NCBI GenBank assembly: GCA_963169745.1
Contig: CAUJCU010000010.1
Span: 195,487 to 259,486 of the forward strand
Reading direction: 5' to 3'
Source: Bacteroidota bacterium
GTDB lineage: Bacteria; Bacteroidota; Bacteroidia; UBA4408
DNA length: 64,000 nucleotides
Shown: piece after piece, positions 1-64,000 of the stretch
Position numbering within the stretch: the stretch's first letter is position 1
Layout: the number at the start of each line of letters is the position of its first letter
Program-made: the position numbers and the translations under genes
Notes under the pieces: generated by a model
The model's input: only the letters and a program-made list of their open reading frames with translations
What the model was told of the DNA's origin: nothing
Database searches by the model: none

Positions 1-1
1 T

Positions 2-157
2 GTAAATCGTATCAAACAAAAAGCAACACCGAAAAATGGTGGACTTGGTTTGAGCAATATGAAAATGCGTCTTGACCTTTTGCTGACAGGCAAGTATGAA
101 ATCAAAACGACTTGCAACGAACAAGAGTATTATTCAACTTTAATCATCCGCTTTTGA
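2..157 (+). CDS. LytS-type sensor histidine kinase, C-terminal end (partial)
   Basis: The frame is open from the window edge to a TGA at 155-157 and gives the last 51 residues of a protein. They contain the G2-box of a HATPase domain (GGLGLSNM, followed by KMRLDLL and a closing beta-strand pair), the usual C-terminus of LytS/YehU-type kinases that pair with LytTR regulators. The response regulator starts one base after this stop, so the two are almost certainly co-transcribed and probably form one two-component system. The sensor domain lies outside the window, so the stimulus cannot be guessed. Confidence 0.8.
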   Translation, partial: VNRIKQKATPKNGGLGLSNMKMRLDLLLTGKYEIKTTCNEQEYYSTLIIRF

Positions 158-158
158 A

Positions 159-917
159 ATGAGTAAACTGAAAGTTGCCATACTTGAAGACAGCAAACAA
201 CTTCTGAAAGATCTCAAACAAAATTTAGAGGAAACAGATTTAGTTGAAGTGGTGGCTTATGCTACCACTTCTGATGAGTTTTTGGAAAAGGTTGCAGCAG
301 CAAAACCTGAAGCACTTATGCTTGATATTGATTTAGGTGGCGACAGCATGAATGGTTTGGACATTGCTCACAAACTCAAACTTCCAGTTCTGTTTGTTAG
401 TGGCAAGACGAAAGATTTTTACCAAGGCATTGAGGACTTAAATATCAATTCAGAAATTTCAGTTGAACACATCAGCAAGCCGATTACATTAGAGAAACTG
501 AAAAAGATTTTGCCGAAGTTCATCAATGAAATAAGTGCAATGAGCAAAGCCAAGTTTGTTTATCTTGACTTTAGCGAGAGCAAGCGTAACAAAATTGCAA
601 TAGACAAAATTGTTTTTCTTGAAACTGAAACAGGCAAAAGCGGTTTGTCAAACAACAAGCGAATTTATTTTACCGATAGCAAGTCGGAAGTTCTTTGTGA
701 CTTTTCATTCACCAGAATGGAAGAAAAAGGTTTTAGCAAAAACCTTTTCATTCAAATTCACAAATCGTTTCGTGTGAACGCTGACAAGATTATTCGCTAC
801 AACAAAGGCACACACGAAGTAGAAGTAGAAATTTTCAAATCAACAGGTAAAACAGAAATTAAGAATCTTCCAGTTTCAGAAAACTTCCGAAGCGATGTTA
901 GCAGGTTCAAAAAATAA
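159..917 (+). CDS. LytTR-family response regulator
   Basis: A 252-residue two-component regulator. Residues 1-120 form a receiver domain: acidic pair E10/D11, phospho-acceptor candidate D56 in LMLDIDLGG, and the K107-P108 pair. Residues about 135-250 form a LytTR DNA-binding domain, with the typical segment IQIHKSFRVN followed by a basic stretch. LytTR proteins bind short direct repeats spaced by whole helical turns. Such repeats lie immediately downstream (922-976), between this gene and the viperin gene. The start abuts the stop of the upstream kinase, implying translational coupling. Family assignment is firm; control of the viperin operon is inference from position. Confidence 0.93.
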   Translation: MSKLKVAILEDSKQLLKDLKQNLEETDLVEVVAYATTSDEFLEKVAAAKPEALMLDIDLGGDSMNGLDIAHKLKLPVLFVSGKTKDFYQGIEDLNINSEISVEHISKPITLEKLKKILPKFINEISAMSKAKFVYLDFSESKRNKIAIDKIVFLETETGKSGLSNNKRIYFTDSKSEVLCDFSFTRMEEKGFSKNLFIQIHKSFRVNADKIIRYNKGTHEVEVEIFKSTGKTEIKNLPVSENFRSDVSRFKK

Positions 918-921
918 CCGC

Positions 922-976
922 TTTCATTACTCTTAAAATCCATTTCGTTACTCTCCCATCTTTTTCGTTTCCCTCT
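922..976 (+). promoter_or_regulatory. three phased direct repeats, probable LytTR operator
   Basis: TTTCATTACTCT (922-933) and TTTCGTTACTCT (943-954) differ at one base and are 21 bp apart. A weaker third copy, TTTCGTTTCCCT (963-974), follows 20 bp later. Two-turn spacing places all copies on one face of the helix, as expected for a LytTR dimer or oligomer. AACATTTG at 1002-1009, one base away from the Bacteroidota TAnnTTTG element, would put the third repeat near -45, an activator position for the gene starting at 1033. The repeats are seen directly; the binding protein is inferred from the adjacent gene. Confidence 0.55.
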
Positions 977-1032
977 ATTAGACAGGGCTAAAAAGTCGCT
1001 GAACATTTGTGTCGTTAAACTAAAAACACACA

Positions 1033-2418
1033 ATGATACCAGCAGTAAATTTTCATTTATGGGAGCCGTGCAACATGCGATGCAAATTTTGCTTCGCCAC
1101 TTTTCAAGATGTCAAGCACAGCATTTTACCCAAAGGACATCTACCAAAAGAACAAGCCCTTGAAGTTGTTTTACAACTTGCGGAAATTGGTTTTGAGAAA
1201 ATCACTTTTGCAGGAGGCGAACCAACTCTTTGCCCTTGGTTGCCTGACTTGATTGCAACAGCTAAGCAAGCAGGACTTACAACAATGATTGTAACCAACG
1301 GAAGCAAACTTACCGACAGTTTTTTGCAAGACAACAAACAGCATCTTGACTGGATTGCAATTAGCGTTGACAGTTTGAACATTGAAACAAATCTTGCAAC
1401 GGGCAGAGCTTTTTCAAGCAAAACAGCGTTAGCAACTGAACACTACTTTTCGCTTGCTGACAAAGTCAAACAACACGGTTACGGACTGAAAGTGAATACG
1501 GTTGTAAACCGTTACAATTTTTCAGAAAGCATGAGTGAGTTTATCAGACATGCAAAACCAGTTCGTTGGAAAGTGTTGCAGGCATTGCCAATCATAGGAC
1601 AAAATGATTTAAAGATAGAGGACTTAAAAATTTCGGCAGAACAGTTTCAGTTTTTTCTTGACACTCATGCAGACATAAGCGATTGCACAAGCATAGTTCC
1701 CGAGAGCAATGAGCAGATGCTAGGTTCGTATGCAATGGTTGACCCTGCGGGTAGGTTCTATGACAATGCAGAAGGAAAGCATAATTACAGCCGACCTATT
1801 TTAGAAATCGGTGCAAGGTTGGCGATACAGCAAGCGAATTATGACTTTGATAAGTTTTTAGACAGAGGCGGCATTTATCGTTGGAAAAGGCAAAAGCTAA
1901 TTCCCAAACGAATTACAATATCAGGTGAAGTTGCATCAGGTAAAAGCACAGTTGGAAAATTACTTGCTGAAAAATTGGATTACGAATTTGTTTCTATCGG
2001 AAACAGAACAAGAGAATTTGCCGCGAATAAAGGGTTGAGCATTGTTCAGTTTCAAAAGGAATGTTTAGGTAATCCTGAGACGGATAAGCAAATTGATTCC
2101 CTCTTTTCTAACGAGTGTAACTCAAAAGAGGAACTCATAATTGATTACCGACTAGGTTTCAATTTTATAAAAGATGCCTTTCATGTCTACTTGAAGGTTT
2201 CAGATGAAACAGCAATTGAAAGAGTGAAAAAAGCACATCGTCCAAACGAAACTCACTTGACCGTTGCTATACGTAACGAGACATTCAGAAATCAATTTCT
2301 AAATGCTTACAATCTTGATTACACAAACCCGAATAACTATGACCTTGTCATTGATGTTGATGATTTGGGTTCCGCAGAGCAGATTGTGGAATTTATCATG
2401 GCAAATATTTCTAACTAA
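1033..2418 (+). CDS. prokaryotic viperin fused to CMP-kinase-like domain
   Basis: A 461-residue two-domain protein. Residues 1-285 are a radical-SAM viperin: Fe-S cysteines C13, C17, C20 (CNMRCKFC), SAM-binding GGEPT at 61-65, and viperin-specific blocks NTVVNRYN (155-162), KPVRWKVLQ (175-183), VPESNEQM (222-229) and FLDRGGIYRW (275-284). Viperins convert CTP, or in bacteria also GTP or UTP, to ddh-nucleotides that stop viral polymerases. Residues 292-461 resemble archaeal-type CMP kinase: Walker A at 298-306 (GEVASGKST), a FVSIGN region, R/H-rich lid, and a YDLVIDVDDL end. The kinase half could supply the triphosphate substrate, echoing the animal viperin-CMPK2 gene pair. Start ATG lies 115 bp after the regulator. 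Both domains look complete. Confidence 0.93.
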   Translation: MIPAVNFHLWEPCNMRCKFCFATFQDVKHSILPKGHLPKEQALEVVLQLAEIGFEKITFAGGEPTLCPWLPDLIATAKQAGLTTMIVTNGSKLTDSFLQDNKQHLDWIAISVDSLNIETNLATGRAFSSKTALATEHYFSLADKVKQHGYGLKVNTVVNRYNFSESMSEFIRHAKPVRWKVLQALPIIGQNDLKIEDLKISAEQFQFFLDTHADISDCTSIVPESNEQMLGSYAMVDPAGRFYDNAEGKHNYSRPILEIGARLAIQQANYDFDKFLDRGGIYRWKRQKLIPKRITISGEVASGKSTVGKLLAEKLDYEFVSIGNRTREFAANKGLSIVQFQKECLGNPETDKQIDSLFSNECNSKEELIIDYRLGFNFIKDAFHVYLKVSDETAIERVKKAHRPNETHLTVAIRNETFRNQFLNAYNLDYTNPNNYDLVIDVDDLGSAEQIVEFIMANISN

Positions 2419-2430
2419 AAATTTGAAATC

Positions 2431-2730
2431 ATGCCGAAACAAATTCTTGAATTTTTTCTTTCAGAGCACTTCATGCTTAAATGCTGGGAAAGAACAGTTG
2501 AAAAACAAACTCTCTATAAGCTGCTTCCGTTTGTTGATGTGAGTCAAGCTGAAAAGAAAATTATAGTAATCACACCATCCTTCTATTCATCAAAAGGAAT
2601 TGTTGGGAGACCCAATCATTGTTTGGTTCTTGTGCTTAAACAGAAACTTATCAAAACAGGTTTTTGGTGCGACCATCCGAACTACTTGTTCAAGAAAGAA
2701 CAAGGAGCCGAGTTTCAATTGCTTTACTGA
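2431..2730 (+). CDS. small unknown protein downstream of viperin
   Basis: A 99-residue protein starting 12 bp after the viperin-kinase stop, so very likely in the same transcript. I do not recognise the family. It has no signal peptide or membrane segment. The sequence alternates hydrophobic beta-like stretches (KKIIVITPSF, HCLVLVLKQKL) with polar loops and ends in a short Trp/Cys/His-containing segment (GFWCDHPNYLF). This suggests a small globular cytoplasmic protein. Its position makes it a candidate accessory or regulatory part of the viperin system, but this is guilt by association only. Confidence 0.65.
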   Translation: MPKQILEFFLSEHFMLKCWERTVEKQTLYKLLPFVDVSQAEKKIIVITPSFYSSKGIVGRPNHCLVLVLKQKLIKTGFWCDHPNYLFKKEQGAEFQLLY

Positions 2731-2816
2731 CAATGGTTTTATTCAAAGTCCATTTAAAACTTTGAAGCGGAAGCCGAAACGCTGAAGTAGAGGCATAACT
2801 TAAATTAAATTTAATC

Positions 2817-2915
2817 ATGGCTAAAAAACCTATGATTCAATTGCCAAGACCCAGCACAAAACCTGGGAAACCGAGTGGACCTGCGGGAAACAATCCCCCA
2901 AAACCTAAAAAGTAA
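2817..2915 (+). CDS. 32-residue Pro/Lys-rich small protein
   Basis: ATG to TAA gives 32 residues, dominated by Pro, Lys, Gly and Ser (begins MAKKPMIQLPRP, ends NPPKPKK). It lies 86 bp after the 99-residue gene and stops 9 bp before the stem of a strong terminator, so it is the last gene of the viperin transcript. The composition implies a disordered, basic peptide. It could be a genuine small protein, an antitoxin-like or binding peptide, or a chance frame. The favourable features are its position flush against the terminator and its strongly biased composition. Confidence 0.45.
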   Translation: MAKKPMIQLPRPSTKPGKPSGPAGNNPPKPKK

Positions 2916-2921
2916 AGGTTA

Positions 2922-2956
2922 AAGGCAGGGTGGCGAAGCCACCCTGCTTATTTTTT
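2922..2956 (+). terminator. strong intrinsic terminator of the viperin operon
   Basis: A perfect 10-bp GC-rich stem (2925-2934 with 2938-2947) closes a three-base GAA loop and is followed by TTA and six T. It ends transcription after the 32-residue gene and marks the right edge of the higher-GC island. Confidence 0.88.
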
Positions 2957-3462
2957 GACGAGAGAATATAGAAAAGTCCACCCACAAAAATTACACTTTG
3001 TCTAATCCTAAAATAAGTTTATACAAAATAACGTGTAAAAATGAAAAAGTCAGTTCAAAAAAATCAGCCAATCCAACTATCTTTTATAGCAAAGACTTTA
3101 AATGAAAAATTGCTAAAAGACTACCTGAAAGTACTTGCTCTTTATTCTTAGTGGCTATTTTTAGTCTGTATCCGGCATTCTTTATCAAAAAAAGTTACTC
3201 TTTCTCTAAAATAACTCTCATTATAAGTGTTGTAAGCTTACCCGAAATTTGACCATTTAAAAATAGAAAAGCCTCGTTCGTGGTGATAAGCAAGCTATCA
3301 TTACTAAATTTGAACTGACTAATAAAGATTTGAAAGTTATAACTAATTGATATACAGCAGCTATTTTTTTGTGTGTGTGTAAGAATTCTTTTAAACTATG
3401 CAGCGAAGTGCTTTTTAACTCTTTAGTTCCTTGGATTGTTGCTGGACACTTTGTTTTGAGGT
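2957..3462. other. intergenic, no convincing gene
   Basis: AT-rich spacer between the viperin operon terminator and the convergent TonB receptor gene. It contains a 36-codon frame at 3041-3151 without recognisable similarity and a (GT)5 run at 3371-3380. Base composition drops from island-like to that of the rest of the window here. No RNA gene or repeat was seen. Confidence 0.5.
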
Positions 3463-5865
3463 TTAGAAGCTTATAATCAGTTTTATACTTACATTTCGCC
3501 CCATATTAAAAATTCCAACACGCCCGGTTGCAAGGTTTTCGGGAGCATATTTAAGCCTACTCAAATGATTTTGATAGGTAATATTGGCCAAATTCTCTCC
3601 ACTAATAAACAAACTAAAAAAGTCTTTATGATTAAAAGCCCTAATATTTGCTCCAATACCAGCACTTAGCAGCAAATAGCCAGGAGTTCCTGTTTCGGTA
3701 CTATAAGCTTTAAAAAATTTGTTCTGTTTAAAAAAATAATCAACTGCAAATTTAATATATGCATTTGATAGAGGTTTACCTATAGCTTTAAATTGAGCTT
3801 TTATTTCGCCTCTGTATTTTGGTGCTGGAATATGGGGTAGATACTTTGAACTGTCTGGTTGATTACTTTGCGTTGCCTGAACAATTGAAAATGAATTATC
3901 AAGATGCAGCCAGTCTAAAGGATGCGGGTGCATTTCAAAATAAATTTCACCGCCAACCAAGGTAGCCTGTCCCGATGTATATTTAAAGGCAGGAGCAGGG
4001 TCTGCTGGCTCAAGTATGCTGTCTGAACCATATACTCCTTTAAGTTTTTCAGCAAAAATATAATCCCCGATAAAGTTTACAAATGGTGTAATTTCAAATG
4101 TAATGTGCTCTGAGTTTAAGAAATACGCAAGGTCTATCTGATGGCTTATTTCAGATTTTAAATTGGGGTTGCCAATTTCATATCGAAATGTTCCTTCGTG
4201 TTTTCCATTTGAGGCAATTTCGGCTATGTTAGGTGCTCTATACCCTCTTGAAAGGTTGAGCTTTAAAGTTGATGTTTTATGGATTTGATAAGTTAAGCCC
4301 ATACTGCCCGAAACTCCTTTGTAGTTTTTGTTTAATGAACTGAACTTAGTTATTGAATGGCTATAAGGTAAAGAAATTGGTTGTTTTAAAGTATCTAAGT
4401 AAAGTTCTTTTGAGTGAAAAAATCTAGTGTCGAAACGCAAACCGCCTGCTATGGTTATTTTCTTAAAGCACTTTTGAGTGGTTATAGATACTCCGGCATC
4501 AAACAAATTGTATTCGGGAATTATAAACTCTAAGCCCTTGTTTAAATTAACTTGCTGCATTCCACCAATACCCAAAGATGTTTCCCAGCCTGTAATTTTT
4601 TCGAAGTTGTACCTTACGTTATAATTGAACGTGTTTAAGTCAAAATAAAGTTCAGTTTCATTCGGATTGACAGGGTTGGCAAATTCTTTACGTTTATTGT
4701 TTTGGAAAGCCCAATCGGCATTGATAGTCCCTTTTCTTAGGATAAAATAATTGTTAGATGAAGCCCGTATGTGATTAATATGTTGATGCGGGAATCCGAT
4801 TTTGTATCCTTTGAAATCACTATTCGTTACAGTTACTTCATGGCCATTTGAGTTAACTGTGGTAAAGTGCCCCAAACTATCTCTATTCCCTTCAGGAATA
4901 TTAAGAATGTTGTTAAAAGTGCTGAGTGTTAGGTTCGAATGTCCCCAACTTTTGCTAACTCCTAACTGTAAGGCCCCAGCAAATTCTTTGAACCCAGAGT
5001 TCAATACCTTTCCATCATAAGCATTTTTATAATCACCAGCAAACTTATTGCTAAATCTTCCCATCCATTGAATTCCATTTTTATTTCCAGCATTTGAAAA
5101 GGAGTAACCTACTAAATTTGTATTTGTTTGATAATTGGAAATTAGCTGTGTTTTTATTTGGCCCATGGGTAGATTTTTAGGTGGTAAAAAGTTCAATACT
5201 CCAGCAATACCATCAGACCCATACATCAAACTACCCGGCCCTTTAACAATTTCAACTCTATCCACTGCATATTCATCCATTTCAATGCCATGTTCGCTAC
5301 CCCATTGCTGCCCTTCTTGTCTTATGCCGTTGTTTAATGTTATCACCCTATTGTAGCCTAAGCCTCTGATGACAGGTTTTGAGATGACTGCACCGGTAGT
5401 AATTTGACTTACTCCTGAAATATTTTTTAATCCATCAATAAGATTTGTAGCACTATTTTGATCTAAAGTATATCTGTCAATTGTTTTTACTATAATTGGA
5501 CTCAGTTTTAATTCCGTAGAACGTGACATCCCGGTTACGATTACTTCGTTCATTTCATGAATCGCTGGAACTAAAAGTAAATCCATTACAGTATCTTTAG
5601 TAATTCTTACTTGTTTTATTATAGTCTTGTATCCTACAAAGCTTATATCTAAAAGATAAGTGCCTGTTTTAAGATTTGTAATTTGATAATTTCCATCTTT
5701 GTCAGTAGAAACCCCCGATTTAAGCTCGGTAATATAAATTGATACACCTGTGATGTTTTCTTTGTTGCTCTCATCTTTTACATTGCCCGAAATCGTGTTT
5801 TGGGCAAAAGTGTTAAGGGTTGCAAATACGAATGCAACCGTGTATATGATATTTCTATATATCAT
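3463..5865 (-). CDS. TonB-dependent outer-membrane receptor
   Basis: An 800-residue receptor. Signal peptide 1-22 (ending TFAQ) is followed by a carboxypeptidase-regulatory-like beta domain (about 23-110, GNVKDESNKENITGVSI onward). Next come a plug domain (about 120-230: VIRGLGYNRV, VDRVEIVKGPGSLMYGSDG) and a beta-barrel ending in a terminal aromatic strand (SIKLIISF). It would import a chelated metal or similar ligand across the outer membrane using TonB energy. Plug segments such as RQEGQQWGSEHGIEMDEY resemble receptors linked to metal uptake in Bacteroidota. The small His/Cys-rich gene 63 bp upstream on the same strand supports a metal role. The substrate remains inferred. Confidence 0.9.
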   Translation of the reverse strand: MIYRNIIYTVAFVFATLNTFAQNTISGNVKDESNKENITGVSIYITELKSGVSTDKDGNYQITNLKTGTYLLDISFVGYKTIIKQVRITKDTVMDLLLVPAIHEMNEVIVTGMSRSTELKLSPIIVKTIDRYTLDQNSATNLIDGLKNISGVSQITTGAVISKPVIRGLGYNRVITLNNGIRQEGQQWGSEHGIEMDEYAVDRVEIVKGPGSLMYGSDGIAGVLNFLPPKNLPMGQIKTQLISNYQTNTNLVGYSFSNAGNKNGIQWMGRFSNKFAGDYKNAYDGKVLNSGFKEFAGALQLGVSKSWGHSNLTLSTFNNILNIPEGNRDSLGHFTTVNSNGHEVTVTNSDFKGYKIGFPHQHINHIRASSNNYFILRKGTINADWAFQNNKRKEFANPVNPNETELYFDLNTFNYNVRYNFEKITGWETSLGIGGMQQVNLNKGLEFIIPEYNLFDAGVSITTQKCFKKITIAGGLRFDTRFFHSKELYLDTLKQPISLPYSHSITKFSSLNKNYKGVSGSMGLTYQIHKTSTLKLNLSRGYRAPNIAEIASNGKHEGTFRYEIGNPNLKSEISHQIDLAYFLNSEHITFEITPFVNFIGDYIFAEKLKGVYGSDSILEPADPAPAFKYTSGQATLVGGEIYFEMHPHPLDWLHLDNSFSIVQATQSNQPDSSKYLPHIPAPKYRGEIKAQFKAIGKPLSNAYIKFAVDYFFKQNKFFKAYSTETGTPGYLLLSAGIGANIRAFNHKDFFSLFISGENLANITYQNHLSRLKYAPENLATGRVGIFNMGRNVSIKLIISF

Positions 5866-5928
5866 TGTTTATTTTTATAATTTATGAAAAAAGGGAAACA
5901 ACCGTACAATAGTTGACGGTATAATTGC

Positions 5929-6360
5929 TTATAAAAAATAAATAAAAGGAGGGCCTCTGTCAAAATTTTCAGAGGTTGAGGCTGAATTGAAATTTAAATT
6001 GTAAGTACTGTGATTTGGGGTAAATATTGTATTAATATATTCAAAAATGGGATTGGAAGCCACATGCGCAGAAATGGTATGATTGTCGCATAGAGAGCAT
6101 TTTTCGAGAGCCGAAGTAATATGTTGTTTGTGTTTACAGGTACCTTCTTTATCGGCATAGTAAATAGCCTTTTCGCACTTATCGGCTTGGGCATACGTAA
6201 CAACATTATTTTCGTGATGGTGAAATAGAATAGAAGGACTATTGCAGAATATGTACAGCAACAAAAGGAATAGTCCCGAAAAATTTATATTTCTGTTCTT
6301 TATCAATTTATTTGTGCATTGATGGTGCAAATGTATTGATAATTCTCTTTGATAAAACAC
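5929..6360 (-). CDS. His/Cys-rich small membrane protein, possible metal sensor/binder
   Basis: A 143-residue frame opening with GTG. There is no in-frame ATG; a TTG at residue 19 would give a cleaner start just before the hydrophobic segment (SGLFLLLLYIFC). After it come clustered metal-ligand residues: FHHHEN, ADKCEKA, GTCKHKQH and KCSLCDNH. The protein ends in RGPPFIYFL, a tail I associate with small Bacteroidota proteins next to TonB receptors. It is encoded just before the receptor on the same strand, so the two probably form a metal-responsive operon. The family is not named with confidence; start uncertain. Confidence 0.7.
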   Translation of the reverse strand: MFYQRELSIHLHHQCTNKLIKNRNINFSGLFLLLLYIFCNSPSILFHHHENNVVTYAQADKCEKAIYYADKEGTCKHKQHITSALEKCSLCDNHTISAHVASNPIFEYINTIFTPNHSTYNLNFNSASTSENFDRGPPFIYFL

Positions 6361-6741
6361 CCCTAAAAAAGCTTATTTGATTAATTACTATACTTTGTTT
6401 TTAGTTTTGAGAATCAGCTTATTCTATGACAAAAAAAATTTGGAAAGACTAATAATATATATACATTTGAGTTGTGAATTTGGAACTTAATCTTTTATTT
6501 AAGACTATTTACCTGCAAAATTGGAGTGTTTTTCTTCTATTAAATCAGTACACTCCTAAAAATCCCAAAATCAAAACCATAAAAGTTGCAGTTTATGTTA
6601 ATCAAGCAAGTCATAAACAAACAAAGTATTTTGGACTAAACTATGAAAAAATATGATCAGGATTAACTTATTGATTCCTCATACATTCACATTTTTTTGA
6701 ACCATAACTTATGTATTAAAATAACTCAAAATAACTTAAAA
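6361..6741. other. divergent intergenic region
   Basis: AT-rich region between the divergent genes at 6360 and 6742, which must hold both promoters. No clear TAnnTTTG element was found. A GTG-initiated 60-codon frame (6474-6656) shows no protein-like features. Confidence 0.5.
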
Positions 6742-7593
6742 ATGAAAACTCAGTTACAAAAACCAATTTTACTAGTATCAGTAGTCATACTGAGCATGAG
6801 TTGCATTGCAAAAGCTCAGCAATACGACACACTTTACAATAAAAGTATAATTGCATTAACTAAAATGGGATTACCGTCACAAACCATCATTAGTAAAATC
6901 AAAACAAGCATAACAGCGTTTGATGTTTCAGTAAATGGTTTATTAGACTTACAATCCAATGGTGTTAGTGGTGATGTGTTAAATGAAATGATAAAAAGAA
7001 ATGACCAGTTTAATACACAAGTTAGCAATGAAGTAAATAGCAACAACCCTAATGTAATGCATAAACCCGGAATTTATTACTACAGTCAGAGTAATTTAAA
7101 AAGAGTTGACCCTACGGTAACTTCAACAAATAAATCAGGAGGTTTCGGAACCCACCTTGCACAGCATTATACTGCTGGAATAGCTAAAGATAAAATTAGA
7201 ACGAATTTAGCTGGAAATAAAAGTCATTTGCAAATTAAGGAAGAACAACCAACATTTTATTTTTATTTTAAAAGTGACGAAAATGCTAATACCGACAGTT
7301 GGTTTTTTGCCGCAGCTACATCGCCTAATGAATTTGCATTGGTTTTATTAGATGAAGATAAAGACAGTAGAGAAATGATAATAGGAGAATCAAATGCTTA
7401 TGGACGTACTACAGGGGTCCCAAACAAAATAAAAGTAGCCTTCGACTATGTACAAGTTAGTGATGGAATTTATAAAGTTACATTCAAACAACCTTTAAAA
7501 AAAGGAGAATATTGTTTTCTTTATACAAGCATAACTCCCTCGCGCCAAAATAATAATAAAGTATTTGATTTTGGAATTCAAAACGAACCCTAA
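6742..7593 (+). CDS. secreted protein of unknown function
   Basis: A 283-residue protein starting at the ATG that gives a clean signal peptide (MKTQLQKPILLVSVVILSM, cleavage near AKAQ). An upstream in-frame start at 6697 would bury the signal and is disfavoured. Residues about 35-80 (LTKMGLPSQTIISKIKTS, FDVSVNGLLDLQSNGVSGDVLNEM) match a short helical motif common in Bacteroidota secreted proteins, where a 'when to act' helix pair precedes other domains. The C-terminal half is beta-rich and ends FDFGIQNEP. Exported to periplasm or surface; function unknown. Confidence 0.75.
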   Translation: MKTQLQKPILLVSVVILSMSCIAKAQQYDTLYNKSIIALTKMGLPSQTIISKIKTSITAFDVSVNGLLDLQSNGVSGDVLNEMIKRNDQFNTQVSNEVNSNNPNVMHKPGIYYYSQSNLKRVDPTVTSTNKSGGFGTHLAQHYTAGIAKDKIRTNLAGNKSHLQIKEEQPTFYFYFKSDENANTDSWFFAAATSPNEFALVLLDEDKDSREMIIGESNAYGRTTGVPNKIKVAFDYVQVSDGIYKVTFKQPLKKGEYCFLYTSITPSRQNNNKVFDFGIQNEP

Positions 7594-8016
7594 AGCTTCT
7601 GCATAATCTATTTTGCAAGAAAAACCTTAACCACAATAGCTAATACCTAATTATCTATTTTCAATAACAGCTATTGGGTTGTTGGGATGTACTCTATTTG
7701 TTATACATATTCTTTTTAATAATGTCCATTTTCCTTGAAAATGCACTTATAACTGCTGTTGAGCTATTTTTTATAATTTATTTTTTTGAAAAAGCGCAAG
7801 GGTTGTATCAATAAAAATTGGAATTATTATGAATTGGGATAAGTTTTTGTGACTATTGTTTTTGGGATGCGTGGATCTTCATAAAATTGTTTACACTGAA
7901 ACAGTTTATGTTACTGCTATTTTGTCCTATACCTTAATTAAGATACAATTTACAAATTGAACGAAACAAAAATTACTTACTAGGTTGTTTACTCGTAGAA
8001 ACATACCAATAACATT
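7594..8016. other. intergenic between convergent genes
   Basis: AT-rich spacer of about 420 bp with no credible frame. An inverted pair CAATAGCT / AGCTATTG lies near 7635-7678 with a long loop. It is too loose to call a terminator. Confidence 0.45.
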
Positions 8017-9102
8017 TTATTTCCCCTTTATCTGGTTAAATAATAGCTCTAAATAAGGTTTTTCAATAACCGGATAAGGAGAAGCTTCAATAAGGTTATT
8101 AAATTTTTTTATTCTATCTTCGGGTAATGGGTGTGTACTTAAAATTTCGGGCATATTTACCTTTTCATTTTCCTGTAAGCGACTAAATAAAGTGATTAGT
8201 CCATGAGGGTTTAGAGATTTGTTTTTTAGCACTTTAAATGCTTCTTCATCGGCTTCTGTTTCCAAACTACGCGAATATTTTAACTGACTTAGCTCTTGAG
8301 CCTGCCAACCAATTGCGTTAAGCCATGAATGGTCTTGAGAACCTAAAAACAACTGTAATAAAACAGAAAAGCCTAGGGTGTTAAACATGCTCTTTAAGGT
8401 GTGTTTTTTTCGAACATGAGCATATTCGTGAGCTAAAACCCCTGCTAGCTCTTCGGGGCTCACCATTTGATTTACTATACCACTGTTTATCACAATAAAC
8501 CCCCCAGGCAGGGCATAGGCATTAACTACCGGGTTATCGGCAAATAGTATTTGCACCGGATTTTGAGCTGAGTCACATAATTGATAAAAAAAATGCTCTA
8601 AAAGAAGGCTTTTTTTTGGGTTTGCTTTTTCTTGCTCTTTTATTTTGGTGTACATCATTTCACCCAGTTTTTTTTCTTGCTCCCAAGGAAAATGAGTAAC
8701 CGCCTTGTTAACGAGCCAGGGTACAAGTACAAAATAAAAAAATAATATTAGCCCAATGAAAAACGAAGCTAAGAAAAGAAGGTATTTTATATAAGTCGTT
8801 TTTGAAGATTTTGAAAGTGCATCTACCACTTCGTACCCCTTAAATTGTTGTTTTATTTCGGATAAAAATGCAGGATCTTTGCAAGTTAGAGTTTGATATG
8901 GAAAATCTCCAAAGTTAAGTACAACCTTATAGGTATTATAGGTGTGAATAGAAACTATTTCAGCTATTCTTAATAACTGTTCTCTTTCTTCTTCTCCTAC
9001 TTTGTAGTAAAACCCACTTTCGTTTAAACTCACTTGTGCAGGTAACGACTCCTTTTGTCCATAAATACGATATTCTGCCGTATAGTAATTTATATAATTC
9101 AT
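8017..9102 (-). CDS. M48-family membrane metalloprotease
   Basis: A 361-residue protein from the ATG at 9102; a further upstream ATG would add 12 residues that do not look conserved. The N-terminal ~100 residues form a small cytoplasmic-looking beta domain. A membrane segment follows at about 107-130 (YLLFLASFFIGLILFF), then the peptidase. Zinc ligands H225 and H229 with catalytic E226 lie in HEYAH, and the third ligand is E281 in SRSLETEAD. M48 proteases degrade membrane or periplasmic proteins. Divergent from the hydrolase gene at 9180. Confidence 0.88.
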   Translation of the reverse strand: MNYINYYTAEYRIYGQKESLPAQVSLNESGFYYKVGEEEREQLLRIAEIVSIHTYNTYKVVLNFGDFPYQTLTCKDPAFLSEIKQQFKGYEVVDALSKSSKTTYIKYLLFLASFFIGLILFFYFVLVPWLVNKAVTHFPWEQEKKLGEMMYTKIKEQEKANPKKSLLLEHFFYQLCDSAQNPVQILFADNPVVNAYALPGGFIVINSGIVNQMVSPEELAGVLAHEYAHVRKKHTLKSMFNTLGFSVLLQLFLGSQDHSWLNAIGWQAQELSQLKYSRSLETEADEEAFKVLKNKSLNPHGLITLFSRLQENEKVNMPEILSTHPLPEDRIKKFNNLIEASPYPVIEKPYLELLFNQIKGK

Positions 9103-9179
9103 TTTAGTATCTTTATACCGTACTGCAAATATGAACAACAGTTTTAATTTAACAACATTAAAATTAAAAAGTGTAGCTT

Positions 9180-10025
9180 ATGTTGATAGAGCAAAATTTT
9201 GTAATTCCTTCTTCCGGTCATCATTTACCCGTTTTTGGAACCATTACCTTTAATCAAGATGGACAAAAAAAACCTATTGTAATTTTTTCTCATGGTTTTA
9301 AAGGATTTAAAGACTGGGGATATTATCCCATAGCTGCCCAGTGGATGGCAAACCAGGGATTTGTTTTTGTGCGATATAACTTTTCACACAATGGCACTTC
9401 TATTGACCACCCAATGGACTTTGTTGATTTAGATATTTTTGGGAAAAACAATTTTTCTATTGAATTAAACGATTTATATGATGTTATAAACTGGATTGAG
9501 CAACAAGCATCAACCTTTGAATGTGATATTGAACATCTTTATATAATAGGACACAGTAGGGGCGGAGGTACTAGTATAATAAAATCAAACGAAGACCCGA
9601 GAATAAAAAAAGTAGTAACATGGGCATCTGTGGCCGACTTTGAAAGCCGCTTAGTAGGAAGTGACTTTGAAGCATGGAAAAAAAATGGAGTGGCTTATAT
9701 TCCTAATGCACGTACCGGGCAGCAAATGCCTCTTTATTTTCAACTTTATGAGGATTTTGACCGAAACAGAAATCGCTTATTTATTCGAAAAGCTGCCAAG
9801 AATTTAAATATACCCCTTTTAATTATTCATGGTACCGATGACGATACGGTTTCAGTAAATGAAGCAAATGCTTTGCATCAATGGGCTAAAAACTCTAACT
9901 TAAGTCTTTTGGAGGGAGCTAATCATACTTTTAATGGCGTACATCCTTATATGTCAGAACAACTCAATGAATTTATTTTAAGAAAACTAAAACTAACTGC
10001 AGCATTCTTAAAAAAAGAAATGTAA
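9180..10025 (+). CDS. alpha/beta hydrolase
   Basis: A 281-residue alpha/beta-hydrolase fold enzyme. The oxyanion-loop segment is FSHGFKG (36-42), the nucleophile elbow GHSRGGG has S126, the acid is in HGTDDDTV (D220-D222) and the base is H249 in GANHTF. No signal peptide, so cytoplasmic. It belongs to the dienelactone-hydrolase/prolyl-oligopeptidase-like branch acting on small esters or peptides; substrate unknown. Its 3' end is 15 bp from the convergent fabG. Confidence 0.85.
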   Translation: MLIEQNFVIPSSGHHLPVFGTITFNQDGQKKPIVIFSHGFKGFKDWGYYPIAAQWMANQGFVFVRYNFSHNGTSIDHPMDFVDLDIFGKNNFSIELNDLYDVINWIEQQASTFECDIEHLYIIGHSRGGGTSIIKSNEDPRIKKVVTWASVADFESRLVGSDFEAWKKNGVAYIPNARTGQQMPLYFQLYEDFDRNRNRLFIRKAAKNLNIPLLIIHGTDDDTVSVNEANALHQWAKNSNLSLLEGANHTFNGVHPYMSEQLNEFILRKLKLTAAFLKKEM

Positions 10026-10040
10026 AATTGAATCTTAGTT

Positions 10041-10787
10041 TTAGGTTAACATTCCGCCACAAACAGAAATGGTTTGCCCTGTAATATAGGCACTCATGTC
10101 ACTACCCAAGAAAACACAAAGATTAGCAACATCTTCAACTTGACCTCCACGTTTTAATGGAATTGCATTTCGCCATCCTTGTATCATTGCTTCATCTAAA
10201 ACTGCTGTCATTTCTGTTTCAATAAAGCCCGGGGCCACGGCATTGCAACGTATATTTCTAGAACCTAACTCTAAAGCAACAGATTTTGTAAACCCTATAA
10301 TTCCTGCTTTAGATGCAGCATAATTTGCTTGGCCGGAATTACCACGAATACCAACCACTGAACTAATATTGATAATAGACCCACTGCGCTGTCTGAGCAT
10401 TATTTTTTGGAGTGCTTTTGTAATATTAAAAACAGATTTGAGATTGGTTTTTATTACATCATCAAAATTTTCTTCTGTCATGCGCATCAACAAGCCGTCA
10501 CGTGTAACACCAGCATTATTTACAACAACATCAATTCGTCCAAAGTCTGCATGAACTTGATTAATCAAAATTTCTGCAGCATTAAAATCGGCTGCGTCAG
10601 ATTGGTATCCTTTTGCTTTTATGCCAAAACTTTTAAGTTCTTCTTCTAATTCTAACCCTTTTTCTACCGAAGATAAGTATGTAAAACCCACATGGGCTCC
10701 ATGTTCAGCAAATTTTAGAGCAATTCCCTTTCCGATGCCACGCGAAGCTCCTGTTACAAGAGCTATTTTTCCTTCTAATAGTTTCAT
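10041..10787 (-). CDS. fabG: 3-oxoacyl-ACP reductase FabG
   Basis: A 248-residue short-chain dehydrogenase of standard FabG length. It has the NADPH-binding TGASRGIG (12-19), NNAG (90-93), catalytic serine in NISSVVG (S142/S143), Y156 and K160. FabG reduces 3-oxoacyl-ACP to 3-hydroxyacyl-ACP in each fatty-acid elongation round. The gene lies 34 bp downstream of accA on the same strand, giving a fatty-acid-synthesis pair. The end VCGGMLT is the normal FabG terminus. Confidence 0.94.
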   Translation of the reverse strand: MKLLEGKIALVTGASRGIGKGIALKFAEHGAHVGFTYLSSVEKGLELEEELKSFGIKAKGYQSDAADFNAAEILINQVHADFGRIDVVVNNAGVTRDGLLMRMTEENFDDVIKTNLKSVFNITKALQKIMLRQRSGSIINISSVVGIRGNSGQANYAASKAGIIGFTKSVALELGSRNIRCNAVAPGFIETEMTAVLDEAMIQGWRNAIPLKRGGQVEDVANLCVFLGSDMSAYITGQTISVCGGMLT

Positions 10788-10821
10788 GATAGAGTATGTT
10801 TTAGAGTTTTTGTATTCGTTT

Positions 10822-11778
10822 TTATTCCTTTACCACTCCCATTGCACAGAATTTTTTTATCCTTTTTTCTATGCGCTGTTCAGGGCTTAAAGCATCCAGC
10901 TTATCTAAATGTTTTTTAATTTCATGCTTAACAATTTTATGTGCCTCTGCAGGGTTGGTGTGTGCCCCTCCAAGTGGTTCATTAATTATCCCGTCCACCA
11001 ATTTATTGGCATACATATCACTTGCTGTTAATTTTAAGGCTTCGGCAGCTTTTTCTTTAAAATCCCAACTACGCCATAGAATTGAGGAGCATGACTCAGG
11101 TGAAATTACCGAGTACCACGTGTTTTCCAACATCAATACCTTGTCGCCTATTCCTATGCCTAAAGCACCACCAGAAGCTCCTTCGCCTATAACAACACAA
11201 ATAACAGGTACTCTCAACTGAGCCATTTCAATTAGATTACGGGCAATTGCTTCCCCTTGTCCTCGCTCTTCGGCTTCTAATCCGGGGTAAGCACCGGGGG
11301 TATCAATAAAAGTAACAATAGGTTTATTAAATTTTTCGGCTAGTTTCATTAATCGCAAAGCTTTACGATAACCCTCGGGGTTAGGCATTCCAAAGTTACG
11401 GTATTGACGGGTTTTTGTGTTCGTTCCTTTTTGCTGACCAATAAACATCACCGTACGCCCATCCAAGCTTCCAAAGCCACCAACCATAGCCTTGTCATCT
11501 TTTACTGTACGGTCTCCATGAAGTTCTATCCATGTGTTGTCGCTAACAGCATTAATATAGCTAATAGCATACGGTCTATCGGGATGGCGACTAACCATTA
11601 CTTTCTGCCAAGGAGTTAAATGCTCGTAAATATTTTTTCGGGCTGCCTTAATTTTCTCATCTAAGTCTTTAATAGTTTTAGAAACATCTACACCGCTTTT
11701 GCTCGCTACTTGTTCAACTTTTTCTTTTTGTTCCAAAAGTTCGGCAATGGGTTTTTCAAAATCTAATACGGTTGCCAT
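10822..11778 (-). CDS. accA: acetyl-CoA carboxylase carboxyltransferase subunit alpha
   Basis: A 318-residue protein of full AccA length. The N-terminal helical region ([19 protein letters not shown]) precedes the carboxyltransferase fold, with [22 protein letters not shown] split around TPGAYPG and [12 protein letters not shown]. With AccD it transfers CO2 from carboxybiotin to acetyl-CoA, the first committed step of fatty-acid synthesis. Followed by fabG on the same strand. Confidence 0.96.
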
Positions 11779-11998
11779 TTTTAATATAAATTTGGGGACT
11801 AATGTACAAAATAATAGAGAACATTTGGTTTATGCTATTTTAGATATTAAAATATTCATTTTTAAATTCTTATTAATAAAAGATAATTTTTTTTTAACTA
11901 TTAAACTATCAAAATGGTCAAATAAATGGCAATTACTTTATATTTAAAATATTTTTACTTTTAACAATTAGCATTTATTACGATTATAAAATTTGAAC

Positions 11999-12925
11999 AT
12001 GATTGAGGTAGAGAATTTATATAAGAAATACGGTAAAAGAGAGGCTTTAAAAGGAATTTCTTTTAAAATTATGAAGGCTGAAATTTATGGTCTATTAGGC
12101 CCTAATGGAGCCGGAAAAACTACAGCAATTTCTATAATGAGCACCATTTTACAACCTGATTCAGGAAGGGTTATTATTGATGGATATGATTTAAGCACAA
12201 ACGCAAATTCCATAAAGCAAACTATTGGTGTAGTTCCTCAAGAAATAGCTTTATACAATGAATTATCGGCAAATGACAACTTAATGTTTTGGGGTGGACT
12301 CTATGGCGTTCCCGAAAAGGATTTACACCAGCGATGCAACGAACTTTTAAAATTATTTGGATTATATGAACGAAAAGATGACATTTTAAATTCTTATTCA
12401 GGAGGAATGAAACGCAGAATCAATATTGCAGCCGCTATCCTGCATAACCCAAAGGTTTTATTTATGGATGAACCAACAGTTGGAGTTGACATTCAAAGCC
12501 GGAATCTTATTTTTGAAGTAGTAAAACATCTTAATCAACAAGGTATGACTATTGTGTACACAACGCATTATATGGAAGAAGCTGAGCGACTTTGCGACCG
12601 GATTGGCATTGTAGATGATGGCAAAATTATTATTGAAGGAACTTTAGAACAACTGAAAAACTCAAGTTTAGTTAAAGATGTAATAAAGCTTTCATTTTTG
12701 AGCCATGATTCAAGTATAAAGGAAAAATTATTTGAATTTTGGAAAGATATTCAGTTTAGTGAAAGAGAAATTGCCATATATAGCGATGATGTGAAAGCCG
12801 ATTTGCCTTTAATAGTTTCTAAATGCATTGACCTCGGTATAGAAATTACGAACATAGAAATCCACAAAGCAAACTTAGAATCCATATTTTTAACCTTAAC
12901 AGGAAAACAATTACGTGATAAATAA
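11999..12925 (+). CDS. ABC transporter ATP-binding protein
   Basis: A 308-residue ATPase starting at the ATG at 11999. Walker A is GPNGAGKTT (34-42), the signature is YSGGMKRR, Walker B is VLFMDEP, and the H-loop is TTHYMEEAE. The C-terminal ~80 residues form the extension typical of ATPases that serve ABC-2 exporters. The permease gene follows after 6 bp. Together they form an exporter of the drug/polysaccharide or Nod/CcmA-like class; substrate unknown. Confidence 0.93.
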   Translation: MIEVENLYKKYGKREALKGISFKIMKAEIYGLLGPNGAGKTTAISIMSTILQPDSGRVIIDGYDLSTNANSIKQTIGVVPQEIALYNELSANDNLMFWGGLYGVPEKDLHQRCNELLKLFGLYERKDDILNSYSGGMKRRINIAAAILHNPKVLFMDEPTVGVDIQSRNLIFEVVKHLNQQGMTIVYTTHYMEEAERLCDRIGIVDDGKIIIEGTLEQLKNSSLVKDVIKLSFLSHDSSIKEKLFEFWKDIQFSEREIAIYSDDVKADLPLIVSKCIDLGIEITNIEIHKANLESIFLTLTGKQLRDK

Positions 12926-12931
12926 TAAAAA

Positions 12932-14206
12932 ATGCTACAATTAATATTTAAAGACCTGAAGCTGTTTTTTAGAGATAAGCGAAATTTAATGCTTTCTTTT
13001 GCATTACCTATAGCTTTAATAAGTCTTTTTGCCCTTGCTTTTGGTGGAGCTGGGAAAGGAAGTGGTAATACAAAAATTACTTTACTATACAGTGATTTGG
13101 ATCAAACCTATGCCTCGAAACAAGCTTTTTTAATTTTCGATTCCTTACCCAATATTCACCTTAAAACTATGAAATTAACGGCTGCACAACAAGCAGTTGA
13201 AAAAGGAAATGAAAGTGCTTTGTTGATTGTTCATCAGGGCTTTGCTGATTCATTAAATAACGGTGCCCAATTACCATTAGAAATACAGTATGACGAGGCA
13301 AAGAAAATAGAAGTAGGTTTATTGCAGCAGGCCTTAATTCCTTCATTGTTTACACTCCCTTTTGTCATTGGTAATCCAAAACAATCAATGGCTAAACGCT
13401 TTTTTAAAATGACTCCCAATGCAGACTCTCTAATTCAAAATAATATTCAAAATCAATCAAACAAACTATTTGATGCCATATCGGAAGGAGTAAAAATTGA
13501 AAATGAGAAAAATGGAAATACTTTAAATGCAACAAATTTTTTAAGCAGCGATATAAAAATAACGAAACTCATAAAGGCCAAAAAAGATAACCAATTGGGT
13601 TTAATTCAAGCTGTAGCCGGAACTGCTATTATGATGTTGCTTTTTTCAGTTGTGGGTATAGGGGCGGGCTTATTAGAAGAGAAGCAGGAAGGAACGCTAA
13701 AAAGATTATTATATACCCCTTTAAATCCTATTAAAATATTATTTGCAAAAATGATTACAACTAACCTCATATCATTAATGCAATTATTCATTATGTTTAT
13801 TTTTGCTTGGCTCGTGTTTGGATTAGATATTATTGCCCATTTTCCTGCTCTATTAATAAGCATTTTAGCTACATCTTTTGCATGTTCATCATTCGGTGTT
13901 TTTTTAGCTTCAATTGCTCAAACCAGACAGCAAGTTCAAGGCCTGTCCACTTTAATTATATTAGTTATGAGCGCACTTGGTGGGAGTATGATGCCTATTT
14001 TTTTTATGCCAGAGCTGATGCAAAAATTAGCTGTCATTTCGGTAAATTATTGGAGCATTCAGAGTTTTTATGATGTATTTTGGAGGGATTTTCACATTAC
14101 TGACCAGGCCTATTTAAAAAAGATTTTTATTTTAATTTTAATAGGTACAGCACTCAACTTTATTGCTTTTAGATTATTCAAAAGAAATATTCTGAGAATA
14201 AGCTAA
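12932..14206 (+). CDS. ABC-2 type transporter permease
   Basis: A 424-residue permease. The first membrane helix (about 18-37, MLSFALPIALISLFALAFGG) is followed by a large extracytoplasmic domain (about 40-220). A block of five helices then runs from GTAIMMLLFSVVGIGAGLL to the C-terminus. This is the ABC2_membrane_3 (YhgE/YbhR-like) layout. Partner of the ATPase six bases upstream. Substrate unknown. Confidence 0.92.
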   Translation: MLQLIFKDLKLFFRDKRNLMLSFALPIALISLFALAFGGAGKGSGNTKITLLYSDLDQTYASKQAFLIFDSLPNIHLKTMKLTAAQQAVEKGNESALLIVHQGFADSLNNGAQLPLEIQYDEAKKIEVGLLQQALIPSLFTLPFVIGNPKQSMAKRFFKMTPNADSLIQNNIQNQSNKLFDAISEGVKIENEKNGNTLNATNFLSSDIKITKLIKAKKDNQLGLIQAVAGTAIMMLLFSVVGIGAGLLEEKQEGTLKRLLYTPLNPIKILFAKMITTNLISLMQLFIMFIFAWLVFGLDIIAHFPALLISILATSFACSSFGVFLASIAQTRQQVQGLSTLIILVMSALGGSMMPIFFMPELMQKLAVISVNYWSIQSFYDVFWRDFHITDQAYLKKIFILILIGTALNFIAFRLFKRNILRIS

Positions 14207-14246
14207 CAACAAGCTGCGTTAACTATATTTTTCGTATTCTAAATTC

Positions 14247-14292
14247 AAAAAAAAGTCTGATGGTTTTCAGTATTATGAAACCATCAGACTTT
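14247..14292 (-). terminator. intrinsic terminator, possibly bidirectional
   Basis: A perfect 15-bp stem (14252-14266 with 14278-14292) with an 11-base loop. On the minus strand it is followed by eight T (the A run 14247-14254), a canonical terminator for the gene ending at 14329. On the plus strand it lies 46 bp after the ABC permease stop and could also help end that transcript. Confidence 0.85.
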
Positions 14293-14328
14293 CAATTCGC
14301 AGTTTTATAGGAGATAAACTAAAAGCCT

Positions 14329-14766
14329 TTATTCTTCAATATCTTTTTGAGAGCCGTTTTTTTGATGTTTCTTTTCTTTTTTCGCTTCTTTCCATTTTGT
14401 AAGTTGATCAGGGCTTAGAACTTTTTTTAGACCTTCGGATAGTTCTTTCCGACTTTTTTCGATTTCAGCTTTAATTTTTTCTTTGTCTCCCTGAGTATTT
14501 TTCCGTATCGCTTCCATTCGGGTATAATGATCTAAAGCTAAAGATTTAATTTTAGATTTTTGTTCTTCTTTTAACGATAGTACTTCTGTCATTTTTGCTA
14601 AATACTTATTGGCTCTTGCTTCGGGGTTTGGTTGCTGTTTGTGGTTGCCATTTTTTAGCTCTTTTTTGTTAGGCGTAGAGCTGCCATTTTCGGTTGTTTT
14701 TAATTCTTGTGCTGAGGTTAACGTGTAAGCCAACATCAAATTGAATAACAAGATGAACTTTTTCAT
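14329..14766 (-). CDS. Spy/LTXXQ-like periplasmic protein
   Basis: A 145-residue secreted protein: signal peptide 1-19 (ending LTSAQ), then a charged, almost wholly helical body. It contains the repeated layout seen in Spy/CpxP-like proteins (LSLKEEQKSKIKSLALDH and LKKVLSPDQLTKWKEAKK). The LSPDQLTKW segment is the LTxxQ-type motif. Such proteins bind unfolded proteins or sense metals in the periplasm. The tail is rich in Lys and His. Family assignment is by motif and composition; exact role unknown. Confidence 0.7.
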   Translation of the reverse strand: MKKFILLFNLMLAYTLTSAQELKTTENGSSTPNKKELKNGNHKQQPNPEARANKYLAKMTEVLSLKEEQKSKIKSLALDHYTRMEAIRKNTQGDKEKIKAEIEKSRKELSEGLKKVLSPDQLTKWKEAKKEKKHQKNGSQKDIEE

Positions 14767-14850
14767 AAGTTTAAATTTTTAGGGTTTTTGTTGTGATAAA
14801 TATTCAACAACATAGTTTAATCTAGGTTTGTTAATATTTATAAAATTACT

Positions 14851-15222
14851 TTAACCAGCTTGCAGTTGATTAATCTCAAGATCAATATCAATCATTAATT
14901 GGTTCATATTCTTTATAGATAAATCAACGTAACGAGGCAATTTGTCTATATTAGTATTTTCTTTCCCGTTTTGTTCTATAAATAGAAAAATATCAGACAG
15001 TTTGCTTAACCCTAAGTTTGCTACGCTTGATTTTAGTTTATGTGCTGTTAGTCCTAACATTTCCCAATTTTTTTCATTCAAGTGCGTTTGTAGTTTAACA
15101 ATATCTTTAGGTACTTCTTGCTTAAAAACACGCAGAACTTCTACAATAATTTCGGTATCATGGTCCATAAGCTGCATTAAGTACGAAAGATCTGGCTTCT
15201 CAAATGATTCTGATGCTTGCAT
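14851..15222 (-). CDS. HPt domain phosphotransfer protein
   Basis: A 123-residue single-domain protein with phospho-accepting H61 in LTAHKLKSSVANLGL, the diagnostic HPt motif, inside a four-helix bundle. HPt proteins relay phosphoryl groups between hybrid kinases and response regulators. No kinase lies next to it, so it is an orphan relay whose partners are elsewhere. Divergent from the wzz operon. Confidence 0.9.
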   Translation of the reverse strand: MQASESFEKPDLSYLMQLMDHDTEIIVEVLRVFKQEVPKDIVKLQTHLNEKNWEMLGLTAHKLKSSVANLGLSKLSDIFLFIEQNGKENTNIDKLPRYVDLSIKNMNQLMIDIDLEINQLQAG

Positions 15223-15339
15223 AGGCGCTTTTAATTTAATTGGGTTCGCAATTTTGGTAAAATGGAATTTCTTATTAAGAATATTTTCTCAAAAATACCG
15301 TTATTTAACTAAAAAATCAAAGCCGAAAACAATTTTTTA

Positions 15340-15347
15340 TAATTTTG
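15340..15347 (+). promoter_or_regulatory. putative TAnnTTTG promoter element for the wzz operon
   Basis: TAATTTTG fits the Bacteroidota -7 consensus TAnnTTTG and lies 28 bp before the ATG at 15376. No clear -33 TTTG was seen. Confidence 0.45.
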
Positions 15348-15375
15348 TGCGCTTTAGTGTTTTCTTAATATCAAT

Positions 15376-16410
15376 ATGTCCCAACATAATACATCTAATA
15401 CTTTTAACTCGGTAAGCCTAATATCGCTTGTTTATAATTGGCGAAAACAGCTTTTAATAGTAGGTTTGGGTGCGGCCATAATATCTATAATTGCTTCACT
15501 TCTAATTACTCCTAAATACAAATCGGAGGTAATCATGTTTCCTACCCAAACAAGTTCTATATCTAAAGCCCTTTTAAATGAAAATAATACCGGTAAAGAG
15601 GATATTTTGAAGTTTGGAGAAGAAGAAGAAGCGGAACAAATGCTACAGATTTTAAACTCCGATTACATTCGGAATCGAATTTGCAACAAGTATGACTTAG
15701 CTAAGCATTATGATATTAGTTCTAAAAGTAAGTTTAGAAACACTTTATTATATAAAGAATTCGAAGAGAATATCAGTTTTGAGCGAACAGAGTTTATGTC
15801 TGTAAAAATTACAGTTATGGATAAAGATCCGCAAATGGCTGCCGATATTACTAACGATATAGCAGCATTGGTAGATTCTGTTAAAAACGATATGCAACAC
15901 GAACGGGCGCGTCAAGGTTTAAAAATTGTAGAATTGGCCTTACAAGAACAAAAAGCTTACATTAAATCTATTGAAGACTCATTAAACAGATTGCGTAAAA
16001 TGGGTATTAACGATTATGAAACCCAATCACAAGCATTTAACGAACAATATGCTTTAGCTATATCTAAAAATAATACAGCCGGTATTAAGTCATTAGAGGA
16101 GAAACTCGACATCTTGTCCACTTATGGTGGGGCGTATGTTTCATTACGCGAAAAGTTACAACATGAACTTAATCAGTTAAGCATAATTAAGTCGAAATAC
16201 GAACAAGCTAAGATTGATGCTGAACAATCACTCACAAGTAAATTTATTGTAAATAAGGCTTATAGGGCGGAAAAGAAGTCATATCCTATCAGATGGCTTA
16301 TTGTAACCGTAAGTACTCTATCGTCCTTAATATTTGCCTTACTTGTGATTTTACTTATTGAGAACTTTAAAGAAACGAAACTGTCTGTAAAAATTCAAAA
16401 TGGAGAATAG
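15376..16410 (+). CDS. Wzz/GumC-type polysaccharide chain-length protein
   Basis: A 344-residue inner-membrane protein with the Wzz layout. The first membrane helix (about 25-44) is followed by the ITPKYKSEVIMFP segment, a long periplasmic helical region with coiled-coil character (about 180-280), and a second helix (about 305-333) after SYPIRWLIV. It would set the chain length of an exported polysaccharide. It overlaps the next gene, a paralogue, by 11 bp. No kinase domain is attached. Confidence 0.87.
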   Translation: MSQHNTSNTFNSVSLISLVYNWRKQLLIVGLGAAIISIIASLLITPKYKSEVIMFPTQTSSISKALLNENNTGKEDILKFGEEEEAEQMLQILNSDYIRNRICNKYDLAKHYDISSKSKFRNTLLYKEFEENISFERTEFMSVKITVMDKDPQMAADITNDIAALVDSVKNDMQHERARQGLKIVELALQEQKAYIKSIEDSLNRLRKMGINDYETQSQAFNEQYALAISKNNTAGIKSLEEKLDILSTYGGAYVSLREKLQHELNQLSIIKSKYEQAKIDAEQSLTSKFIVNKAYRAEKKSYPIRWLIVTVSTLSSLIFALLVILLIENFKETKLSVKIQNGE

Positions 16411-17344
16411 TAGCGAATTTAATACCGGTAGTTTGTTCTCTTTAGCGATGCGCTGGCGTTGGCACTTAATTGCTATTATTGCTATATCGGGCCTGGCTGC
16501 TACTATTTTTTCAAGCAGCGCATTTATTGAGCCTAAATTTAAGTCAACGGCCATATTATATCCGGTAAACATAGTTCCTTATAGTAATGAATCGGCTACC
16601 GAACAACTCCTTCAAATTTTTCAGAGTGCTGATGTTAAAGCCAAGATTATTGCAAAGTTTGATTTAGCTAATCATTATGGTTTAGCCGGAGATTCTAAAG
16701 AGTCGAACGCAAGTTTAATGTTAGAATATAATGATAACGTGCAAATTTCGAAAACCGAATATGAATCGGTTAATATTGACATTTTAGATAAAGACCCGGT
16801 TAAGGCTTGTGCTATGGTTAATGCGCTTATAGATGAAACGAACATGAAACTGCGCAATTTACAGCGAGGAAAGAGCCAAGAAATGCTGAAATTGTATGCG
16901 GGGCAATTAGCCATCAAAAAAAGGGAAATTGATTCACTCGAGTCAGAAATAAGTAAACTCAGAACCGATAATAAATTGATTGATGTGGCTTTTCAAACGC
17001 GTGAAGTAACTCGTGCAGTAATTAACCAAAAGAGTGGTGAGGCAGAGATAATGGCCCAGAATATTCAGCAAAAGGGTGCTGAACTTACCAGCCTAAATCT
17101 TAGATTAGAAGCAGCCCTACACTACTACAATAAACAAAAGGATGCTTTTGATGATATTACGGGTGATTTGCAAAAGGAATTAACCTATACCAATGTAGTT
17201 ACAAAACCCTTTGTTGCCGAAACAAAATCTTATCCTATACGGTGGCTTATAGTACTACTCAGCATGGTAGCCTCCTTGTTTTTAGGATTCACAGTTATTT
17301 CTTTGGTAGAAAGTAAAAAAAAAAACTCCAGGCAGTCCCTTTAA
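16400..17344 (+). CDS. second Wzz-type chain-length protein
   Basis: A 314-residue paralogue of the preceding protein. Membrane helix about 21-40, EPKFKSTAILYP, a coiled-coil periplasmic region, then KSYPIRWLIV and the second helix (about 285-308). The start overlaps the preceding gene by 11 bp. The 3' end contains an A11 run (17315-17325), then a short tail (NSRQSL) and TAA. The O-antigen-ligase-like frame opens inside this end, one frame away, so the natural 3' end may differ. Confidence 0.85.
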   Translation: MENSSEFNTGSLFSLAMRWRWHLIAIIAISGLAATIFSSSAFIEPKFKSTAILYPVNIVPYSNESATEQLLQIFQSADVKAKIIAKFDLANHYGLAGDSKESNASLMLEYNDNVQISKTEYESVNIDILDKDPVKACAMVNALIDETNMKLRNLQRGKSQEMLKLYAGQLAIKKREIDSLESEISKLRTDNKLIDVAFQTREVTRAVINQKSGEAEIMAQNIQQKGAELTSLNLRLEAALHYYNKQKDAFDDITGDLQKELTYTNVVTKPFVAETKSYPIRWLIVLLSMVASLFLGFTVISLVESKKKNSRQSL

Positions 17345-17592
17345 TTCGGTTTAAGAATTTACCACAGCAATATTTTTATGTTGTTTCGTGCCTTTTTATT
17401 GCTATTAGCGGGCTGGCAATAGCCTATGAACAGTTTTGGTTTCTTTTATTTCCGCTGCTGATACTCATAACGCTGTTTTTTCTATATTCTTTTGACAAGG
17501 TTTTATGGTTTATTATTATAACAACTCCATTATCTTTAAACATTAAACTAAAAGATTTTGGTTTAGCCATAAACTTACCCGGAGAACCATTA
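17315..17592 (+). other. A11 run and in-frame N-terminal extension of the O-antigen ligase
   Basis: The ligase frame has a TAA at 17314-17316 and is open from 17317, but has no ATG, GTG or TTG before 17593. The 92 codons between encode protein-like sequence: two membrane helices (YFYVVSCLFIAISGLAIAY; FWFLLFPLLILITLFFLY) and the block TTPLSLNIKLKDFG...NLPGEPLM, which looks like the usual N-terminus of this family. Gain of one base in the A11 run would join it to the Wzz frame. This may be transcriptional slippage, ribosomal frameshifting, a phase-variable tract or a sequence error. Confidence 0.7.
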
Positions 17593-18810
17593 ATGATGGG
17601 GATTTTTGTCGTACTTATTTTAAAATTACTTTACGATCATAAAATTGAAAAAAGAATATTATATCATCCCATTACTTTAGCGCTACTTATTAATTTGGCT
17701 TGGATTACGATAACTTCTCTTACAAGTACAATGCCTTTGGTTTCATTCAAATTCTTGCTGTCCAGATTGTGGTTTATAGCCTGTTTTTATTATTTTATGA
17801 TTCTGATATTTAAAGACCAAAAAAACATGAACCGTTTTTTATGGGCTTATATACTCCCTTTTACTATTGTTATTTTTTACACCATAGCTATGCATAGTCA
17901 GTATGGTTTTACTGTAAATACAGCTAATTGGGTTATGAGCCCATTTTATAATGATCATACCATTTATGGTGCTGTATTAGCATTGTATTTACCCGTAATT
18001 ATTTACTTTCTATATAATGCTAATTACACTTTTGCACAAAAAGGCATCAGTTTTGTTTTTCTGATTATTTTTATTGTAGCCTTAGTGCTTTCCTATACTC
18101 GTGCTGCATGGATAAGCTTAGCTGTTGCTTTTGCTCTTGGGTTTATTATGTATTTTAAAATAAATTTCAAAGTTTTATCTCTATTTGGCTTGGTTGGAAT
18201 CGTTTTGTTTTTCGCTACAAAAGATAAAATATTAATGAGTTTGGAAAAAAACCGTCAGGACTCTTCATCAAACCTTGCCGAACATGTGCAGAGTATTTCT
18301 AACATTTCGTCTGATGCCTCTAATTTAGAGCGTATTAATAGGTGGGAAGCAGCACTTAGAATGTATAAAAAGCACCCGGTACTAGGCTTTGGGCCGGGTA
18401 CTTATGCCTTTAAATATGCCCCCTATCAGTTTAGCTACGAAAAAACAATTATTAGTACTAATGCCGGAAATAAAGGAAATGCACATAGTGAATATATTGG
18501 GCCAATGGCCGAAAGTGGAACACTGGGACTATTAACTTTTGTTGGTGTGGTAGTGGCTATCTTTTACACCGGTATTACATTATACTATCGCTTAGAAAAA
18601 GGATCATTACGTGCACTTGTTCTTAGTCTGATTTTGGGCTTAGTAACCTATTTTGTTCATGGCTTATTAAATAACTTTTTAGATACTGATAAAGCTTCAC
18701 TTCCGGTATGGGGTTTTGCTGCGGCTCTTGTGGCTATTCAACTTTACCATGTTCCCGAAAAAAAGAATAAGCAAGACAACGATCTTAAAATAGATTCCAA
18801 AAAAGTTTAA
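17593..18810 (+). CDS. O-antigen ligase/polymerase-like membrane protein (start uncertain)
   Basis: From the first in-frame ATG this gives 405 residues with about ten membrane helices. The Wzy_C/O-antigen ligase block comprises AALRMYKKHPVLGFGPGTYAF, then NAHSEYIGPMAESGTLG with the conserved histidine. Such proteins polymerise O-antigen or join it to lipid A-core at the periplasmic face. The true protein probably begins about 92 residues earlier (see 17315-17592), because the upstream frame encodes the missing helices. It sits directly after the two Wzz genes, consistent with one polysaccharide assembly operon. Confidence 0.82.
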   Translation: MMGIFVVLILKLLYDHKIEKRILYHPITLALLINLAWITITSLTSTMPLVSFKFLLSRLWFIACFYYFMILIFKDQKNMNRFLWAYILPFTIVIFYTIAMHSQYGFTVNTANWVMSPFYNDHTIYGAVLALYLPVIIYFLYNANYTFAQKGISFVFLIIFIVALVLSYTRAAWISLAVAFALGFIMYFKINFKVLSLFGLVGIVLFFATKDKILMSLEKNRQDSSSNLAEHVQSISNISSDASNLERINRWEAALRMYKKHPVLGFGPGTYAFKYAPYQFSYEKTIISTNAGNKGNAHSEYIGPMAESGTLGLLTFVGVVVAIFYTGITLYYRLEKGSLRALVLSLILGLVTYFVHGLLNNFLDTDKASLPVWGFAAALVAIQLYHVPEKKNKQDNDLKIDSKKV

Positions 18811-18826
18811 TCTTTTCAAATTTTTA

Positions 18827-19705
18827 ATGTCGTTTGTAAGTTTAAATAATGTGTTTTTACAACCTGTATTATTGGACATTACTTACCCGATAAAATTATC
18901 TATTTTACGATTAGATTTAATAGACGAATATATTAGCGGAAATAAGTGGTTTAAGCTTAAATACAATATTGCCCAAGCGCAAGAACAACATAAAAAAACG
19001 ATACTTACCTTTGGTGGAGCATACAGCAATCATATTGCTGCCACAGCCCGAGCTTGTATGATTTACGGATTTAATAGCATAGGTGTAATTCGTGGCGAAC
19101 CCTGCAATAACCACACTCTAAAAAAGGCTCAAGAACATGGAATGAAGTTTATTTTTGTTCCTCGTACTTTATACCGCCATAAAGAACAACTAATGCTTTG
19201 GCTTGCCAATCAAATAGATTTAAATGCTACGTATATAGTTCCTGAAGGAGGGGCTAACTTATTGGGTGTAAAAGGGAGCAAAGAAATTATTGATTTAATT
19301 ACTGAACCTTTTGATTATATTGCTGTTGCCTGTGGCACAGGGACAACTTTAGCCGGTATATGTTCAGCACTACATAATGAACAAAAAGCATTGGGTTTTC
19401 CTGCACTTAAAGGAGGAAGTTTTTTACAAGCTGAGGTATTAAAACTTTGTAACTATAATACTTTTAACAATTTTGAACTTATTCACGATTATCACTTTGG
19501 TGGATATGCCAAATACACTCCCGAATTGATTCATTTTATTCATGATTTTTATGAAAAACACAAAATAAAACTTGACTTTATTTATACAGCCAAAATGATG
19601 TACGGCTTGTTTGATAAAATAACTAATAGATATTTTCCCGAAAATACGCACATAATTGCCATACATTCAGGAGGACTTCAAGGCAACCAGGGTATAGGAC
19701 TTTAA
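18827..19705 (+). CDS. PLP-dependent ACC deaminase / D-cysteine desulfhydrase-like protein
   Basis: A 292-residue fold-type II PLP enzyme. The PLP-lysine region is SGNKWFKLKYN (37-47; by comparison with DcyD the Schiff-base lysine is K43). Next come TFGGAYSNHIAATA (substrate-carboxylate loop) and the phosphate-binding ACGTGTTLAG. Members cleave 1-aminocyclopropane-1-carboxylate or D-cysteine to 2-oxo acids and ammonia. The sequence alone does not separate the two. It follows the ligase gene by 16 bp but is not obviously related in function. Confidence 0.83.
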   Translation: MSFVSLNNVFLQPVLLDITYPIKLSILRLDLIDEYISGNKWFKLKYNIAQAQEQHKKTILTFGGAYSNHIAATARACMIYGFNSIGVIRGEPCNNHTLKKAQEHGMKFIFVPRTLYRHKEQLMLWLANQIDLNATYIVPEGGANLLGVKGSKEIIDLITEPFDYIAVACGTGTTLAGICSALHNEQKALGFPALKGGSFLQAEVLKLCNYNTFNNFELIHDYHFGGYAKYTPELIHFIHDFYEKHKIKLDFIYTAKMMYGLFDKITNRYFPENTHIIAIHSGGLQGNQGIGL

Positions 19706-19818
19706 ATAAGTAATTTATAAAACAGTTTTTTGTTATCTTAACGCATCTTCTTACTCTTATTAACAATTCTTTATTGATTATTGGTGTAAATAATTGCCTA
19801 AGCAGCTTGTTTTTAGGC

Positions 19819-19826
19819 TAATTTTG
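19819..19826 (+). promoter_or_regulatory. putative TAnnTTTG promoter for the amidase gene
   Basis: TAATTTTG lies 11 bp before the ATG at 19838, with a TTG at 19794-19796 as a possible -33 element. The leader would be very short. Confidence 0.45.
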
Positions 19827-19837
19827 TTGCAGTAGCT

Positions 19838-21049
19838 ATGAAATTTCTTTTTAATCCACATAACAGTATAAAAAAAGGCATTTTGCTTTGTCTGATATTG
19901 TGCTCAGCTTTCAACCCGCCATCGGCAGGTAAAAAAATTAGAGTAGTGGTATTAAATGCAGGTCATGGTGGAACTGATCCTGGTTGTCACGGTAATAAGT
20001 TTTTAGAAAAAGAAGTAGCTCTTTCAATTACTTTAAAAGTAGGAAAATATATTGAAGATAATTTAAAAGACGTAAAGGTTCTTTATACAAGAAAAACAGA
20101 TGTATTTGTTCCTCTTGATGAGATAGCCTCACATGCAAACCGAAATAACGCTGATCTGTTTATATGCATTCACTGTAATGCTTCGGTAAATAAACAGGTA
20201 TATGGCTCCGAAACATACGTAATGGGATTGCATAAAACAAAAGGAAATCTGGAGGTTGCTAAACGAGAAAACGCTGCAATCTTGTTTGAAGAAAACTATA
20301 AAAAGAAGTACGAAGGCTTTGACCCTAATAGTGATGAAGCCAATATCATATTCAATATGTATCAAAATGCCTTTTTAGACCATAGTTTAAACTATGCGTC
20401 AAAGGTTCAAAATGAATTTAAGAAAATTAAAAAGTTATTTGATAAAGGCGTAAAACAGGCCGGATTTTTAGTGCTTTGGAAAACCTCAATGCCAAGTGTA
20501 TTGATTGAAACCGGATTTTTAACAAACCCCGATGAAGAAAAGTTTTTAGGCTCGGCAAAAGGTCAGGATGAAATAGCCTTTGCCATATACAAAGCCTTTA
20601 AGCAATACAAGGCTGAAATAGAAGGTTATGATCCCGGTCCGGAAAGCGAAAACAGGCCTAAAATTATTGAAGCAATTCCTCAAGCAAAAGAAGACAGCAC
20701 TGTAAAAGATAAAGCAATAGAAGAATCATCAACAGTTAAGCCGCCAACTTCCCCCACAGATAATGATTCCTTGATTTTTAAAATTCAAATTGCTAACTCA
20801 TCTTCAATAAAAACACTTAAACCTCCTAAATCTGCTACTTTAAAATCTTATGAAGTAATACAGGAGGGGGCTATGTATAAATACTATACGGGAAATTTTT
20901 CTACTCCTGATGAGGCATTTAATGAGCAAAGAAAACTGCGAAAAGAAGGCTTTGAAGATGCCTTTACGGTGGCTTTCTATCAAAATAAAAAAATAACAAT
21001 AAAAGAGGCTATAGAAATTTTAGAAAAGAGAAAAAAGAAAATTGAATAA
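19838..21049 (+). CDS. N-acetylmuramoyl-L-alanine amidase with SPOR-like C-terminus
   Basis: A 403-residue cell-wall amidase. The N-terminal signal segment (about 12-30) is followed by an Amidase_3 domain: zinc ligands H43 (NAGHGG), E57/E59 (LEKEVAL), H112 (CIHCNAS) and a catalytic Glu in IETGFLTNPDEE. A Pro/Ser-rich linker (about 265-310) leads to a SPOR-like domain (FKIQIANSS, YKYYTGNFSTPDEA). The enzyme cuts the amide bond between MurNAc and the stem peptide during daughter-cell separation; SPOR domains target denuded septal glycan. Followed by the MlaD-type gene. Confidence 0.92.
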   Translation: MKFLFNPHNSIKKGILLCLILCSAFNPPSAGKKIRVVVLNAGHGGTDPGCHGNKFLEKEVALSITLKVGKYIEDNLKDVKVLYTRKTDVFVPLDEIASHANRNNADLFICIHCNASVNKQVYGSETYVMGLHKTKGNLEVAKRENAAILFEENYKKKYEGFDPNSDEANIIFNMYQNAFLDHSLNYASKVQNEFKKIKKLFDKGVKQAGFLVLWKTSMPSVLIETGFLTNPDEEKFLGSAKGQDEIAFAIYKAFKQYKAEIEGYDPGPESENRPKIIEAIPQAKEDSTVKDKAIEESSTVKPPTSPTDNDSLIFKIQIANSSSIKTLKPPKSATLKSYEVIQEGAMYKYYTGNFSTPDEAFNEQRKLRKEGFEDAFTVAFYQNKKITIKEAIEILEKRKKKIE

Positions 21050-21089
21050 TTAAACAATAAGTCGCAAAAAAGGATTTAAACAAATTATT

Positions 21090-21097
21090 TATATTTG
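21090..21097 (+). promoter_or_regulatory. putative TAnnTTTG promoter before the MCE gene
   Basis: TATATTTG in the 90-bp gap before the GTG start at 21140. No clear -33 element. Confidence 0.4.
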
Positions 21098-21139
21098 GAA
21101 TCAGATTAGAAGTAAAAATTTTACATTAAAAACAACATT

Positions 21140-22102
21140 GTGGTTATAAAAAAGGAGATTAAGATTGGCGGAATAGTAGTAATTGCTGTATTTTTATTTA
21201 TTTATGGCCTAAATTTCTTAAAAGGAAAAAATATTTTTACCTCGCGTACACATTATTATGTTGTGTATAAAAATGTGGGAGGGCTCACTGAGAGTAATCC
21301 GGTTTATTTCAATGGTTTTGTAATTGGTAAGGTTAATGAGATTTTCTTTACTGATGATATGAAAGGTGATATTGTAGTAGATTTTGTGCTTCGTGAAAAT
21401 GATTTAAAAATTCCTAAAAATACTGTTGCCAAAATATTTTCTGATGGGCTGTTAGGAGGGAAGGCAATTAGTTTAGAGTTCGGAAATGCCACTGATTATG
21501 CTAAAAGTGGCGATACTTTGTTGCCTAATTTAGAAAATAGTTTTACCGATAAAATGACTCAGGAACTTATTCCTGTAAAAGATAAAACAGAGAATGTGCT
21601 ACAACGTATTGATTCTTTATTAACCGTTATAACCAAAATATTTTCACCCGAGGTTAATGATAATTTACGTCATAGTATTGAAAATGTAAATACCATAACC
21701 CTTAATGTAAACGGAATGGTAAGTGACCAACGCAAACGCCTTGATGTAATTACGGCAAATATTGAATCTATTTCTAAAAACTTAAAAAACAATAATGAAA
21801 ACCTGAGTAAGGTTATAGCCAACTTTAAAAACATTAGTGACTCGGTGGCAAAAGCTAACTTGGCACAAACCATTAACAACGCTAATTTGGCTATGAAGCA
21901 AACAGCCGATATTATGGAAAAGATAAATAAAGGCGAGGGCTCATTAGGTATGTTAATTAATAATGACTCGTTATATCGACATTTGAATATGGCCTCTAGA
22001 GATTTGGATAGATTATTGGTTGATTTAAGAGAGCATCCTAAAAGGTATGTTCATATTTCGGTGTTTGGCAAAAGTGATAAACCACCTAAAGTCAAAAAGT
22101 AG
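21140..22102 (+). CDS. MlaD-family MCE domain protein
   Basis: A 320-residue protein starting at GTG. One N-terminal membrane anchor (about 9-29) precedes an MCE domain (about 38-115: YKNVGGLTESNPVYFNGFVIGKV, split by hydrophobic strands). A long amphipathic helical tail follows (about 140-290). MCE proteins form hexameric rings that move phospholipids across the periplasm. The MlaE permease and MlaF ATPase are not adjacent. Sits between the amidase and the iron-sulfur pair in one orientation. Confidence 0.9.
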   Translation: MVIKKEIKIGGIVVIAVFLFIYGLNFLKGKNIFTSRTHYYVVYKNVGGLTESNPVYFNGFVIGKVNEIFFTDDMKGDIVVDFVLRENDLKIPKNTVAKIFSDGLLGGKAISLEFGNATDYAKSGDTLLPNLENSFTDKMTQELIPVKDKTENVLQRIDSLLTVITKIFSPEVNDNLRHSIENVNTITLNVNGMVSDQRKRLDVITANIESISKNLKNNNENLSKVIANFKNISDSVAKANLAQTINNANLAMKQTADIMEKINKGEGSLGMLINNDSLYRHLNMASRDLDRLLVDLREHPKRYVHISVFGKSDKPPKVKK

Positions 22103-22127
22103 TTTTTTCTAACATAGCACAAAATTT

Positions 22128-23432
22128 ATGATTTCCAATATATTGTTTCTGATATTACTTAGTGCTGGAGCATTTTTATTTTATAAAAATGTTGTCAAAA
22201 TTAGACGTAATATATTACTAGGTAAAGACATTGACCGTAGTGATAATCCTAAAGAACGAATCAAATTAATGGCTCTTGTTGCCATTGGTCAAAGTAAAAT
22301 GGTTGTGCGCCCTGTTGCAGGCATACTGCATATTTTGGTGTATGCAGGCTTTATTATTATTAATATTGAAATATTGGAAATTATAATTGATGGCGTTGCA
22401 GGTACACATCGCATATTAAGTTTTATGGGGAATTTTTATAATTTCTTGATTGGAACTTTTGAAATCTTAGCACTTGGTGTTACCGTAGGCTGTGCCATTT
22501 TTCTCATACGAAGAAACATTGTTAAAATAAAACGATTTACAAGCCCTGAGTTACAAGGTTGGCCACGTTCAGATGCGAATTATATATTAATTACCGAAAT
22601 ATTATTGATGTCTGCCTTTTTTATTATGAACAGTTCAGATAGTATTTTACAAAGCCGTTCCTACGGACACTACATTCAGGCCGGAACTTTTCCTATAAGC
22701 AGTATGTTAACCCCCTTGTTTGTCAATTTTAGTTCCGAGTCGCTTGTATTAATTGAGCGCTCGTGCTGGTGGTTTCACATTATAGGTATTATGGCATTTT
22801 TAAATTATCTTCCCTACTCAAAGCATTTCCATGTTTTATTAGCATTTCCGGCTGTTTATTACTCAAATTTAAAACCCAAGGGCTCATTTAATAATTTAGA
22901 ATCGGTTACCAATGAAGTAAAACTAATGCTCGATCCTAATGCTGCGGTTCCACCACCACAAACGCCATTAAAATTTGGTGCAAAAGATGTGTTTGATTTA
23001 ACCTGGAAACAGTTAATGGATTCCTACTCATGTACAGAGTGTGGTCGCTGTACATCAGTTTGCCCTGCTAACCAAACTGGAAAATTATTGTCGCCTCGTA
23101 AAATTTTAATGGACACACGTGACCGTTTAACTGAGGTTGGAAAAAATATAGATTCACATAACGGAACTTTTAATGATGACGGGAAAACTCTTTTAGGCTC
23201 TTATATCACTGAAGAAGAGCTATGGGCATGTAATACATGTAATGCTTGTACCGAAGCATGCCCTATTAATCTTGATCCACTTTCAATTATTATGGATTTA
23301 AGACAATATTTGGTTATGGAGCAAAGCAGTGCTCCCGCTGCATTAAACAGTATGTTTAGCAATATTGAGAATAACGGTGCGCCATGGCAATTTTCACCAA
23401 GCGATCGTTTAAATTGGGCTAACGAAGATTAA
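22128..23432 (+). CDS. membrane 4Fe-4S oxidoreductase (HdrC/GlpC-like)
   Basis: A 434-residue protein. The N-terminal half has about five membrane helices (2-20, 63-88, 107-127, 153-170, 215-245). The C-terminal half carries two [4Fe-4S] motifs: C302, C305, C308, C312 (CTECGRCTSVCP) and C368, C371, C374, C378 (CNTCNACTEACP). It passes electrons between the membrane and a soluble partner. The next gene, 18 bp downstream, encodes the matching CCG-domain (HdrB-like) subunit. The donor and acceptor are unknown. Confidence 0.9.
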   Translation: MISNILFLILLSAGAFLFYKNVVKIRRNILLGKDIDRSDNPKERIKLMALVAIGQSKMVVRPVAGILHILVYAGFIIINIEILEIIIDGVAGTHRILSFMGNFYNFLIGTFEILALGVTVGCAIFLIRRNIVKIKRFTSPELQGWPRSDANYILITEILLMSAFFIMNSSDSILQSRSYGHYIQAGTFPISSMLTPLFVNFSSESLVLIERSCWWFHIIGIMAFLNYLPYSKHFHVLLAFPAVYYSNLKPKGSFNNLESVTNEVKLMLDPNAAVPPPQTPLKFGAKDVFDLTWKQLMDSYSCTECGRCTSVCPANQTGKLLSPRKILMDTRDRLTEVGKNIDSHNGTFNDDGKTLLGSYITEEELWACNTCNACTEACPINLDPLSIIMDLRQYLVMEQSSAPAALNSMFSNIENNGAPWQFSPSDRLNWANED

Positions 23433-23450
23433 TTTTAAAACACAACTAAG

Positions 23451-24239
23451 ATGAGTATATTAAAAGTGCCTACTATGGCCGAATGTGTTGCAAAAGGGGA
23501 GATGGTAGAAATATTATTTTGGGTAGGATGCTCCGGTAGTTTTGATGATAGAGCCAAAAAAATTACAAAAGCTATTGTGAAAATTCTAAACCATGTAAAT
23601 ATTAAATTTGCTGTACTTGGTACTGAAGAGTCATGCACCGGAGACCCGGCTAAAAGAGCAGGAAATGAATTTTTGTTTCAAATGCAAGCCATGCAAAATA
23701 TACAGGTTTTAAATGGCTATGGTATTACCCGAATTGTAACCGGTTGCCCGCATTGCTTTAATACCATTAAAAACGAATATCCTCAGTTAGGTGGCAAGTA
23801 CGAAGTTATACATCATACACAACTGCTACAGCAACTTATAAACGAAGGGAAACTTAAAGTAAGTGGCGGAAAATTTACCGGAAAACGAATTACTTTCCAT
23901 GACCCTTGTTATTTAGGACGCGGAAATAATGAGTATGAAGCACCTCGTAGCGTTATTGAGAAGCTCGATACCGAGTTACATGAAATGAAACGCTCGCGCG
24001 AAAAAGGGTTTTGCTGTGGTGCCGGTGGGGCTCAAATGTTTAAAGAAGCAGAAAAAGGAAGCAAAGAAGTTAATGTAGAACGTACCGAAGAAGCTTTAGA
24101 ACTGAAGCCGGATGTAATAGCAACAGGTTGCCCTTTTTGCATGACTATGATGCGTGATGGCATAAAGCATTTTGAAAAAGAAGATAAAGTACAAGTGCTT
24201 GATATTAGCGAAATGATTGTTCAGGCAAACGACTTATAG
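23451..24239 (+). CDS. CCG-domain iron-sulfur protein (HdrB-like)
   Basis: A 262-residue soluble protein with two cysteine-rich CCG-type regions. The first has GCSGSFDDR, CTGDPAKRAG and TGCPHCFN; the second has HDPCYLGRG, FCCGAGGAQ and TGCPFCMTMM. The family includes heterodisulfide reductase subunit B, GlpC and LutA. It is the likely catalytic partner of the membrane protein encoded 18 bp upstream. Substrate unknown. Confidence 0.9.
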   Translation: MSILKVPTMAECVAKGEMVEILFWVGCSGSFDDRAKKITKAIVKILNHVNIKFAVLGTEESCTGDPAKRAGNEFLFQMQAMQNIQVLNGYGITRIVTGCPHCFNTIKNEYPQLGGKYEVIHHTQLLQQLINEGKLKVSGGKFTGKRITFHDPCYLGRGNNEYEAPRSVIEKLDTELHEMKRSREKGFCCGAGGAQMFKEAEKGSKEVNVERTEEALELKPDVIATGCPFCMTMMRDGIKHFEKEDKVQVLDISEMIVQANDL

Positions 24240-24268
24240 CGAAACACTCTTTTTAAATAGGTGCAGCC

Positions 24269-24877
24269 CTATTTCTTTATGTCAGCATTCAAGCCATTAA
24301 TTACTTCTGAAGTAATTTCCAGACTGTCGTTGGCATACAAAATACCCCCATGGGCAGAATACCCTAAAATAAAGGCATAGTTTGATTTTCCGTAATGGTC
24401 GTTTAAATACTGTGTTATTGTTTTCTGAATTTTTTCGGATTGCCCATCTTCTAATTTTGATAAACGTTCTAATTCTGATTGACGGTATTCGGTAAGTTTT
24501 TGCTCCCGAAGCATTAATTCTTGTTGTCTTTTCATGCCTTCTTCTTCAGTAAGAGTAGCAGCTTTGTCTCGTAAGTCCAAATAGTCTGATTCTAATTTAT
24601 GATAATCTGCTTCAAATTTTTTTTCAAATTTATTTTTTTCAATTTCTAACTCTTTACGCATTTGCTTCACTACTACATAATTCTCCCACAAACTGTCGGC
24701 ATTGATATATACTAGGGGGCTTGACTTTAACTCTATTTTAGGCATAACAGCAGTATTAGGGTTTGTTGCCTTACTCGAATCCAAACGGGTGGCTTGCGGG
24801 GTACTGAAATGTAAATAAAATAAAACGGCAATGGCTACAGCAAACACAATATTAAGTACGGAGGAAATATTCTTCAT
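24269..24877 (-). CDS. OmpH/Skp-like periplasmic chaperone
   Basis: From the ATG at 24877, 202 residues: an uncleaved-looking N-terminal anchor (ISSVLNIVFAVAIAVLFYLHF), a short linker, then a long charged coiled-coil (about 65-145). The fold ends with the NYAFILGYSAHGGILYAN beta segment typical of OmpH/Skp. Skp-type proteins hold unfolded outer-membrane proteins in the periplasm. Convergent with the CCG-protein gene. Confidence 0.87.
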   Translation of the reverse strand: MKNISSVLNIVFAVAIAVLFYLHFSTPQATRLDSSKATNPNTAVMPKIELKSSPLVYINADSLWENYVVVKQMRKELEIEKNKFEKKFEADYHKLESDYLDLRDKAATLTEEEGMKRQQELMLREQKLTEYRQSELERLSKLEDGQSEKIQKTITQYLNDHYGKSNYAFILGYSAHGGILYANDSLEITSEVINGLNADIKK

Positions 24878-25191
24878 AAGAATCAAATTTTATGCGAAAT
24901 AAGTCAATATTAATCAATTATCTAAATTCATTGCTGCTTTGCTCTATTGTAATAATCATAATTTAACAAATCAGCTTAATTACTTTTATGTTATTCTTAC
25001 TTATAGGTATTGTACGCTGGGCAAAAAAATCGTGATGTTATGTATTATCTGCAGTTAAAAAATATAATAAGATCAGATGCTGATAAGGATATTTTAGCTA
25101 ATAATATGAAATCTTCATAAACCATAATAGAAACACCACGGCTTGTCAAATAATTTCTTAGTATATGGTATTAGCTATTGGGTGCTTTTTT

Positions 25192-26880
25192 CTAGAACGA
25201 GTAATTAACACCTAACATACCATTGATGCGTTGTGATGGATAGTTACTCCAAATTTGGTACTGCTTTGCAACTAAATTATTCAACTTAATGTAAGCCGAA
25301 AGCTTTTTAGTGTATCTGTATTCTGCGTTAATACTCGCATCAACATATCCCTTAATCTTTTCTTCCAAAATATTAAATAATGGTCCGCCTAAAGTAACTT
25401 GTTTTAGCTGTGCCAAACGGGTGTAACGTGGCCCTACATAAAAAACATCAAGCCCAAATAATATTTTATCACCCAAGTTATATGAGCCCTTTAATCCGGC
25501 CTCTATGGCTGGTAACTGCCACGCTTTAAGCTCATGCTCCATGGTGTATTGGTTGTAGGCTAACCAAGAGGACACCGTAATTTTACTTTCGGTAACATAA
25601 CCTAATTCACCATATAAACGTGCCATCTTTGTATTGTCATAAATAACTTGAAAAACAGATTGTAAAGTATCAAAAAGATGCGGGCGATGTACGTATAAGG
25701 CTAACGAGTCAATAATCTTATAATTTCCGCTAACATTAAAGTATAAATGTTGGTCAATGTTTCCACGTAAACCAACTAAAGCATCTAGTTTTACGGTAGA
25801 AGTTCTAAAATTAACAGCCGGAGTAATAAAAGGATTTACCGATGATAAGCTTTTAAATGAGTTGCGGTAACTGTATCCTTTTAGCTCTGCATATACCGAC
25901 AAAATGTCTTCGATAAGATTATACTTAGCACTTAAATCGGGTAAAAAATGTGTTTTTCCTTCGTCTGTTTCAATAGCTACTTTAATTCCCAATTGAGCAT
26001 GCCAATTATGGCCATAGGTTCTTACAAAAGGGTTTATAGTTAAAATAGCCCCCTCACTAGAATCGGGAGATGCCTGATTCCCATAATAATTGAAAAGCAA
26101 TTGCCCCCCATATAACTCTTTTCCTATTTGTTTACCCAGCATTGCTTGCAGGTTAAAGCTATTTTCCTGGTTTTTAAATTTATCACTAAAGTTATAAAAT
26201 CCTACATTAAACTCATGATGTAAAGCCTCGTCATTCTGGGTGTTTTGAAGGAGTGAAGCGTTAACGTCTATTAAATTATAGATTTGTCTGTTTTGCGATT
26301 TAGTAAAATCAGGTTTTACATTATTAGAATCACGATCGTAGCCATAATAATGTACGCTGTTATTTTGATAGCTCCCGTTAATATTTAAAATATGGTCAGG
26401 AATAAAAAAGCTACTGTATCCTTTTATAACATTTTCGGCAAAACCAGTGTATCCATAGTTTTTAATTTTACCGGCAGAGGAAAAGTGCCGCCCCGAAAAA
26501 GCGTAGTTCATTTTTTTAGATCGTCCGCTGCCAATGTATGCCTCAACCTGTGAGGTATAATAATTTCCAAAACCTAATTTAGCGTAATTTTTACTTATTC
26601 GTTGAAGTGGCTCGCCCTTCATTTTAGCTGGTGTAATAGGCTCCAGCTTATAATCGGTAGTATATAATTTATTTATTACACTGTATTTTAAATTGGGTAT
26701 AGGTGGGGCAGAGTCTTTAATAGTTGGGTTATTATTAATTTTAACGGCATCAGATAAGGTAGGTTTATAATCTTGTACCACATTTATTTGCCCAACATTA
26801 AGCCCATTTTCTTCTCTGGTTTGTGCCCATATTGCTGATGATAGCAAACCTAAACATAAAGCTAAAATTGATTCTTTCAT
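25192..26880 (-). CDS. outer-membrane beta-barrel protein, TonB-receptor-like
   Basis: A 562-residue protein with a signal peptide (1-20, ending IWAQ) and a short Pro/Asp-rich N-terminal region (VVQDYKPTLSDAVKIN). The rest is rich in alternating aromatic/polar strands with frequent Tyr and Asn turns, ending in a terminal aromatic strand (MLGVNYSF). This is a beta-barrel resembling the barrel half of TonB receptors but lacking a recognisable plug. It lies 36 bp downstream of the giant TPR gene, a pairing that suggests a joint envelope function. Ligand unknown. Confidence 0.8.
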   Translation of the reverse strand: MKESILALCLGLLSSAIWAQTREENGLNVGQINVVQDYKPTLSDAVKINNNPTIKDSAPPIPNLKYSVINKLYTTDYKLEPITPAKMKGEPLQRISKNYAKLGFGNYYTSQVEAYIGSGRSKKMNYAFSGRHFSSAGKIKNYGYTGFAENVIKGYSSFFIPDHILNINGSYQNNSVHYYGYDRDSNNVKPDFTKSQNRQIYNLIDVNASLLQNTQNDEALHHEFNVGFYNFSDKFKNQENSFNLQAMLGKQIGKELYGGQLLFNYYGNQASPDSSEGAILTINPFVRTYGHNWHAQLGIKVAIETDEGKTHFLPDLSAKYNLIEDILSVYAELKGYSYRNSFKSLSSVNPFITPAVNFRTSTVKLDALVGLRGNIDQHLYFNVSGNYKIIDSLALYVHRPHLFDTLQSVFQVIYDNTKMARLYGELGYVTESKITVSSWLAYNQYTMEHELKAWQLPAIEAGLKGSYNLGDKILFGLDVFYVGPRYTRLAQLKQVTLGGPLFNILEEKIKGYVDASINAEYRYTKKLSAYIKLNNLVAKQYQIWSNYPSQRINGMLGVNYSF

Positions 26881-26916
26881 TTCATGTATTTTTTAATCGC
26901 TTTATTACAGTATTGT

Positions 26917-29900
26917 TTATTTATTATCGTTGTTTTCGGGAACTACAATTGGTGAATCAAATATATCGCTATCCTTTTGTTCAGGAGCCTCAAATTTTAT
27001 TTCTGTATCTTCAGGTACCAGAGTCTTTTTTGCTTTTTCTTCAGCATCTACGATGGTGTTTAAATTTTCTTGAGCCTCGGTCACTAATTCTGGAATTTCA
27101 CATTTTTCAATTACACTTTTAAAGGTTTCTTTAGCTTGAAACGGATCGTATAAGGCATAGTAATTCTTACCTAATAATACAAAACCTTTGGCTATCCAGT
27201 AATCGTATGAAGGAATTCGGTTAACCAAATCAAAAATTGTTTTTTCGGCTTCCGGGTAGTTTTTTCTATTGTAATAGAGTTCTGCTAAGTAATATTGAGC
27301 CATAGCCCCAAATTCAGATTGCGACATGGTTAAGGTCTTTATTAAATCACCAATAGCCAATGAGTCTTTTCCTAACTCATAAGCTGCTTTACCTCGTGTA
27401 AAATAACTTTCGCTTAATAAGTCGTTTGATACTTTTGAGCTGTTCATTACTTTAACTGCATATTCAATGGTTTTAGCTGGTTCCGACAACTTTGAACTGC
27501 AACGCATAATACCCACTTTGGCTTCTAAAATATTAGCAGGGGTTTCGGCAGTTTCTAGTAGTTGCTCAAAATATTTTTCGGCTTGAGCATAGTCTTTTTG
27601 TTTAAAACAGATATTCGCTGTTTTTAATATGGCATTTTCAGTAAACTTATTTTTATTTTGCGATGCAACATATTGATATGCTTTTAAAGCTTCTTCGGGA
27701 TTTTCTTTGGCTAAACATTCGGCTAAATAATAATTAGCATGAATAAGGAAAAAACCATTAGGATACTTTTCTATATATTTTTTAAAGTCAATTATGGCAT
27801 GTTCGCAATCTCCTTTCATAAACCGTATTTCAGCAGCTTCATAGCTGGCCGAGTCTAAGGCTGAAGCACTAAAGTTAATTCCCGATTGGTTTTTTATATA
27901 ATCTTCAAAAGAGGCCATATCGCTGTTTGCTATATAAATATTTCGTATGGCTACAACCGATTCTTTTGCTTCAGTACTGCCGGGATATTGGGCAATAATT
28001 TCTTTGTATAATGCGATAGCGTCTTTGTCTTTATCTAAATTATAATATGCCAAAGCTGATTTTAGCATAGCCTTTTTTACATAACTGCTTTTAGGATAAT
28101 CCTTTTGCAGCATATTAAAGTATGATAGTGCTTTGTTATAATTTTCATTTTGCAAATAAGCATTCCCAATTTCGTACTCTGCATCATCTGCATAATTTGA
28201 TTTAGGATATTTGTTTAGGAGCATTTCAAGGTTACTGATTTTATCATCAGTTTTAGACAACAAACCTAATATGCTTGCTTTTTGAAATAGAGCGTAGTCA
28301 ATATCTATCAAGTTAATTTTAATTGCTTCATTATAAAAATCAGCAGCCTTTTGGTATTCACTTTGTATAAAATAACAATCACCTATACGCAAAAAAGCAT
28401 CATTCCGCATTTTTAAGTTGGTTTCATTTTTTTCCTGTATGTATTTTCGGAATGAAATGGCTGCTTGGGAATAATCTTCTTTTTTAAATAGTGTGTATCC
28501 AATATTATAATTAACAAGTTCAAACTCTTTTTGTAACGATGCTCCAGGGGCAATATAAAAGTTATTGTAATACATCAATGCTTTGTCAAACTGGTTTAGT
28601 CGATAATATGATTCAGCAACCCAGTATTGAGATAAAGCATTTAAATTTTTATCTTTTCCAATATCATAAGCCTTCATAAAAAGTTGTATGGCATTGCTGT
28701 AGTCTCTGTCGTTAAAAAATTCAACGGCTCGGTAAAAAGCAATTTTTTGATAGGCAAAATCCATATCAAGGCTACGGTTTTTAATTTTTTCAATAGATAC
28801 TAAAGCGCCTTTGTAATTTTTTGTTGTTAAGTAAACATTAACCATATACCTGAATGCTTCATCAAGACGCGGAGATTGAGGGTAATTTTGAATATATCGA
28901 TCAAAGGCATCTATGGCTTCATGGTAAGGGTTATAGGAAAGCTCATAAGATAGTTTGGCATAGCTAAACAGAGCATCTTCAGCTATATCGCTGTAAAAGG
29001 TATCTTTTGAAGCTGCCTCATAACTGTTACGTGAAGCTTGCTTGTCATTTGTTTTTAAATAGGAATAAGCCAGTTGATAATAGGCTAATTGGTTAAGGCT
29101 ATCGCTTTTTCCAATCACTTTTTTGTAAAAGTCAACTGCTTTTATAAAATTATTTGTTTTGTAGTAGCAATAGGCCATTTTATAGTAATCTTCACGAGTA
29201 GGTTTTACACCTTTGTCAAAAAATTTGCTAAGATACGGAAGGGCTTTTTCATAATTATCCATTCTGAAATAGGCATCACCTATTAAGTTAGCCAATTCTG
29301 GAGCTCTTTTCACAGTAGCCGAATCAAGCCAAGGTTCAGTATATTGAATGAGCTCAGGATATTTTTTTTGCATATAATAGATATGCGCTATATAATATGG
29401 AATAGTAGGGTAGAAGGGGGAGCCGGAATTGAACTTTTGAAAACCATGCAAGGCTGTTTCTAAATTTCCCTCACTGTAAGCTATATGTGAAAAATAATAA
29501 CTTGCAGGTGCCGCATAATTATTTTCTACATCTTTAATTTCATTAAACAGGAGTTTGGCTTTTTCATAATCGTTACGTAAGAAAAAACAATATCCTTTTT
29601 TAAATTGATATTCACATCTTGAATCAAAAGAATGGAAATCACGCTCTGATATTTTTTCGTACCAAGCTAATGCATCACGATAGCTTTTGGTACGGTATTG
29701 TATATTTCCCAATTGAAAGTAGGCCATTTTTATTCGTTTACTTCCGGGGTACAACTTGATAAAGCTAACCATCCTTGTTTCTGCATCAGCATTAAAAAGT
29801 TCTAATGAGCAGCAGGCAGAATAGTACATAGCCTCTGCATGTTCCTCTGTATTGGCAGGGTAGCTGTTTAGAATTTCTTCAAAAGCTTTTTGAGCGGAAG

Positions 29901-30048
29901 CATATTTTTGTTTATAGAACAATTCATGAGCTATTTTCAGTTTATACTGCGCTTGGGTGTTTGTTTTTGTTTGTTGAGCCGCTAATGGCACTGTTACTAA
30001 TGCAGTAAGCACCAGAGTAATAAATAACCTTTGCAAAAGTCCTGACAT
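26917..30048 (-). CDS. large periplasmic tetratricopeptide-repeat protein
   Basis: A 1043-residue protein with a signal peptide (1-25, ending PLAAQ) and about twenty or more TPR units through residue ~980. Recurrent motifs include A-YYSACC, ALPYLSKFFDKG, YNKALSYFNMLQKDYPKSSY and DAIALYKEIIAQYPGS. The later units resemble YbgF/BamD-type repeats. The C-terminus (980-1043) is acidic and disordered. It probably scaffolds an envelope complex, perhaps with the barrel protein encoded directly downstream. No enzymatic motif was seen. Confidence 0.88.
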   Translation of the reverse strand: MSGLLQRLFITLVLTALVTVPLAAQQTKTNTQAQYKLKIAHELFYKQKYASAQKAFEEILNSYPANTEEHAEAMYYSACCSLELFNADAETRMVSFIKLYPGSKRIKMAYFQLGNIQYRTKSYRDALAWYEKISERDFHSFDSRCEYQFKKGYCFFLRNDYEKAKLLFNEIKDVENNYAAPASYYFSHIAYSEGNLETALHGFQKFNSGSPFYPTIPYYIAHIYYMQKKYPELIQYTEPWLDSATVKRAPELANLIGDAYFRMDNYEKALPYLSKFFDKGVKPTREDYYKMAYCYYKTNNFIKAVDFYKKVIGKSDSLNQLAYYQLAYSYLKTNDKQASRNSYEAASKDTFYSDIAEDALFSYAKLSYELSYNPYHEAIDAFDRYIQNYPQSPRLDEAFRYMVNVYLTTKNYKGALVSIEKIKNRSLDMDFAYQKIAFYRAVEFFNDRDYSNAIQLFMKAYDIGKDKNLNALSQYWVAESYYRLNQFDKALMYYNNFYIAPGASLQKEFELVNYNIGYTLFKKEDYSQAAISFRKYIQEKNETNLKMRNDAFLRIGDCYFIQSEYQKAADFYNEAIKINLIDIDYALFQKASILGLLSKTDDKISNLEMLLNKYPKSNYADDAEYEIGNAYLQNENYNKALSYFNMLQKDYPKSSYVKKAMLKSALAYYNLDKDKDAIALYKEIIAQYPGSTEAKESVVAIRNIYIANSDMASFEDYIKNQSGINFSASALDSASYEAAEIRFMKGDCEHAIIDFKKYIEKYPNGFFLIHANYYLAECLAKENPEEALKAYQYVASQNKNKFTENAILKTANICFKQKDYAQAEKYFEQLLETAETPANILEAKVGIMRCSSKLSEPAKTIEYAVKVMNSSKVSNDLLSESYFTRGKAAYELGKDSLAIGDLIKTLTMSQSEFGAMAQYYLAELYYNRKNYPEAEKTIFDLVNRIPSYDYWIAKGFVLLGKNYYALYDPFQAKETFKSVIEKCEIPELVTEAQENLNTIVDAEEKAKKTLVPEDTEIKFEAPEQKDSDIFDSPIVVPENNDNK

Positions 30049-30328
30049 TATTTAACTTTAAATTAATTGGTTAAAAGTAAAGACTTAATCAGGCAGCAGT
30101 AGGTGTTAATGTTTGAAGTTTTCAACGTGTAAGTGTTAAGATTGTTTTATTCTGTTTTTAGTTTAACTCACTTTAACAAAGTGCATTATTTAAGCCTCTA
30201 AGTATTTTAAGCACGCACTTTCTAATTATTTGAATAAGTCTCATTTTTACTTATTCACAAATAAAATTTCATAAATTAGTAGCCTAAAGTTATTTTGTAA
30301 ATTGTACAGAATTAAATTTGAATGCTTA

Positions 30329-30544
30329 ATGAAAATTATGTATATTTTAAAAATAAAAGGAAAAGCCAAAATACCTGCTTATATTCAACTACGCGATGAA
30401 AACTTTACCTTAAAGGCATACTTTCGTGTTGACAGACCTGAAAAAAGTATTGCTAAAATAGGATTAGATGAAAATCAACTCGAAAAACTTTTAAATATTA
30501 TTAAAGACTTACCATTTGGGAAAGTTTTGAAACTGGATTTATAA
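30329..30544 (+). CDS. small conserved-looking protein translationally coupled to ftsE
   Basis: A 71-residue protein from the ATG at 30329 (another ATG lies at 30338; an upstream TTG is unlikely). It is basic and beta-rich, with strands YILKIKGKAK, IPAYIQLRDE and LKAYFRVDR, and ends in GKVLKLDL. It has no membrane segment. Its TAA and the ftsE ATG share one A (TAATG), a strong sign of coupled translation. I do not recognise the family; the context suggests a cell-division or FtsEX-associated role. Confidence 0.7.
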   Translation: MKIMYILKIKGKAKIPAYIQLRDENFTLKAYFRVDRPEKSIAKIGLDENQLEKLLNIIKDLPFGKVLKLDL

Positions 30545-31230
30545 TGGATAATAATGTAATTGAAATACAAAATCTGAATGTCTATCAAGGCAATAACTTG
30601 GTATTAAGTCAGGTAAATTTAAACGTAAAACGTGGTGAATTCCTTTACCTAATTGGAAAGACCGGAAGTGGGAAAAGTAGTTTGATTAAGATGCTGTATG
30701 CTCAAATTCGTGTTAAAGAGGGGAGCATCAAGCTGGCCCAAACAGAATTGAATGGTATAAAAGAAAAAGACATTGCTGCTTTTAGGCGCAAAATTGGTAT
30801 TGTTTTCCAAGATTTCCAACTACTATACGACCGCACAGTTAATGAAAATCTAATTTTTGTAATGCAAGCTACCGGATGGCTAGACAAACAAAAAATAAAA
30901 CAACGTTGCGATGAAGTTTTATCTAAAGTAAATTTGGTGAATAAAGGCAATCAAATGCCACATGAACTAAGTGGGGGCGAACAACAGCGCGTAGCTATTG
31001 CACGTGCTTTAGTAAACAATCCTGAGCTTATATTGGCTGACGAACCTACTGGAAACCTTGACCCAGAAACATCTGAAGGGATTGTGGAACTACTGAATGA
31101 TTTAACCCAAAGCGGTTGCTCGGTGCTTATGGCCACACATGACTTTATGTTATTTAAAAAGTTTCCGGCCCGTATTATTAAATGCGAAAATGGAGTTATT
31201 ATTGACTCTGGAGTAGTTGTAATAGCGTAA
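30544..31230 (+). CDS. ftsE: cell-division ATP-binding protein FtsE
   Basis: A 228-residue ABC ATPase of FtsE length. Walker A is GKTGSGKSS (38-46), the Q-loop FQDFQLL, the signature ELSGGEQQR, Walker B ELILADEPTGNLDPETSE and the H-loop MATHD. FtsE with the membrane protein FtsX drives septal peptidoglycan hydrolase activation. ftsX is not adjacent, which is common in Bacteroidota. LolD is the main alternative, but the NLDPETSE block and the lone context favour FtsE. Its 3' end nearly touches the convergent deacetylase gene. Confidence 0.85.
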   Translation: MDNNVIEIQNLNVYQGNNLVLSQVNLNVKRGEFLYLIGKTGSGKSSLIKMLYAQIRVKEGSIKLAQTELNGIKEKDIAAFRRKIGIVFQDFQLLYDRTVNENLIFVMQATGWLDKQKIKQRCDEVLSKVNLVNKGNQMPHELSGGEQQRVAIARALVNNPELILADEPTGNLDPETSEGIVELLNDLTQSGCSVLMATHDFMLFKKFPARIIKCENGVIIDSGVVVIA

Positions 31231-31234
31231 TAAT

Positions 31235-32566
31235 TTATTGATTGGTTATATTGGGCACTGATAGTGCTTCCATTATAATTTGTTCATAAATATAACGCCA
31301 TCCTTCCCAAGGAAACTCATTGCTTAATGATTCATTGTGCCACAAACTCATAAAAGTGCCATCAACTTTTTTTACTTCATCAATAATAGGTTTGATTTTA
31401 TGAATAGCATCGTGGGCATCTACTTTCATATAATAACGTAGCGAAGCATCCATTACCTGAAAAGGATGTATGCGCAATTTAGTTTCTGTTTCCAAATCCA
31501 AATCATAAAAATTAAATGAATCACAAATACCTGCTCTGAACCCTATTTCAGAAGCAAACCCCATCGTGTAATCATCGGTAATTCCTAATTCAAGTAAATG
31601 GTGGTAAGTATCTGGAAAGCTGAGCCTCAAAAAATGTTGCCGGCTTTTCGTTATTTCACGGTTTAATACTTTACTTAATCTTTTAATTTCTTTACTTAAT
31701 CTTTCGGGCGACTCGTTTGAACTATAAGAAGGGTGGATGCCAACTTCTGAATTATCAGCAATAGACTTTATAAGTTCCTTGAATTTACGGCTCGTAACCG
31801 GAACATTTTTGTCGTTTTTACCATAGCTTGCAAACAAGATAAAATAAAGCGTTTTTAACTGATACTTACGGTGAATTTCTAATTGAAAATCATAAGTATC
31901 ATAAGGATCTTTTTCTAAATCGAGTAAAACTTTGGTACGCTGTGCAAGCCCCTTCAAATCTATATTTAATAAAGACTTAACATAACCACCTGTGGTTCTT
32001 ACAAAACCTTTTTGTCGGTATGCCCATGCATTATCAATATCAATGGTACTCACATAAGAGTATTTTCGTTTAGAAAAAACCAAATCAGGAAATTTTTCGT
32101 GTAATAACTCCTTTAAATTAAGAACCCAAATATTTACTATGGGCTTTTGTAAAAAACCCGAAGTGTAAGCTAAGCTATGATGAGCTTCAAAACGGTGATG
32201 ACTGTCGTATATAGTAGGCAAATACTCTTCATACCGGCTTACCATATAAAAACTGGCTGCAAAAATATCAAACGGCAGGGCTGAGAATTTAGTTGTTGAA
32301 AAGAAAATTGGCGTATCCTGCCAATCTGTAACTTGAATTTCCTGATCCTTCAAACCGGTTTCAAACAATAATGGTCTGGCGCAAATAAAAAGCTCATGGC
32401 CAACAGGGTGAAAGGCATAGCTAAGTTTATATCCATTGTATTGAATAAAACTTTGGGCATCATCTGTTATATTAATTTTAACGCCAAGTAACTCGGTTAT
32501 TATTAGCTTAAATATAAAACGTATCCGATTATTTATTTTAGGTACATAAATGAGTATGGATTGCAA
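31235..32566 (-). CDS. polysaccharide deacetylase-like protein
   Basis: A 443-residue protein starting at TTG. The N-terminal half (about 1-145) is a domain often joined to Bacteroidota deacetylases. The C-terminal NodB-like half has STIDIDNAWAY (metal/catalytic Asp pair, about 168-178), VGIHPSYSSNE (metal His), RQHFLR, and a late FMSLWHNESL with a histidine. No signal peptide is evident, so it may act in the cytoplasm on a polysaccharide or lipid-linked sugar precursor. Neighbouring ftsE is convergent and not obviously related. Confidence 0.78.
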   Translation of the reverse strand: MQSILIYVPKINNRIRFIFKLIITELLGVKINITDDAQSFIQYNGYKLSYAFHPVGHELFICARPLLFETGLKDQEIQVTDWQDTPIFFSTTKFSALPFDIFAASFYMVSRYEEYLPTIYDSHHRFEAHHSLAYTSGFLQKPIVNIWVLNLKELLHEKFPDLVFSKRKYSYVSTIDIDNAWAYRQKGFVRTTGGYVKSLLNIDLKGLAQRTKVLLDLEKDPYDTYDFQLEIHRKYQLKTLYFILFASYGKNDKNVPVTSRKFKELIKSIADNSEVGIHPSYSSNESPERLSKEIKRLSKVLNREITKSRQHFLRLSFPDTYHHLLELGITDDYTMGFASEIGFRAGICDSFNFYDLDLETETKLRIHPFQVMDASLRYYMKVDAHDAIHKIKPIIDEVKKVDGTFMSLWHNESLSNEFPWEGWRYIYEQIIMEALSVPNITNQ

Positions 32567-32750
32567 AATTTCTGAATTTTAATTAAAAAACGTAACAATA
32601 TTAAGGAAGAAATCAAGATAAACGAAAGTCCTCTTTAGATTGTTTCTAATTTTATCGCTTAATTAAAATAAATTATTGATTAAATGTAACATTTTGTGGA
32701 TATTAGCGTAATTTAGATTAAGATTTCATAATCATCAAATACTATTGCCG

Positions 32751-35129
32751 ATGAAAAAGAATATTACATTCTTACTTTTTCTATTAGTTGCATGCTCCTC
32801 TTCATTTTCACAAAATTTAAAAACTGCTTTGAAAAATGGAGATAGCTTTTTAGAAAATAAAAAATATAAAGATGCTGAAACGGCATATACCGAAGCTTTA
32901 GGGTATAATGCTAATAATGTCGAAGCTTTAATAGGGCGCGGAACCGCGTATGAAAATTTGAACAATTTGAATGCTGCTATAGCTGATTACACAGCCGCCC
33001 AAAATGCTAATCCTGTAAATACAGATATTGTTGAAAAATTAGCACATGCTTATTTTTTGGCGGGTAATTATCAAAAGGCTATTACACTTTACTCGTCATT
33101 AACTCAAGATAAGAAAAAATCATTAAATGCATACACAAAAATGTCATTGGCTAAAATTAAGATGAAGGATTTTAATAGTGCTTTAAATGATGTTGAGGCA
33201 GCTTTAAAAATTGATAATAATGACTTTAATGCTAACTTTTATAAGGGAGTAGCATTAGATAGTATTGGTAATTACGGTGCAGCATTAAAATCGTATGAAA
33301 AGGCTATAAATTCATTGATGAAAGAAAAAAAATACAAAGAGAGTTTGAATAAGTCAGAATACAAATTCTATTATATAAATCCGGCACGCACCAGTGGCAA
33401 AGTAAATCAATGGGATAATGCCTTTAAATATTATGTGCAAGCTGAAGAAATTTCACCCAATGATATAACAATCAGTTTTTACCGAGCCGAAACTAAAACT
33501 TTACAAGGTGATATTTCGGGTGCTATAGGTGAATATAGTAACACGATTGCCCGTAATAGTAACAATGTACTCTCTTTTATAAAACGCGGACATCTATACC
33601 TTGTTCAAGGCAATGCAGAAAGTGCTTTATCCGATTTTTCACGAGCTATAGCATTAGATGATAAAAATGCAGAGGCTTATTACGGAAGAGCTTTAGGTTA
33701 TGACAAATTATCAGATTCAAAAAATGCACTAATTAATTATGAAAAAGCTTTACTGTTAGTACCGGATAACGCTCTTTATAAAAAATCTTATGATTTGGCT
33801 TCAATTTCTTATAAGGAGAAATTCAGAGAAAGTAATAAACCCGAGCTAATAATTAGTGCTCCTAAAATAATGAATAATAAATTACTTATTGTGCCACAAG
33901 ACGAGAGCAAAATTACCATTACTGGACGTATTAAAGATGAGAGTAAAATAGCATCTATTACAATTAATGACATACCTGCAAAATTTGATAAGAATGTACA
34001 AAACCCTGAGTTTAATGTAAGTTTGGAAACCGAAAAATCAATGACATTAACATTCTACATTACTGATGTGTATAATAATACTGCTGTTTATACTTACGAC
34101 ATTAACAGAGTTGTTGTTGAAAGACCTGTTTGTGAGTTAATAACCCCAAGTGCTCCTAATGGACAAGTTTTTATTCAAAACAACAATAACTATGTTTTAT
34201 ATGTTGAAGGAGTAGCACATTCCAATAATATGATTAAGAATATAATCATTAATGACCATGCGGCCTCTTTTGATAAGACAAAGAAAAATCCCAACTTTTC
34301 AGCAAATATTGAAACTGCAGCTATAGACCACATTGTTATAAAAATTACCGATGTTTATGAAAATGAATCAGTAACAAAATACGCTATAAATCGTAGCTCC
34401 TTTGCACAAGAAGAAGCTAATCCTATGGGCAAAACTTGGGTTGTTTTTATAGAAAACAGCAACTATAGTAATTTGTCTTCACTTGAATCAGTATCTGGAG
34501 ATGTGGCTATGGTGCGAAATGCCCTAAGTGGATACATTATTGACTCAATAATTAGTTATAAAAATATGAAAAAAGCCACTATGGAACGTTTTTTCTCAAT
34601 TGAGTTACGTGACATGATAGCAAAAAATCAAGTTAAATCATTGCTTATCTGGTATTCTGGACATGGTAAAGTTAGCAATGATAACGGTTATTGGATTCCG
34701 GTGGATGGTTCCAAAAAAGACGAATTTAGTTATTTTAATACCAATAATTTGAAGGGGTACTTGGGAACATACAAAAATTTAAAACACACATTAGTAATAG
34801 CAGATGCTACTGAAACGGGGCCATCATTTTATTTGGCTATGAGAGCTTCATACAAACCAAAATCTTGTGGCGATTACGAGGCATCGAAGCTAAAATCGGC
34901 TCAAGTGCTCAGTGCATCAGAGCCTGAGCGCCTAAACGAAAGTTCTTTACTGAGCACAACTTTTTCAAAAACACTAAAAAACACACCTGATAAATGCGTT
35001 TCAATAGACAACATTTCGGAAAGATTAAATGTTGAGGCTAAGCAAAAACAAAAACAAAAACCAAAATTCGGTAATATTCAAGATTTAACAGATGAAAATG
35101 GGTCTTTCTTCTTCCTGAAAAAACAATAA
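32751..35129 (+). CDS. TPR protein with caspase-like domain lacking the catalytic cysteine
   Basis: From the ATG at 32751, 792 residues. The signal sequence (1-21) includes LVAC, so it could be a lipoprotein. TPR units span about 22-355. Two tandem beta repeats follow at about 375-455 and 470-550, both with an FDKxxxNPxF and TDVYxNxxxxxYxINR pattern. A C14-type caspase fold then occupies 560-792: VVFIENSNYSN, catalytic H638 in YSGHG, but LVIADATETGP where LISDAC is normal, so T687 replaces the cysteine. C706 is nearby but out of place. Likely a pseudo-caspase with a binding role in the envelope. Confidence 0.88.
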   Translation: MKKNITFLLFLLVACSSSFSQNLKTALKNGDSFLENKKYKDAETAYTEALGYNANNVEALIGRGTAYENLNNLNAAIADYTAAQNANPVNTDIVEKLAHAYFLAGNYQKAITLYSSLTQDKKKSLNAYTKMSLAKIKMKDFNSALNDVEAALKIDNNDFNANFYKGVALDSIGNYGAALKSYEKAINSLMKEKKYKESLNKSEYKFYYINPARTSGKVNQWDNAFKYYVQAEEISPNDITISFYRAETKTLQGDISGAIGEYSNTIARNSNNVLSFIKRGHLYLVQGNAESALSDFSRAIALDDKNAEAYYGRALGYDKLSDSKNALINYEKALLLVPDNALYKKSYDLASISYKEKFRESNKPELIISAPKIMNNKLLIVPQDESKITITGRIKDESKIASITINDIPAKFDKNVQNPEFNVSLETEKSMTLTFYITDVYNNTAVYTYDINRVVVERPVCELITPSAPNGQVFIQNNNNYVLYVEGVAHSNNMIKNIIINDHAASFDKTKKNPNFSANIETAAIDHIVIKITDVYENESVTKYAINRSSFAQEEANPMGKTWVVFIENSNYSNLSSLESVSGDVAMVRNALSGYIIDSIISYKNMKKATMERFFSIELRDMIAKNQVKSLLIWYSGHGKVSNDNGYWIPVDGSKKDEFSYFNTNNLKGYLGTYKNLKHTLVIADATETGPSFYLAMRASYKPKSCGDYEASKLKSAQVLSASEPERLNESSLLSTTFSKTLKNTPDKCVSIDNISERLNVEAKQKQKQKPKFGNIQDLTDENGSFFFLKKQ

Positions 35130-35359
35130 TAGCCCAAAATTCATAAAGAGTTTTACAAACTATTCCCCATTTATGTGTGATTTTTGTACTCGTGCAGCGT
35201 TTTTACAATAATCACATAATTTTTTGACAGCTGTTCAAAAGCCCCATAGGTTATTTAAAATATGCCCCATAAGCTTATAAGTAAACTTTAGCTTTGGAGT
35301 ACAACTTATCAAAAAAAAATCACGAACCTGGTGCTATTTTCAGGTCAACGCAAGAGTAA

Positions 35360-35779
35360 TTAAGGTCTTTCAAGAAGTGAGAAAAAGAAATCTCCTTCTA
35401 TTTGAGCATTTTCATCACTGTCAGAACCATGTACAGCATTGGCAGAAATAGACTCTGCATATATTTTACGAATTGTGCCTTCGGCCGCTTTGCTTGGGTC
35501 AGTGGCTCCAATTAGTGTTCTGAAATCTGCCACGGCATTGTTTTTTTCCAATATTGCTGCTATAATAGGTCCAGAAGACATATATTCAACCAACTCACCA
35601 TAAAAAGGCCTTTCTTTATGAACAGCATAAAATGCACCAGCTTGTTCTTTACTTAAGCGGGTATATTTCATTGCGATAATACGAAAATTGGCATCGTTTA
35701 TCATTTTTAGTATTCCTCCGATGTGATTTTTAGCAGTTGCATCGGGTTTAATCATTGTAAATGTTCTGTTAGTAACCAT
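35360..35779 (-). CDS. ndk: nucleoside diphosphate kinase
   Basis: From the ATG at 35779, 139 residues, exactly the usual length. K11 lies in [10 protein letters not shown]86/T92-type phosphate contacts sit in the [10 protein letters not shown] segment, and the phospho-accepting H117 is in NAVHGSDS. It equilibrates nucleoside di- and triphosphates. Transcription is probably from the element at 35801-35808. Confidence 0.96.
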
Positions 35780-35800
35780 ATTTAGCTTTAATTTGGGCGA

Positions 35801-35808
35801 CAAAGGTA
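35801..35808 (-). promoter_or_regulatory. putative TAnnTTTG promoter for ndk
   Basis: On the minus strand TACCTTTG matches the TAnnTTTG consensus, 22 bp before the ndk ATG. No clear -33 element. Confidence 0.5.
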
Positions 35809-35876
35809 ATATTTTTTTAATACTTAGTGCTTGCCCATCCTTTTAGTTTTTTCATAGCTTATTTTTCTATATTGTG

Positions 35877-35884
35877 TAGCTTTG
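35877..35884 (+). promoter_or_regulatory. putative TAnnTTTG promoter for the START-like gene
   Basis: TAGCTTTG matches the consensus, 22 bp before the ATG at 35907. It is divergent from the ndk promoter. Confidence 0.5.
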
Positions 35885-35906
35885 CCGTATTATTGCATCT
35901 GTTTGT

Positions 35907-36287
35907 ATGAAAAATTACAGAAAGTATTTTTTAATTCCTGCTCCTCCTGACGAGGTTTATAGAGCCTTAACAAACCCTTTATCTATTCAACTGTGGACGG
36001 GTGAAAAAGCAGTAATGTCTGACGTTGCCGGAACTGAGTTTTCCTTATGGAATGGGAGCATCTCCGGAAAAAACATAGCATTTGAGGAAGCCAAAAATAT
36101 TACACAGGAATGGTATTTTGGCGAACAAATACAAGCATCAATTGTTACATTGACCATGCACCCACAAGGTAACAATACCTCAATATTGGTAGAGCATACA
36201 GCTATCCCTGATGCCGATTATCATGATATTTCACAGGGTTGGGAGCATAGTTATATGGCTTCGTTGATAGAATTTTTTGAAGAGTAA
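35907..36287 (+). CDS. START/SRPBCC-like domain protein
   Basis: A 126-residue protein with the AHSA1/SRPBCC pattern: LIPAPPDEVYRALTNPLSIQLWTGE at the N-terminus, a beta-sheet core (FSLWNGSISGKNIAFEE, QEWYFGEQ), and a long C-terminal helix (GWEHSYMASLIEFFEE). These folds bind hydrophobic ligands or act as co-chaperones. No catalytic residue can be named. The next gene starts one base after its TAA, so the two are co-transcribed. Confidence 0.82.
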   Translation: MKNYRKYFLIPAPPDEVYRALTNPLSIQLWTGEKAVMSDVAGTEFSLWNGSISGKNIAFEEAKNITQEWYFGEQIQASIVTLTMHPQGNNTSILVEHTAIPDADYHDISQGWEHSYMASLIEFFEE

Positions 36288-36288
36288 A

Positions 36289-37527
36289 ATGAGAAACCGT
36301 GTAAACCTTGAAAGATTTATAGCATTTCGATTAATAAAAAGACGCTCGGCAAACAAAAGCCGATTGGCTGCACCATTATACCGTATTGCAACTTTAGCTA
36401 TTATAATCAGTATGGTGGTAATGATTGTGGCTTTGTCAGTTCTCAATGGTTTTCAGCACGAAATAACGTCTAAAGTTATTGGATTTGGTGCCCATATTCA
36501 ACTTAGCAGTTACGATAATAATAACTCGCTTGAACCGCAGCCCATTAAGCCTGATAAAAAATATTTAGAAAAAATAAGGCACATCAATGGAGTTATAGGA
36601 ACCACTCTATATGCACTAAAAGCAGGTATTATAAAAACTGATGATGAAATGGAAGGCAGCGTTTTAAAAGGTGTTGACGGGCAGTTTAATCAAAGCTTTT
36701 TTAATCGTTACTTAAGTTCAGGTAGGCTGCCCAATTATAGCACATCTTTTAAAAACGATAGCATATTAATTTCTAAGAAAATAGCCGATAAACTTAATTT
36801 TAAAGTAAATGATCCGGTAGTTGTTTACTTTATTCAAAACCCACCTCGAGTGCGTAAATTTTTTGTATCAGGTATATACAATACAGGTTTGGAGGATTTT
36901 GACAATAAATACATAATTTGTGATGTACGACATATACAGAAATTAAATAATTGGGATAGTACTTTATTTGCAGGTGTCGAGATATCAATTAATGATTTAA
37001 GGCAATTGGATGAAATAACAGAGAAAATTAATGCTCAGATTCCTACAAACTGGGGGGCGAGCAGTATTCGTGAATTGTTTCCGCAGTTATTTGACTGGCT
37101 TAAATTACAAGATATTAATGTACAAGTAATAATTACGTTAATGGCATTGGTTGCCTCTGTAAATATGATTACAGCTTTAATTATTCTTATACTTGAAAAC
37201 ACACGATTAATAGGTGTTTTAAAAGCATTAGGTATGAGCAACGGCAGTCTTCGTAAAATATTTTTAATTCAGGCCGGGGCTATTGTAGGAAAAGGTATTT
37301 TGTATGGCAATCTAATTGGTTTAAGCTTGTGTTATATACAGTATTATTTTCATTGGGTAAAACTTGATGAAGCTTCTTATTATATTTCCTACGTCCCGGT
37401 TAAAATCAATTGGCTTTTTATTTTTTTGGCTAATGTGGGAACTTTTTTAGTTTGTATATTGGCTATGATTGTGCCATCCAGGTTATTAGCAAAAATATCA
37501 CCACTTAAAGCCATTCGTTTTCAATAG
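36289..37527 (+). CDS. LolC/FtsX-like ABC permease
   Basis: From the ATG at 36289, 412 residues. An N-terminal helix (about 34-56, TLAIIISMVVMIVALSVLNG) is followed by a large periplasmic MacB-like domain (57-265). Three C-terminal helices form the FtsX block (about 270-295, 325-350, 375-405), ending SRLLAKISPLKAIRFQ. LolC/E proteins extract lipoproteins from the inner membrane with the LolD ATPase, which is not adjacent. The SRLLAKISPLKAIRF end is typical of the Lol subgroup. Confidence 0.88.
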   Translation: MRNRVNLERFIAFRLIKRRSANKSRLAAPLYRIATLAIIISMVVMIVALSVLNGFQHEITSKVIGFGAHIQLSSYDNNNSLEPQPIKPDKKYLEKIRHINGVIGTTLYALKAGIIKTDDEMEGSVLKGVDGQFNQSFFNRYLSSGRLPNYSTSFKNDSILISKKIADKLNFKVNDPVVVYFIQNPPRVRKFFVSGIYNTGLEDFDNKYIICDVRHIQKLNNWDSTLFAGVEISINDLRQLDEITEKINAQIPTNWGASSIRELFPQLFDWLKLQDINVQVIITLMALVASVNMITALIILILENTRLIGVLKALGMSNGSLRKIFLIQAGAIVGKGILYGNLIGLSLCYIQYYFHWVKLDEASYYISYVPVKINWLFIFLANVGTFLVCILAMIVPSRLLAKISPLKAIRFQ

Positions 37528-37552
37528 TGTTTTTTTTACCCAAAATAAACTC

Positions 37553-37560
37553 TAAATTTG
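37553..37560 (+). promoter_or_regulatory. putative TAnnTTTG promoter for the Crp/Fnr gene
   Basis: TAAATTTG is a perfect TAnnTTTG match 19 bp before the ATG at 37580. No clear -33 element. Confidence 0.5.
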
Positions 37561-37579
37561 CAACTCAAATGGTGCATTT

Positions 37580-38287
37580 ATGAAGCTGAATAGAAAGGTA
37601 GATTGTTTAAACTGCCAAGTTAAAGATATATCTATTTTTTGTGATTTAAATGAAGAGGCTCTTTCTGTTTTGAACGAGGAGAAATCGTGTATTATGTTTA
37701 AAAAAGGACAAATTATTTTCTCAGAAGGAGTTACACCACAAGGTTTATATTGCGTGCATCATGGTAAGGTGAAATTATCTCAGGCCGGTGACATGGGGCG
37801 CGAGCAAATTGTACGTTTTGCAAAAGCAGGAGATGTAATAGGGTACCGTGCCTTACTTAGTGGAGAACGCTTTTTGGCTACTGCTATTGCGCTTGACGAT
37901 TGTCAAATTTGTATCATCCCTAAAGATATTTTTTTAAAGCTTATTGAAAAAGAAGTTTCACTATCCATGCAAGTGATGAAACTGTTGAGTCAAAACTTAG
38001 GAAAAGCGGAACATAGAATTACCAATTTAGCCCAAAAACCTGTTAGGAAGCGTGTGGCAGAAGCGCTTTTGTTTTTGAAAGAAACCTATGGAACCGAAGC
38101 CGATGGAGAAATTTTAAATGTTGTTCTGTCGCGCGAAGAAATTGCTAATATTGTTGGAACTGCTACAGAAACTGCTATTCGGATTTTGTCAGAATTTAAA
38201 GCTGATGGCATTATTGATCTTCAGGTAAAAAAAATAAAGATTCTGGACCACAAAAAGCTACTTAGAATAGCCAATCTGCAAGATTAA
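37580..38287 (+). CDS. Crp/Fnr-family transcriptional regulator
   Basis: A 235-residue regulator. The N-terminus carries C9, C12 and C21 (CLNCQ, FCD), and a CQIC pair at 108-111 sits where Fnr has its fourth cysteine, so an oxygen- or NO-labile Fe-S cluster is plausible. Residues 35-130 form the cNMP-type beta-roll (FKKGQIIFSEG, LYCVHHGKVKL). Residues 155-225 form the winged helix-turn-helix (LSREEIANIVGTATETAIRILSEF split by the recognition turn). The gene heads a cluster with RIC, USP and a CcoI-type ATPase and probably controls it. Confidence 0.88.
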   Translation: MKLNRKVDCLNCQVKDISIFCDLNEEALSVLNEEKSCIMFKKGQIIFSEGVTPQGLYCVHHGKVKLSQAGDMGREQIVRFAKAGDVIGYRALLSGERFLATAIALDDCQICIIPKDIFLKLIEKEVSLSMQVMKLLSQNLGKAEHRITNLAQKPVRKRVAEALLFLKETYGTEADGEILNVVLSREEIANIVGTATETAIRILSEFKADGIIDLQVKKIKILDHKKLLRIANLQD

Positions 38288-38317
38288 CACTCATTTATTT
38301 GGGGCAATTCGAATTTA

Positions 38318-38351
38318 TGACTTTTATCATATTTTGTCGTGATTGTAATCA
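38318..38351 (+). promoter_or_regulatory. two Fnr-type operator sites
   Basis: TGATTGTAATCA (38340-38351) is a perfect TGAT-N4-ATCA core. TGACTTTTATCA (38318-38329) differs at one position. Their centres are 22 bp apart, about two helical turns, and lie upstream of the RIC gene at 38399 and downstream of the regulator gene. The motif match is direct; binding by the adjacent regulator is inference. Confidence 0.6.
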
Positions 38352-38398
38352 TTTTTAATTTGTACCAATAGCACAATATTTGCATATCAAAAAATACT

Positions 38399-38947
38399 AT
38401 GCAAAGCTATAATCAAATAAATTTCCATGATGTGCCTGCCGATGAGTTAATCAACTATATCGTAAACAAGCACCACGCTTTTGCAAAAAATATGATTACA
38501 CTTTGTAAAGAGCATAGCAACGAGCTTAAAGAAGCCGGAGAAGAACAAGCAGATAAAATAAATTCTATGATTTTATCTTTGGAAAGAGCTCTGTTATCTC
38601 ATTTTAGAGATGAAGAAGAAATACTTTATCCGTATGCTAAAATGCTATTGGCGTGGGAGCGAAAGGGAAGTAACAAAATGATTCCTTCTGTAAACATAAT
38701 TGAAAATCCGATTAACAGGTTTATCGAGGAGCATAAAAACCTTCTTAAATTATTGGGAGAATTAAGAATAATTACCGAATTTTACACAGTATCATCAAAT
38801 AATAAACATGGTTTAAAACTTTTACATGCTGAATTGTTTGAATTAGACCAAGACATTCAAAAGCAAATTTATTTAGAAAATAATATTTTGTTTACTAAGT
38901 TAATTGCATTAGAAAAACAAGCTATACAAAACAAACCACACTCGTAA
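38399..38947 (+). CDS. hemerythrin-like RIC (iron-centre repair) protein
   Basis: A 182-residue di-iron four-helix bundle of the YtfE/ScdA/DnrN (RIC) type. The ligand pattern is NKHHAFAKN (H25/H26), SHFRDEEEILYPYA, IEEHKNLLKLL and LHAELFELDQDIQ...ENNILF. It lacks the N-terminal ScdA_N domain. RIC proteins repair or protect Fe-S clusters after nitrosative or oxidative damage. Two Fnr-type sites upstream suggest control by the adjacent regulator. Confidence 0.82.
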   Translation: MQSYNQINFHDVPADELINYIVNKHHAFAKNMITLCKEHSNELKEAGEEQADKINSMILSLERALLSHFRDEEEILYPYAKMLLAWERKGSNKMIPSVNIIENPINRFIEEHKNLLKLLGELRIITEFYTVSSNNKHGLKLLHAELFELDQDIQKQIYLENNILFTKLIALEKQAIQNKPHS

Positions 38948-38965
38948 ATATTTTATATTCTAAAC

Positions 38966-39817
38966 TTGAAAACTGTAATTGTACCTACCGACTTTTCTGA
39001 AAATGCTGCCAATGCCATAAGGTATGCTATTGAAATGTCTAAATTACATTATCAAAAATTAATATTTGTACATATTTATAGCTTGCCATTAATAAATCCT
39101 GAAATGGGGGTAGTTTACGATGCTGCTTTAGCAGACTCTTTAGCTTCACAATACGATGGATTTCTAAGAAAAGCAGTAGAAAAGGCCTATCATGACTTAG
39201 GCATTAATAGAAACTTGTTACTTTCAGAGTTGGAGGTTGTAGAGTCATTTTCAATTGCCGGTGGAATTGATAAAATGATAAATAAATATAATGCTACTGC
39301 AGTAATTATGGGCACTCATGGTGCTACCGGCCTAAAAAAAGTATTTTTAGGCAGTAATACTGTTGATGTTGTTAAAAATATTTCTATTCCTGTGCTTACA
39401 GTTCCTTCAGGAGCATCATTTCATGGACTTAAGCACATTGGATACGCATCCGATTTTAATGATATTGAAAACGAGTTAAAAGACATAATAGCTTTTGCTC
39501 AAATTTATCAATCTAAAATTCATATTTTTCATATTGCCACAAAAGCAAATGCTAAGAATGAATCTGAGTTGCATGCTACTTATAAAAAGTGGTACACAAA
39601 TGAAAAGTATGATAATTACACACTTCACCTTGTTTCTGAGAATGAATCACAAAGTATTGAAGAAGGTATAAAAAAAATGGTAGCACAAGTAAATGCAGAT
39701 TTGCTGATTATGTTTCATAAACAACGAAACCTTTGGCAAACTATCTTTTCTAAAAGCTATACTGCCGAAATGGTATATGAGTGGCAATCGCCTATTTTGG
39801 TTATCCCAAAAAAGTAA
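38966..39817 (+). CDS. tandem universal stress protein
   Basis: A 283-residue protein starting at TTG (18 bp after the RIC gene), with two USP folds. Domain one (1-148) starts KTVIVPTDFSENA and has the ATP-binding GTHGATGLKKVFLGSNT. Domain two (150-283) is degenerate, lacks a clear glycine-rich loop and ends ILVIPKK. Co-transcribed with RIC. Its TAA is followed by the decayed ATPase remnant, showing that the ATPase gene once began three bases after this stop. Confidence 0.88.
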   Translation: MKTVIVPTDFSENAANAIRYAIEMSKLHYQKLIFVHIYSLPLINPEMGVVYDAALADSLASQYDGFLRKAVEKAYHDLGINRNLLLSELEVVESFSIAGGIDKMINKYNATAVIMGTHGATGLKKVFLGSNTVDVVKNISIPVLTVPSGASFHGLKHIGYASDFNDIENELKDIIAFAQIYQSKIHIFHIATKANAKNESELHATYKKWYTNEKYDNYTLHLVSENESQSIEEGIKKMVAQVNADLLIMFHKQRNLWQTIFSKSYTAEMVYEWQSPILVIPKK

Positions 39818-39978
39818 ATATGTGTATATCCAAAAATTAAAGTACAAACCTTTGTTGTCATTGTGCTTAGCGAGTGAATAATGCGATACAGTTAAATCAA
39901 AAAGATTTTTGTTTTTACAAGGATGCAAAGCTGTTTATTTAACAGCAATGATTTATGCAATTATTAAACTTTCTAATT
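39815..39978 (+). pseudogene. decayed 5' copy of the CcoI-type ATPase gene
   Basis: This ~160-bp stretch aligns with 45029-45195, the start of the intact ATPase gene, at roughly 85-90 per cent by eye. It includes the shared TAAATATG, TATATCCAAAA, GCGATACAG and AGCAATGATTTATGC. It carries early stops (TAA at codon 7, then TAG) and small indels, so it is not translated. Homology stops near 39978, where the minus-strand aminotransferase sequence begins. It is the left arm of a direct repeat enclosing the polysaccharide cassette. Confidence 0.85.
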
Positions 39979-40309
39979 GTTCAGTAACCGCATTGGGGTT
40001 TTGTTCCATAGAGTCAGCAAATACAATCTTTGCTCCTCTCAACACAAAGGCATTGGCAGTACTCACATAAGTGTAAGAAGGAATGATGACTTCATCTCCT
40101 TCTTTAATGTTCAGCAGAATAGCCGCCATTTCCAAAGCATCTGTGCAGGATATAGTGAGTAAGCATTTTCGAAAGTCGTATTTCAGCTCAAAAAATTTCT
40201 GACAAAGTTGGGTCTATTTGCCGTTACCGGATAGTTTCTTAGATTTTAAGGCATCGGCAATGTATTCATGATCTTTGCCTGTTACATAAGGTTTGTTGAA
40301 TGTAATCAT
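39953..40309 (-). pseudogene. truncated DegT/RffA-type sugar aminotransferase
   Basis: Reading from the ATG at 40309 gives the N-terminus of a dTDP/UDP-4-keto-6-deoxyhexose aminotransferase: ITFNKPYVTGKDHEYIADAL, KKLSGNGK, CTDALEMAAILLNIKEGDEV, and IPSYTYVSTANAFVLRGAKI. An in-frame TAG interrupts codon 32 (40214-40216). The protein ends after about 107 residues where it meets the ATPase remnant, so the PLP-lysine and the C-terminal two thirds are missing. It is dead. It lies 5 bp after the acetyltransferase that would have used its product. Confidence 0.85.
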
Positions 40310-40314
40310 ACATA

Positions 40315-40953
40315 TTAAAATCTTTTTTTGAGTTTTGCAGGCACACCTGCATACATTCCTGAAATAGTTAAATTCTCTATTACCACAGTACCACCCGCTA
40401 TTTGTATAAATGGTTCAATGGTAATATTATCAATAATGGTTGAGTTTATTCCTATTATACAACATTCTTTTATATGAGCTTTGCCAGCTATACTGGAAGA
40501 AGGAGATAGGAAACAATGATTATCAACTTGAGTATCATGTGAGACCACTGCACCAACATTTAAGAGTACATTTGCCCCAATCTTTACGTGTTTATCAACA
40601 GTGCAGCCCGGCAGAATAAAGCACCCTTCTCCAATCTCTGCTGAACTATCTATATATGATGAAGAGTGTATAAGGGTAGCAAATGGAATTTTACCACTTA
40701 ATTTTTCATAAAGTTCTCTTCTTACTTTTATGTGTTTATAGCCAATCCCAATCATTAAGCAATCAAAATCTCCTTTTCTAAACATGTCCTCAACTTCGGC
40801 AATTGCACCCAAAATAAGGATTTGATTCTTAAGAGTTCCTTTGACTTCATAATCATCAAAAAAACCAACAACTTTATATTTCTCGTCTTGTACTGCATGA
40901 TGAGCAATATGTTGTCCTAAATCACCAGAACCAATGATAGCAAGTCTTGTCAT
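40315..40953 (-). CDS. NeuD/PglD-type sugar O/N-acetyltransferase
   Basis: A 212-residue protein. The N-terminal Rossmann-like domain (LAIIGSGDLGQHIAHH, residues 4-19) precedes a left-handed beta-helix of hexapeptide repeats (about 95-205: IGEGCFILPGCTVDKHVKIG). The catalytic-type histidine lies in VVSHDTQV. PglD-type enzymes acetylate UDP-4-amino-4,6-dideoxyhexoses made by an aminotransferase. The aminotransferase gene just downstream is broken. Overlaps the glycosyltransferase gene by 4 bp. Confidence 0.88.
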   Translation of the reverse strand: MTRLAIIGSGDLGQHIAHHAVQDEKYKVVGFFDDYEVKGTLKNQILILGAIAEVEDMFRKGDFDCLMIGIGYKHIKVRRELYEKLSGKIPFATLIHSSSYIDSSAEIGEGCFILPGCTVDKHVKIGANVLLNVGAVVSHDTQVDNHCFLSPSSSIAGKAHIKECCIIGINSTIIDNITIEPFIQIAGGTVVIENLTISGMYAGVPAKLKKRF

Positions 40954-41873
40954 AAGTTTGTTAAATTTTTTATAGAATACAGAGGTCTCCTTTTGCTCTC
41001 TTTGTATATCTTACCAATATAAATAGCTGCAATTCCAATAAAGAAAAGCTGTACTCCAAATCCCAATACAATTACACTTATTAATGAGGGCCATCCAAGT
41101 TCAAAGTCAATAAAAAATAATTTTAAAATGACTAAAAGTAGAAGTGCAACAAAACCCATTAATGAAAAGAACATCCCCAGTTTTACTGCAAGCTTCAAAG
41201 GTAATTCCGAAAAATCAAAAATAGCATCAAAAGCTAACTGCATCTTTCTCTTAAAATTAAATTTTGATTTTCCTGCAAAGCGTTTCCTTTGTGAAACTTC
41301 TATCTGACTTCTATTCATTCCAATATGTACAAATATCCCTTCTATAAATCTATTTTGCTCCGAGTATTCCAAAAACTTATCTGCAAATTTTCTGTTGAAA
41401 ATACGCATCACAGCTAATCCTTTAGGAATTTCTAATCCTGTAAATTTGTTCAGTGTCCCCCAAAAAACCTTTGAATAAAGTTTATTGATCATACTGTCAA
41501 CTTTCTCTTTGCGAACACCAAAAACCAAATCATATCCCTTCTCAATTTCATTTATAAAATTAGGAATTTCATCGGGAGGGTCTTGTAAATCAGGATCCAT
41601 ATAAAGCAAATAATCGCCTTTTGCATAACGAATACATGCACTAACAGCAGCTTGTTTTCCTTGATTGTATGAAAACTCAATTAGCTTAATTCTGTTTTCA
41701 TTTCGAGCTTCTCCTTTAATTAATTCTACTGTCTTGTCTTTGCTTCCATCATCCACAAAAACTATTTCCCATTCCAAATCTAAATCATTCAATACAGGAA
41801 TTGTTTCTTTTAAATATTGGAGAATACACTCCTCCTCATAATACACAGGAACAACTAATGATAATTTCTTCAT
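40950..41873 (-). CDS. GT2 glycosyltransferase with C-terminal membrane helices (GtrB/ArnC-like)
   Basis: A 307-residue GT-A enzyme. VPVYYEEECILQYL and VDDGSKDKT form the nucleotide site, DPDLQDPPDE supplies the metal-binding Asp, and two C-terminal helices span about 233-255 and 262-285. This layout matches polyprenyl-phosphate glycosyltransferases that make lipid-linked monosaccharides. Start follows the HAD gene stop by 2 bp. Confidence 0.9.
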   Translation of the reverse strand: MKKLSLVVPVYYEEECILQYLKETIPVLNDLDLEWEIVFVDDGSKDKTVELIKGEARNENRIKLIEFSYNQGKQAAVSACIRYAKGDYLLYMDPDLQDPPDEIPNFINEIEKGYDLVFGVRKEKVDSMINKLYSKVFWGTLNKFTGLEIPKGLAVMRIFNRKFADKFLEYSEQNRFIEGIFVHIGMNRSQIEVSQRKRFAGKSKFNFKRKMQLAFDAIFDFSELPLKLAVKLGMFFSLMGFVALLLLVILKLFFIDFELGWPSLISVIVLGFGVQLFFIGIAAIYIGKIYKESKRRPLYSIKNLTNL

Positions 41874-41875
41874 TT

Positions 41876-42505
41876 TTAAAGGAGTTCTTTTAGTTCGTGT
41901 AAAGAGCTAAGGCGCTTTTTGCAATAGGGATAATCATTATATCTATCAATTAAATATGCATTCATACCCACTTTTAAAGCTGGTTCTAGATCCAATTTTA
42001 TTGAGTCGCCAATATATAGTATATCCTCAGGTTTTACTTTTAATTTACTCATTGCTCTTTTATAAAATTCGATATTAGGTTTTCTCACATTCTCATTCTC
42101 AGAAACTAATAACTCCTGAAATAAAGCACCGAATTGTTGTTCTAAAATTGAATTTAACCCTCCATGAAAATTGGATAAAACAGCAAATTGAGTATCTAAT
42201 TTTTCGAGCATATCGGTGTCATCAAACTTTTCCCATGGCAAATAAGAACAAGCAGAAAAAACTGCATCTAACATTACTTTTGTAGGAATAAGTCCTAAAG
42301 AGTTAAGCCACTCCTTGTTAAATGTCATATAAAATTCTTTTGAAGTACGGTCTGGAAATATAATGAGTTCGGAAACGAACTTATGATTTCTCCTGAGAAC
42401 CTCTCTTTCAACCTTATATCCAAATTCATTAAGTACTTCCTCTACTTTCCTAAACAAAAGAGGTTTGTGAATTAATGTATTTGCAGCATCGAATAAAATT
42501 ATCAT
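41876..42505 (-). CDS. HAD-superfamily hydrolase
   Basis: A 209-residue HAD protein. Motif I is FDAANTL: nucleophile D6 is present but the second Asp of DxD is Ala (A8), as in haloacid-dehalogenase and REG-2-like branches. Motif II is LSNFHGG, motif III falls in the KPNIEFYKRA segment, and motif IV is YIGDSIKLDLEPA. Cap domain type C1 (about 17-95). It probably hydrolyses a sugar or nucleotide phosphate in the cassette pathway; loss of the acid/base Asp leaves this uncertain. Confidence 0.83.
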   Translation of the reverse strand: MIILFDAANTLIHKPLLFRKVEEVLNEFGYKVEREVLRRNHKFVSELIIFPDRTSKEFYMTFNKEWLNSLGLIPTKVMLDAVFSACSYLPWEKFDDTDMLEKLDTQFAVLSNFHGGLNSILEQQFGALFQELLVSENENVRKPNIEFYKRAMSKLKVKPEDILYIGDSIKLDLEPALKVGMNAYLIDRYNDYPYCKKRLSSLHELKELL

Positions 42506-42506
42506 T

Positions 42507-43487
42507 CTAAAACAACTTAAAATTATCTTGATTAGTACCTTTTAAATCTATGTTTTCAGGATAAATCACATCTGACAAATATCTATAAGCAACCCCTTTT
42601 GTAACTATTGGGGATTGAGGTTGTTTTCTCCATAAAAGTTCGTCTATAGTGTATTGTACATCTTTAAACCCAAAGTGTGAGCGAATAGAATTGGTCCCCG
42701 AAATTCTACAGTTAATTTCAAAAGGGACAACAACATTATCTCTCGTTACAATGGATTGAATATTAAAAGATCCTCTTAGTTCAGGCTGTGTAGCACACAT
42801 TCTTTTAGCAATTTCCATTACTTCAATATCGTATTCGTCAATAACTCTACAAAAAGTAGTTGCTCCGTTTTCCAAACTTCTTTCCATTGTCAATAACCCA
42901 TGTATGTCTCCATCTCCATATCGTCTATAAACAGCAGAAGTAATTTCTATCCCTTCGTATAATTTTTGAATCATATATTCCTTATCATTCAAGAAGGAAG
43001 TATCTTTAGGATTAATCATTAATCCTCTCGACCCTCTTCCTTTTCTTGGTTTTGCTATAAACTTTTCAAACTCATTCGAATAAGTTGAAGGCAAAAAACT
43101 TTCAGCAAAAGAAATTTTATTTTGATTATGAAATTCAAAAGTCAAAAACTTATCTAAATAACGCTCTGTAACCTCATAAGAAGAACCTGCAATCACACAT
43201 TCTATTTCGTCATTATATAGAGATAAATAGTACGATTCATAGTCTGTTGAAGGAATTATTAAATCAACATGTTCATCATTCACTATTTGTTTTATTACCG
43301 GTAGAAAAGAAGCTTCATATCCATAAGGGGTTTGGTAAAAAGTATCTACTAAGTGATTTCCTGCAGAGAAGGGCGTTATATTAGTTCCAATAATTTTTAT
43401 TGGATAACCCAACTCTCGGATATTACGAATAATACCCTGCCCAACGTTGCCTCCTATTCCTGTTACTAAAACTGTTTTTTCTTCCAT
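42507..43487 (-). CDS. ATP-grasp enzyme, CarB/PylC-like
   Basis: A 326-residue protein. The N-terminal pre-ATP-grasp Rossmann part (VLVTGIGGNVGQGIIRNI) is followed by the ATP-grasp fold (about 115-300: FIAKPRKGRGSRGLM, YMIQKLYEGIEI, PFEINCRISGTNSIR). It would ligate a carboxylate and amine or activate a carboxyl group using ATP. In this cassette the likely role is adding an amino-acid-like group to a sugar. Overlaps the epimerase gene by 22 bp. Confidence 0.85.
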   Translation of the reverse strand: MEEKTVLVTGIGGNVGQGIIRNIRELGYPIKIIGTNITPFSAGNHLVDTFYQTPYGYEASFLPVIKQIVNDEHVDLIIPSTDYESYYLSLYNDEIECVIAGSSYEVTERYLDKFLTFEFHNQNKISFAESFLPSTYSNEFEKFIAKPRKGRGSRGLMINPKDTSFLNDKEYMIQKLYEGIEITSAVYRRYGDGDIHGLLTMERSLENGATTFCRVIDEYDIEVMEIAKRMCATQPELRGSFNIQSIVTRDNVVVPFEINCRISGTNSIRSHFGFKDVQYTIDELLWRKQPQSPIVTKGVAYRYLSDVIYPENIDLKGTNQDNFKLF

Positions 43488-44296
43488 TGAATATATTCTT
43501 TTATTCCTTCTTTAATATCTCTTTTATTCTTTATGGACAAGGAATTTCTTGTTATCTGATTATCAATTCGGATTGAGGGCGAATTATCATTTCCTTTAAA
43601 ATTAATTACAGCACCTATTTCCTCTGAAATAAGATTGGCAAGTTCAATATTACTAACTTCTGACTCACCAGAAGCAATAAAAATTCCTTTTCCTTGTGTT
43701 GAGATTAAATGCTCAATATACCTTACTACATCCTCCACATGAATATAATTCTGCTTTCTTTTACCCTTCCCCCACACTTCAATTTCTCCAATTGATAGTG
43801 CTTGATTGACATAATTAGGGATAATTGTGTTTTCTTTCATGCCCGCTCCATAAAGTGAAGTCAGTCTTAAGATAGCAGAATTCTCTGTTTGGCTAACACA
43901 CTTCTCTCCCCATAGCTTCGAAATGGCATATTCTGTTTGTGGGCAAGGAGCAGATTGTTCAGTCAATAAATCTTGGCTATCTCCATAAATCGAAATACTT
44001 GAAATATAAATTAAGTAGCTATTGGGAAATTGTTGAACAAGTTGCTTTGTAGTATGTACATTGGAGTTAAACAATTTAGTTGTATCAACCTTATCCTTGC
44101 CAGAGGCAACTGAAGCATGGCACATTATTACAATATCGGGTGTTTCTTTAATTGTAGAAATTTGATTTATCGAATATGATTCTTTATTGTCTATTTCCTG
44201 CTCTCTAGCAACACCAATTAAATTATGTTCAATTGATAATTTATTCCATAATACAGAACCTAAGAATCCCTTATATCCGGAAATCAAAATATTCAT
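43466..44296 (-). CDS. NAD-dependent epimerase/dehydratase
   Basis: A 276-residue extended SDR. GYKGFLGSVLW (7-17) is the NAD site, ISSISIYG holds the serine, and YAISKLWGEK gives Tyr/Lys. NYIHVEDVVRYI is the substrate-side block. It acts on a nucleotide-sugar and is the first gene of the minus-strand cassette. Its 5' side faces the transposase remnants. Confidence 0.88.
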   Translation of the reverse strand: MNILISGYKGFLGSVLWNKLSIEHNLIGVAREQEIDNKESYSINQISTIKETPDIVIMCHASVASGKDKVDTTKLFNSNVHTTKQLVQQFPNSYLIYISSISIYGDSQDLLTEQSAPCPQTEYAISKLWGEKCVSQTENSAILRLTSLYGAGMKENTIIPNYVNQALSIGEIEVWGKGKRKQNYIHVEDVVRYIEHLISTQGKGIFIASGESEVSNIELANLISEEIGAVINFKGNDNSPSIRIDNQITRNSLSIKNKRDIKEGIKEYIQWKKKQF

Positions 44297-44349
44297 TTTA
44301 AACTTTCTTCTTTATTTTTAAAACTATTTAACATCTAATATGCACACCT

Positions 44350-44553
44350 TCAATGGGTTATAAAATAATAAGTTCTCTGATAAAAATTCAGATAAATAGT
44401 AAACTGCTCATAATCGGGAACAACAATATCATAGCCAAGTTCAGTTTTAAATTCACTCTGAAGCCGAGATAATAGGCTTGAGTCAATAGCCGTTGTGGGA
44501 ATTATACATCGAATCTTGTCAAATTTCACAAAGTTGATGGTAAAAGTTGAATA
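44350..44553 (-). pseudogene. gene fragment of unknown family
   Basis: The minus frame between stops gives about 67 residues of protein-like sequence (FDKIRCIIPTTAIDSSLL; ELGYDIVVPDYEQFTIYLN) ending at a TGA at 44350-44352. There is no start codon that makes sense, and the upstream side runs into the transposase remnant. I do not recognise the family. It probably is the 3' end of a gene destroyed by the insertion. Confidence 0.4.
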
Positions 44554-44740
44554 TTAATTTGATGCAAATTAAGGATTTATTTTTAAAGTTTGACGGATTT
44601 ATTTTGAATAATTCGGGTTTGAACGAGAACCATTTTTCTATTGCATTGAAAGGAGTTTTTACCGTAAGCTCTTTTTTCATACTTCCTTGTCTTCGTTCGA
44701 GATTGAAATTAATTAGGAATTGGGTAAACTCTATGTTCAT
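44519..44740 (-). pseudogene. transposase C-terminal remnant, IS481-like
   Basis: A minus frame of 73 codons. The segment NFNLERRQGSMKKELTVKTP followed by FNAIEKWFSFKPELFK resembles the C-terminal tail of DDE transposases/integrases of the IS481-like kind. The DDE core is absent upstream, so only the end survives. It sits between the polysaccharide cassette and the intact ATPase gene and marks a past mobile-element event. Family assignment is from recalled pattern only. Confidence 0.5.
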
Positions 44741-45028
44741 TTCTTCTATGTTTTAAAAGTCTGTTTTGGTCTGGAGGACACATCGGTTTGAAAATTACGG
44801 TTTTACCATTTGGAAAAGGTTTTTGTTGCTGTTGCAAAACTTTGGACGAATTCTTGGTATGACGAAGCATTGTTTTCATTAAATTACCAACGAATATGTA
44901 TATTTGTCAAGGCATTTGAGTGATAAATCGGTTGTATATTCTTGATTTTTTGTGAAACAAATTTATTCAACTTTTATCTTTCAATCTTTCGGATTGCGTG
45001 ATGCCATCAACAACGTGGTGAAACAAAA

Positions 45029-45195
45029 TAAATATGGGTATATCCAAAACTAAAAGTACAACCCTTTGTTATCATTGTGGTGAGCGAGTGATTAATGCGA
45101 TACAGTATAATGAAAAAGATTTTTGTTGCCAAGGATGTAAAGCTGTTTATCAATTATTAAATAGCAATGATTTATGCGATTATTATCAAATTTCT
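45029..45195 (+). repeat. right arm of direct repeat (5' end of ATPase gene)
   Basis: The intact counterpart of 39815-39978. Together the two copies bracket about 5 kb carrying the polysaccharide genes. The copy here is in frame and functional. Confidence 0.8.
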
Positions 45196-47454
45196 AATGC
45201 CCCCGGGAAACAGCAGGAAGAAATTAAATCGCTGCACCAGTATGATATTTTAAACGATACAGCTACAGCAGAACGTCTTATAAATTTTAAAAATTCAACT
45301 GATACGCATATTGCTTTTTATATTCCTTTTATGCATTGTAGTTCCTGCATTTATTTGCTGGAGAATATGCATAAGCTTAATCCATATATTGTAAGCAGCC
45401 GAGTTAACTTTCAGAAAAAAGAAGTAGAAGTGGTTTTTCATCACCAACAAATCAGTTTAAAGGAGGTAGCCTTGTTACTTCATAAAATTGGTTATCCGCC
45501 CTATTTATCTTTAGCATCAGAAAGCCAAGGAACACAAAAGAAAAAGAGCTATAAGGAACGAATTTATAAGATAGGCATTGCCGGTTTTTGTTTTGGCAAT
45601 ATTATGATGCTGAGTTTTCCGGAATATTTTAAGTTGAGCGATTTCTCTGATACTGGAGTATTGAATCATGTGTTCAATATACTGAGCTTAATATTGTCTT
45701 TGCCGGTACTGTTTTACTGTTCACAAGAATTTTTTGTTTCGGCCTGGGTTTCACTAAAACAACGTTACCTGAACATTGATTTGCCTATTGCCCTCGCTGT
45801 TCTTATTACTTTCTTAAGAAGTGTATATGAAATTACCTATGGAGTTGGTGTAGGCTATTTTGATAGTATGAGTGGAATTGTTTTTTTTATGCTTATAGGA
45901 CGTTATTTTCAAAATAAAACCTACGATCACATTTCATTTGAACGTGATTATAAATCCTATTTCCCTTTAGGCGTTACTGTTTTAGAAAGCGAGAACGGCA
46001 CTATGAAACAAAAAATCATACCCGTATCGGCTATAAAAACAGGTATGCGAATGATCATAAGGCAAAATGAATTAATTCCTGCTGACGGAATATTGTTTCA
46101 AGGAGATGCTGAAATTGACTATAGCTTTGTTACTGGCGAGGCCGATACGGTTAAAAAGACACTTGGTGAAATAATTTATGCCGGAGGGCGTCAAAAGGGA
46201 AGTCAACTAGAACTTGAAGTGGTAAAAGAAGTATCACAAAGCTATTTAACATCACTTTGGAATAAACACGAAACAAACGATATACAAAAACAGGAAACCG
46301 AAATTGTGGCTACAATAAATAAATATTTTACCTACTCCTTGTTGGTATTGGCTTTAGGAGCTTTTATTTTTTGGTGGCCCGATGATAAGCAAAAAGCCAT
46401 TAACGCAGTAACAACCATATTAATAGTGGCTTGCCCATGTGCTTTATTGCTTGGAGCAACTTTTACGTATGGTAATGTGTTACAAATTTTAGCTAAAAAT
46501 AAATTGTATGTAAAAAATGCTCAATCGGTAGAGCGTTTAAGTAAGGCCGATACCCTTGTTTTTGACAAAACCGGAACAATTACCCAAAATAATATTACTG
46601 CTATTGAATGGGTTGGATTAGCTTTGAGCCCAGCTGAGAAAGAACTTATTTACAGTTTAGCTTCTCAATCATTGCATCCCTTAAGTAAAAGAATAGTTTC
46701 ATATTTAAATCAACCAGAAGTACTGATTACAGAACACTTTTTAGAGCATACCGGCAAAGGTATTGAAGGAACTATTCAAAAACACAAGGTGCGCTTAGGG
46801 GCAACAGAATATATTGGAAACTTTAAAAGCAAAAACAAAAATGAGGGAAGCACTGTGCATTGCAGTATTGATGATGTGTATAAAGGTTATTTTAATTTTA
46901 AAAATGTATATCGTGAGGGCGTTTTTAACTTGTTTCAAGATTTGCAACACGAAGGTTACGAGATTCATATTTTAAGTGGCGACAATGACGAAGAGAAAGA
47001 GCATCTGAAAGCATATATAAAAAACGACTCTTTCCTGAATTTTAAGCAAAGCCCACAAGACAAACTAAACTATATTGAAAAATTAAATAAACAAGGCAAA
47101 AAAGTGGTTATGATTGGCGATGGCCTAAATGATGCCGGAGCACTGTTAAAAAGCTATTCAGGAATTTCTGTTACCGATGATGTTAATTATTTTACCCCCA
47201 TGTGCAGTGCTATATTAGAAGGAGATAAGCTGCATTTACTGAAGCAATATTTACAGTATGTTAAATCGGGAAATGGTGTTTTAAAAGCCAGTTTTGTGTT
47301 ATCTATACTCTATAATTTGGTTGGACTTTCATATGCACTTACCGGAACTTTGCAACCTGTTATTGCTGCTATACTTATGCCGGCCAGTACAATAAGCATT
47401 GTTTTGTTTACTACAGCAAGTACCAATATTTTTGCCCGTAAACTATTGAAATAA
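45034..47454 (+). CDS. ccoI: CcoI/FixI-type copper P1B-ATPase
   Basis: An 806-residue P-type ATPase. The N-terminal cysteine cluster (C12, C15, C31, C32, C35) is typical of the CcoI-type metal-binding domain. An HMA domain follows with C102/C105 (MHCSSC), eight membrane helices, the CPC metal site C467-P-C469, the phosphorylation site D511 (DKTGT), and GDGLNDAG near the C-terminus. CcoI exports copper for cbb3 oxidase assembly. The Fnr/RIC/USP neighbours fit a micro-oxic role, but ccoS and ccoNOP are absent here. Confidence 0.87.
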   Translation: MGISKTKSTTLCYHCGERVINAIQYNEKDFCCQGCKAVYQLLNSNDLCDYYQISNAPGKQQEEIKSLHQYDILNDTATAERLINFKNSTDTHIAFYIPFMHCSSCIYLLENMHKLNPYIVSSRVNFQKKEVEVVFHHQQISLKEVALLLHKIGYPPYLSLASESQGTQKKKSYKERIYKIGIAGFCFGNIMMLSFPEYFKLSDFSDTGVLNHVFNILSLILSLPVLFYCSQEFFVSAWVSLKQRYLNIDLPIALAVLITFLRSVYEITYGVGVGYFDSMSGIVFFMLIGRYFQNKTYDHISFERDYKSYFPLGVTVLESENGTMKQKIIPVSAIKTGMRMIIRQNELIPADGILFQGDAEIDYSFVTGEADTVKKTLGEIIYAGGRQKGSQLELEVVKEVSQSYLTSLWNKHETNDIQKQETEIVATINKYFTYSLLVLALGAFIFWWPDDKQKAINAVTTILIVACPCALLLGATFTYGNVLQILAKNKLYVKNAQSVERLSKADTLVFDKTGTITQNNITAIEWVGLALSPAEKELIYSLASQSLHPLSKRIVSYLNQPEVLITEHFLEHTGKGIEGTIQKHKVRLGATEYIGNFKSKNKNEGSTVHCSIDDVYKGYFNFKNVYREGVFNLFQDLQHEGYEIHILSGDNDEEKEHLKAYIKNDSFLNFKQSPQDKLNYIEKLNKQGKKVVMIGDGLNDAGALLKSYSGISVTDDVNYFTPMCSAILEGDKLHLLKQYLQYVKSGNGVLKASFVLSILYNLVGLSYALTGTLQPVIAAILMPASTISIVLFTTASTNIFARKLLK

Positions 47455-47462
47455 TAAGTAGC

Positions 47463-47482
47463 CCGTTTATTTTTAAAAACGG
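47463..47482. terminator. weak bidirectional hairpin between convergent genes
   Basis: CCGTTT (47463-47468) pairs with AAACGG (47477-47482) across an AT-rich loop between the ccoI and PagL-like stops. It overlaps the end of the PagL-like frame. The stem is short, so this is only a possible terminator. Confidence 0.3.
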
Positions 47483-48576
47483 TACCCTGCCCCATAAGCG
47501 AAATAATCGGCTTTCGCGAAATGTGATTTAAGATTAAACAGCAAAAAAAAATGAGAACTTAAGGAATAATTTACCCCTAATTTGAAATACATAAAGGGGA
47601 GCTGACTGTAATTATTGTAGATGTAAAATCCGGCTGCCAAGGGGAATGACAGCCTATGGATAACTATTTCATACATCCCACCAACAGCTACTTGTACATT
47701 GGTTTTATTATTATTACTGGTGTCTTTATCGTAAAGCATTTGGTGACTAACAGATGCATCTTTAAAAACATCAACCAGTATACCGGCATTGGCTTTTTGA
47801 TTAAGACCATAAAGTGCAGTTCCGCTTAAGGTGCAAAAGAAATAATTTTTACCTAGTACCGGGTACACTTGCTTTTTACCCATTGAGGTTGCAATTGAGA
47901 ACTGAATCTTTTTTGGAGTAATTGCGGTATCCGTGTTCCCTTTCTCAATGTTTTGAAAGCGATATTTATAAGCAATTTGCACCATCGGTAAATTTATTCC
48001 TAAATTTGGTAATTGAGTTGCCCCATTCGAAAAGTGTGTTAAACCTATACCTAACGACAGCGTTTGCGATTTTTGAATTTGCTTACTATAATTAACTCCT
48101 AATTGTATTGCGGCATTCCAATGGGAGCCATTAACCATATTTTTATAATTATTTATCGGGTCAAACTTTTTTTCCACCCATCCGGGACCAAGTGCTACAT
48201 TAAAATTAAAATTGCTTTGTTTAAACCTGTAAAATGGAAATTGCATAAAAATCATTGCAGCAGCTGCCCTACCGGTATATATGTTGTGCCCCAAATTGGA
48301 ATAAAAAAGGTGAACTCCATAATCAGGATAATGATATAAGCTATGCCAACTCATATTACCTGATGCTTTTTTCCCAATACTTAACTGATACTGACTAAAA
48401 TGAGCATTGGTATAACTTTGTAAAACAGGACGATGGGCCATAAAAAAGGAATAACTGCTTGAGGCTTCAATAAATAAATTTTCTGCCCGTTCTGCTTTAC
48501 AAGGTACATGGAAAACTGATATAATTAACCATAAGACTAGTAAATGCAAAAAATGCAGTTGCTTTTTTTCATTCAT
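47473..48576 (-). CDS. PagL-like lipid A 3-O-deacylase (acyloxyacyl hydrolase family)
   Basis: A 367-residue outer-membrane protein with a signal region (about 8-28). The PagL-type motif is LTHFSNGATQLPNLGIN with H181 and S183. In Pseudomonas PagL the triad Glu falls 14 residues after the His; here that position is N195. Beta strands flank the motif. The enzyme would remove an acyl chain from lipid A, if active. ATG overlaps the upstream gene by 8 bp, implying coupled translation. Confidence 0.78.
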   Translation of the reverse strand: MNEKKQLHFLHLLVLWLIISVFHVPCKAERAENLFIEASSSYSFFMAHRPVLQSYTNAHFSQYQLSIGKKASGNMSWHSLYHYPDYGVHLFYSNLGHNIYTGRAAAAMIFMQFPFYRFKQSNFNFNVALGPGWVEKKFDPINNYKNMVNGSHWNAAIQLGVNYSKQIQKSQTLSLGIGLTHFSNGATQLPNLGINLPMVQIAYKYRFQNIEKGNTDTAITPKKIQFSIATSMGKKQVYPVLGKNYFFCTLSGTALYGLNQKANAGILVDVFKDASVSHQMLYDKDTSNNNKTNVQVAVGGMYEIVIHRLSFPLAAGFYIYNNYSQLPFMYFKLGVNYSLSSHFFLLFNLKSHFAKADYFAYGAGYRF

Positions 48577-49504
48577 TGCAATAATGGGTAAACTCTCCTA
48601 ATTGTTTTGCTTTTATTTTATTATTTAGTTCAGGGTAATATTCACTAGGGGCAATACTTCCGCTTTGACCAAGAACCTCCATAGTAGATGCAGCCATAAC
48701 TTTAAAGCTAAAAGACCCATCAGCATTAGGAATTGTCATGTTAAAAGCTTTTTTATTATCAGCGTTTAAAATTGCTTGTTCAATAGCTTTAAAATCACAT
48801 AATACAAAAGGTAACGAATAATACTGAGCTATATTTGATTGAATTTCATAATCAACATCTTCTTTGTTTAACAATAAGGTTAACTCTTTTAATTTGGGTG
48901 CATTCTTAATATACATTTTCATAAATTGAACCTCGGTAACGCCTTTGTTGCGATAGTCTATTTGCAGAGCCAAACTCTTTATAGCATAAACTAAATCGGC
49001 TTCGGCTTGTACTACAGATGGCATAGGTACCATTATTAATGGTTGACTTTGAGCAGGGTTGCTGGCAATCCTTAATTCAAAACGACAGGCGCGGTAAGGT
49101 AATTGCTTCTTACTATAGTTTTCTACAATTTCATTTCTTTTATTGTATAACTTCTGGCTTAACAAATAGGATGATTTATCGGCATAATTAAAACTATATT
49201 TTGTATTTACAAGATATAGAATATGCTGTGCTTTGGATGCAACAAGTGTTTGTATTTTTTCTTTACTTACGTATTCAACTTTAATATCAGGAAGCCAATA
49301 TTTTGATACACATTTTTTGAGCATTACATTATAACTTTCAATTTCGTTCCGGTAGCTTTCTAACTCTGTTGAGTTGAGTTTTTCTTCAATTTTTGGAATA
49401 GGTTTTTCTTCGGGTATTAACAGCGTGTAATTTTTAAAGTTATTTTGAGCTGTACAAAACAAATTAAGCAAACAAACACATCCAATTAAAAGTTTAATTT
49501 TCAT
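48569..49504 (-). CDS. secreted protein of unknown function
   Basis: A 311-residue protein with a signal peptide (1-19, ending LFCTAQ; the cysteine could be a lipobox). The body is alpha/beta with many Lys/Glu and a Pro-rich region near 30-45 (IPEEKPIPKIEEKL). Nothing matches a family I recognise. It overlaps the PagL-like gene by 8 bp downstream, so the two are probably translated together and may act in the same envelope process. Confidence 0.75.
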   Translation of the reverse strand: MKIKLLIGCVCLLNLFCTAQNNFKNYTLLIPEEKPIPKIEEKLNSTELESYRNEIESYNVMLKKCVSKYWLPDIKVEYVSKEKIQTLVASKAQHILYLVNTKYSFNYADKSSYLLSQKLYNKRNEIVENYSKKQLPYRACRFELRIASNPAQSQPLIMVPMPSVVQAEADLVYAIKSLALQIDYRNKGVTEVQFMKMYIKNAPKLKELTLLLNKEDVDYEIQSNIAQYYSLPFVLCDFKAIEQAILNADNKKAFNMTIPNADGSFSFKVMAASTMEVLGQSGSIAPSEYYPELNNKIKAKQLGEFTHYCNE

Positions 49505-49533
49505 AAAAGAAATTGAATTACGAGGAATATTAA

Positions 49534-51447
49534 TTAAATGTGCCCTTGAATTATTTCATCAACTACTGATGGGTCGAGTAGGGTAGTGGTATCACCTAAG
49601 TTTTCTAATTCGTTTTCTGCTACTTTTCGTAATATCCTACGCATTATTTTTCCGCTTCTGGTTTTTGGAAGCCCGTTTACAAATTGAATTTTATCAGGTT
49701 TGGCAATTGGCCCAATGATGCGTGAAACAGTAGCATTTATATTGTTTCTTGTTTGTTCAGCATCACCATGAGTGCCATTGTAAATAACATAAGCATATAT
49801 ACCTTGTCCTTTAATATCATGGGGGTAGCCAACTACTGCGCTTTCTACCACTCCTTCGTGCATATTAATGGCATTCTCAACTTCGGCAGTTCCAATACGG
49901 TGCCCACTAACATTCAATACATCATCTACTCTTCCGGTAATACGGTAATTGCCTTCTTGATCTCTAAAACAACCATCTCCTGTAAAGTATAAATCAGCAT
50001 ACGTAGCAAAGTAGGTAGTACGACATCTTTCATGATCACCCCAAGTTGTTCGTAAAATGCCTGGCCATGGTGCTTTCATGCACAAGTTTCCACTAACCCC
50101 AAAGCTTTCAATTTCCTTTCCATTTTCATCAATTAGTACAGGCTGTACTCCGGGCAAAGGCAAGGTGGCATAGGTTGGCTTGGCAGGAGTAACACCAGCC
50201 AAATTAGAAATTAAAATTCCGGCAGTTTCGGTTTGCCACCAAGTGTCAACAATAGGGGCACTATTATTTCCTATATATTTATTATACCAATTCCAAGCCT
50301 CTAAATTTATAGGTTCACCAACTGTACCCAGCACTCTTATGCTACTTAAATCGTGCCCTTGAGTAAACATTTCACCATGGCCCATTAAACTACGAATAGC
50401 CGTAGGGGCAGTATATAAAATATTAACCTTGTGTTTTTCAACTATTTCCCAAAATCTTCCGGCATCGGGCCAGGTAGGAATTCCTTCAAAAATAAGACTT
50501 GTTGCTCCAGCACTTAGAGGGCCATAAACGATATATGAATGACCGGTAATCCAGCCAATATCGGCCGTACAAAAATAAATCTCTTCAGGTTTATACTGAA
50601 ATACATTTACAAAGGTATAATTTGTCCAAACCAGATAGCCGCCACAAGTATGCACAACTCCTTTAGGTTTGCCTGTACTCCCCGAAGTATATAGTATAAA
50701 CAAGGGGTCTTCGGCTTCCATAGCTACAGGTTCAACAAATGGGTTTCCTTGAGTTTCTACTTTTTTTATTTCGTCTTCCCACCATACATCACGACCTTTA
50801 ATCATGCTTACAGGAATTCGTGTTCGTGTACATACAATAACACGTCTTACAAACTGGCATCGAACGAGCGCATCATCAATGACACTTTTTAGTGCAACAT
50901 CTTTAGCCCCACGATACGCACCATCGCAGGTAACTATGTATTCCGCATGAGCATCCTCAACACGGTCGGCAATAGATTGGGCAGAAAAGCCCCCAAATAT
51001 AACCGAATGAACAGCTCCAATACGGGCACAAGCAAGCATGGCAATACTTAATTCAGGAATCATACCCATATAAATACAAACTCTATCTCCTTTTTTTACA
51101 CCATTGTTCAGCAGTACTTGAGCAAACTGATTAACTTTAAAATGCAATTCTTTATAAGTTAAAACTCTAAAAAAATCTTCCGGATTATTGGGCTCCCAAA
51201 TAAGAGCCGGTTTGTTCCCTAAAGTATCCAAATGCCTGTCTAAACAGTTCTCTGTAACATTTATTTGACCTCCAGCAAACCAACTAATTTGGGGCGTTTT
51301 AAACTCCCAATCGAGAACCTTATTCCATTTCTTTCGCCACTTAAAATGGGAGGCAATTTCTCCCCAAAATTCATCAGGCTGTTCAACACTCTTTTTGTAT
51401 TGCTGTTTATATTCCTCTATGCTCTTTATTTGGTATGGGTAGCTCAT
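49534..51447 (-). CDS. acs: acetyl-CoA synthetase
   Basis: A 637-residue AMP-forming ligase of typical Acs length. The AMP-binding motif is YTSGSTGKPKG, then WWQTETGGI-like WWQTETAGI, YFTGDGCFRDQEGNYRITGR, DVLNVSGHR, and the acetylatable lysine in KTRSGKIMRR near residue 605. It converts acetate, CoA and ATP to acetyl-CoA. Downstream is the secreted-protein gene on the same strand. Confidence 0.95.
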   Translation of the reverse strand: MSYPYQIKSIEEYKQQYKKSVEQPDEFWGEIASHFKWRKKWNKVLDWEFKTPQISWFAGGQINVTENCLDRHLDTLGNKPALIWEPNNPEDFFRVLTYKELHFKVNQFAQVLLNNGVKKGDRVCIYMGMIPELSIAMLACARIGAVHSVIFGGFSAQSIADRVEDAHAEYIVTCDGAYRGAKDVALKSVIDDALVRCQFVRRVIVCTRTRIPVSMIKGRDVWWEDEIKKVETQGNPFVEPVAMEAEDPLFILYTSGSTGKPKGVVHTCGGYLVWTNYTFVNVFQYKPEEIYFCTADIGWITGHSYIVYGPLSAGATSLIFEGIPTWPDAGRFWEIVEKHKVNILYTAPTAIRSLMGHGEMFTQGHDLSSIRVLGTVGEPINLEAWNWYNKYIGNNSAPIVDTWWQTETAGILISNLAGVTPAKPTYATLPLPGVQPVLIDENGKEIESFGVSGNLCMKAPWPGILRTTWGDHERCRTTYFATYADLYFTGDGCFRDQEGNYRITGRVDDVLNVSGHRIGTAEVENAINMHEGVVESAVVGYPHDIKGQGIYAYVIYNGTHGDAEQTRNNINATVSRIIGPIAKPDKIQFVNGLPKTRSGKIMRRILRKVAENELENLGDTTTLLDPSVVDEIIQGHI

Positions 51448-51637
51448 AAATTATAGCATTAATGATTAAATTAAATAACGAATGTAATAACTCTAATCTT
51501 ATTTTGAAAACATGATGTATTAATTAATAGGATACAAAATGATTCAATACCTGTTCACAAATGATTAATTTGAAGTTTTGGGAGAATGATAAACGTAGTT
51601 TCACTATTTTTAATAATAAAGAAAAAAATTAAAACCC

Positions 51638-51645
51638 TAACTTTG
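51638..51645 (+). promoter_or_regulatory. putative TAnnTTTG promoter at the CopA-type gene
   Basis: TAACTTTG fits the consensus but ends only 4 bp before the ATG at 51650, so transcription would begin at or near the start codon. Confidence 0.4.
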
Positions 51646-51649
51646 CATT

Positions 51650-53782
51650 ATGAATAATACAGAGCGCACAATATTAGAGATTGAGGGTATGAACTGTTCA
51701 AGTTGCGCCCTAAGTATAGAAAAGAAACTGAATGAACGAGGGGTAAAAAATGTGCAGGTTAGCTTTTCAAATGCGGAAGCTGTTTTTCTGAATGAAACGA
51801 ATATTCCATTAGCAAGTATAGTTACTGATATTGAAAGTTTGGGGTATAAGGTGGTTTTAAACGAAAACGATCAACATAAGCCTTGGTATAATACAACCGC
51901 TGGTCGTTTTTACCTTACTGTTCCTTTTACTATTGTACTTATGCTGCACATGGTGTTCCCACATAGTTTTTTAAGCAGTTATTTGTTACAATTCATATTA
52001 TGTCTGCCCGTTTTTATAATTGGTTGGATTCATTTCGGCAAAAGTAGTATAGCCTCAGTTCTTAATAAAACACCTAATATGGATGTGCTTATTTTAATGG
52101 GTTCATCATCGGCTTTTATTTATAGTATGATAGGCATGTTTATAATGCCCGACAGTCATAACATGCTCTTTTTTGAAACCACGGCTACAATTATAACCTT
52201 GGTTCTGTTAGGAAATTTAATTGAACATCGTACAGTACAACAAGCTACTTCGGCTATCAAAGAGCTTACTCAATTACAACCTCAAACGGCTCAAAAAGTT
52301 TATTTACATCTTGGCGAAGAAAAAACAGAAACGATCAATTATAAAGAAGTAAAGCCAGGTGACATTCTCTTAATCAATACCGGAGATAAAATTCCTGCTG
52401 ATGGAGAAATTATTTGGGGCCAAGGAACAATCAACGAAAGTATGATTACAGGAGAAAATATACCGGTTGAAAGAAGCCTTCAAGAAAAAGTTTTAGCTGG
52501 AACTATTTTAGAGCATGGAATTGTGAAAATTAGAGCAACTAAAAGTTATGAAGAAAATACCCTCTCAAAGATTGTTGCTTTAGTTAAAGAAGCTCAACGC
52601 AATAAACCAGCTATACAAAAACTGGGAGATAGAGTTAGCTATATTTTTGTTCCAGCAGTTATTTTGATTGCCTTGCTTACTTTTATAATAACTTGGTTTG
52701 TACTTGATAAAACTTTGGCGCGTTCTCTAATTAATGCCATTGCCGTTTTGGTAATATCTTGCCCTTGTGCCATGGGCTTGGCTACTCCTACTGCTGTTAT
52801 GGCTGGTTTAGGAAGAGCCGGTAAAAATGGTATGCTCATTAAAGGTGCCACTACACTCGAAACCTTATCGGGTGCGGGAGTTATTTTCTTTGATAAAACA
52901 GGAACCCTTACTAAAGGTAATTTTTCTATAAAAGAAATAAAGTTGTTTGGTAAGCAAAATGAACAAGAAATTAAAAATCTGCTTTATAGTATCGAATCAT
53001 ACAGCAATCATCCAATTGCTAAGGCTTTGGTAACACAGCTCAAATTGACCACACAGCCTGTATCGTTTAAAGAAGTTGAAGAGCAAAAAGGATTAGGAAT
53101 AAAAGCTATTGATGATTTAGGTAATACATATTTAGCAGGCTCATTAAAACTAATGCAAGCCAATCATATTAATACGGCAATAAATCAGGTGCTTGATATC
53201 TACTTAAGTATTAATGGCAATTTAACTGCTGCTTTACTTATTGAAGATGAAATAAAAGAAGATGCTGCGGAGTTGATAAGCCGCCTTAAATTGATGCACT
53301 TAGATGTTATTATGCTGAGTGGCGACAAGAAAGATAAATGTGAGGCAGTAGCTTCGCAATTAGGCATTGAAACTGTTTTTAGTTCACAACTTCCTCAGCA
53401 AAAACTTGACATCTTAAAAGAATATGGCAATAAGAAAATTACCGTTATGGTTGGTGATGGAATAAATGATGCTCCGGCATTAAGTGCAGCTCACATTGGT
53501 ATTTCTTTAAGCAGTGCATCAGAAGTAGCAATAAATGCTGCTCAGGTAGTATTAATTAGACCCAATCAAATAATTGATGTATATCATGTTATAAAAGTGA
53601 GTAAAGCCACTTTACTCACCATTAAACAAAACTTGTTTTGGGCATTTTTCTATAATGTTATTGCTATTCCTGTGGCAGCAGCGGGTTACTTAAGCCCTAT
53701 GATTGGTGCTTTAAGTATGGCTTTTAGTGATGTAATTGTGGTAGGGAACTCTATACGTTTAAAATTTAAGAAAATATCATAA
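51650..53782 (+). CDS. copA: CopA-type copper P1B-ATPase
   Basis: A 710-residue copper pump. The N-terminal HMA domain has C16/C19 (GMNCSSC). Membrane helices, TGEN (268-270, TGE-type actuator), CPC at 371-373 (SCPCAMGLATP), D415 in DKTGTLTKG, the HP motif in YSNHPIAKA, and VGDGINDAPAL are all present. It exports Cu(I) from the cytoplasm. It is distinct from the CcoI-type pump at 45034: one HMA domain and the normal MGLATP block. Its TAA shares an A with the next ATG. Confidence 0.93.
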   Translation: MNNTERTILEIEGMNCSSCALSIEKKLNERGVKNVQVSFSNAEAVFLNETNIPLASIVTDIESLGYKVVLNENDQHKPWYNTTAGRFYLTVPFTIVLMLHMVFPHSFLSSYLLQFILCLPVFIIGWIHFGKSSIASVLNKTPNMDVLILMGSSSAFIYSMIGMFIMPDSHNMLFFETTATIITLVLLGNLIEHRTVQQATSAIKELTQLQPQTAQKVYLHLGEEKTETINYKEVKPGDILLINTGDKIPADGEIIWGQGTINESMITGENIPVERSLQEKVLAGTILEHGIVKIRATKSYEENTLSKIVALVKEAQRNKPAIQKLGDRVSYIFVPAVILIALLTFIITWFVLDKTLARSLINAIAVLVISCPCAMGLATPTAVMAGLGRAGKNGMLIKGATTLETLSGAGVIFFDKTGTLTKGNFSIKEIKLFGKQNEQEIKNLLYSIESYSNHPIAKALVTQLKLTTQPVSFKEVEEQKGLGIKAIDDLGNTYLAGSLKLMQANHINTAINQVLDIYLSINGNLTAALLIEDEIKEDAAELISRLKLMHLDVIMLSGDKKDKCEAVASQLGIETVFSSQLPQQKLDILKEYGNKKITVMVGDGINDAPALSAAHIGISLSSASEVAINAAQVVLIRPNQIIDVYHVIKVSKATLLTIKQNLFWAFFYNVIAIPVAAAGYLSPMIGALSMAFSDVIVVGNSIRLKFKKIS

Positions 53783-54585
53783 TGTTGCAAAAACTGGCTA
53801 GGCACACACTAAAGCCTTTAAAGTATTTTGTCCACAATAAGGCTTATCGTGAGTATCTTAAACTTTATGATAAGTTGAATAAGACAACCTCTTTTCCGGT
53901 TGATGTAAGTGCCATGGAATACCAGTGGCAGGTGCACCATGCACAGTCATTTTTAAACCAATTTGAAAGTATTTTTGTAAACCATATTTATCGTTTTAAA
54001 AACACAACAATAGCCCCCATTATTATTGATTGCGGAGCCAACATGGGTACATCTGTATTGTATTTTAAGAAGTATTATCCCCAGTCACAAATACATTGTT
54101 TTGAACCTGATTCTGATATTTTTAAAGTTTTACAATGTAATGTATCTCGAAATCAATTAAGCACTGTCAACCTTTATCATAAAGCCGTTTGGACTCAAGA
54201 AGAAAGTCTTTTTTTTGAAAAGGATGGAGCTCAATCGGGCAAGATTTCAGTACAACCACATGAAGCAAAAGTTTCTTGTATCCGATTGCTTGAATTTATG
54301 AGAAATTTTGAGGTAATTGATTTTCTAAAATTAGATATTGAAGGTGCTGAATTACCTGTTTTACTTGATATACAAGATGAATTATATAAGGTTAAAAATT
54401 TATTTGTAGAATATCATAGCTATAAAAATAAGAAACAACAATTGTCTGTTTTGCTTCATTTACTGGAACAAAAGGGTTTCCGTTATTTTATTGGTGGCCA
54501 CTACAACCACTCTCCTTTAGCTGAACAGCAGCACGAGCAGGGAATGGATCTTACGTTGGATATATTTGCTCAGGCAGCCCTCTAG
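53782..54585 (+). CDS. FkbM-family methyltransferase
   Basis: A 267-residue SAM-dependent methyltransferase. The SAM site is IIIDCGANMGTSVLYFKKYYP (about 76-96, cited in part), with acidic loop CFEPDSD and the FkbM block DFLKLDIEGAELPVLLD. Methylates a hydroxyl, usually on a sugar or a small molecule. The start overlaps the CopA stop by one base, implying coupled translation. The 3' end shares CTAG with the convergent glycosyltransferase gene. Confidence 0.87.
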   Translation: MLQKLARHTLKPLKYFVHNKAYREYLKLYDKLNKTTSFPVDVSAMEYQWQVHHAQSFLNQFESIFVNHIYRFKNTTIAPIIIDCGANMGTSVLYFKKYYPQSQIHCFEPDSDIFKVLQCNVSRNQLSTVNLYHKAVWTQEESLFFEKDGAQSGKISVQPHEAKVSCIRLLEFMRNFEVIDFLKLDIEGAELPVLLDIQDELYKVKNLFVEYHSYKNKKQQLSVLLHLLEQKGFRYFIGGHYNHSPLAEQQHEQGMDLTLDIFAQAAL

Positions 54586-55736
54586 AGCCATTTTATATAA
54601 ATTTCTTCCAACACCTTTTCTTCATTTTCCCAACAAAATTCCTGAGAAGCCTTTTGGATGTTCAGAAGCCATTCGGCATATTCCTTAGAATTAATGTCGG
54701 TATTGTTAATGGCATTTGATATGGCATTTGCACTAACTTCGGGCAAGAGTATGCCAAAAGGGAATTGGGTATATATTTTTTCGATTTCCACTAAATTAGA
54801 AGCAATTACCGGAATACGTGCACTAAAATAATCAAACAGTTTATTGGGCAAACTGTATTTATAATTTAAATTGTCAGCCTTATCTATAGTTAGTCCAAAG
54901 TCGGCACATGATGTGTATTTCATCAATTCCGGATAAGGCATCTTGTTAATAAAAATAACCTGTTCGTTTAAATTATTTAGTTGAACCATCTGTTTCAGCA
55001 CCGGAAGTGCATCACCTGAACCTATAATATAAAGAACAGCGTTTTGAGTTTTTTTCATGGCCATGACAGCCTCTTCGCCACCTCGACTCACATTGATTCC
55101 AGAACCTTGCAGAATAATTATTTTCTTATTTGTTGGAATATGAAGCTCCTCACGAATTTTGATCTTATTTGCTATACTAAATTCTTTTTTTCGGGGTAAA
55201 TTCCGAATTACTTGCACAGGAATTCCGTATTTCCTATAATATATGTTGGCTATAGAATGATTAACCGTAATCACATTACGCAGCTTGGGAAATATAAAGC
55301 CTTCGACTAAACTCCAGATGTGCTTTTTTATTAAACTGTGTTGCAATTCCGGAACTTCAGTAAAATACTCATGTGAGTCGTAAACCAATGGTATTTTTTT
55401 TATCTTGCTTACTAGAAAATTAGGGGTTAAAGTATCCAAATCATTCGCTACTAAAATAGCTGCTTTTTGAAATAAAAGAAAAATAAAAAGTCGGATATGA
55501 AACTCCGTATAAAAAGCTACACCCTTATTGAAAAAGAGCGACATACGGTAGCTTTCAAAACCCTCTACCGGCAAACTATTCTTTCTTATACGCCCTACAA
55601 GAAGCACTTGAAAACCCATTTTTATGAGGCTTTGGGCCGATTTTTGCACCCGTTGATCGGTGGCTAAATCATTGGTAACACTAAATACAACAAGCTTTTT
55701 CAAGAAAACAGAAATGCCTAAATGAGATGAATACAA
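54582..55736 (-). CDS. GT4-family glycosyltransferase
   Basis: A 384-residue GT-B enzyme. The N-terminal KKLVVFSVTNDLATDQRV begins beta-1, and a TTG at 55703 would start the protein there, so the first 11 residues from the ATG are doubtful. The C-terminal half has IILQGSGINVSRGGEEAVMA, YIIGSGD and SLPNKLFDYFSARIPVIAS, the nucleotide-sugar site. Possibly transfers sugars to a surface polysaccharide. Its stop and the FkbM stop overlap by four bases. Confidence 0.85.
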   Translation of the reverse strand: MYSSHLGISVFLKKLVVFSVTNDLATDQRVQKSAQSLIKMGFQVLLVGRIRKNSLPVEGFESYRMSLFFNKGVAFYTEFHIRLFIFLLFQKAAILVANDLDTLTPNFLVSKIKKIPLVYDSHEYFTEVPELQHSLIKKHIWSLVEGFIFPKLRNVITVNHSIANIYYRKYGIPVQVIRNLPRKKEFSIANKIKIREELHIPTNKKIIILQGSGINVSRGGEEAVMAMKKTQNAVLYIIGSGDALPVLKQMVQLNNLNEQVIFINKMPYPELMKYTSCADFGLTIDKADNLNYKYSLPNKLFDYFSARIPVIASNLVEIEKIYTQFPFGILLPEVSANAISNAINNTDINSKEYAEWLLNIQKASQEFCWENEEKVLEEIYIKWL

Positions 55737-55794
55737 ATGTTAACATACTTCTTAACAAATACCACGTTAATAACATAATGTAATATATAGAAAA

Positions 55795-56844
55795 GTGAAA
55801 AACAATACCAATACTTTTGTATTTGTGGATGCAATTTTACGAAAACATTCTTTAAAGTCGTATAATACCTTTGGAATTGATGCCAAAGCAGACTTCTTTT
55901 CTAGATTTGACACCATTGATCAGCTAATTGAAATATTAGATACAGATATCTTTAAACAGCAAAAAAGACTTATTCTTGGAGGGGGGAGCAATATTTTATT
56001 TACTCGTAATTTTGAAGGACTTGTATTATTAAATCGCTTAAAAGGAATTAGTAAAAAGCAAATTAGTGACGATGAGTATCTGGTAACTGCCGCATCCGGT
56101 GAAGTTTGGCATCATCTTGTAACCTTTGCACTTAGCCAAAACTTAGGAGGGGTCGAAAATTTGAGCTTAATTCCGGGTAGAGTAGGGGCTAGCCCAATTC
56201 AGAATATTGGTGCTTATGGGGTTGAGTTAAAAGATGTATTTGATCATTTAACAGCTTTAGACCTGGAGAATGGAAATACAAAAATCTTTAATAAAGAGGA
56301 ATGTGCCTTTGGATATCGTGATAGCTATTTTAAAAATTCCGGAAAAAATAAGTATATCATTTTGGAAGTTACTTTTAAATTAAGTACAAAACATCAACTC
56401 AATACAAGTTATGGCACTATTGAGCAAGAACTCCAAAAACTACAACTTAAACCAACTATTCAAAATATAAGTACAGCTGTTTGCTCTATTAGAAAAAGTA
56501 AACTGCCAAACCCGCAAGAGATTGGAAATGCCGGGAGCTTTTTTAAAAATCCAGTAATTTCTTTAAACTTATTCGAAAGTCTAAAAAAATCTTATCCAGA
56601 TATTCCCGGATATCCTACCCAAAAAGATAATGAAATAAAAACAGCAGCAGGCTACTTTATTGAGAAATGTGGCTTAAAAGGCTATCGTGACGGAAACGCT
56701 GGAATACATCAAAAACAGGCCTTAGTATTGGTAAATTATGGAAACGCAACCGGAAATGAGATTTATGATCTTAGTTGCAAAATTATTAATCAAGTAAAAA
56801 CCACATTTGGTGTTTTGCTGGAAAGAGAAGTAAACATCTTGTAA
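55795..56844 (+). CDS. murB: UDP-N-acetylmuramate dehydrogenase MurB
   Basis: A 349-residue flavoenzyme starting at GTG. FAD-binding LGGGSNIL (61-68), SLIPGRVGASPIQNIGAYG (about 124-142), the YRDSYFKN block (about 173-180), and the catalytic serine in GNAGSFFKNP are present; the E near the C-terminus completes the site. Reduces UDP-GlcNAc-enolpyruvate to UDP-MurNAc. The YRDS block identifies the E. coli-type (type I) MurB. Confidence 0.95.
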   Translation: MKNNTNTFVFVDAILRKHSLKSYNTFGIDAKADFFSRFDTIDQLIEILDTDIFKQQKRLILGGGSNILFTRNFEGLVLLNRLKGISKKQISDDEYLVTAASGEVWHHLVTFALSQNLGGVENLSLIPGRVGASPIQNIGAYGVELKDVFDHLTALDLENGNTKIFNKEECAFGYRDSYFKNSGKNKYIILEVTFKLSTKHQLNTSYGTIEQELQKLQLKPTIQNISTAVCSIRKSKLPNPQEIGNAGSFFKNPVISLNLFESLKKSYPDIPGYPTQKDNEIKTAAGYFIEKCGLKGYRDGNAGIHQKQALVLVNYGNATGNEIYDLSCKIINQVKTTFGVLLEREVNIL

Positions 56845-57188
56845 TTTTAAGAAGCTAATTTTATTAGGCTTAAATATAACTTCGATACACTATGTATTAA
56901 AAAGCACCATGCGTTTTATTATTAAATATTAATAATGAAGTGACTTTTAGTTAAAACATATAGTGTGCACTCCTTAATAAGGACGAATTTAATTGTCAGA
57001 ATACTATACTGAGTTTATGGGCATACTGCCTTTTAATCTATGTCATCAAATTTTTTTCATATAAGCTAAAAAAAGTGTAAAAGGCTTTAAAATTAGTGTT
57101 TTCAGCGTTTTTTGATACCATGAAATAAACAAATATTTTGCAGTTTCATTAATTTTTTCTTACTTGCACTGATAAATCAAAAAGCATT
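56845..57188. other. intergenic before the lipoprotein gene
   Basis: About 340 bp of AT-rich spacer. It holds one short perfect inverted repeat TCCTT-AAT-AAGGA (56971-56983). No promoter consensus fits well. Confidence 0.4.
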
Positions 57189-58109
57189 ATGAACTATAAG
57201 AAATTTTTGAATCTTGCTTTAGTGGGGGCATTAGTGTTTACCTCTTCGCTTATTTTAACAAGTTGTAATGGGGATAAAAATAAGGTTGAAGAGCAAGAAG
57301 AAGAAGAACCTGTTGACGCAGCTAAAGATAATTTGGTAAGTGTTAACGGAGAGTTATTTAGTATTCCATCTCCATTGCAAACCAGTATTTTATTAAAAAA
57401 TAGTGGCGCTAACTACTCTAAAGATATTTTAAACGTTACCAGTAAATTACCTTCATATTCTACCGAATATAAAAAAGCTCTTAATTTAGGTGTTTATGGC
57501 GCTGATTTGGGATATGTTATAATTTATGGTCAAACTCAAGATGCCTTAGGATATTTGAATGCCGCAAAAAGACTGGCCGATGATATAAATGTATCGGGTG
57601 CATTTGATGCTAATTTGATGAAACGTTTTGAGAAGAATATGGGAAATAACGATTCCTTATTAAGTATATTTACTTCTGGCTATAGAGCTACCGACAGCTA
57701 CCTTAAAAATAATGATAGAAATGCGGTAAGTGGTATGGTTATTACCGGAGGTTGGGTTGAAAGTATGTACTTCACATTAAATATTTTAAAGAAAGATTTT
57801 AAAGATAAAAAGACTGTTATTCAACGTGTGGGTGAACAAAGAAATACTTTAGATCATGTTATTAAATTACTTACTCCTTTTTACCAAAACCCCGACATGA
57901 CTGAGCTTACTGAGCTTACTGATGCCTTACTTGAATTATACCATGACTTTGAAGATATTGAAGTAGTTTATACCTATAAGAAACCAACTACTGACGTAGC
58001 TAATAAAATAACTACCATTAACAGTACTACCGAAGTAAAAATTACAGACGAACAGCTTAAGAACATTACCGAAAAGCTTAACAGTATTCGTGAAATGATT
58101 ATCAACTAA
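57189..58109 (+). CDS. lipoprotein of unknown function
   Basis: A 306-residue protein with a lipoprotein signal and a lipobox LTSC (C26). An acidic linker (about 32-44, EEQEEEEPVD) leads to a helical domain with repeated segments (KALNLGVYGADLGYVIIYG, DALGYLNAAKRLADDI). No enzyme motif was recognised. It precedes a small secreted-protein gene by 18 bp, and the two form a pair ending at the terminator at 58575. Confidence 0.8.
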   Translation: MNYKKFLNLALVGALVFTSSLILTSCNGDKNKVEEQEEEEPVDAAKDNLVSVNGELFSIPSPLQTSILLKNSGANYSKDILNVTSKLPSYSTEYKKALNLGVYGADLGYVIIYGQTQDALGYLNAAKRLADDINVSGAFDANLMKRFEKNMGNNDSLLSIFTSGYRATDSYLKNNDRNAVSGMVITGGWVESMYFTLNILKKDFKDKKTVIQRVGEQRNTLDHVIKLLTPFYQNPDMTELTELTDALLELYHDFEDIEVVYTYKKPTTDVANKITTINSTTEVKITDEQLKNITEKLNSIREMIIN

Positions 58110-58127
58110 TACATTAAAATCAACATT

Positions 58128-58553
58128 ATGATTCGCAAATATTTATTAGCACTTTTTTTTGTTACTGCTGTTGGCTGCTTTGCAAATAAAGCACAAGCGC
58201 AATGCGATACTATTGCCAATTCCTGCCTTCGTCACATGACCAATAAATATATTAGTGACGGTCAGCATTATCGTGCTTTGTTATTAGATAAAGAAATTGC
58301 CGAGTTTCAGTCGGTTTTTTATGGAGGAACTACGTATCGTATTGCTGTATGTAGTGGTTTAGGCGATAAAAACCTACTGTTCAGAATTTTTGATAAGGAC
58401 CGTAATTTATTGTTTGATAACAGCGAACAGCAAAATGCACCTTATTGGGATTTTAAATTTGTTTCAACATTAGATTGTACCATTGAAGCTCAAATTATAC
58501 CGGGCAAAGCACCTAGTGGCTGTGCCGTAATGATGATAAGTTTTAAGCAATAA
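58128..58553 (+). CDS. small secreted protein of unknown function
   Basis: A 141-residue exported protein with a signal peptide (1-24, ending KAQAQ). It has four or more cysteines (CDTIANSC, AVCSGLG, TLDC, GCAV), suggesting disulphides, and a beta-rich body. Expressed with the lipoprotein gene 18 bp upstream. Family not recognised. Confidence 0.75.
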   Translation: MIRKYLLALFFVTAVGCFANKAQAQCDTIANSCLRHMTNKYISDGQHYRALLLDKEIAEFQSVFYGGTTYRIAVCSGLGDKNLLFRIFDKDRNLLFDNSEQQNAPYWDFKFVSTLDCTIEAQIIPGKAPSGCAVMMISFKQ

Positions 58554-58574
58554 AGTAGTTATACAACATACTCG

Positions 58575-58605
58575 AAAGCATTTCCAATTTGGGAATGCTT
58601 TTTTT
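58575..58605 (+). terminator. intrinsic terminator after the lipoprotein pair
   Basis: An 11-bp stem (58575-58585 with 58591-58601, one T-G wobble), a five-base loop and a run of seven T. Confidence 0.85.
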
Positions 58606-59174
58606 GTATCTACCCTTTTCATACAAATACTGAAGTGTATTCAAACTTAAACATATTGCCTTTAAGTTGGTCTTAGCGAATAAAAATTCAGAAGGTTTTC
58701 AAAGAAAATGAAATACTCGAAAACTAGAGGCCACATGTAAATAAAAAGAAAAAATCTATGTCCTTTTATGAGTCATAAACAAAAATAATTTGTACCATAA
58801 AATTATTTGTTACCAACTTTGAGTTTCAAGTGTTGGGTTTATTTTAGATAGAAAGTAATGCTCCTGTTTTTGCAGTGGAGCAAAAGTAAACAGACAAATA
58901 AGTAGTATTAAATGAAACTTATATCTTGCTTATAGAAAGTAACAGACTTAAGAAAAAATTTAGTTTGAAGCCTGCTTCACAAGGATAAATACTATTAGCT
59001 TGATTATGTTGATGAAATTTTTTAAAAAAACAAGTCACGTTCTCGCAATTAATTAGTACTTTACAAATATCGAAAGTGTTAAATACATAAGTGTTTTTTA
59101 AGTAAAAAATATTCATGGTGTAATTTTTACACTTAAATTCCTATATTAGCAGCTCTAATTAACTTTCAATTTTC
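58606..59174. other. long intergenic before the SusC gene
   Basis: About 570 bp of AT-rich DNA with no credible frame. It must contain the promoter of the SusC/SusD pair, but no consensus was picked out. No repeat or RNA structure was recognised. Confidence 0.5.
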
Positions 59175-62100
59175 ATGATTCAAAGTTTAACCTACAAAAT
59201 AGCATACATTATACTGTTTTTTTCAGCTTCAATAAATCTGCTGAAAGCACAAAGTATTTCGGGCCAAATAAGCGATAGTAAAAAAGAACCTGTAATAGGT
59301 GCGGCTATTACTATTGAAGGAACAACTAAAGGTGTTTCGAGTGACATTGACGGAAATTTTAAGATTGAAGGATTAGAAAGTAAAAAATATACTGTAATTG
59401 TCTCGGCTTTGGGTTATTCTAAACAAAAGAAAACAGTTGACCTAACAGCACAACCCGATCAGGTCTTAAATATTGTTATGGAAGATGATGCTTTGCAACT
59501 TAGCCAGGTTGTTGTAGTTGGCTATGGATTAGAACAAAAAAGAGATGTTACTGGTTCTATCAGTACTATAAAGGCTAAGGATATGAACGCTACGGTACAG
59601 TCAAGTTTTGAACAGGCAGTGCAGGGCCGTGCTTCTGGAGTGCAAGTTACCTCGGCTAATGGAATGGCCGGTTCTCCTGTAAAAATTAATATTCGAGGAA
59701 CTAATTCTATTAGTGCAGGCAGCCAGCCATTGTATGTTATTGATGGTATTCCGATTACAACCGGTGATTTAAGTCCGGGTAATTTAGGCAGCCGAACCAA
59801 TGCTTTGGCAGATATTAACCCAACAGATATTGAGTCGGTAGAAATACTGAAAGATGCTGCTGCCGCTGCTATTTATGGATCAAGAGGCGCCAATGGGGTT
59901 ATTTTAATAAGTACTAAAAAAGGAAAATCGGGTAAAACAAAATTTGATGCCGGTTATTCTTTCGGCACCTTGTCGCCCACTAATTTAATGACATACACTA
60001 CCGCACAAGAATTGCTTAACTTACGTGACAAAGCCAGCATAGAACTTAAAGGCCGGCCCGAGTCTAAAGACTCTACAGTATTGGGTTTCTGGAATAATAA
60101 ACCTTTTACCCGTGCTGAGGCCGATTCTTTTGTAGCAGCCTCTGGAGGCAGTGATTGGATAGGAGCTACTCTGCGTAGAGGCTCTCTACAACAAGCCCAT
60201 CTATCGGCTAGTGGCGGAAATGATAAAACAACATTTTATGTAGGTGGTACTTATAGAGATGAGGAAGGCTTTTTAAAAGGAAACAGGTATCAGCGTACAA
60301 ATGCTAAAATTTCAGTAGATAATCAGGCTTTTGAAAATTTAAAAGTAGGATTTAGTTCTAATTTAAGTTATAGTATTAATAATCGTGTTCCTACCGGAAA
60401 TGACGGTGGCTTTGGACTGTCACAATTAAAAATGCCCTATTTGCCCATTTATAATACTGATGGCAGCTATAACGATGCCCGATCTAATCCTTTATGGCAG
60501 TTAGATAATAGAAGGTTTGATGCGCGTGTCTTTCGTGCCATTAGCAATGTGTATGCCGACCTGCTTATATTAAAAGGACTTACTTTTAGAACAAATTTCG
60601 GAACCGACTTCTTAAATCAAAATGAAACCGAGTTTAACTTTCGTGATGTTCATTCTTTCGATACATCTGATGTTTCCAACGCCTGGGATCGAAGAACATC
60701 TGTGTTGAACTGGACCAACAGCAATTATTTTAACTATAATTTTAAACTGTCTAATATACATGATTTTACTTTCCTTTTAGGAAATGAAGTACAAAGGTCT
60801 AACCGAAATGGTGTAGGCTTATATGGTGAGAAATTTCCTAACGATTATTTTACACAACCTGGAGATGCTATAATTAAAAAGGGTTATTCCTACACTACTA
60901 CATGGAGCTTTGCTTCATTTTTTAGTCGTTTAAATTACAAACTAATGGATAGGTATTTGTTTAGTGCCAGTATGCGTTACGATGGCTCTTCACGTTTTGG
61001 AAGAGACAACAAATGGGGGGCTTTCCCAGGCCTGTCTGCCGGTTGGATACTTAGTGAAGAAGACTTTATGAAAAACATATCTATTGTTAGCTTTTTGAAA
61101 ATCAGAGCCAGCTATGGTCAAACCGGAAACTCAAGTATAGGCGATTTTGCTTCATTAGGATATTATTCCAGTTCATCGGGTTATAATGGATATAGTGCCA
61201 TAGTGCCAAATACATTATCGAACAATAAATTAAAATGGGAAAAATCAGACCAAGTGGACATTAATTTGGATATTGCCTTTTTGAAAAACCGATTTGCTGC
61301 CGGAATCAATTATTACCACAAAACCTCCAAAGATTTATTATTGAATATCAGTATCCCTACATCTTCGGGTTATTCTCAGGTATTGCAAAATAAAGGAAAG
61401 CTCGAAAATAAAGGAATAGAAATAACCCTGAATACTAAAAATATTGATGGTGCCTTTTACTGGTTTACCGATTTCAATATTGCATTTAATCAAAATAAAG
61501 TATTAGATGTAGATGGCTTAAAGCCCGATGCCTTTGATGACAAGGATTTAGGTAACAGAGGCGGAGAAGGACGTGTTATTGTAGGCTATCCGGTGGGGCA
61601 GTTTTATGTGGTAGAGTGGGCCGGTGTGCAGCAGCAAAACGGAACTTTACAGCTCTGGAATTTAGATGGTTCTCCTAAACTTAATGCCAATGGCGAACAG
61701 ATGTTTGTTAATGTTCCGGCAGGAACAGAATTGTTTAAAGATAAAAACGGTAATTTAATGACTTATGCCAATCCTACCGGAGGCGAGTTTTATGGTGAAA
61801 ACAGAAAACCTATGGGGAACCCTCTTCCCAAGTTTATTGGAGGAATTGGAAATACATTTGGATATAGAGGTTTTGAGTTAAGTTTTTTATTCAATTTTGT
61901 GTATGGCAATCAAATTTATGATGATGCTGCCAAAACGCAAACAGGAAGCTTTACGAATATAAATCAACGTCCGGAGATATTGAATGCTTATACTGATGAT
62001 AACCCTTCTGAACAAATTCCGGCTTTGTATAATAACTCCGGTAGTTCAAACCCGGCTAGTAGCTATGTGGCTATAAATAGCAGCCGTTGGCTGTATGATG

Positions 62101-62360
62101 CTTCCTATATTCGCCTTCGAAGCTTAATGCTTTCCTATTCTTTTAATGAATCGTGGTGCCAAAAAATAAAACTCAACAACCTCCGGATATTTGTAAATGG
62201 AGGAAACTTGCTAACTTTTACTAAGTTTCCGGGTATGGACCCAGAAGTGTTACGCAATGTGGATCCCGATTCTGAAAGAGGTAATATTGCCTTTGGAGGA
62301 CCTTATTTAGGAACTCCGCAAGCAAAAACTATTACAGGGGGTATTCAAATAAAATTTTAA
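59175..62360 (+). CDS. SusC/RagA-family TonB-linked outer-membrane protein
   Basis: A 1061-residue receptor. Signal peptide (1-25, ending LKAQ), carboxypeptidase-regulatory-like domain (about 27-110), plug (VVVGYGLEQKRDVTGSIS, GVQVTSANG, KINIRGTNSISAG, YVIDGIPI, VEILKDAAAAAIYGSRGANGVILI) and a large barrel ending FIKIQF-like in GGIQIKF. SusC proteins import glycans or peptides across the outer membrane with the SusD-type lipoprotein that follows 4 bp later. No enzymes are linked here, so the substrate is unknown. Confidence 0.96.
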   Translation: MIQSLTYKIAYIILFFSASINLLKAQSISGQISDSKKEPVIGAAITIEGTTKGVSSDIDGNFKIEGLESKKYTVIVSALGYSKQKKTVDLTAQPDQVLNIVMEDDALQLSQVVVVGYGLEQKRDVTGSISTIKAKDMNATVQSSFEQAVQGRASGVQVTSANGMAGSPVKINIRGTNSISAGSQPLYVIDGIPITTGDLSPGNLGSRTNALADINPTDIESVEILKDAAAAAIYGSRGANGVILISTKKGKSGKTKFDAGYSFGTLSPTNLMTYTTAQELLNLRDKASIELKGRPESKDSTVLGFWNNKPFTRAEADSFVAASGGSDWIGATLRRGSLQQAHLSASGGNDKTTFYVGGTYRDEEGFLKGNRYQRTNAKISVDNQAFENLKVGFSSNLSYSINNRVPTGNDGGFGLSQLKMPYLPIYNTDGSYNDARSNPLWQLDNRRFDARVFRAISNVYADLLILKGLTFRTNFGTDFLNQNETEFNFRDVHSFDTSDVSNAWDRRTSVLNWTNSNYFNYNFKLSNIHDFTFLLGNEVQRSNRNGVGLYGEKFPNDYFTQPGDAIIKKGYSYTTTWSFASFFSRLNYKLMDRYLFSASMRYDGSSRFGRDNKWGAFPGLSAGWILSEEDFMKNISIVSFLKIRASYGQTGNSSIGDFASLGYYSSSSGYNGYSAIVPNTLSNNKLKWEKSDQVDINLDIAFLKNRFAAGINYYHKTSKDLLLNISIPTSSGYSQVLQNKGKLENKGIEITLNTKNIDGAFYWFTDFNIAFNQNKVLDVDGLKPDAFDDKDLGNRGGEGRVIVGYPVGQFYVVEWAGVQQQNGTLQLWNLDGSPKLNANGEQMFVNVPAGTELFKDKNGNLMTYANPTGGEFYGENRKPMGNPLPKFIGGIGNTFGYRGFELSFLFNFVYGNQIYDDAAKTQTGSFTNINQRPEILNAYTDDNPSEQIPALYNNSGSSNPASSYVAINSSRWLYDASYIRLRSLMLSYSFNESWCQKIKLNNLRIFVNGGNLLTFTKFPGMDPEVLRNVDPDSERGNIAFGGPYLGTPQAKTITGGIQIKF

Positions 62361-62363
62361 GCC

Positions 62364-63842
62364 ATGAAAAACATAGTTTTATCAACTCTTATTTTAATAG
62401 CCATTACGAGTCTTTTTTCGTGTAAAAAGTTTTTGGATATAAAACCCCAACAACAGTTGCTAAACGATAGTGCTATGGCTACCGAAAAAGACCTAAAAGC
62501 AGTGTTAGATGGGGCTTATGATGGACTTCAAAGCACTAGTGTGGCTGGGGGCGACCTGACTGCTTTCAGCGACTTAATGGCCGATGACTTTGACGTTTTA
62601 CCAAACCGTCTAAGCAACTTTGGAACTTCCGAAATTTATAATGGTCAAACTTCTGTTCAAATAGGTACACTAAGCGAAATGTGGAAACAACACTACAGTG
62701 TTATAAACCGTGTAAACAATGTAATTTATGCCATTGATAGTGGCCGAATAACTGGGAGCGATTTTCAATATAATAAAAATGCATACAAAGGCGAAGCGTT
62801 GTTTATTAGAGCCTATTGTAATTTCAACTTATTACAAATGTTTGCATTGCCCTATAATGTTCAAACTATTGGAACAAATACGCAATTAGGTATTGTTTTG
62901 CGAACAAGGCCTTCGTTGAAGGGGCCAGAGGGCTTGGATAAAGCTCGCAGCACTGTTGAGGAATGTTATACTGCTGTTATTCATGATTTGAAAGAAGCCT
63001 ATGATTTATTAATCACTTCAGGTAAAATAACATCCATCGACAGAGTATCTGCAATGGCTGCTAAGGCTTTACTGGCACGAGTTTATTTTACATGTGGACG
63101 CTACAATGAGGCAGCAGAAACTTCATCTTTCGTGATTAATAGTGCTCACTATAATTTGGTTAATGCCGATGGCCGTGACTCAACCAAGTTAGTTTCTTTA
63201 TTTTTTGTAAATGGAAATTCAACATATACCGATTATGGTAAACCTGAAACCATTTGGCAATTGGTAAACACCAAGGATGATAATAGCGGTAGCCTATTTG
63301 GATATTATTTTTCTCCTTATTTTATGAAGGTAAAAGCAGATGTTGTGACCACTATTGACTCTTTAGACGACCACATAGTTCGTAATGGGAACAGCACTGT
63401 TACCGGAAAATCTACTTTCATTAAGTTATTTACTACGGGCGATTGGTATATTGATAAATACCGTAAAAAACAAGGTGCTAATTATGTAAACAATATTATT
63501 TTATTGCGATTGTCTGAAATGTATTTAATAAAGTCTGAAGCTTTGTCCTTAGCTACGTCAAACGTAAGCACCGAAGCCTTAGATGCATTCAATAAATTAA
63601 AGTTGAGAAATTATGGGATTGCCTCATTTACTCCGGAAAATACCAGCGATTTAAACGAATTTTTGGAAAAAGTAAGACATGCCCGAAGGATCGAATTAAT
63701 GAGCGAAAATGGAGATCGTTATACACAACTCAAAAGGTTGGGTTTACCTTTGCGTGACGGAACAACAAATTACGACAAATACGTATTTAAAATCCCGCAG
63801 GAAGAAATGTCGAGTAATAATTTAATAATTCAGAATCCATAA
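62364..63842 (+). CDS. SusD/RagB-family nutrient-binding lipoprotein
   Basis: A 492-residue lipoprotein with a lipobox SLFSC (C20). The SusD alpha-helical TPR-like fold shows at LFIRAYCNFNLLQMFA, SAMAAKALLARVYFTCGRYNEAAE, and the C-terminal RHARRIELMSENGDRYTQLKRL, which is the RagB/SusD hallmark. It forms the lid on the SusC channel encoded just upstream. Confidence 0.95.
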   Translation: MKNIVLSTLILIAITSLFSCKKFLDIKPQQQLLNDSAMATEKDLKAVLDGAYDGLQSTSVAGGDLTAFSDLMADDFDVLPNRLSNFGTSEIYNGQTSVQIGTLSEMWKQHYSVINRVNNVIYAIDSGRITGSDFQYNKNAYKGEALFIRAYCNFNLLQMFALPYNVQTIGTNTQLGIVLRTRPSLKGPEGLDKARSTVEECYTAVIHDLKEAYDLLITSGKITSIDRVSAMAAKALLARVYFTCGRYNEAAETSSFVINSAHYNLVNADGRDSTKLVSLFFVNGNSTYTDYGKPETIWQLVNTKDDNSGSLFGYYFSPYFMKVKADVVTTIDSLDDHIVRNGNSTVTGKSTFIKLFTTGDWYIDKYRKKQGANYVNNIILLRLSEMYLIKSEALSLATSNVSTEALDAFNKLKLRNYGIASFTPENTSDLNEFLEKVRHARRIELMSENGDRYTQLKRLGLPLRDGTTNYDKYVFKIPQEEMSSNNLIIQNP

Positions 63843-63883
63843 TTATTAAATGATATACCCCATTCATTCATGTGATATTAAAA

Positions 63884-64000
63884 TTACAAAGCTCTTTGAC
63901 GAATCACTTCGTATAAAATAACACCGCAGGCAACCGATACGTTTAATGAGCCTATACTTCCCAATAAGGGCAGTTTTGCTTTATGGTGTGCCAATTTTAA
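63884..64000 (-). CDS. RlmB/TrmH-type rRNA 2'-O-methyltransferase, C-terminus (partial)
   Basis: The minus frame runs from the window edge to a TAA at 63884-63886 and encodes 38 residues: HHKAKLPLLGSIGSLNVSVACGVILYEVIRQRAL. The SLNVSVACGV block is the SpoU signature that binds SAM and shapes the trefoil knot. Likely 23S rRNA Gm2251 methyltransferase RlmB. Only the C-terminus is visible. Confidence 0.85.
   Translation of the reverse strand, partial: LKLAHHKAKLPLLGSIGSLNVSVACGVILYEVIRQRAL

What the first reader, a model, noticed from the sequence alone, without database searches (positions are those of the whole stretch)
1..2956. Two-component-linked viperin-kinase locus as a candidate regulated antiviral system
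In one compact stretch of distinct base composition, a LytS/LytTR pair is followed by phased direct repeats, a viperin-kinase fusion, two small unknown genes and a strong terminator. Bacterial viperins are known antiphage genes. I know of no established case in which a sensor kinase/LytTR pair switches one on. The layout suggests defence expressed in response to an external or envelope signal rather than constitutively. The higher GC and sharp right edge at the terminator suggest horizontal transfer as a unit.
Basis: partly seen in the sequence, partly recalled or inferred. Interest (0 to 1): 0.78.

Follow-up and report, generated by a model that had tools for sequence, protein, structure and literature searches.

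The report
Two-component switch controlling bacterial viperin
In many Bacteroidota a bacterial viperin gene, which makes antiviral nucleotides, sits beside a dedicated phospho-signalling regulator whose DNA-binding sites lie at a fixed distance from the viperin promoter, which suggests that this defence is switched on by a signal much as animal viperin is switched on by interferon.

Summary
HK (mostly left of the window), LytTR response regulator (RR), three phased repeats, a viperin-CMP-kinase fusion, two small genes and a hairpin terminator are all present. Of 80 viperin loci fetched from other genomes, 24 have a homologous RR directly upstream and 8 more have a divergently transcribed HK-RR pair.

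The repeats (CTTTCATTACTC, spaced 21 bp) recur in nearly all colinear loci and are absent where the RR is absent. In 21 of 25 loci the TTTG core of the Bacteroidota -7 box lies exactly 64 nt from the start of repeat 2, although the distance to the start codon varies. The paired site occurs once in the host's 3-Mb genome. RR and viperin trees correlate (r = 0.80).

Most likely a dedicated two-component system activates viperin expression. The signal, the direction of control and antiphage activity are inferred. GC3 is high and congeners lack the locus, but no transfer boundary could be shown. I found no report of a two-component system linked to viperin in the open literature held here.

The parts
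1..157 (+). 3' end of the LytS-type histidine kinase gene (full gene window -556 to 157; L002:14444-15157); one N-terminal TM helix, coiled coil, H-box FQLQPHTLNN, N-box ENAFKHG, G-box GLGLSNM; no sensor domain
   Evidence: ORF; Pfam His_kinase 43.7 bits; TM and motif scan
159..917 (+). Response regulator, receiver + LytTR DNA-binding domain; phospho-acceptor D56, with D11, S81 and K107 conserved
   Evidence: Pfam; alignment A2; residues
921..974 (+). Three tandem copies of the predicted RR-binding site: 921-933 CTTTCATTACTCT, 942-954 ATTTCGTTACTCT, 962-974 TTTTCGTTTCCCT (21 and 20 bp apart)
   Evidence: sequence; unique in genome; conserved in RR+ loci; LytTR site rule PMC4847170
1002..1009 (+). 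Predicted Bacteroidota -7 box AACATTTG of the viperin promoter; TTTG exactly 64 nt from the start of repeat 2
1033..2418 (+). Viperin-kinase fusion, 461 aa: viperin radical-SAM domain aa 1-288 (CxxxCxxC at C13, C17, C20), CMP-kinase-like domain aa 292-457 (P-loop GEVASGKST)
2431..2730 (+). ORF99: small protein of a family found here only next to viperins; no Pfam match and no solved fold match (AF2 pLDDT 83)
2817..2915 (+). 32-aa basic Pro/Gly-rich peptide gene, conserved at operon ends of RR loci (x-PS-x-TGxPSGxxRGNNPPKxxK)
2923..2949 (+). Intrinsic terminator (12-bp stem, T-rich tail; about -23 kcal/mol)

Best explanation
A dedicated two-component system controls one transcription unit, the antiviral viperin operon. 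A membrane-anchored, sensor-domain-less LytS-type kinase phosphorylates the LytTR regulator (inferred). The regulator binds two or three direct repeats upstream of a -7-box promoter and activates transcription of the viperin-CMP-kinase fusion, ORF99 and the small peptide (binding strongly supported by the footprint; activation rather than repression inferred from site position and, in the window, the lack of a -33 element). The kinase domain would supply NTP precursors, most likely CTP, which viperin converts into a chain-terminating 3'-deoxy-3',4'-didehydro-nucleotide that blocks phage RNA polymerase (inferred from the families). Keeping the gene off until a signal arrives would limit toxicity to the host. 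Divergent, permuted and HK-less versions show that the regulator-viperin link was assembled more than once, or reshuffled while being kept.
For: Colinear RR-viperin in 24 other genomes; divergent HK-RR beside viperin in 8 more (L025). RR family: one copy per genome, all beside viperin, in 21 of 28 genomes, with nothing else at E<=1e-25; no other match to the RR at E<=0.001 in the host. Paired repeats: leave-one-out score median 26 bits in RR+ loci against -5.5 in RR- loci, Mann-Whitney p = 7e-12; 24 of 26 RR+ loci at shuffle p<=0.04. -7 box TTTG exactly 64 nt from repeat 2 in 21 of 25 loci; next commonest offset 7 of 25. Paired site unique in the host genome. Repeat length and spacing fit the known LytTR rule, 9-11 nt repeats with 11-13 nt spacers (PMC4847170). 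Divergent loci carry their own three repeats, (T)ATCCCAAA, at 21+20 bp in 6 of 7 (spacing 20+20 or 21+20 by the indel in L027). An intrinsic terminator lies between RR and viperin in the Chryseobacterium/Flavobacterium loci, so viperin has its own promoter there. RR/viperin distance correlation r = 0.80, 0 of 5000 permutations. Viperin and kinase occur as neighbours and as fusions in both domain orders.
Against: No expression, binding or phage data. G057 and G558 carry the same RR family and repeats without viperin, so the module can serve other genes. L026 and L068 have an adjacent RR but no significant motif. Many RR+ loci have no adjacent HK. The sample of 80 is the best-matching part of the viperin family, hence biased towards relatives of the query, and Chryseobacterium loci are not independent. 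Only open-access papers were searched; the founding pVip paper (Bernheim 2021) was not held.
Confidence: 0.82

Rival explanations
1. The RR binds the repeats but represses viperin (or blocks read-through), and the signal relieves repression.
For: Repeats overlap or abut an intrinsic terminator in Chryseobacterium and Flavobacterium loci; defence-associated regulators such as BrxR are repressors (PMC9122601).
Against: Sites lie about 60 bp upstream of the -7 box in a fixed register, the usual activator position, and the window promoter shows no -33 element (inference). LytTR regulators are mostly activators (general knowledge).
Confidence: 0.12
2. The LytTR pair is only a hitchhiker; it regulates something else and co-travels with viperin in accessory regions.
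For: Two genomes have the RR with other downstream genes.
Against: Unique site in the host genome, located at the viperin promoter; fixed promoter geometry across loci; conservation across at least 24 loci and a second layout; gene directly downstream in the same orientation.
Confidence: 0.03
3. The switch is defence-independent: the two-component system senses nucleotide or metabolic stress and viperin makes a signalling or housekeeping nucleotide.
For: Nucleotide-metabolism partners (CMP kinase; NT5C-type nucleotidase in L010, L012, L023, L025, L026, L029, L030); no phage data.
Against: Clear viperin family membership; several loci are flanked by restriction or other defence genes; the family's known activity is antiviral.
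Confidence: 0.1

Closest known systems
Prokaryotic viperins (pVips; PADLOC pVip and pVip-kinase; NCBIfam NF038283)
   Same: Viperin domain with CxxxCxxC, match to solved viperins, nucleotide-kinase partner
   Different: Here viperin is N-terminal and the kinase C-terminal (reverse of the PADLOC fusion profile, although both orders exist), and expression is tied to a two-component system; known pVip neighbours are kinases, hicA and relE (PMC10865869)
LytS/LytTR two-component systems (e.g. YpdA/YpdB, BtsS/BtsR)
   Same: His_kinase-type HK, receiver + LytTR RR, 9-11 nt direct repeats about 21 bp apart
   Different: No membrane sensor domain; a single target next door; the target is a defence gene rather than carbon, cell-wall, bacteriocin or virulence genes
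BrxR/CapW WYL-domain regulators of defence islands
   Same: Dedicated local transcription factor controlling a defence locus
   Different: One-component ligand-binding repressors with inverted repeats, not phosphorelay-controlled LytTR sites
Vertebrate interferon-induced RSAD2 (viperin) and CMPK2
   Same: Viperin paired with a CMP-kinase-like enzyme and inducible expression
   Different: JAK-STAT control; any likeness is convergent

Membership tests
Prokaryotic viperin (pVip) | Radical SAM CxxxCxxC motif and family HMM above cut-off | tested here: met
   NF038283 320 bits against cut-off 180; C13, C17 and C20 invariant; match to 5vsl at E 1e-45
Prokaryotic viperin (pVip) | Produces ddhNTP and inhibits phage | not testable with these tools
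   No assay possible
PADLOC pVip-kinase fusion | Both domains in one protein | tested here: met
   657.8 bits plus VakA match to aa 292-457
PADLOC pVip-kinase fusion | Kinase N-terminal, viperin C-terminal as in the profile | tested here: not met
   Viperin aa 2-288 aligns to profile 181-464; order reversed here, profile order seen in L023, L025, L027, L029, L030
LytTR response regulator | Receiver + LytTR domains, intact phosphorylation residues | tested here: met
LytTR response regulator | Target sites: 9-11 nt direct repeats with 11-13 nt spacer | tested here: met
LytS-type histidine kinase | His_kinase domain with H, N and G boxes | tested here: met
LytS-type histidine kinase | Multi-TM 5TM-5TMR_LYT sensor | tested here: not met
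   Single N-terminal TM, no such Pfam match
Two-component-regulated defence system | Expression depends on HK/RR | not testable with these tools
   Only the comparative footprint is available

The most novel reading that the evidence does not exclude
A portable LytTR cassette (RR, usually with a sensorless HK, plus 21-bp repeats, -7 promoter and a terminal Pro-rich peptide) is a general infection- or membrane-stress-triggered switch. It is plugged in front of different effectors (viperin-kinase, viperin + TauD oxygenase + Cys/Trp-rich protein, or the peptide alone), forming a bacterial counterpart of interferon-type induction of antiviral genes.
Probability: 0.3. Interest if true: 0.88.

Novelty: new variant of a known kind. 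Interest (0 to 1): 0.7.

Why it matters
How bacterial defence genes are switched on is largely open, and known dedicated regulators are mostly one-component repressors. Here an antiviral enzyme with a human counterpart appears to be controlled by its own phosphorelay with a single target site, which makes the question 'what does an infected cell sense?' directly testable with a short promoter reporter. It also adds candidate partners of viperin: an unknown small protein, an NT5C-type nucleotidase, a TauD-type oxygenase and small basic peptides.

Tried and rejected
(1) Flanking 73-nt direct repeat (84% identity, 4.2 kb apart) as attachment sites: rejected as specific evidence, because it is a dispersed repeat with at least 8 copies in the genome. 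(2) Empty-site comparison in three congeners: pnp-rpsO is conserved but the DNA beyond it differs in each, so no precise boundary. (3) Phage carriage: no viperin match in phage records beyond generic radical SAM, none in viral contigs. (4) Plasmid hits: stand-alone viperins only, no fusion and no two-component system in the three neighbourhoods opened. (5) ORF99 fold: AF2 model pLDDT 83, no significant PDB match (best E 0.2); weak YafQ similarity not accepted. (6) The Pro-rich peptide as a viperin-specific part: rejected, since it also occurs in unrelated contexts in 5 of 346 Bacteroidota genomes. (7) RR search in 400 genomes of the family of G313: nothing, so the cassette is rare there.

Full report
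WHAT IS THERE. The window starts inside a histidine-kinase gene; the host contig was read 15 kb further left. The unit runs HK (window -556 to 157), LytTR RR (159-917), 115 bp with repeats, viperin-kinase fusion (1033-2418), ORF99 (2431-2730), a 32-aa peptide (2817-2915) and a terminator hairpin (2923-2949). To the left lie rpsO and pnp on the other strand, to the right a TonB-receptor gene on the other strand. Family searches give viperin (320 bits, cut-off 180), a cytidylate-kinase-like C-terminus, Response_reg + LytTR and His_kinase. The viperin part aligns with mouse viperin 5vsl over its whole length. The PADLOC pVip-kinase profile has the two domains in the opposite order.

IS THE REGULATOR REALLY LINKED? 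A scan of one genome per species (84,980 species) gave 130 confirmed relatives, of which the best 80 loci were kept. tblastn and an RR profile show a homologous RR directly upstream of viperin, same strand, gap 104-158 bp, in 24 of these 80, from contigs labelled Chitinophagales, Saprospiraceae, Flavobacteriales, Arcicella, Fluviicola, Flavobacterium, Chryseobacterium, Kaistella and others. One more (G742) came from an independent class-wide RR search. Eight further loci (Lacinutrix, Xanthomarina, Kordia, Aequorivita, Saprospiraceae, Labilibaculum and others) have an HK-RR pair transcribed away from the viperin gene; in seven of them the kinase comes before viperin (fused in five, split into two ORFs in Kordia, degenerate in Aequorivita). 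In 28 viperin genomes the RR profile hits one gene per genome in 21, with E 1e-87 to 1e-120 and nothing else down to 1e-25. Pairwise distances of RR and viperin correlate at 0.80, with 0 of 5000 permutations as high. The sample is the nearest part of the family and is not independent, so the counts are not a census.

THE BINDING SITES. In nearly every colinear locus the RR stop codon is followed by two or three copies of a CTTTCATTACTC-like box 21 bp apart. A leave-one-out matrix scored pairs at 20-22 bp: the median is 26 bits with an RR and -5.5 bits without (Mann-Whitney p = 7e-12); 24 of 26 RR loci have shuffle p <= 0.04, while L026 and L068 fail. In 21 of 25 loci the sequence TTTG, the core of the Bacteroidota -7 element, starts exactly 64 nt after the start of the second box, and the next most common offset occurs in 7. 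The distance from there to the start codon varies, so this is promoter geometry and not simple sequence carry-over. The site pair occurs once in the 2.99-Mb host genome. LytTR sites are known as 9-11 nt repeats separated by 11-13 nt (PMC4847170). The divergent loci have a different box, (T)ATCCCAAA, in three copies at 20-21 bp in 6 of 7; L012, also divergent, has TTCGTTCCTT boxes at 21 bp. In Chryseobacterium and Flavobacterium loci a terminator hairpin separates RR and viperin, so viperin must have its own promoter there.

THE SENSOR. Eighteen full-length HKs from both layouts have a single N-terminal hydrophobic helix and no second TM (L010's HK is truncated by its contig end). This does not support sensing of an external ligand. 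A signal from the membrane itself, from the cytoplasm, or from a partner protein is more likely (inference). Several RR loci have no adjacent HK, although the receiver residues are intact in the ten RRs aligned.

OTHER PARTS. ORF99 belongs to a family found, among the fetched loci, only beside viperins in both layouts; its predicted fold matches nothing solved. An NT5C-type nucleotidase follows viperin in L010, L012, L023, L025, L026, L029 and L030 (family assigned by Pfam for L010 and L023, by sequence likeness for the rest). The 32-aa peptide belongs to a family that ends many RR operons, including two without viperin, but also occurs elsewhere.

TRANSFER. Three congeners lack the locus and a member of the same family keeps only a broken copy. 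GC3 of HK, RR and fusion is 0.35-0.38 against 0.277 +/- 0.035 in window ORFs. This supports acquisition; the boundaries are unproven.

KNOWN OR NEW. Viperin, viperin-kinase association and hicA/relE neighbours are known (PMC10865869). No held paper joins viperin with LytTR. The one paper joining viperin, response regulator and phage concerns WYL regulators. The founding pVip paper was not held, so a passing mention there cannot be excluded. I rate it a new variant of a known kind: a known effector under a regulatory layer not reported in the literature I could search.

Noticed in passing
L118:3968-5274; L020:5802-7100; L117:3003-4313: HK-RR(-viperin) operons that also carry a TauD/TfdA-type dioxygenase and a protein ending in CWHDCSxRCWHxC; L117 has no viperin.
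   Followed up: partly
L116:4710-5753 (G057): Same RR family and repeats beside a type I restriction gene, controlling a Pro-rich peptide and a DUF1737-like 55-aa protein, with no viperin.
   Followed up: partly
L023, L025, L027, L033, L034, just upstream of the (kinase-)viperin gene: Another short basic disordered peptide, ...NSKVHGNRGKQLNPNQ..., lies between HK and viperin in the divergent layout.
   Followed up: no
L126, L127, L129 (G289, G079, G237): Peptide MKPNPNWPSRTGNPSGPGRGNNPPSKP... at a fixed chromosomal site unrelated to viperin.
   Followed up: partly
L065:9633-9791; L061:11441-11710: Related small basic peptides beside viperins in MAGs labelled Latescibacteria and Poribacteria.
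   Followed up: no
L002:14101-14173 and window 3300-3372: 73-nt repeat bracketing the locus; part of a dispersed repeat family with at least 8 copies in the host genome.
   Followed up: partly
L005 (G399:C9:37317-38015): Broken viperin-kinase copy in another genus of the same family, next to a LexA/UmuD-like gene.
   Followed up: no
L068: HK-RR-viperin locus in a contig labelled Saccharibacteria whose genome is about 3.1 Mb; probably mislabelled or misbinned.
   Followed up: no
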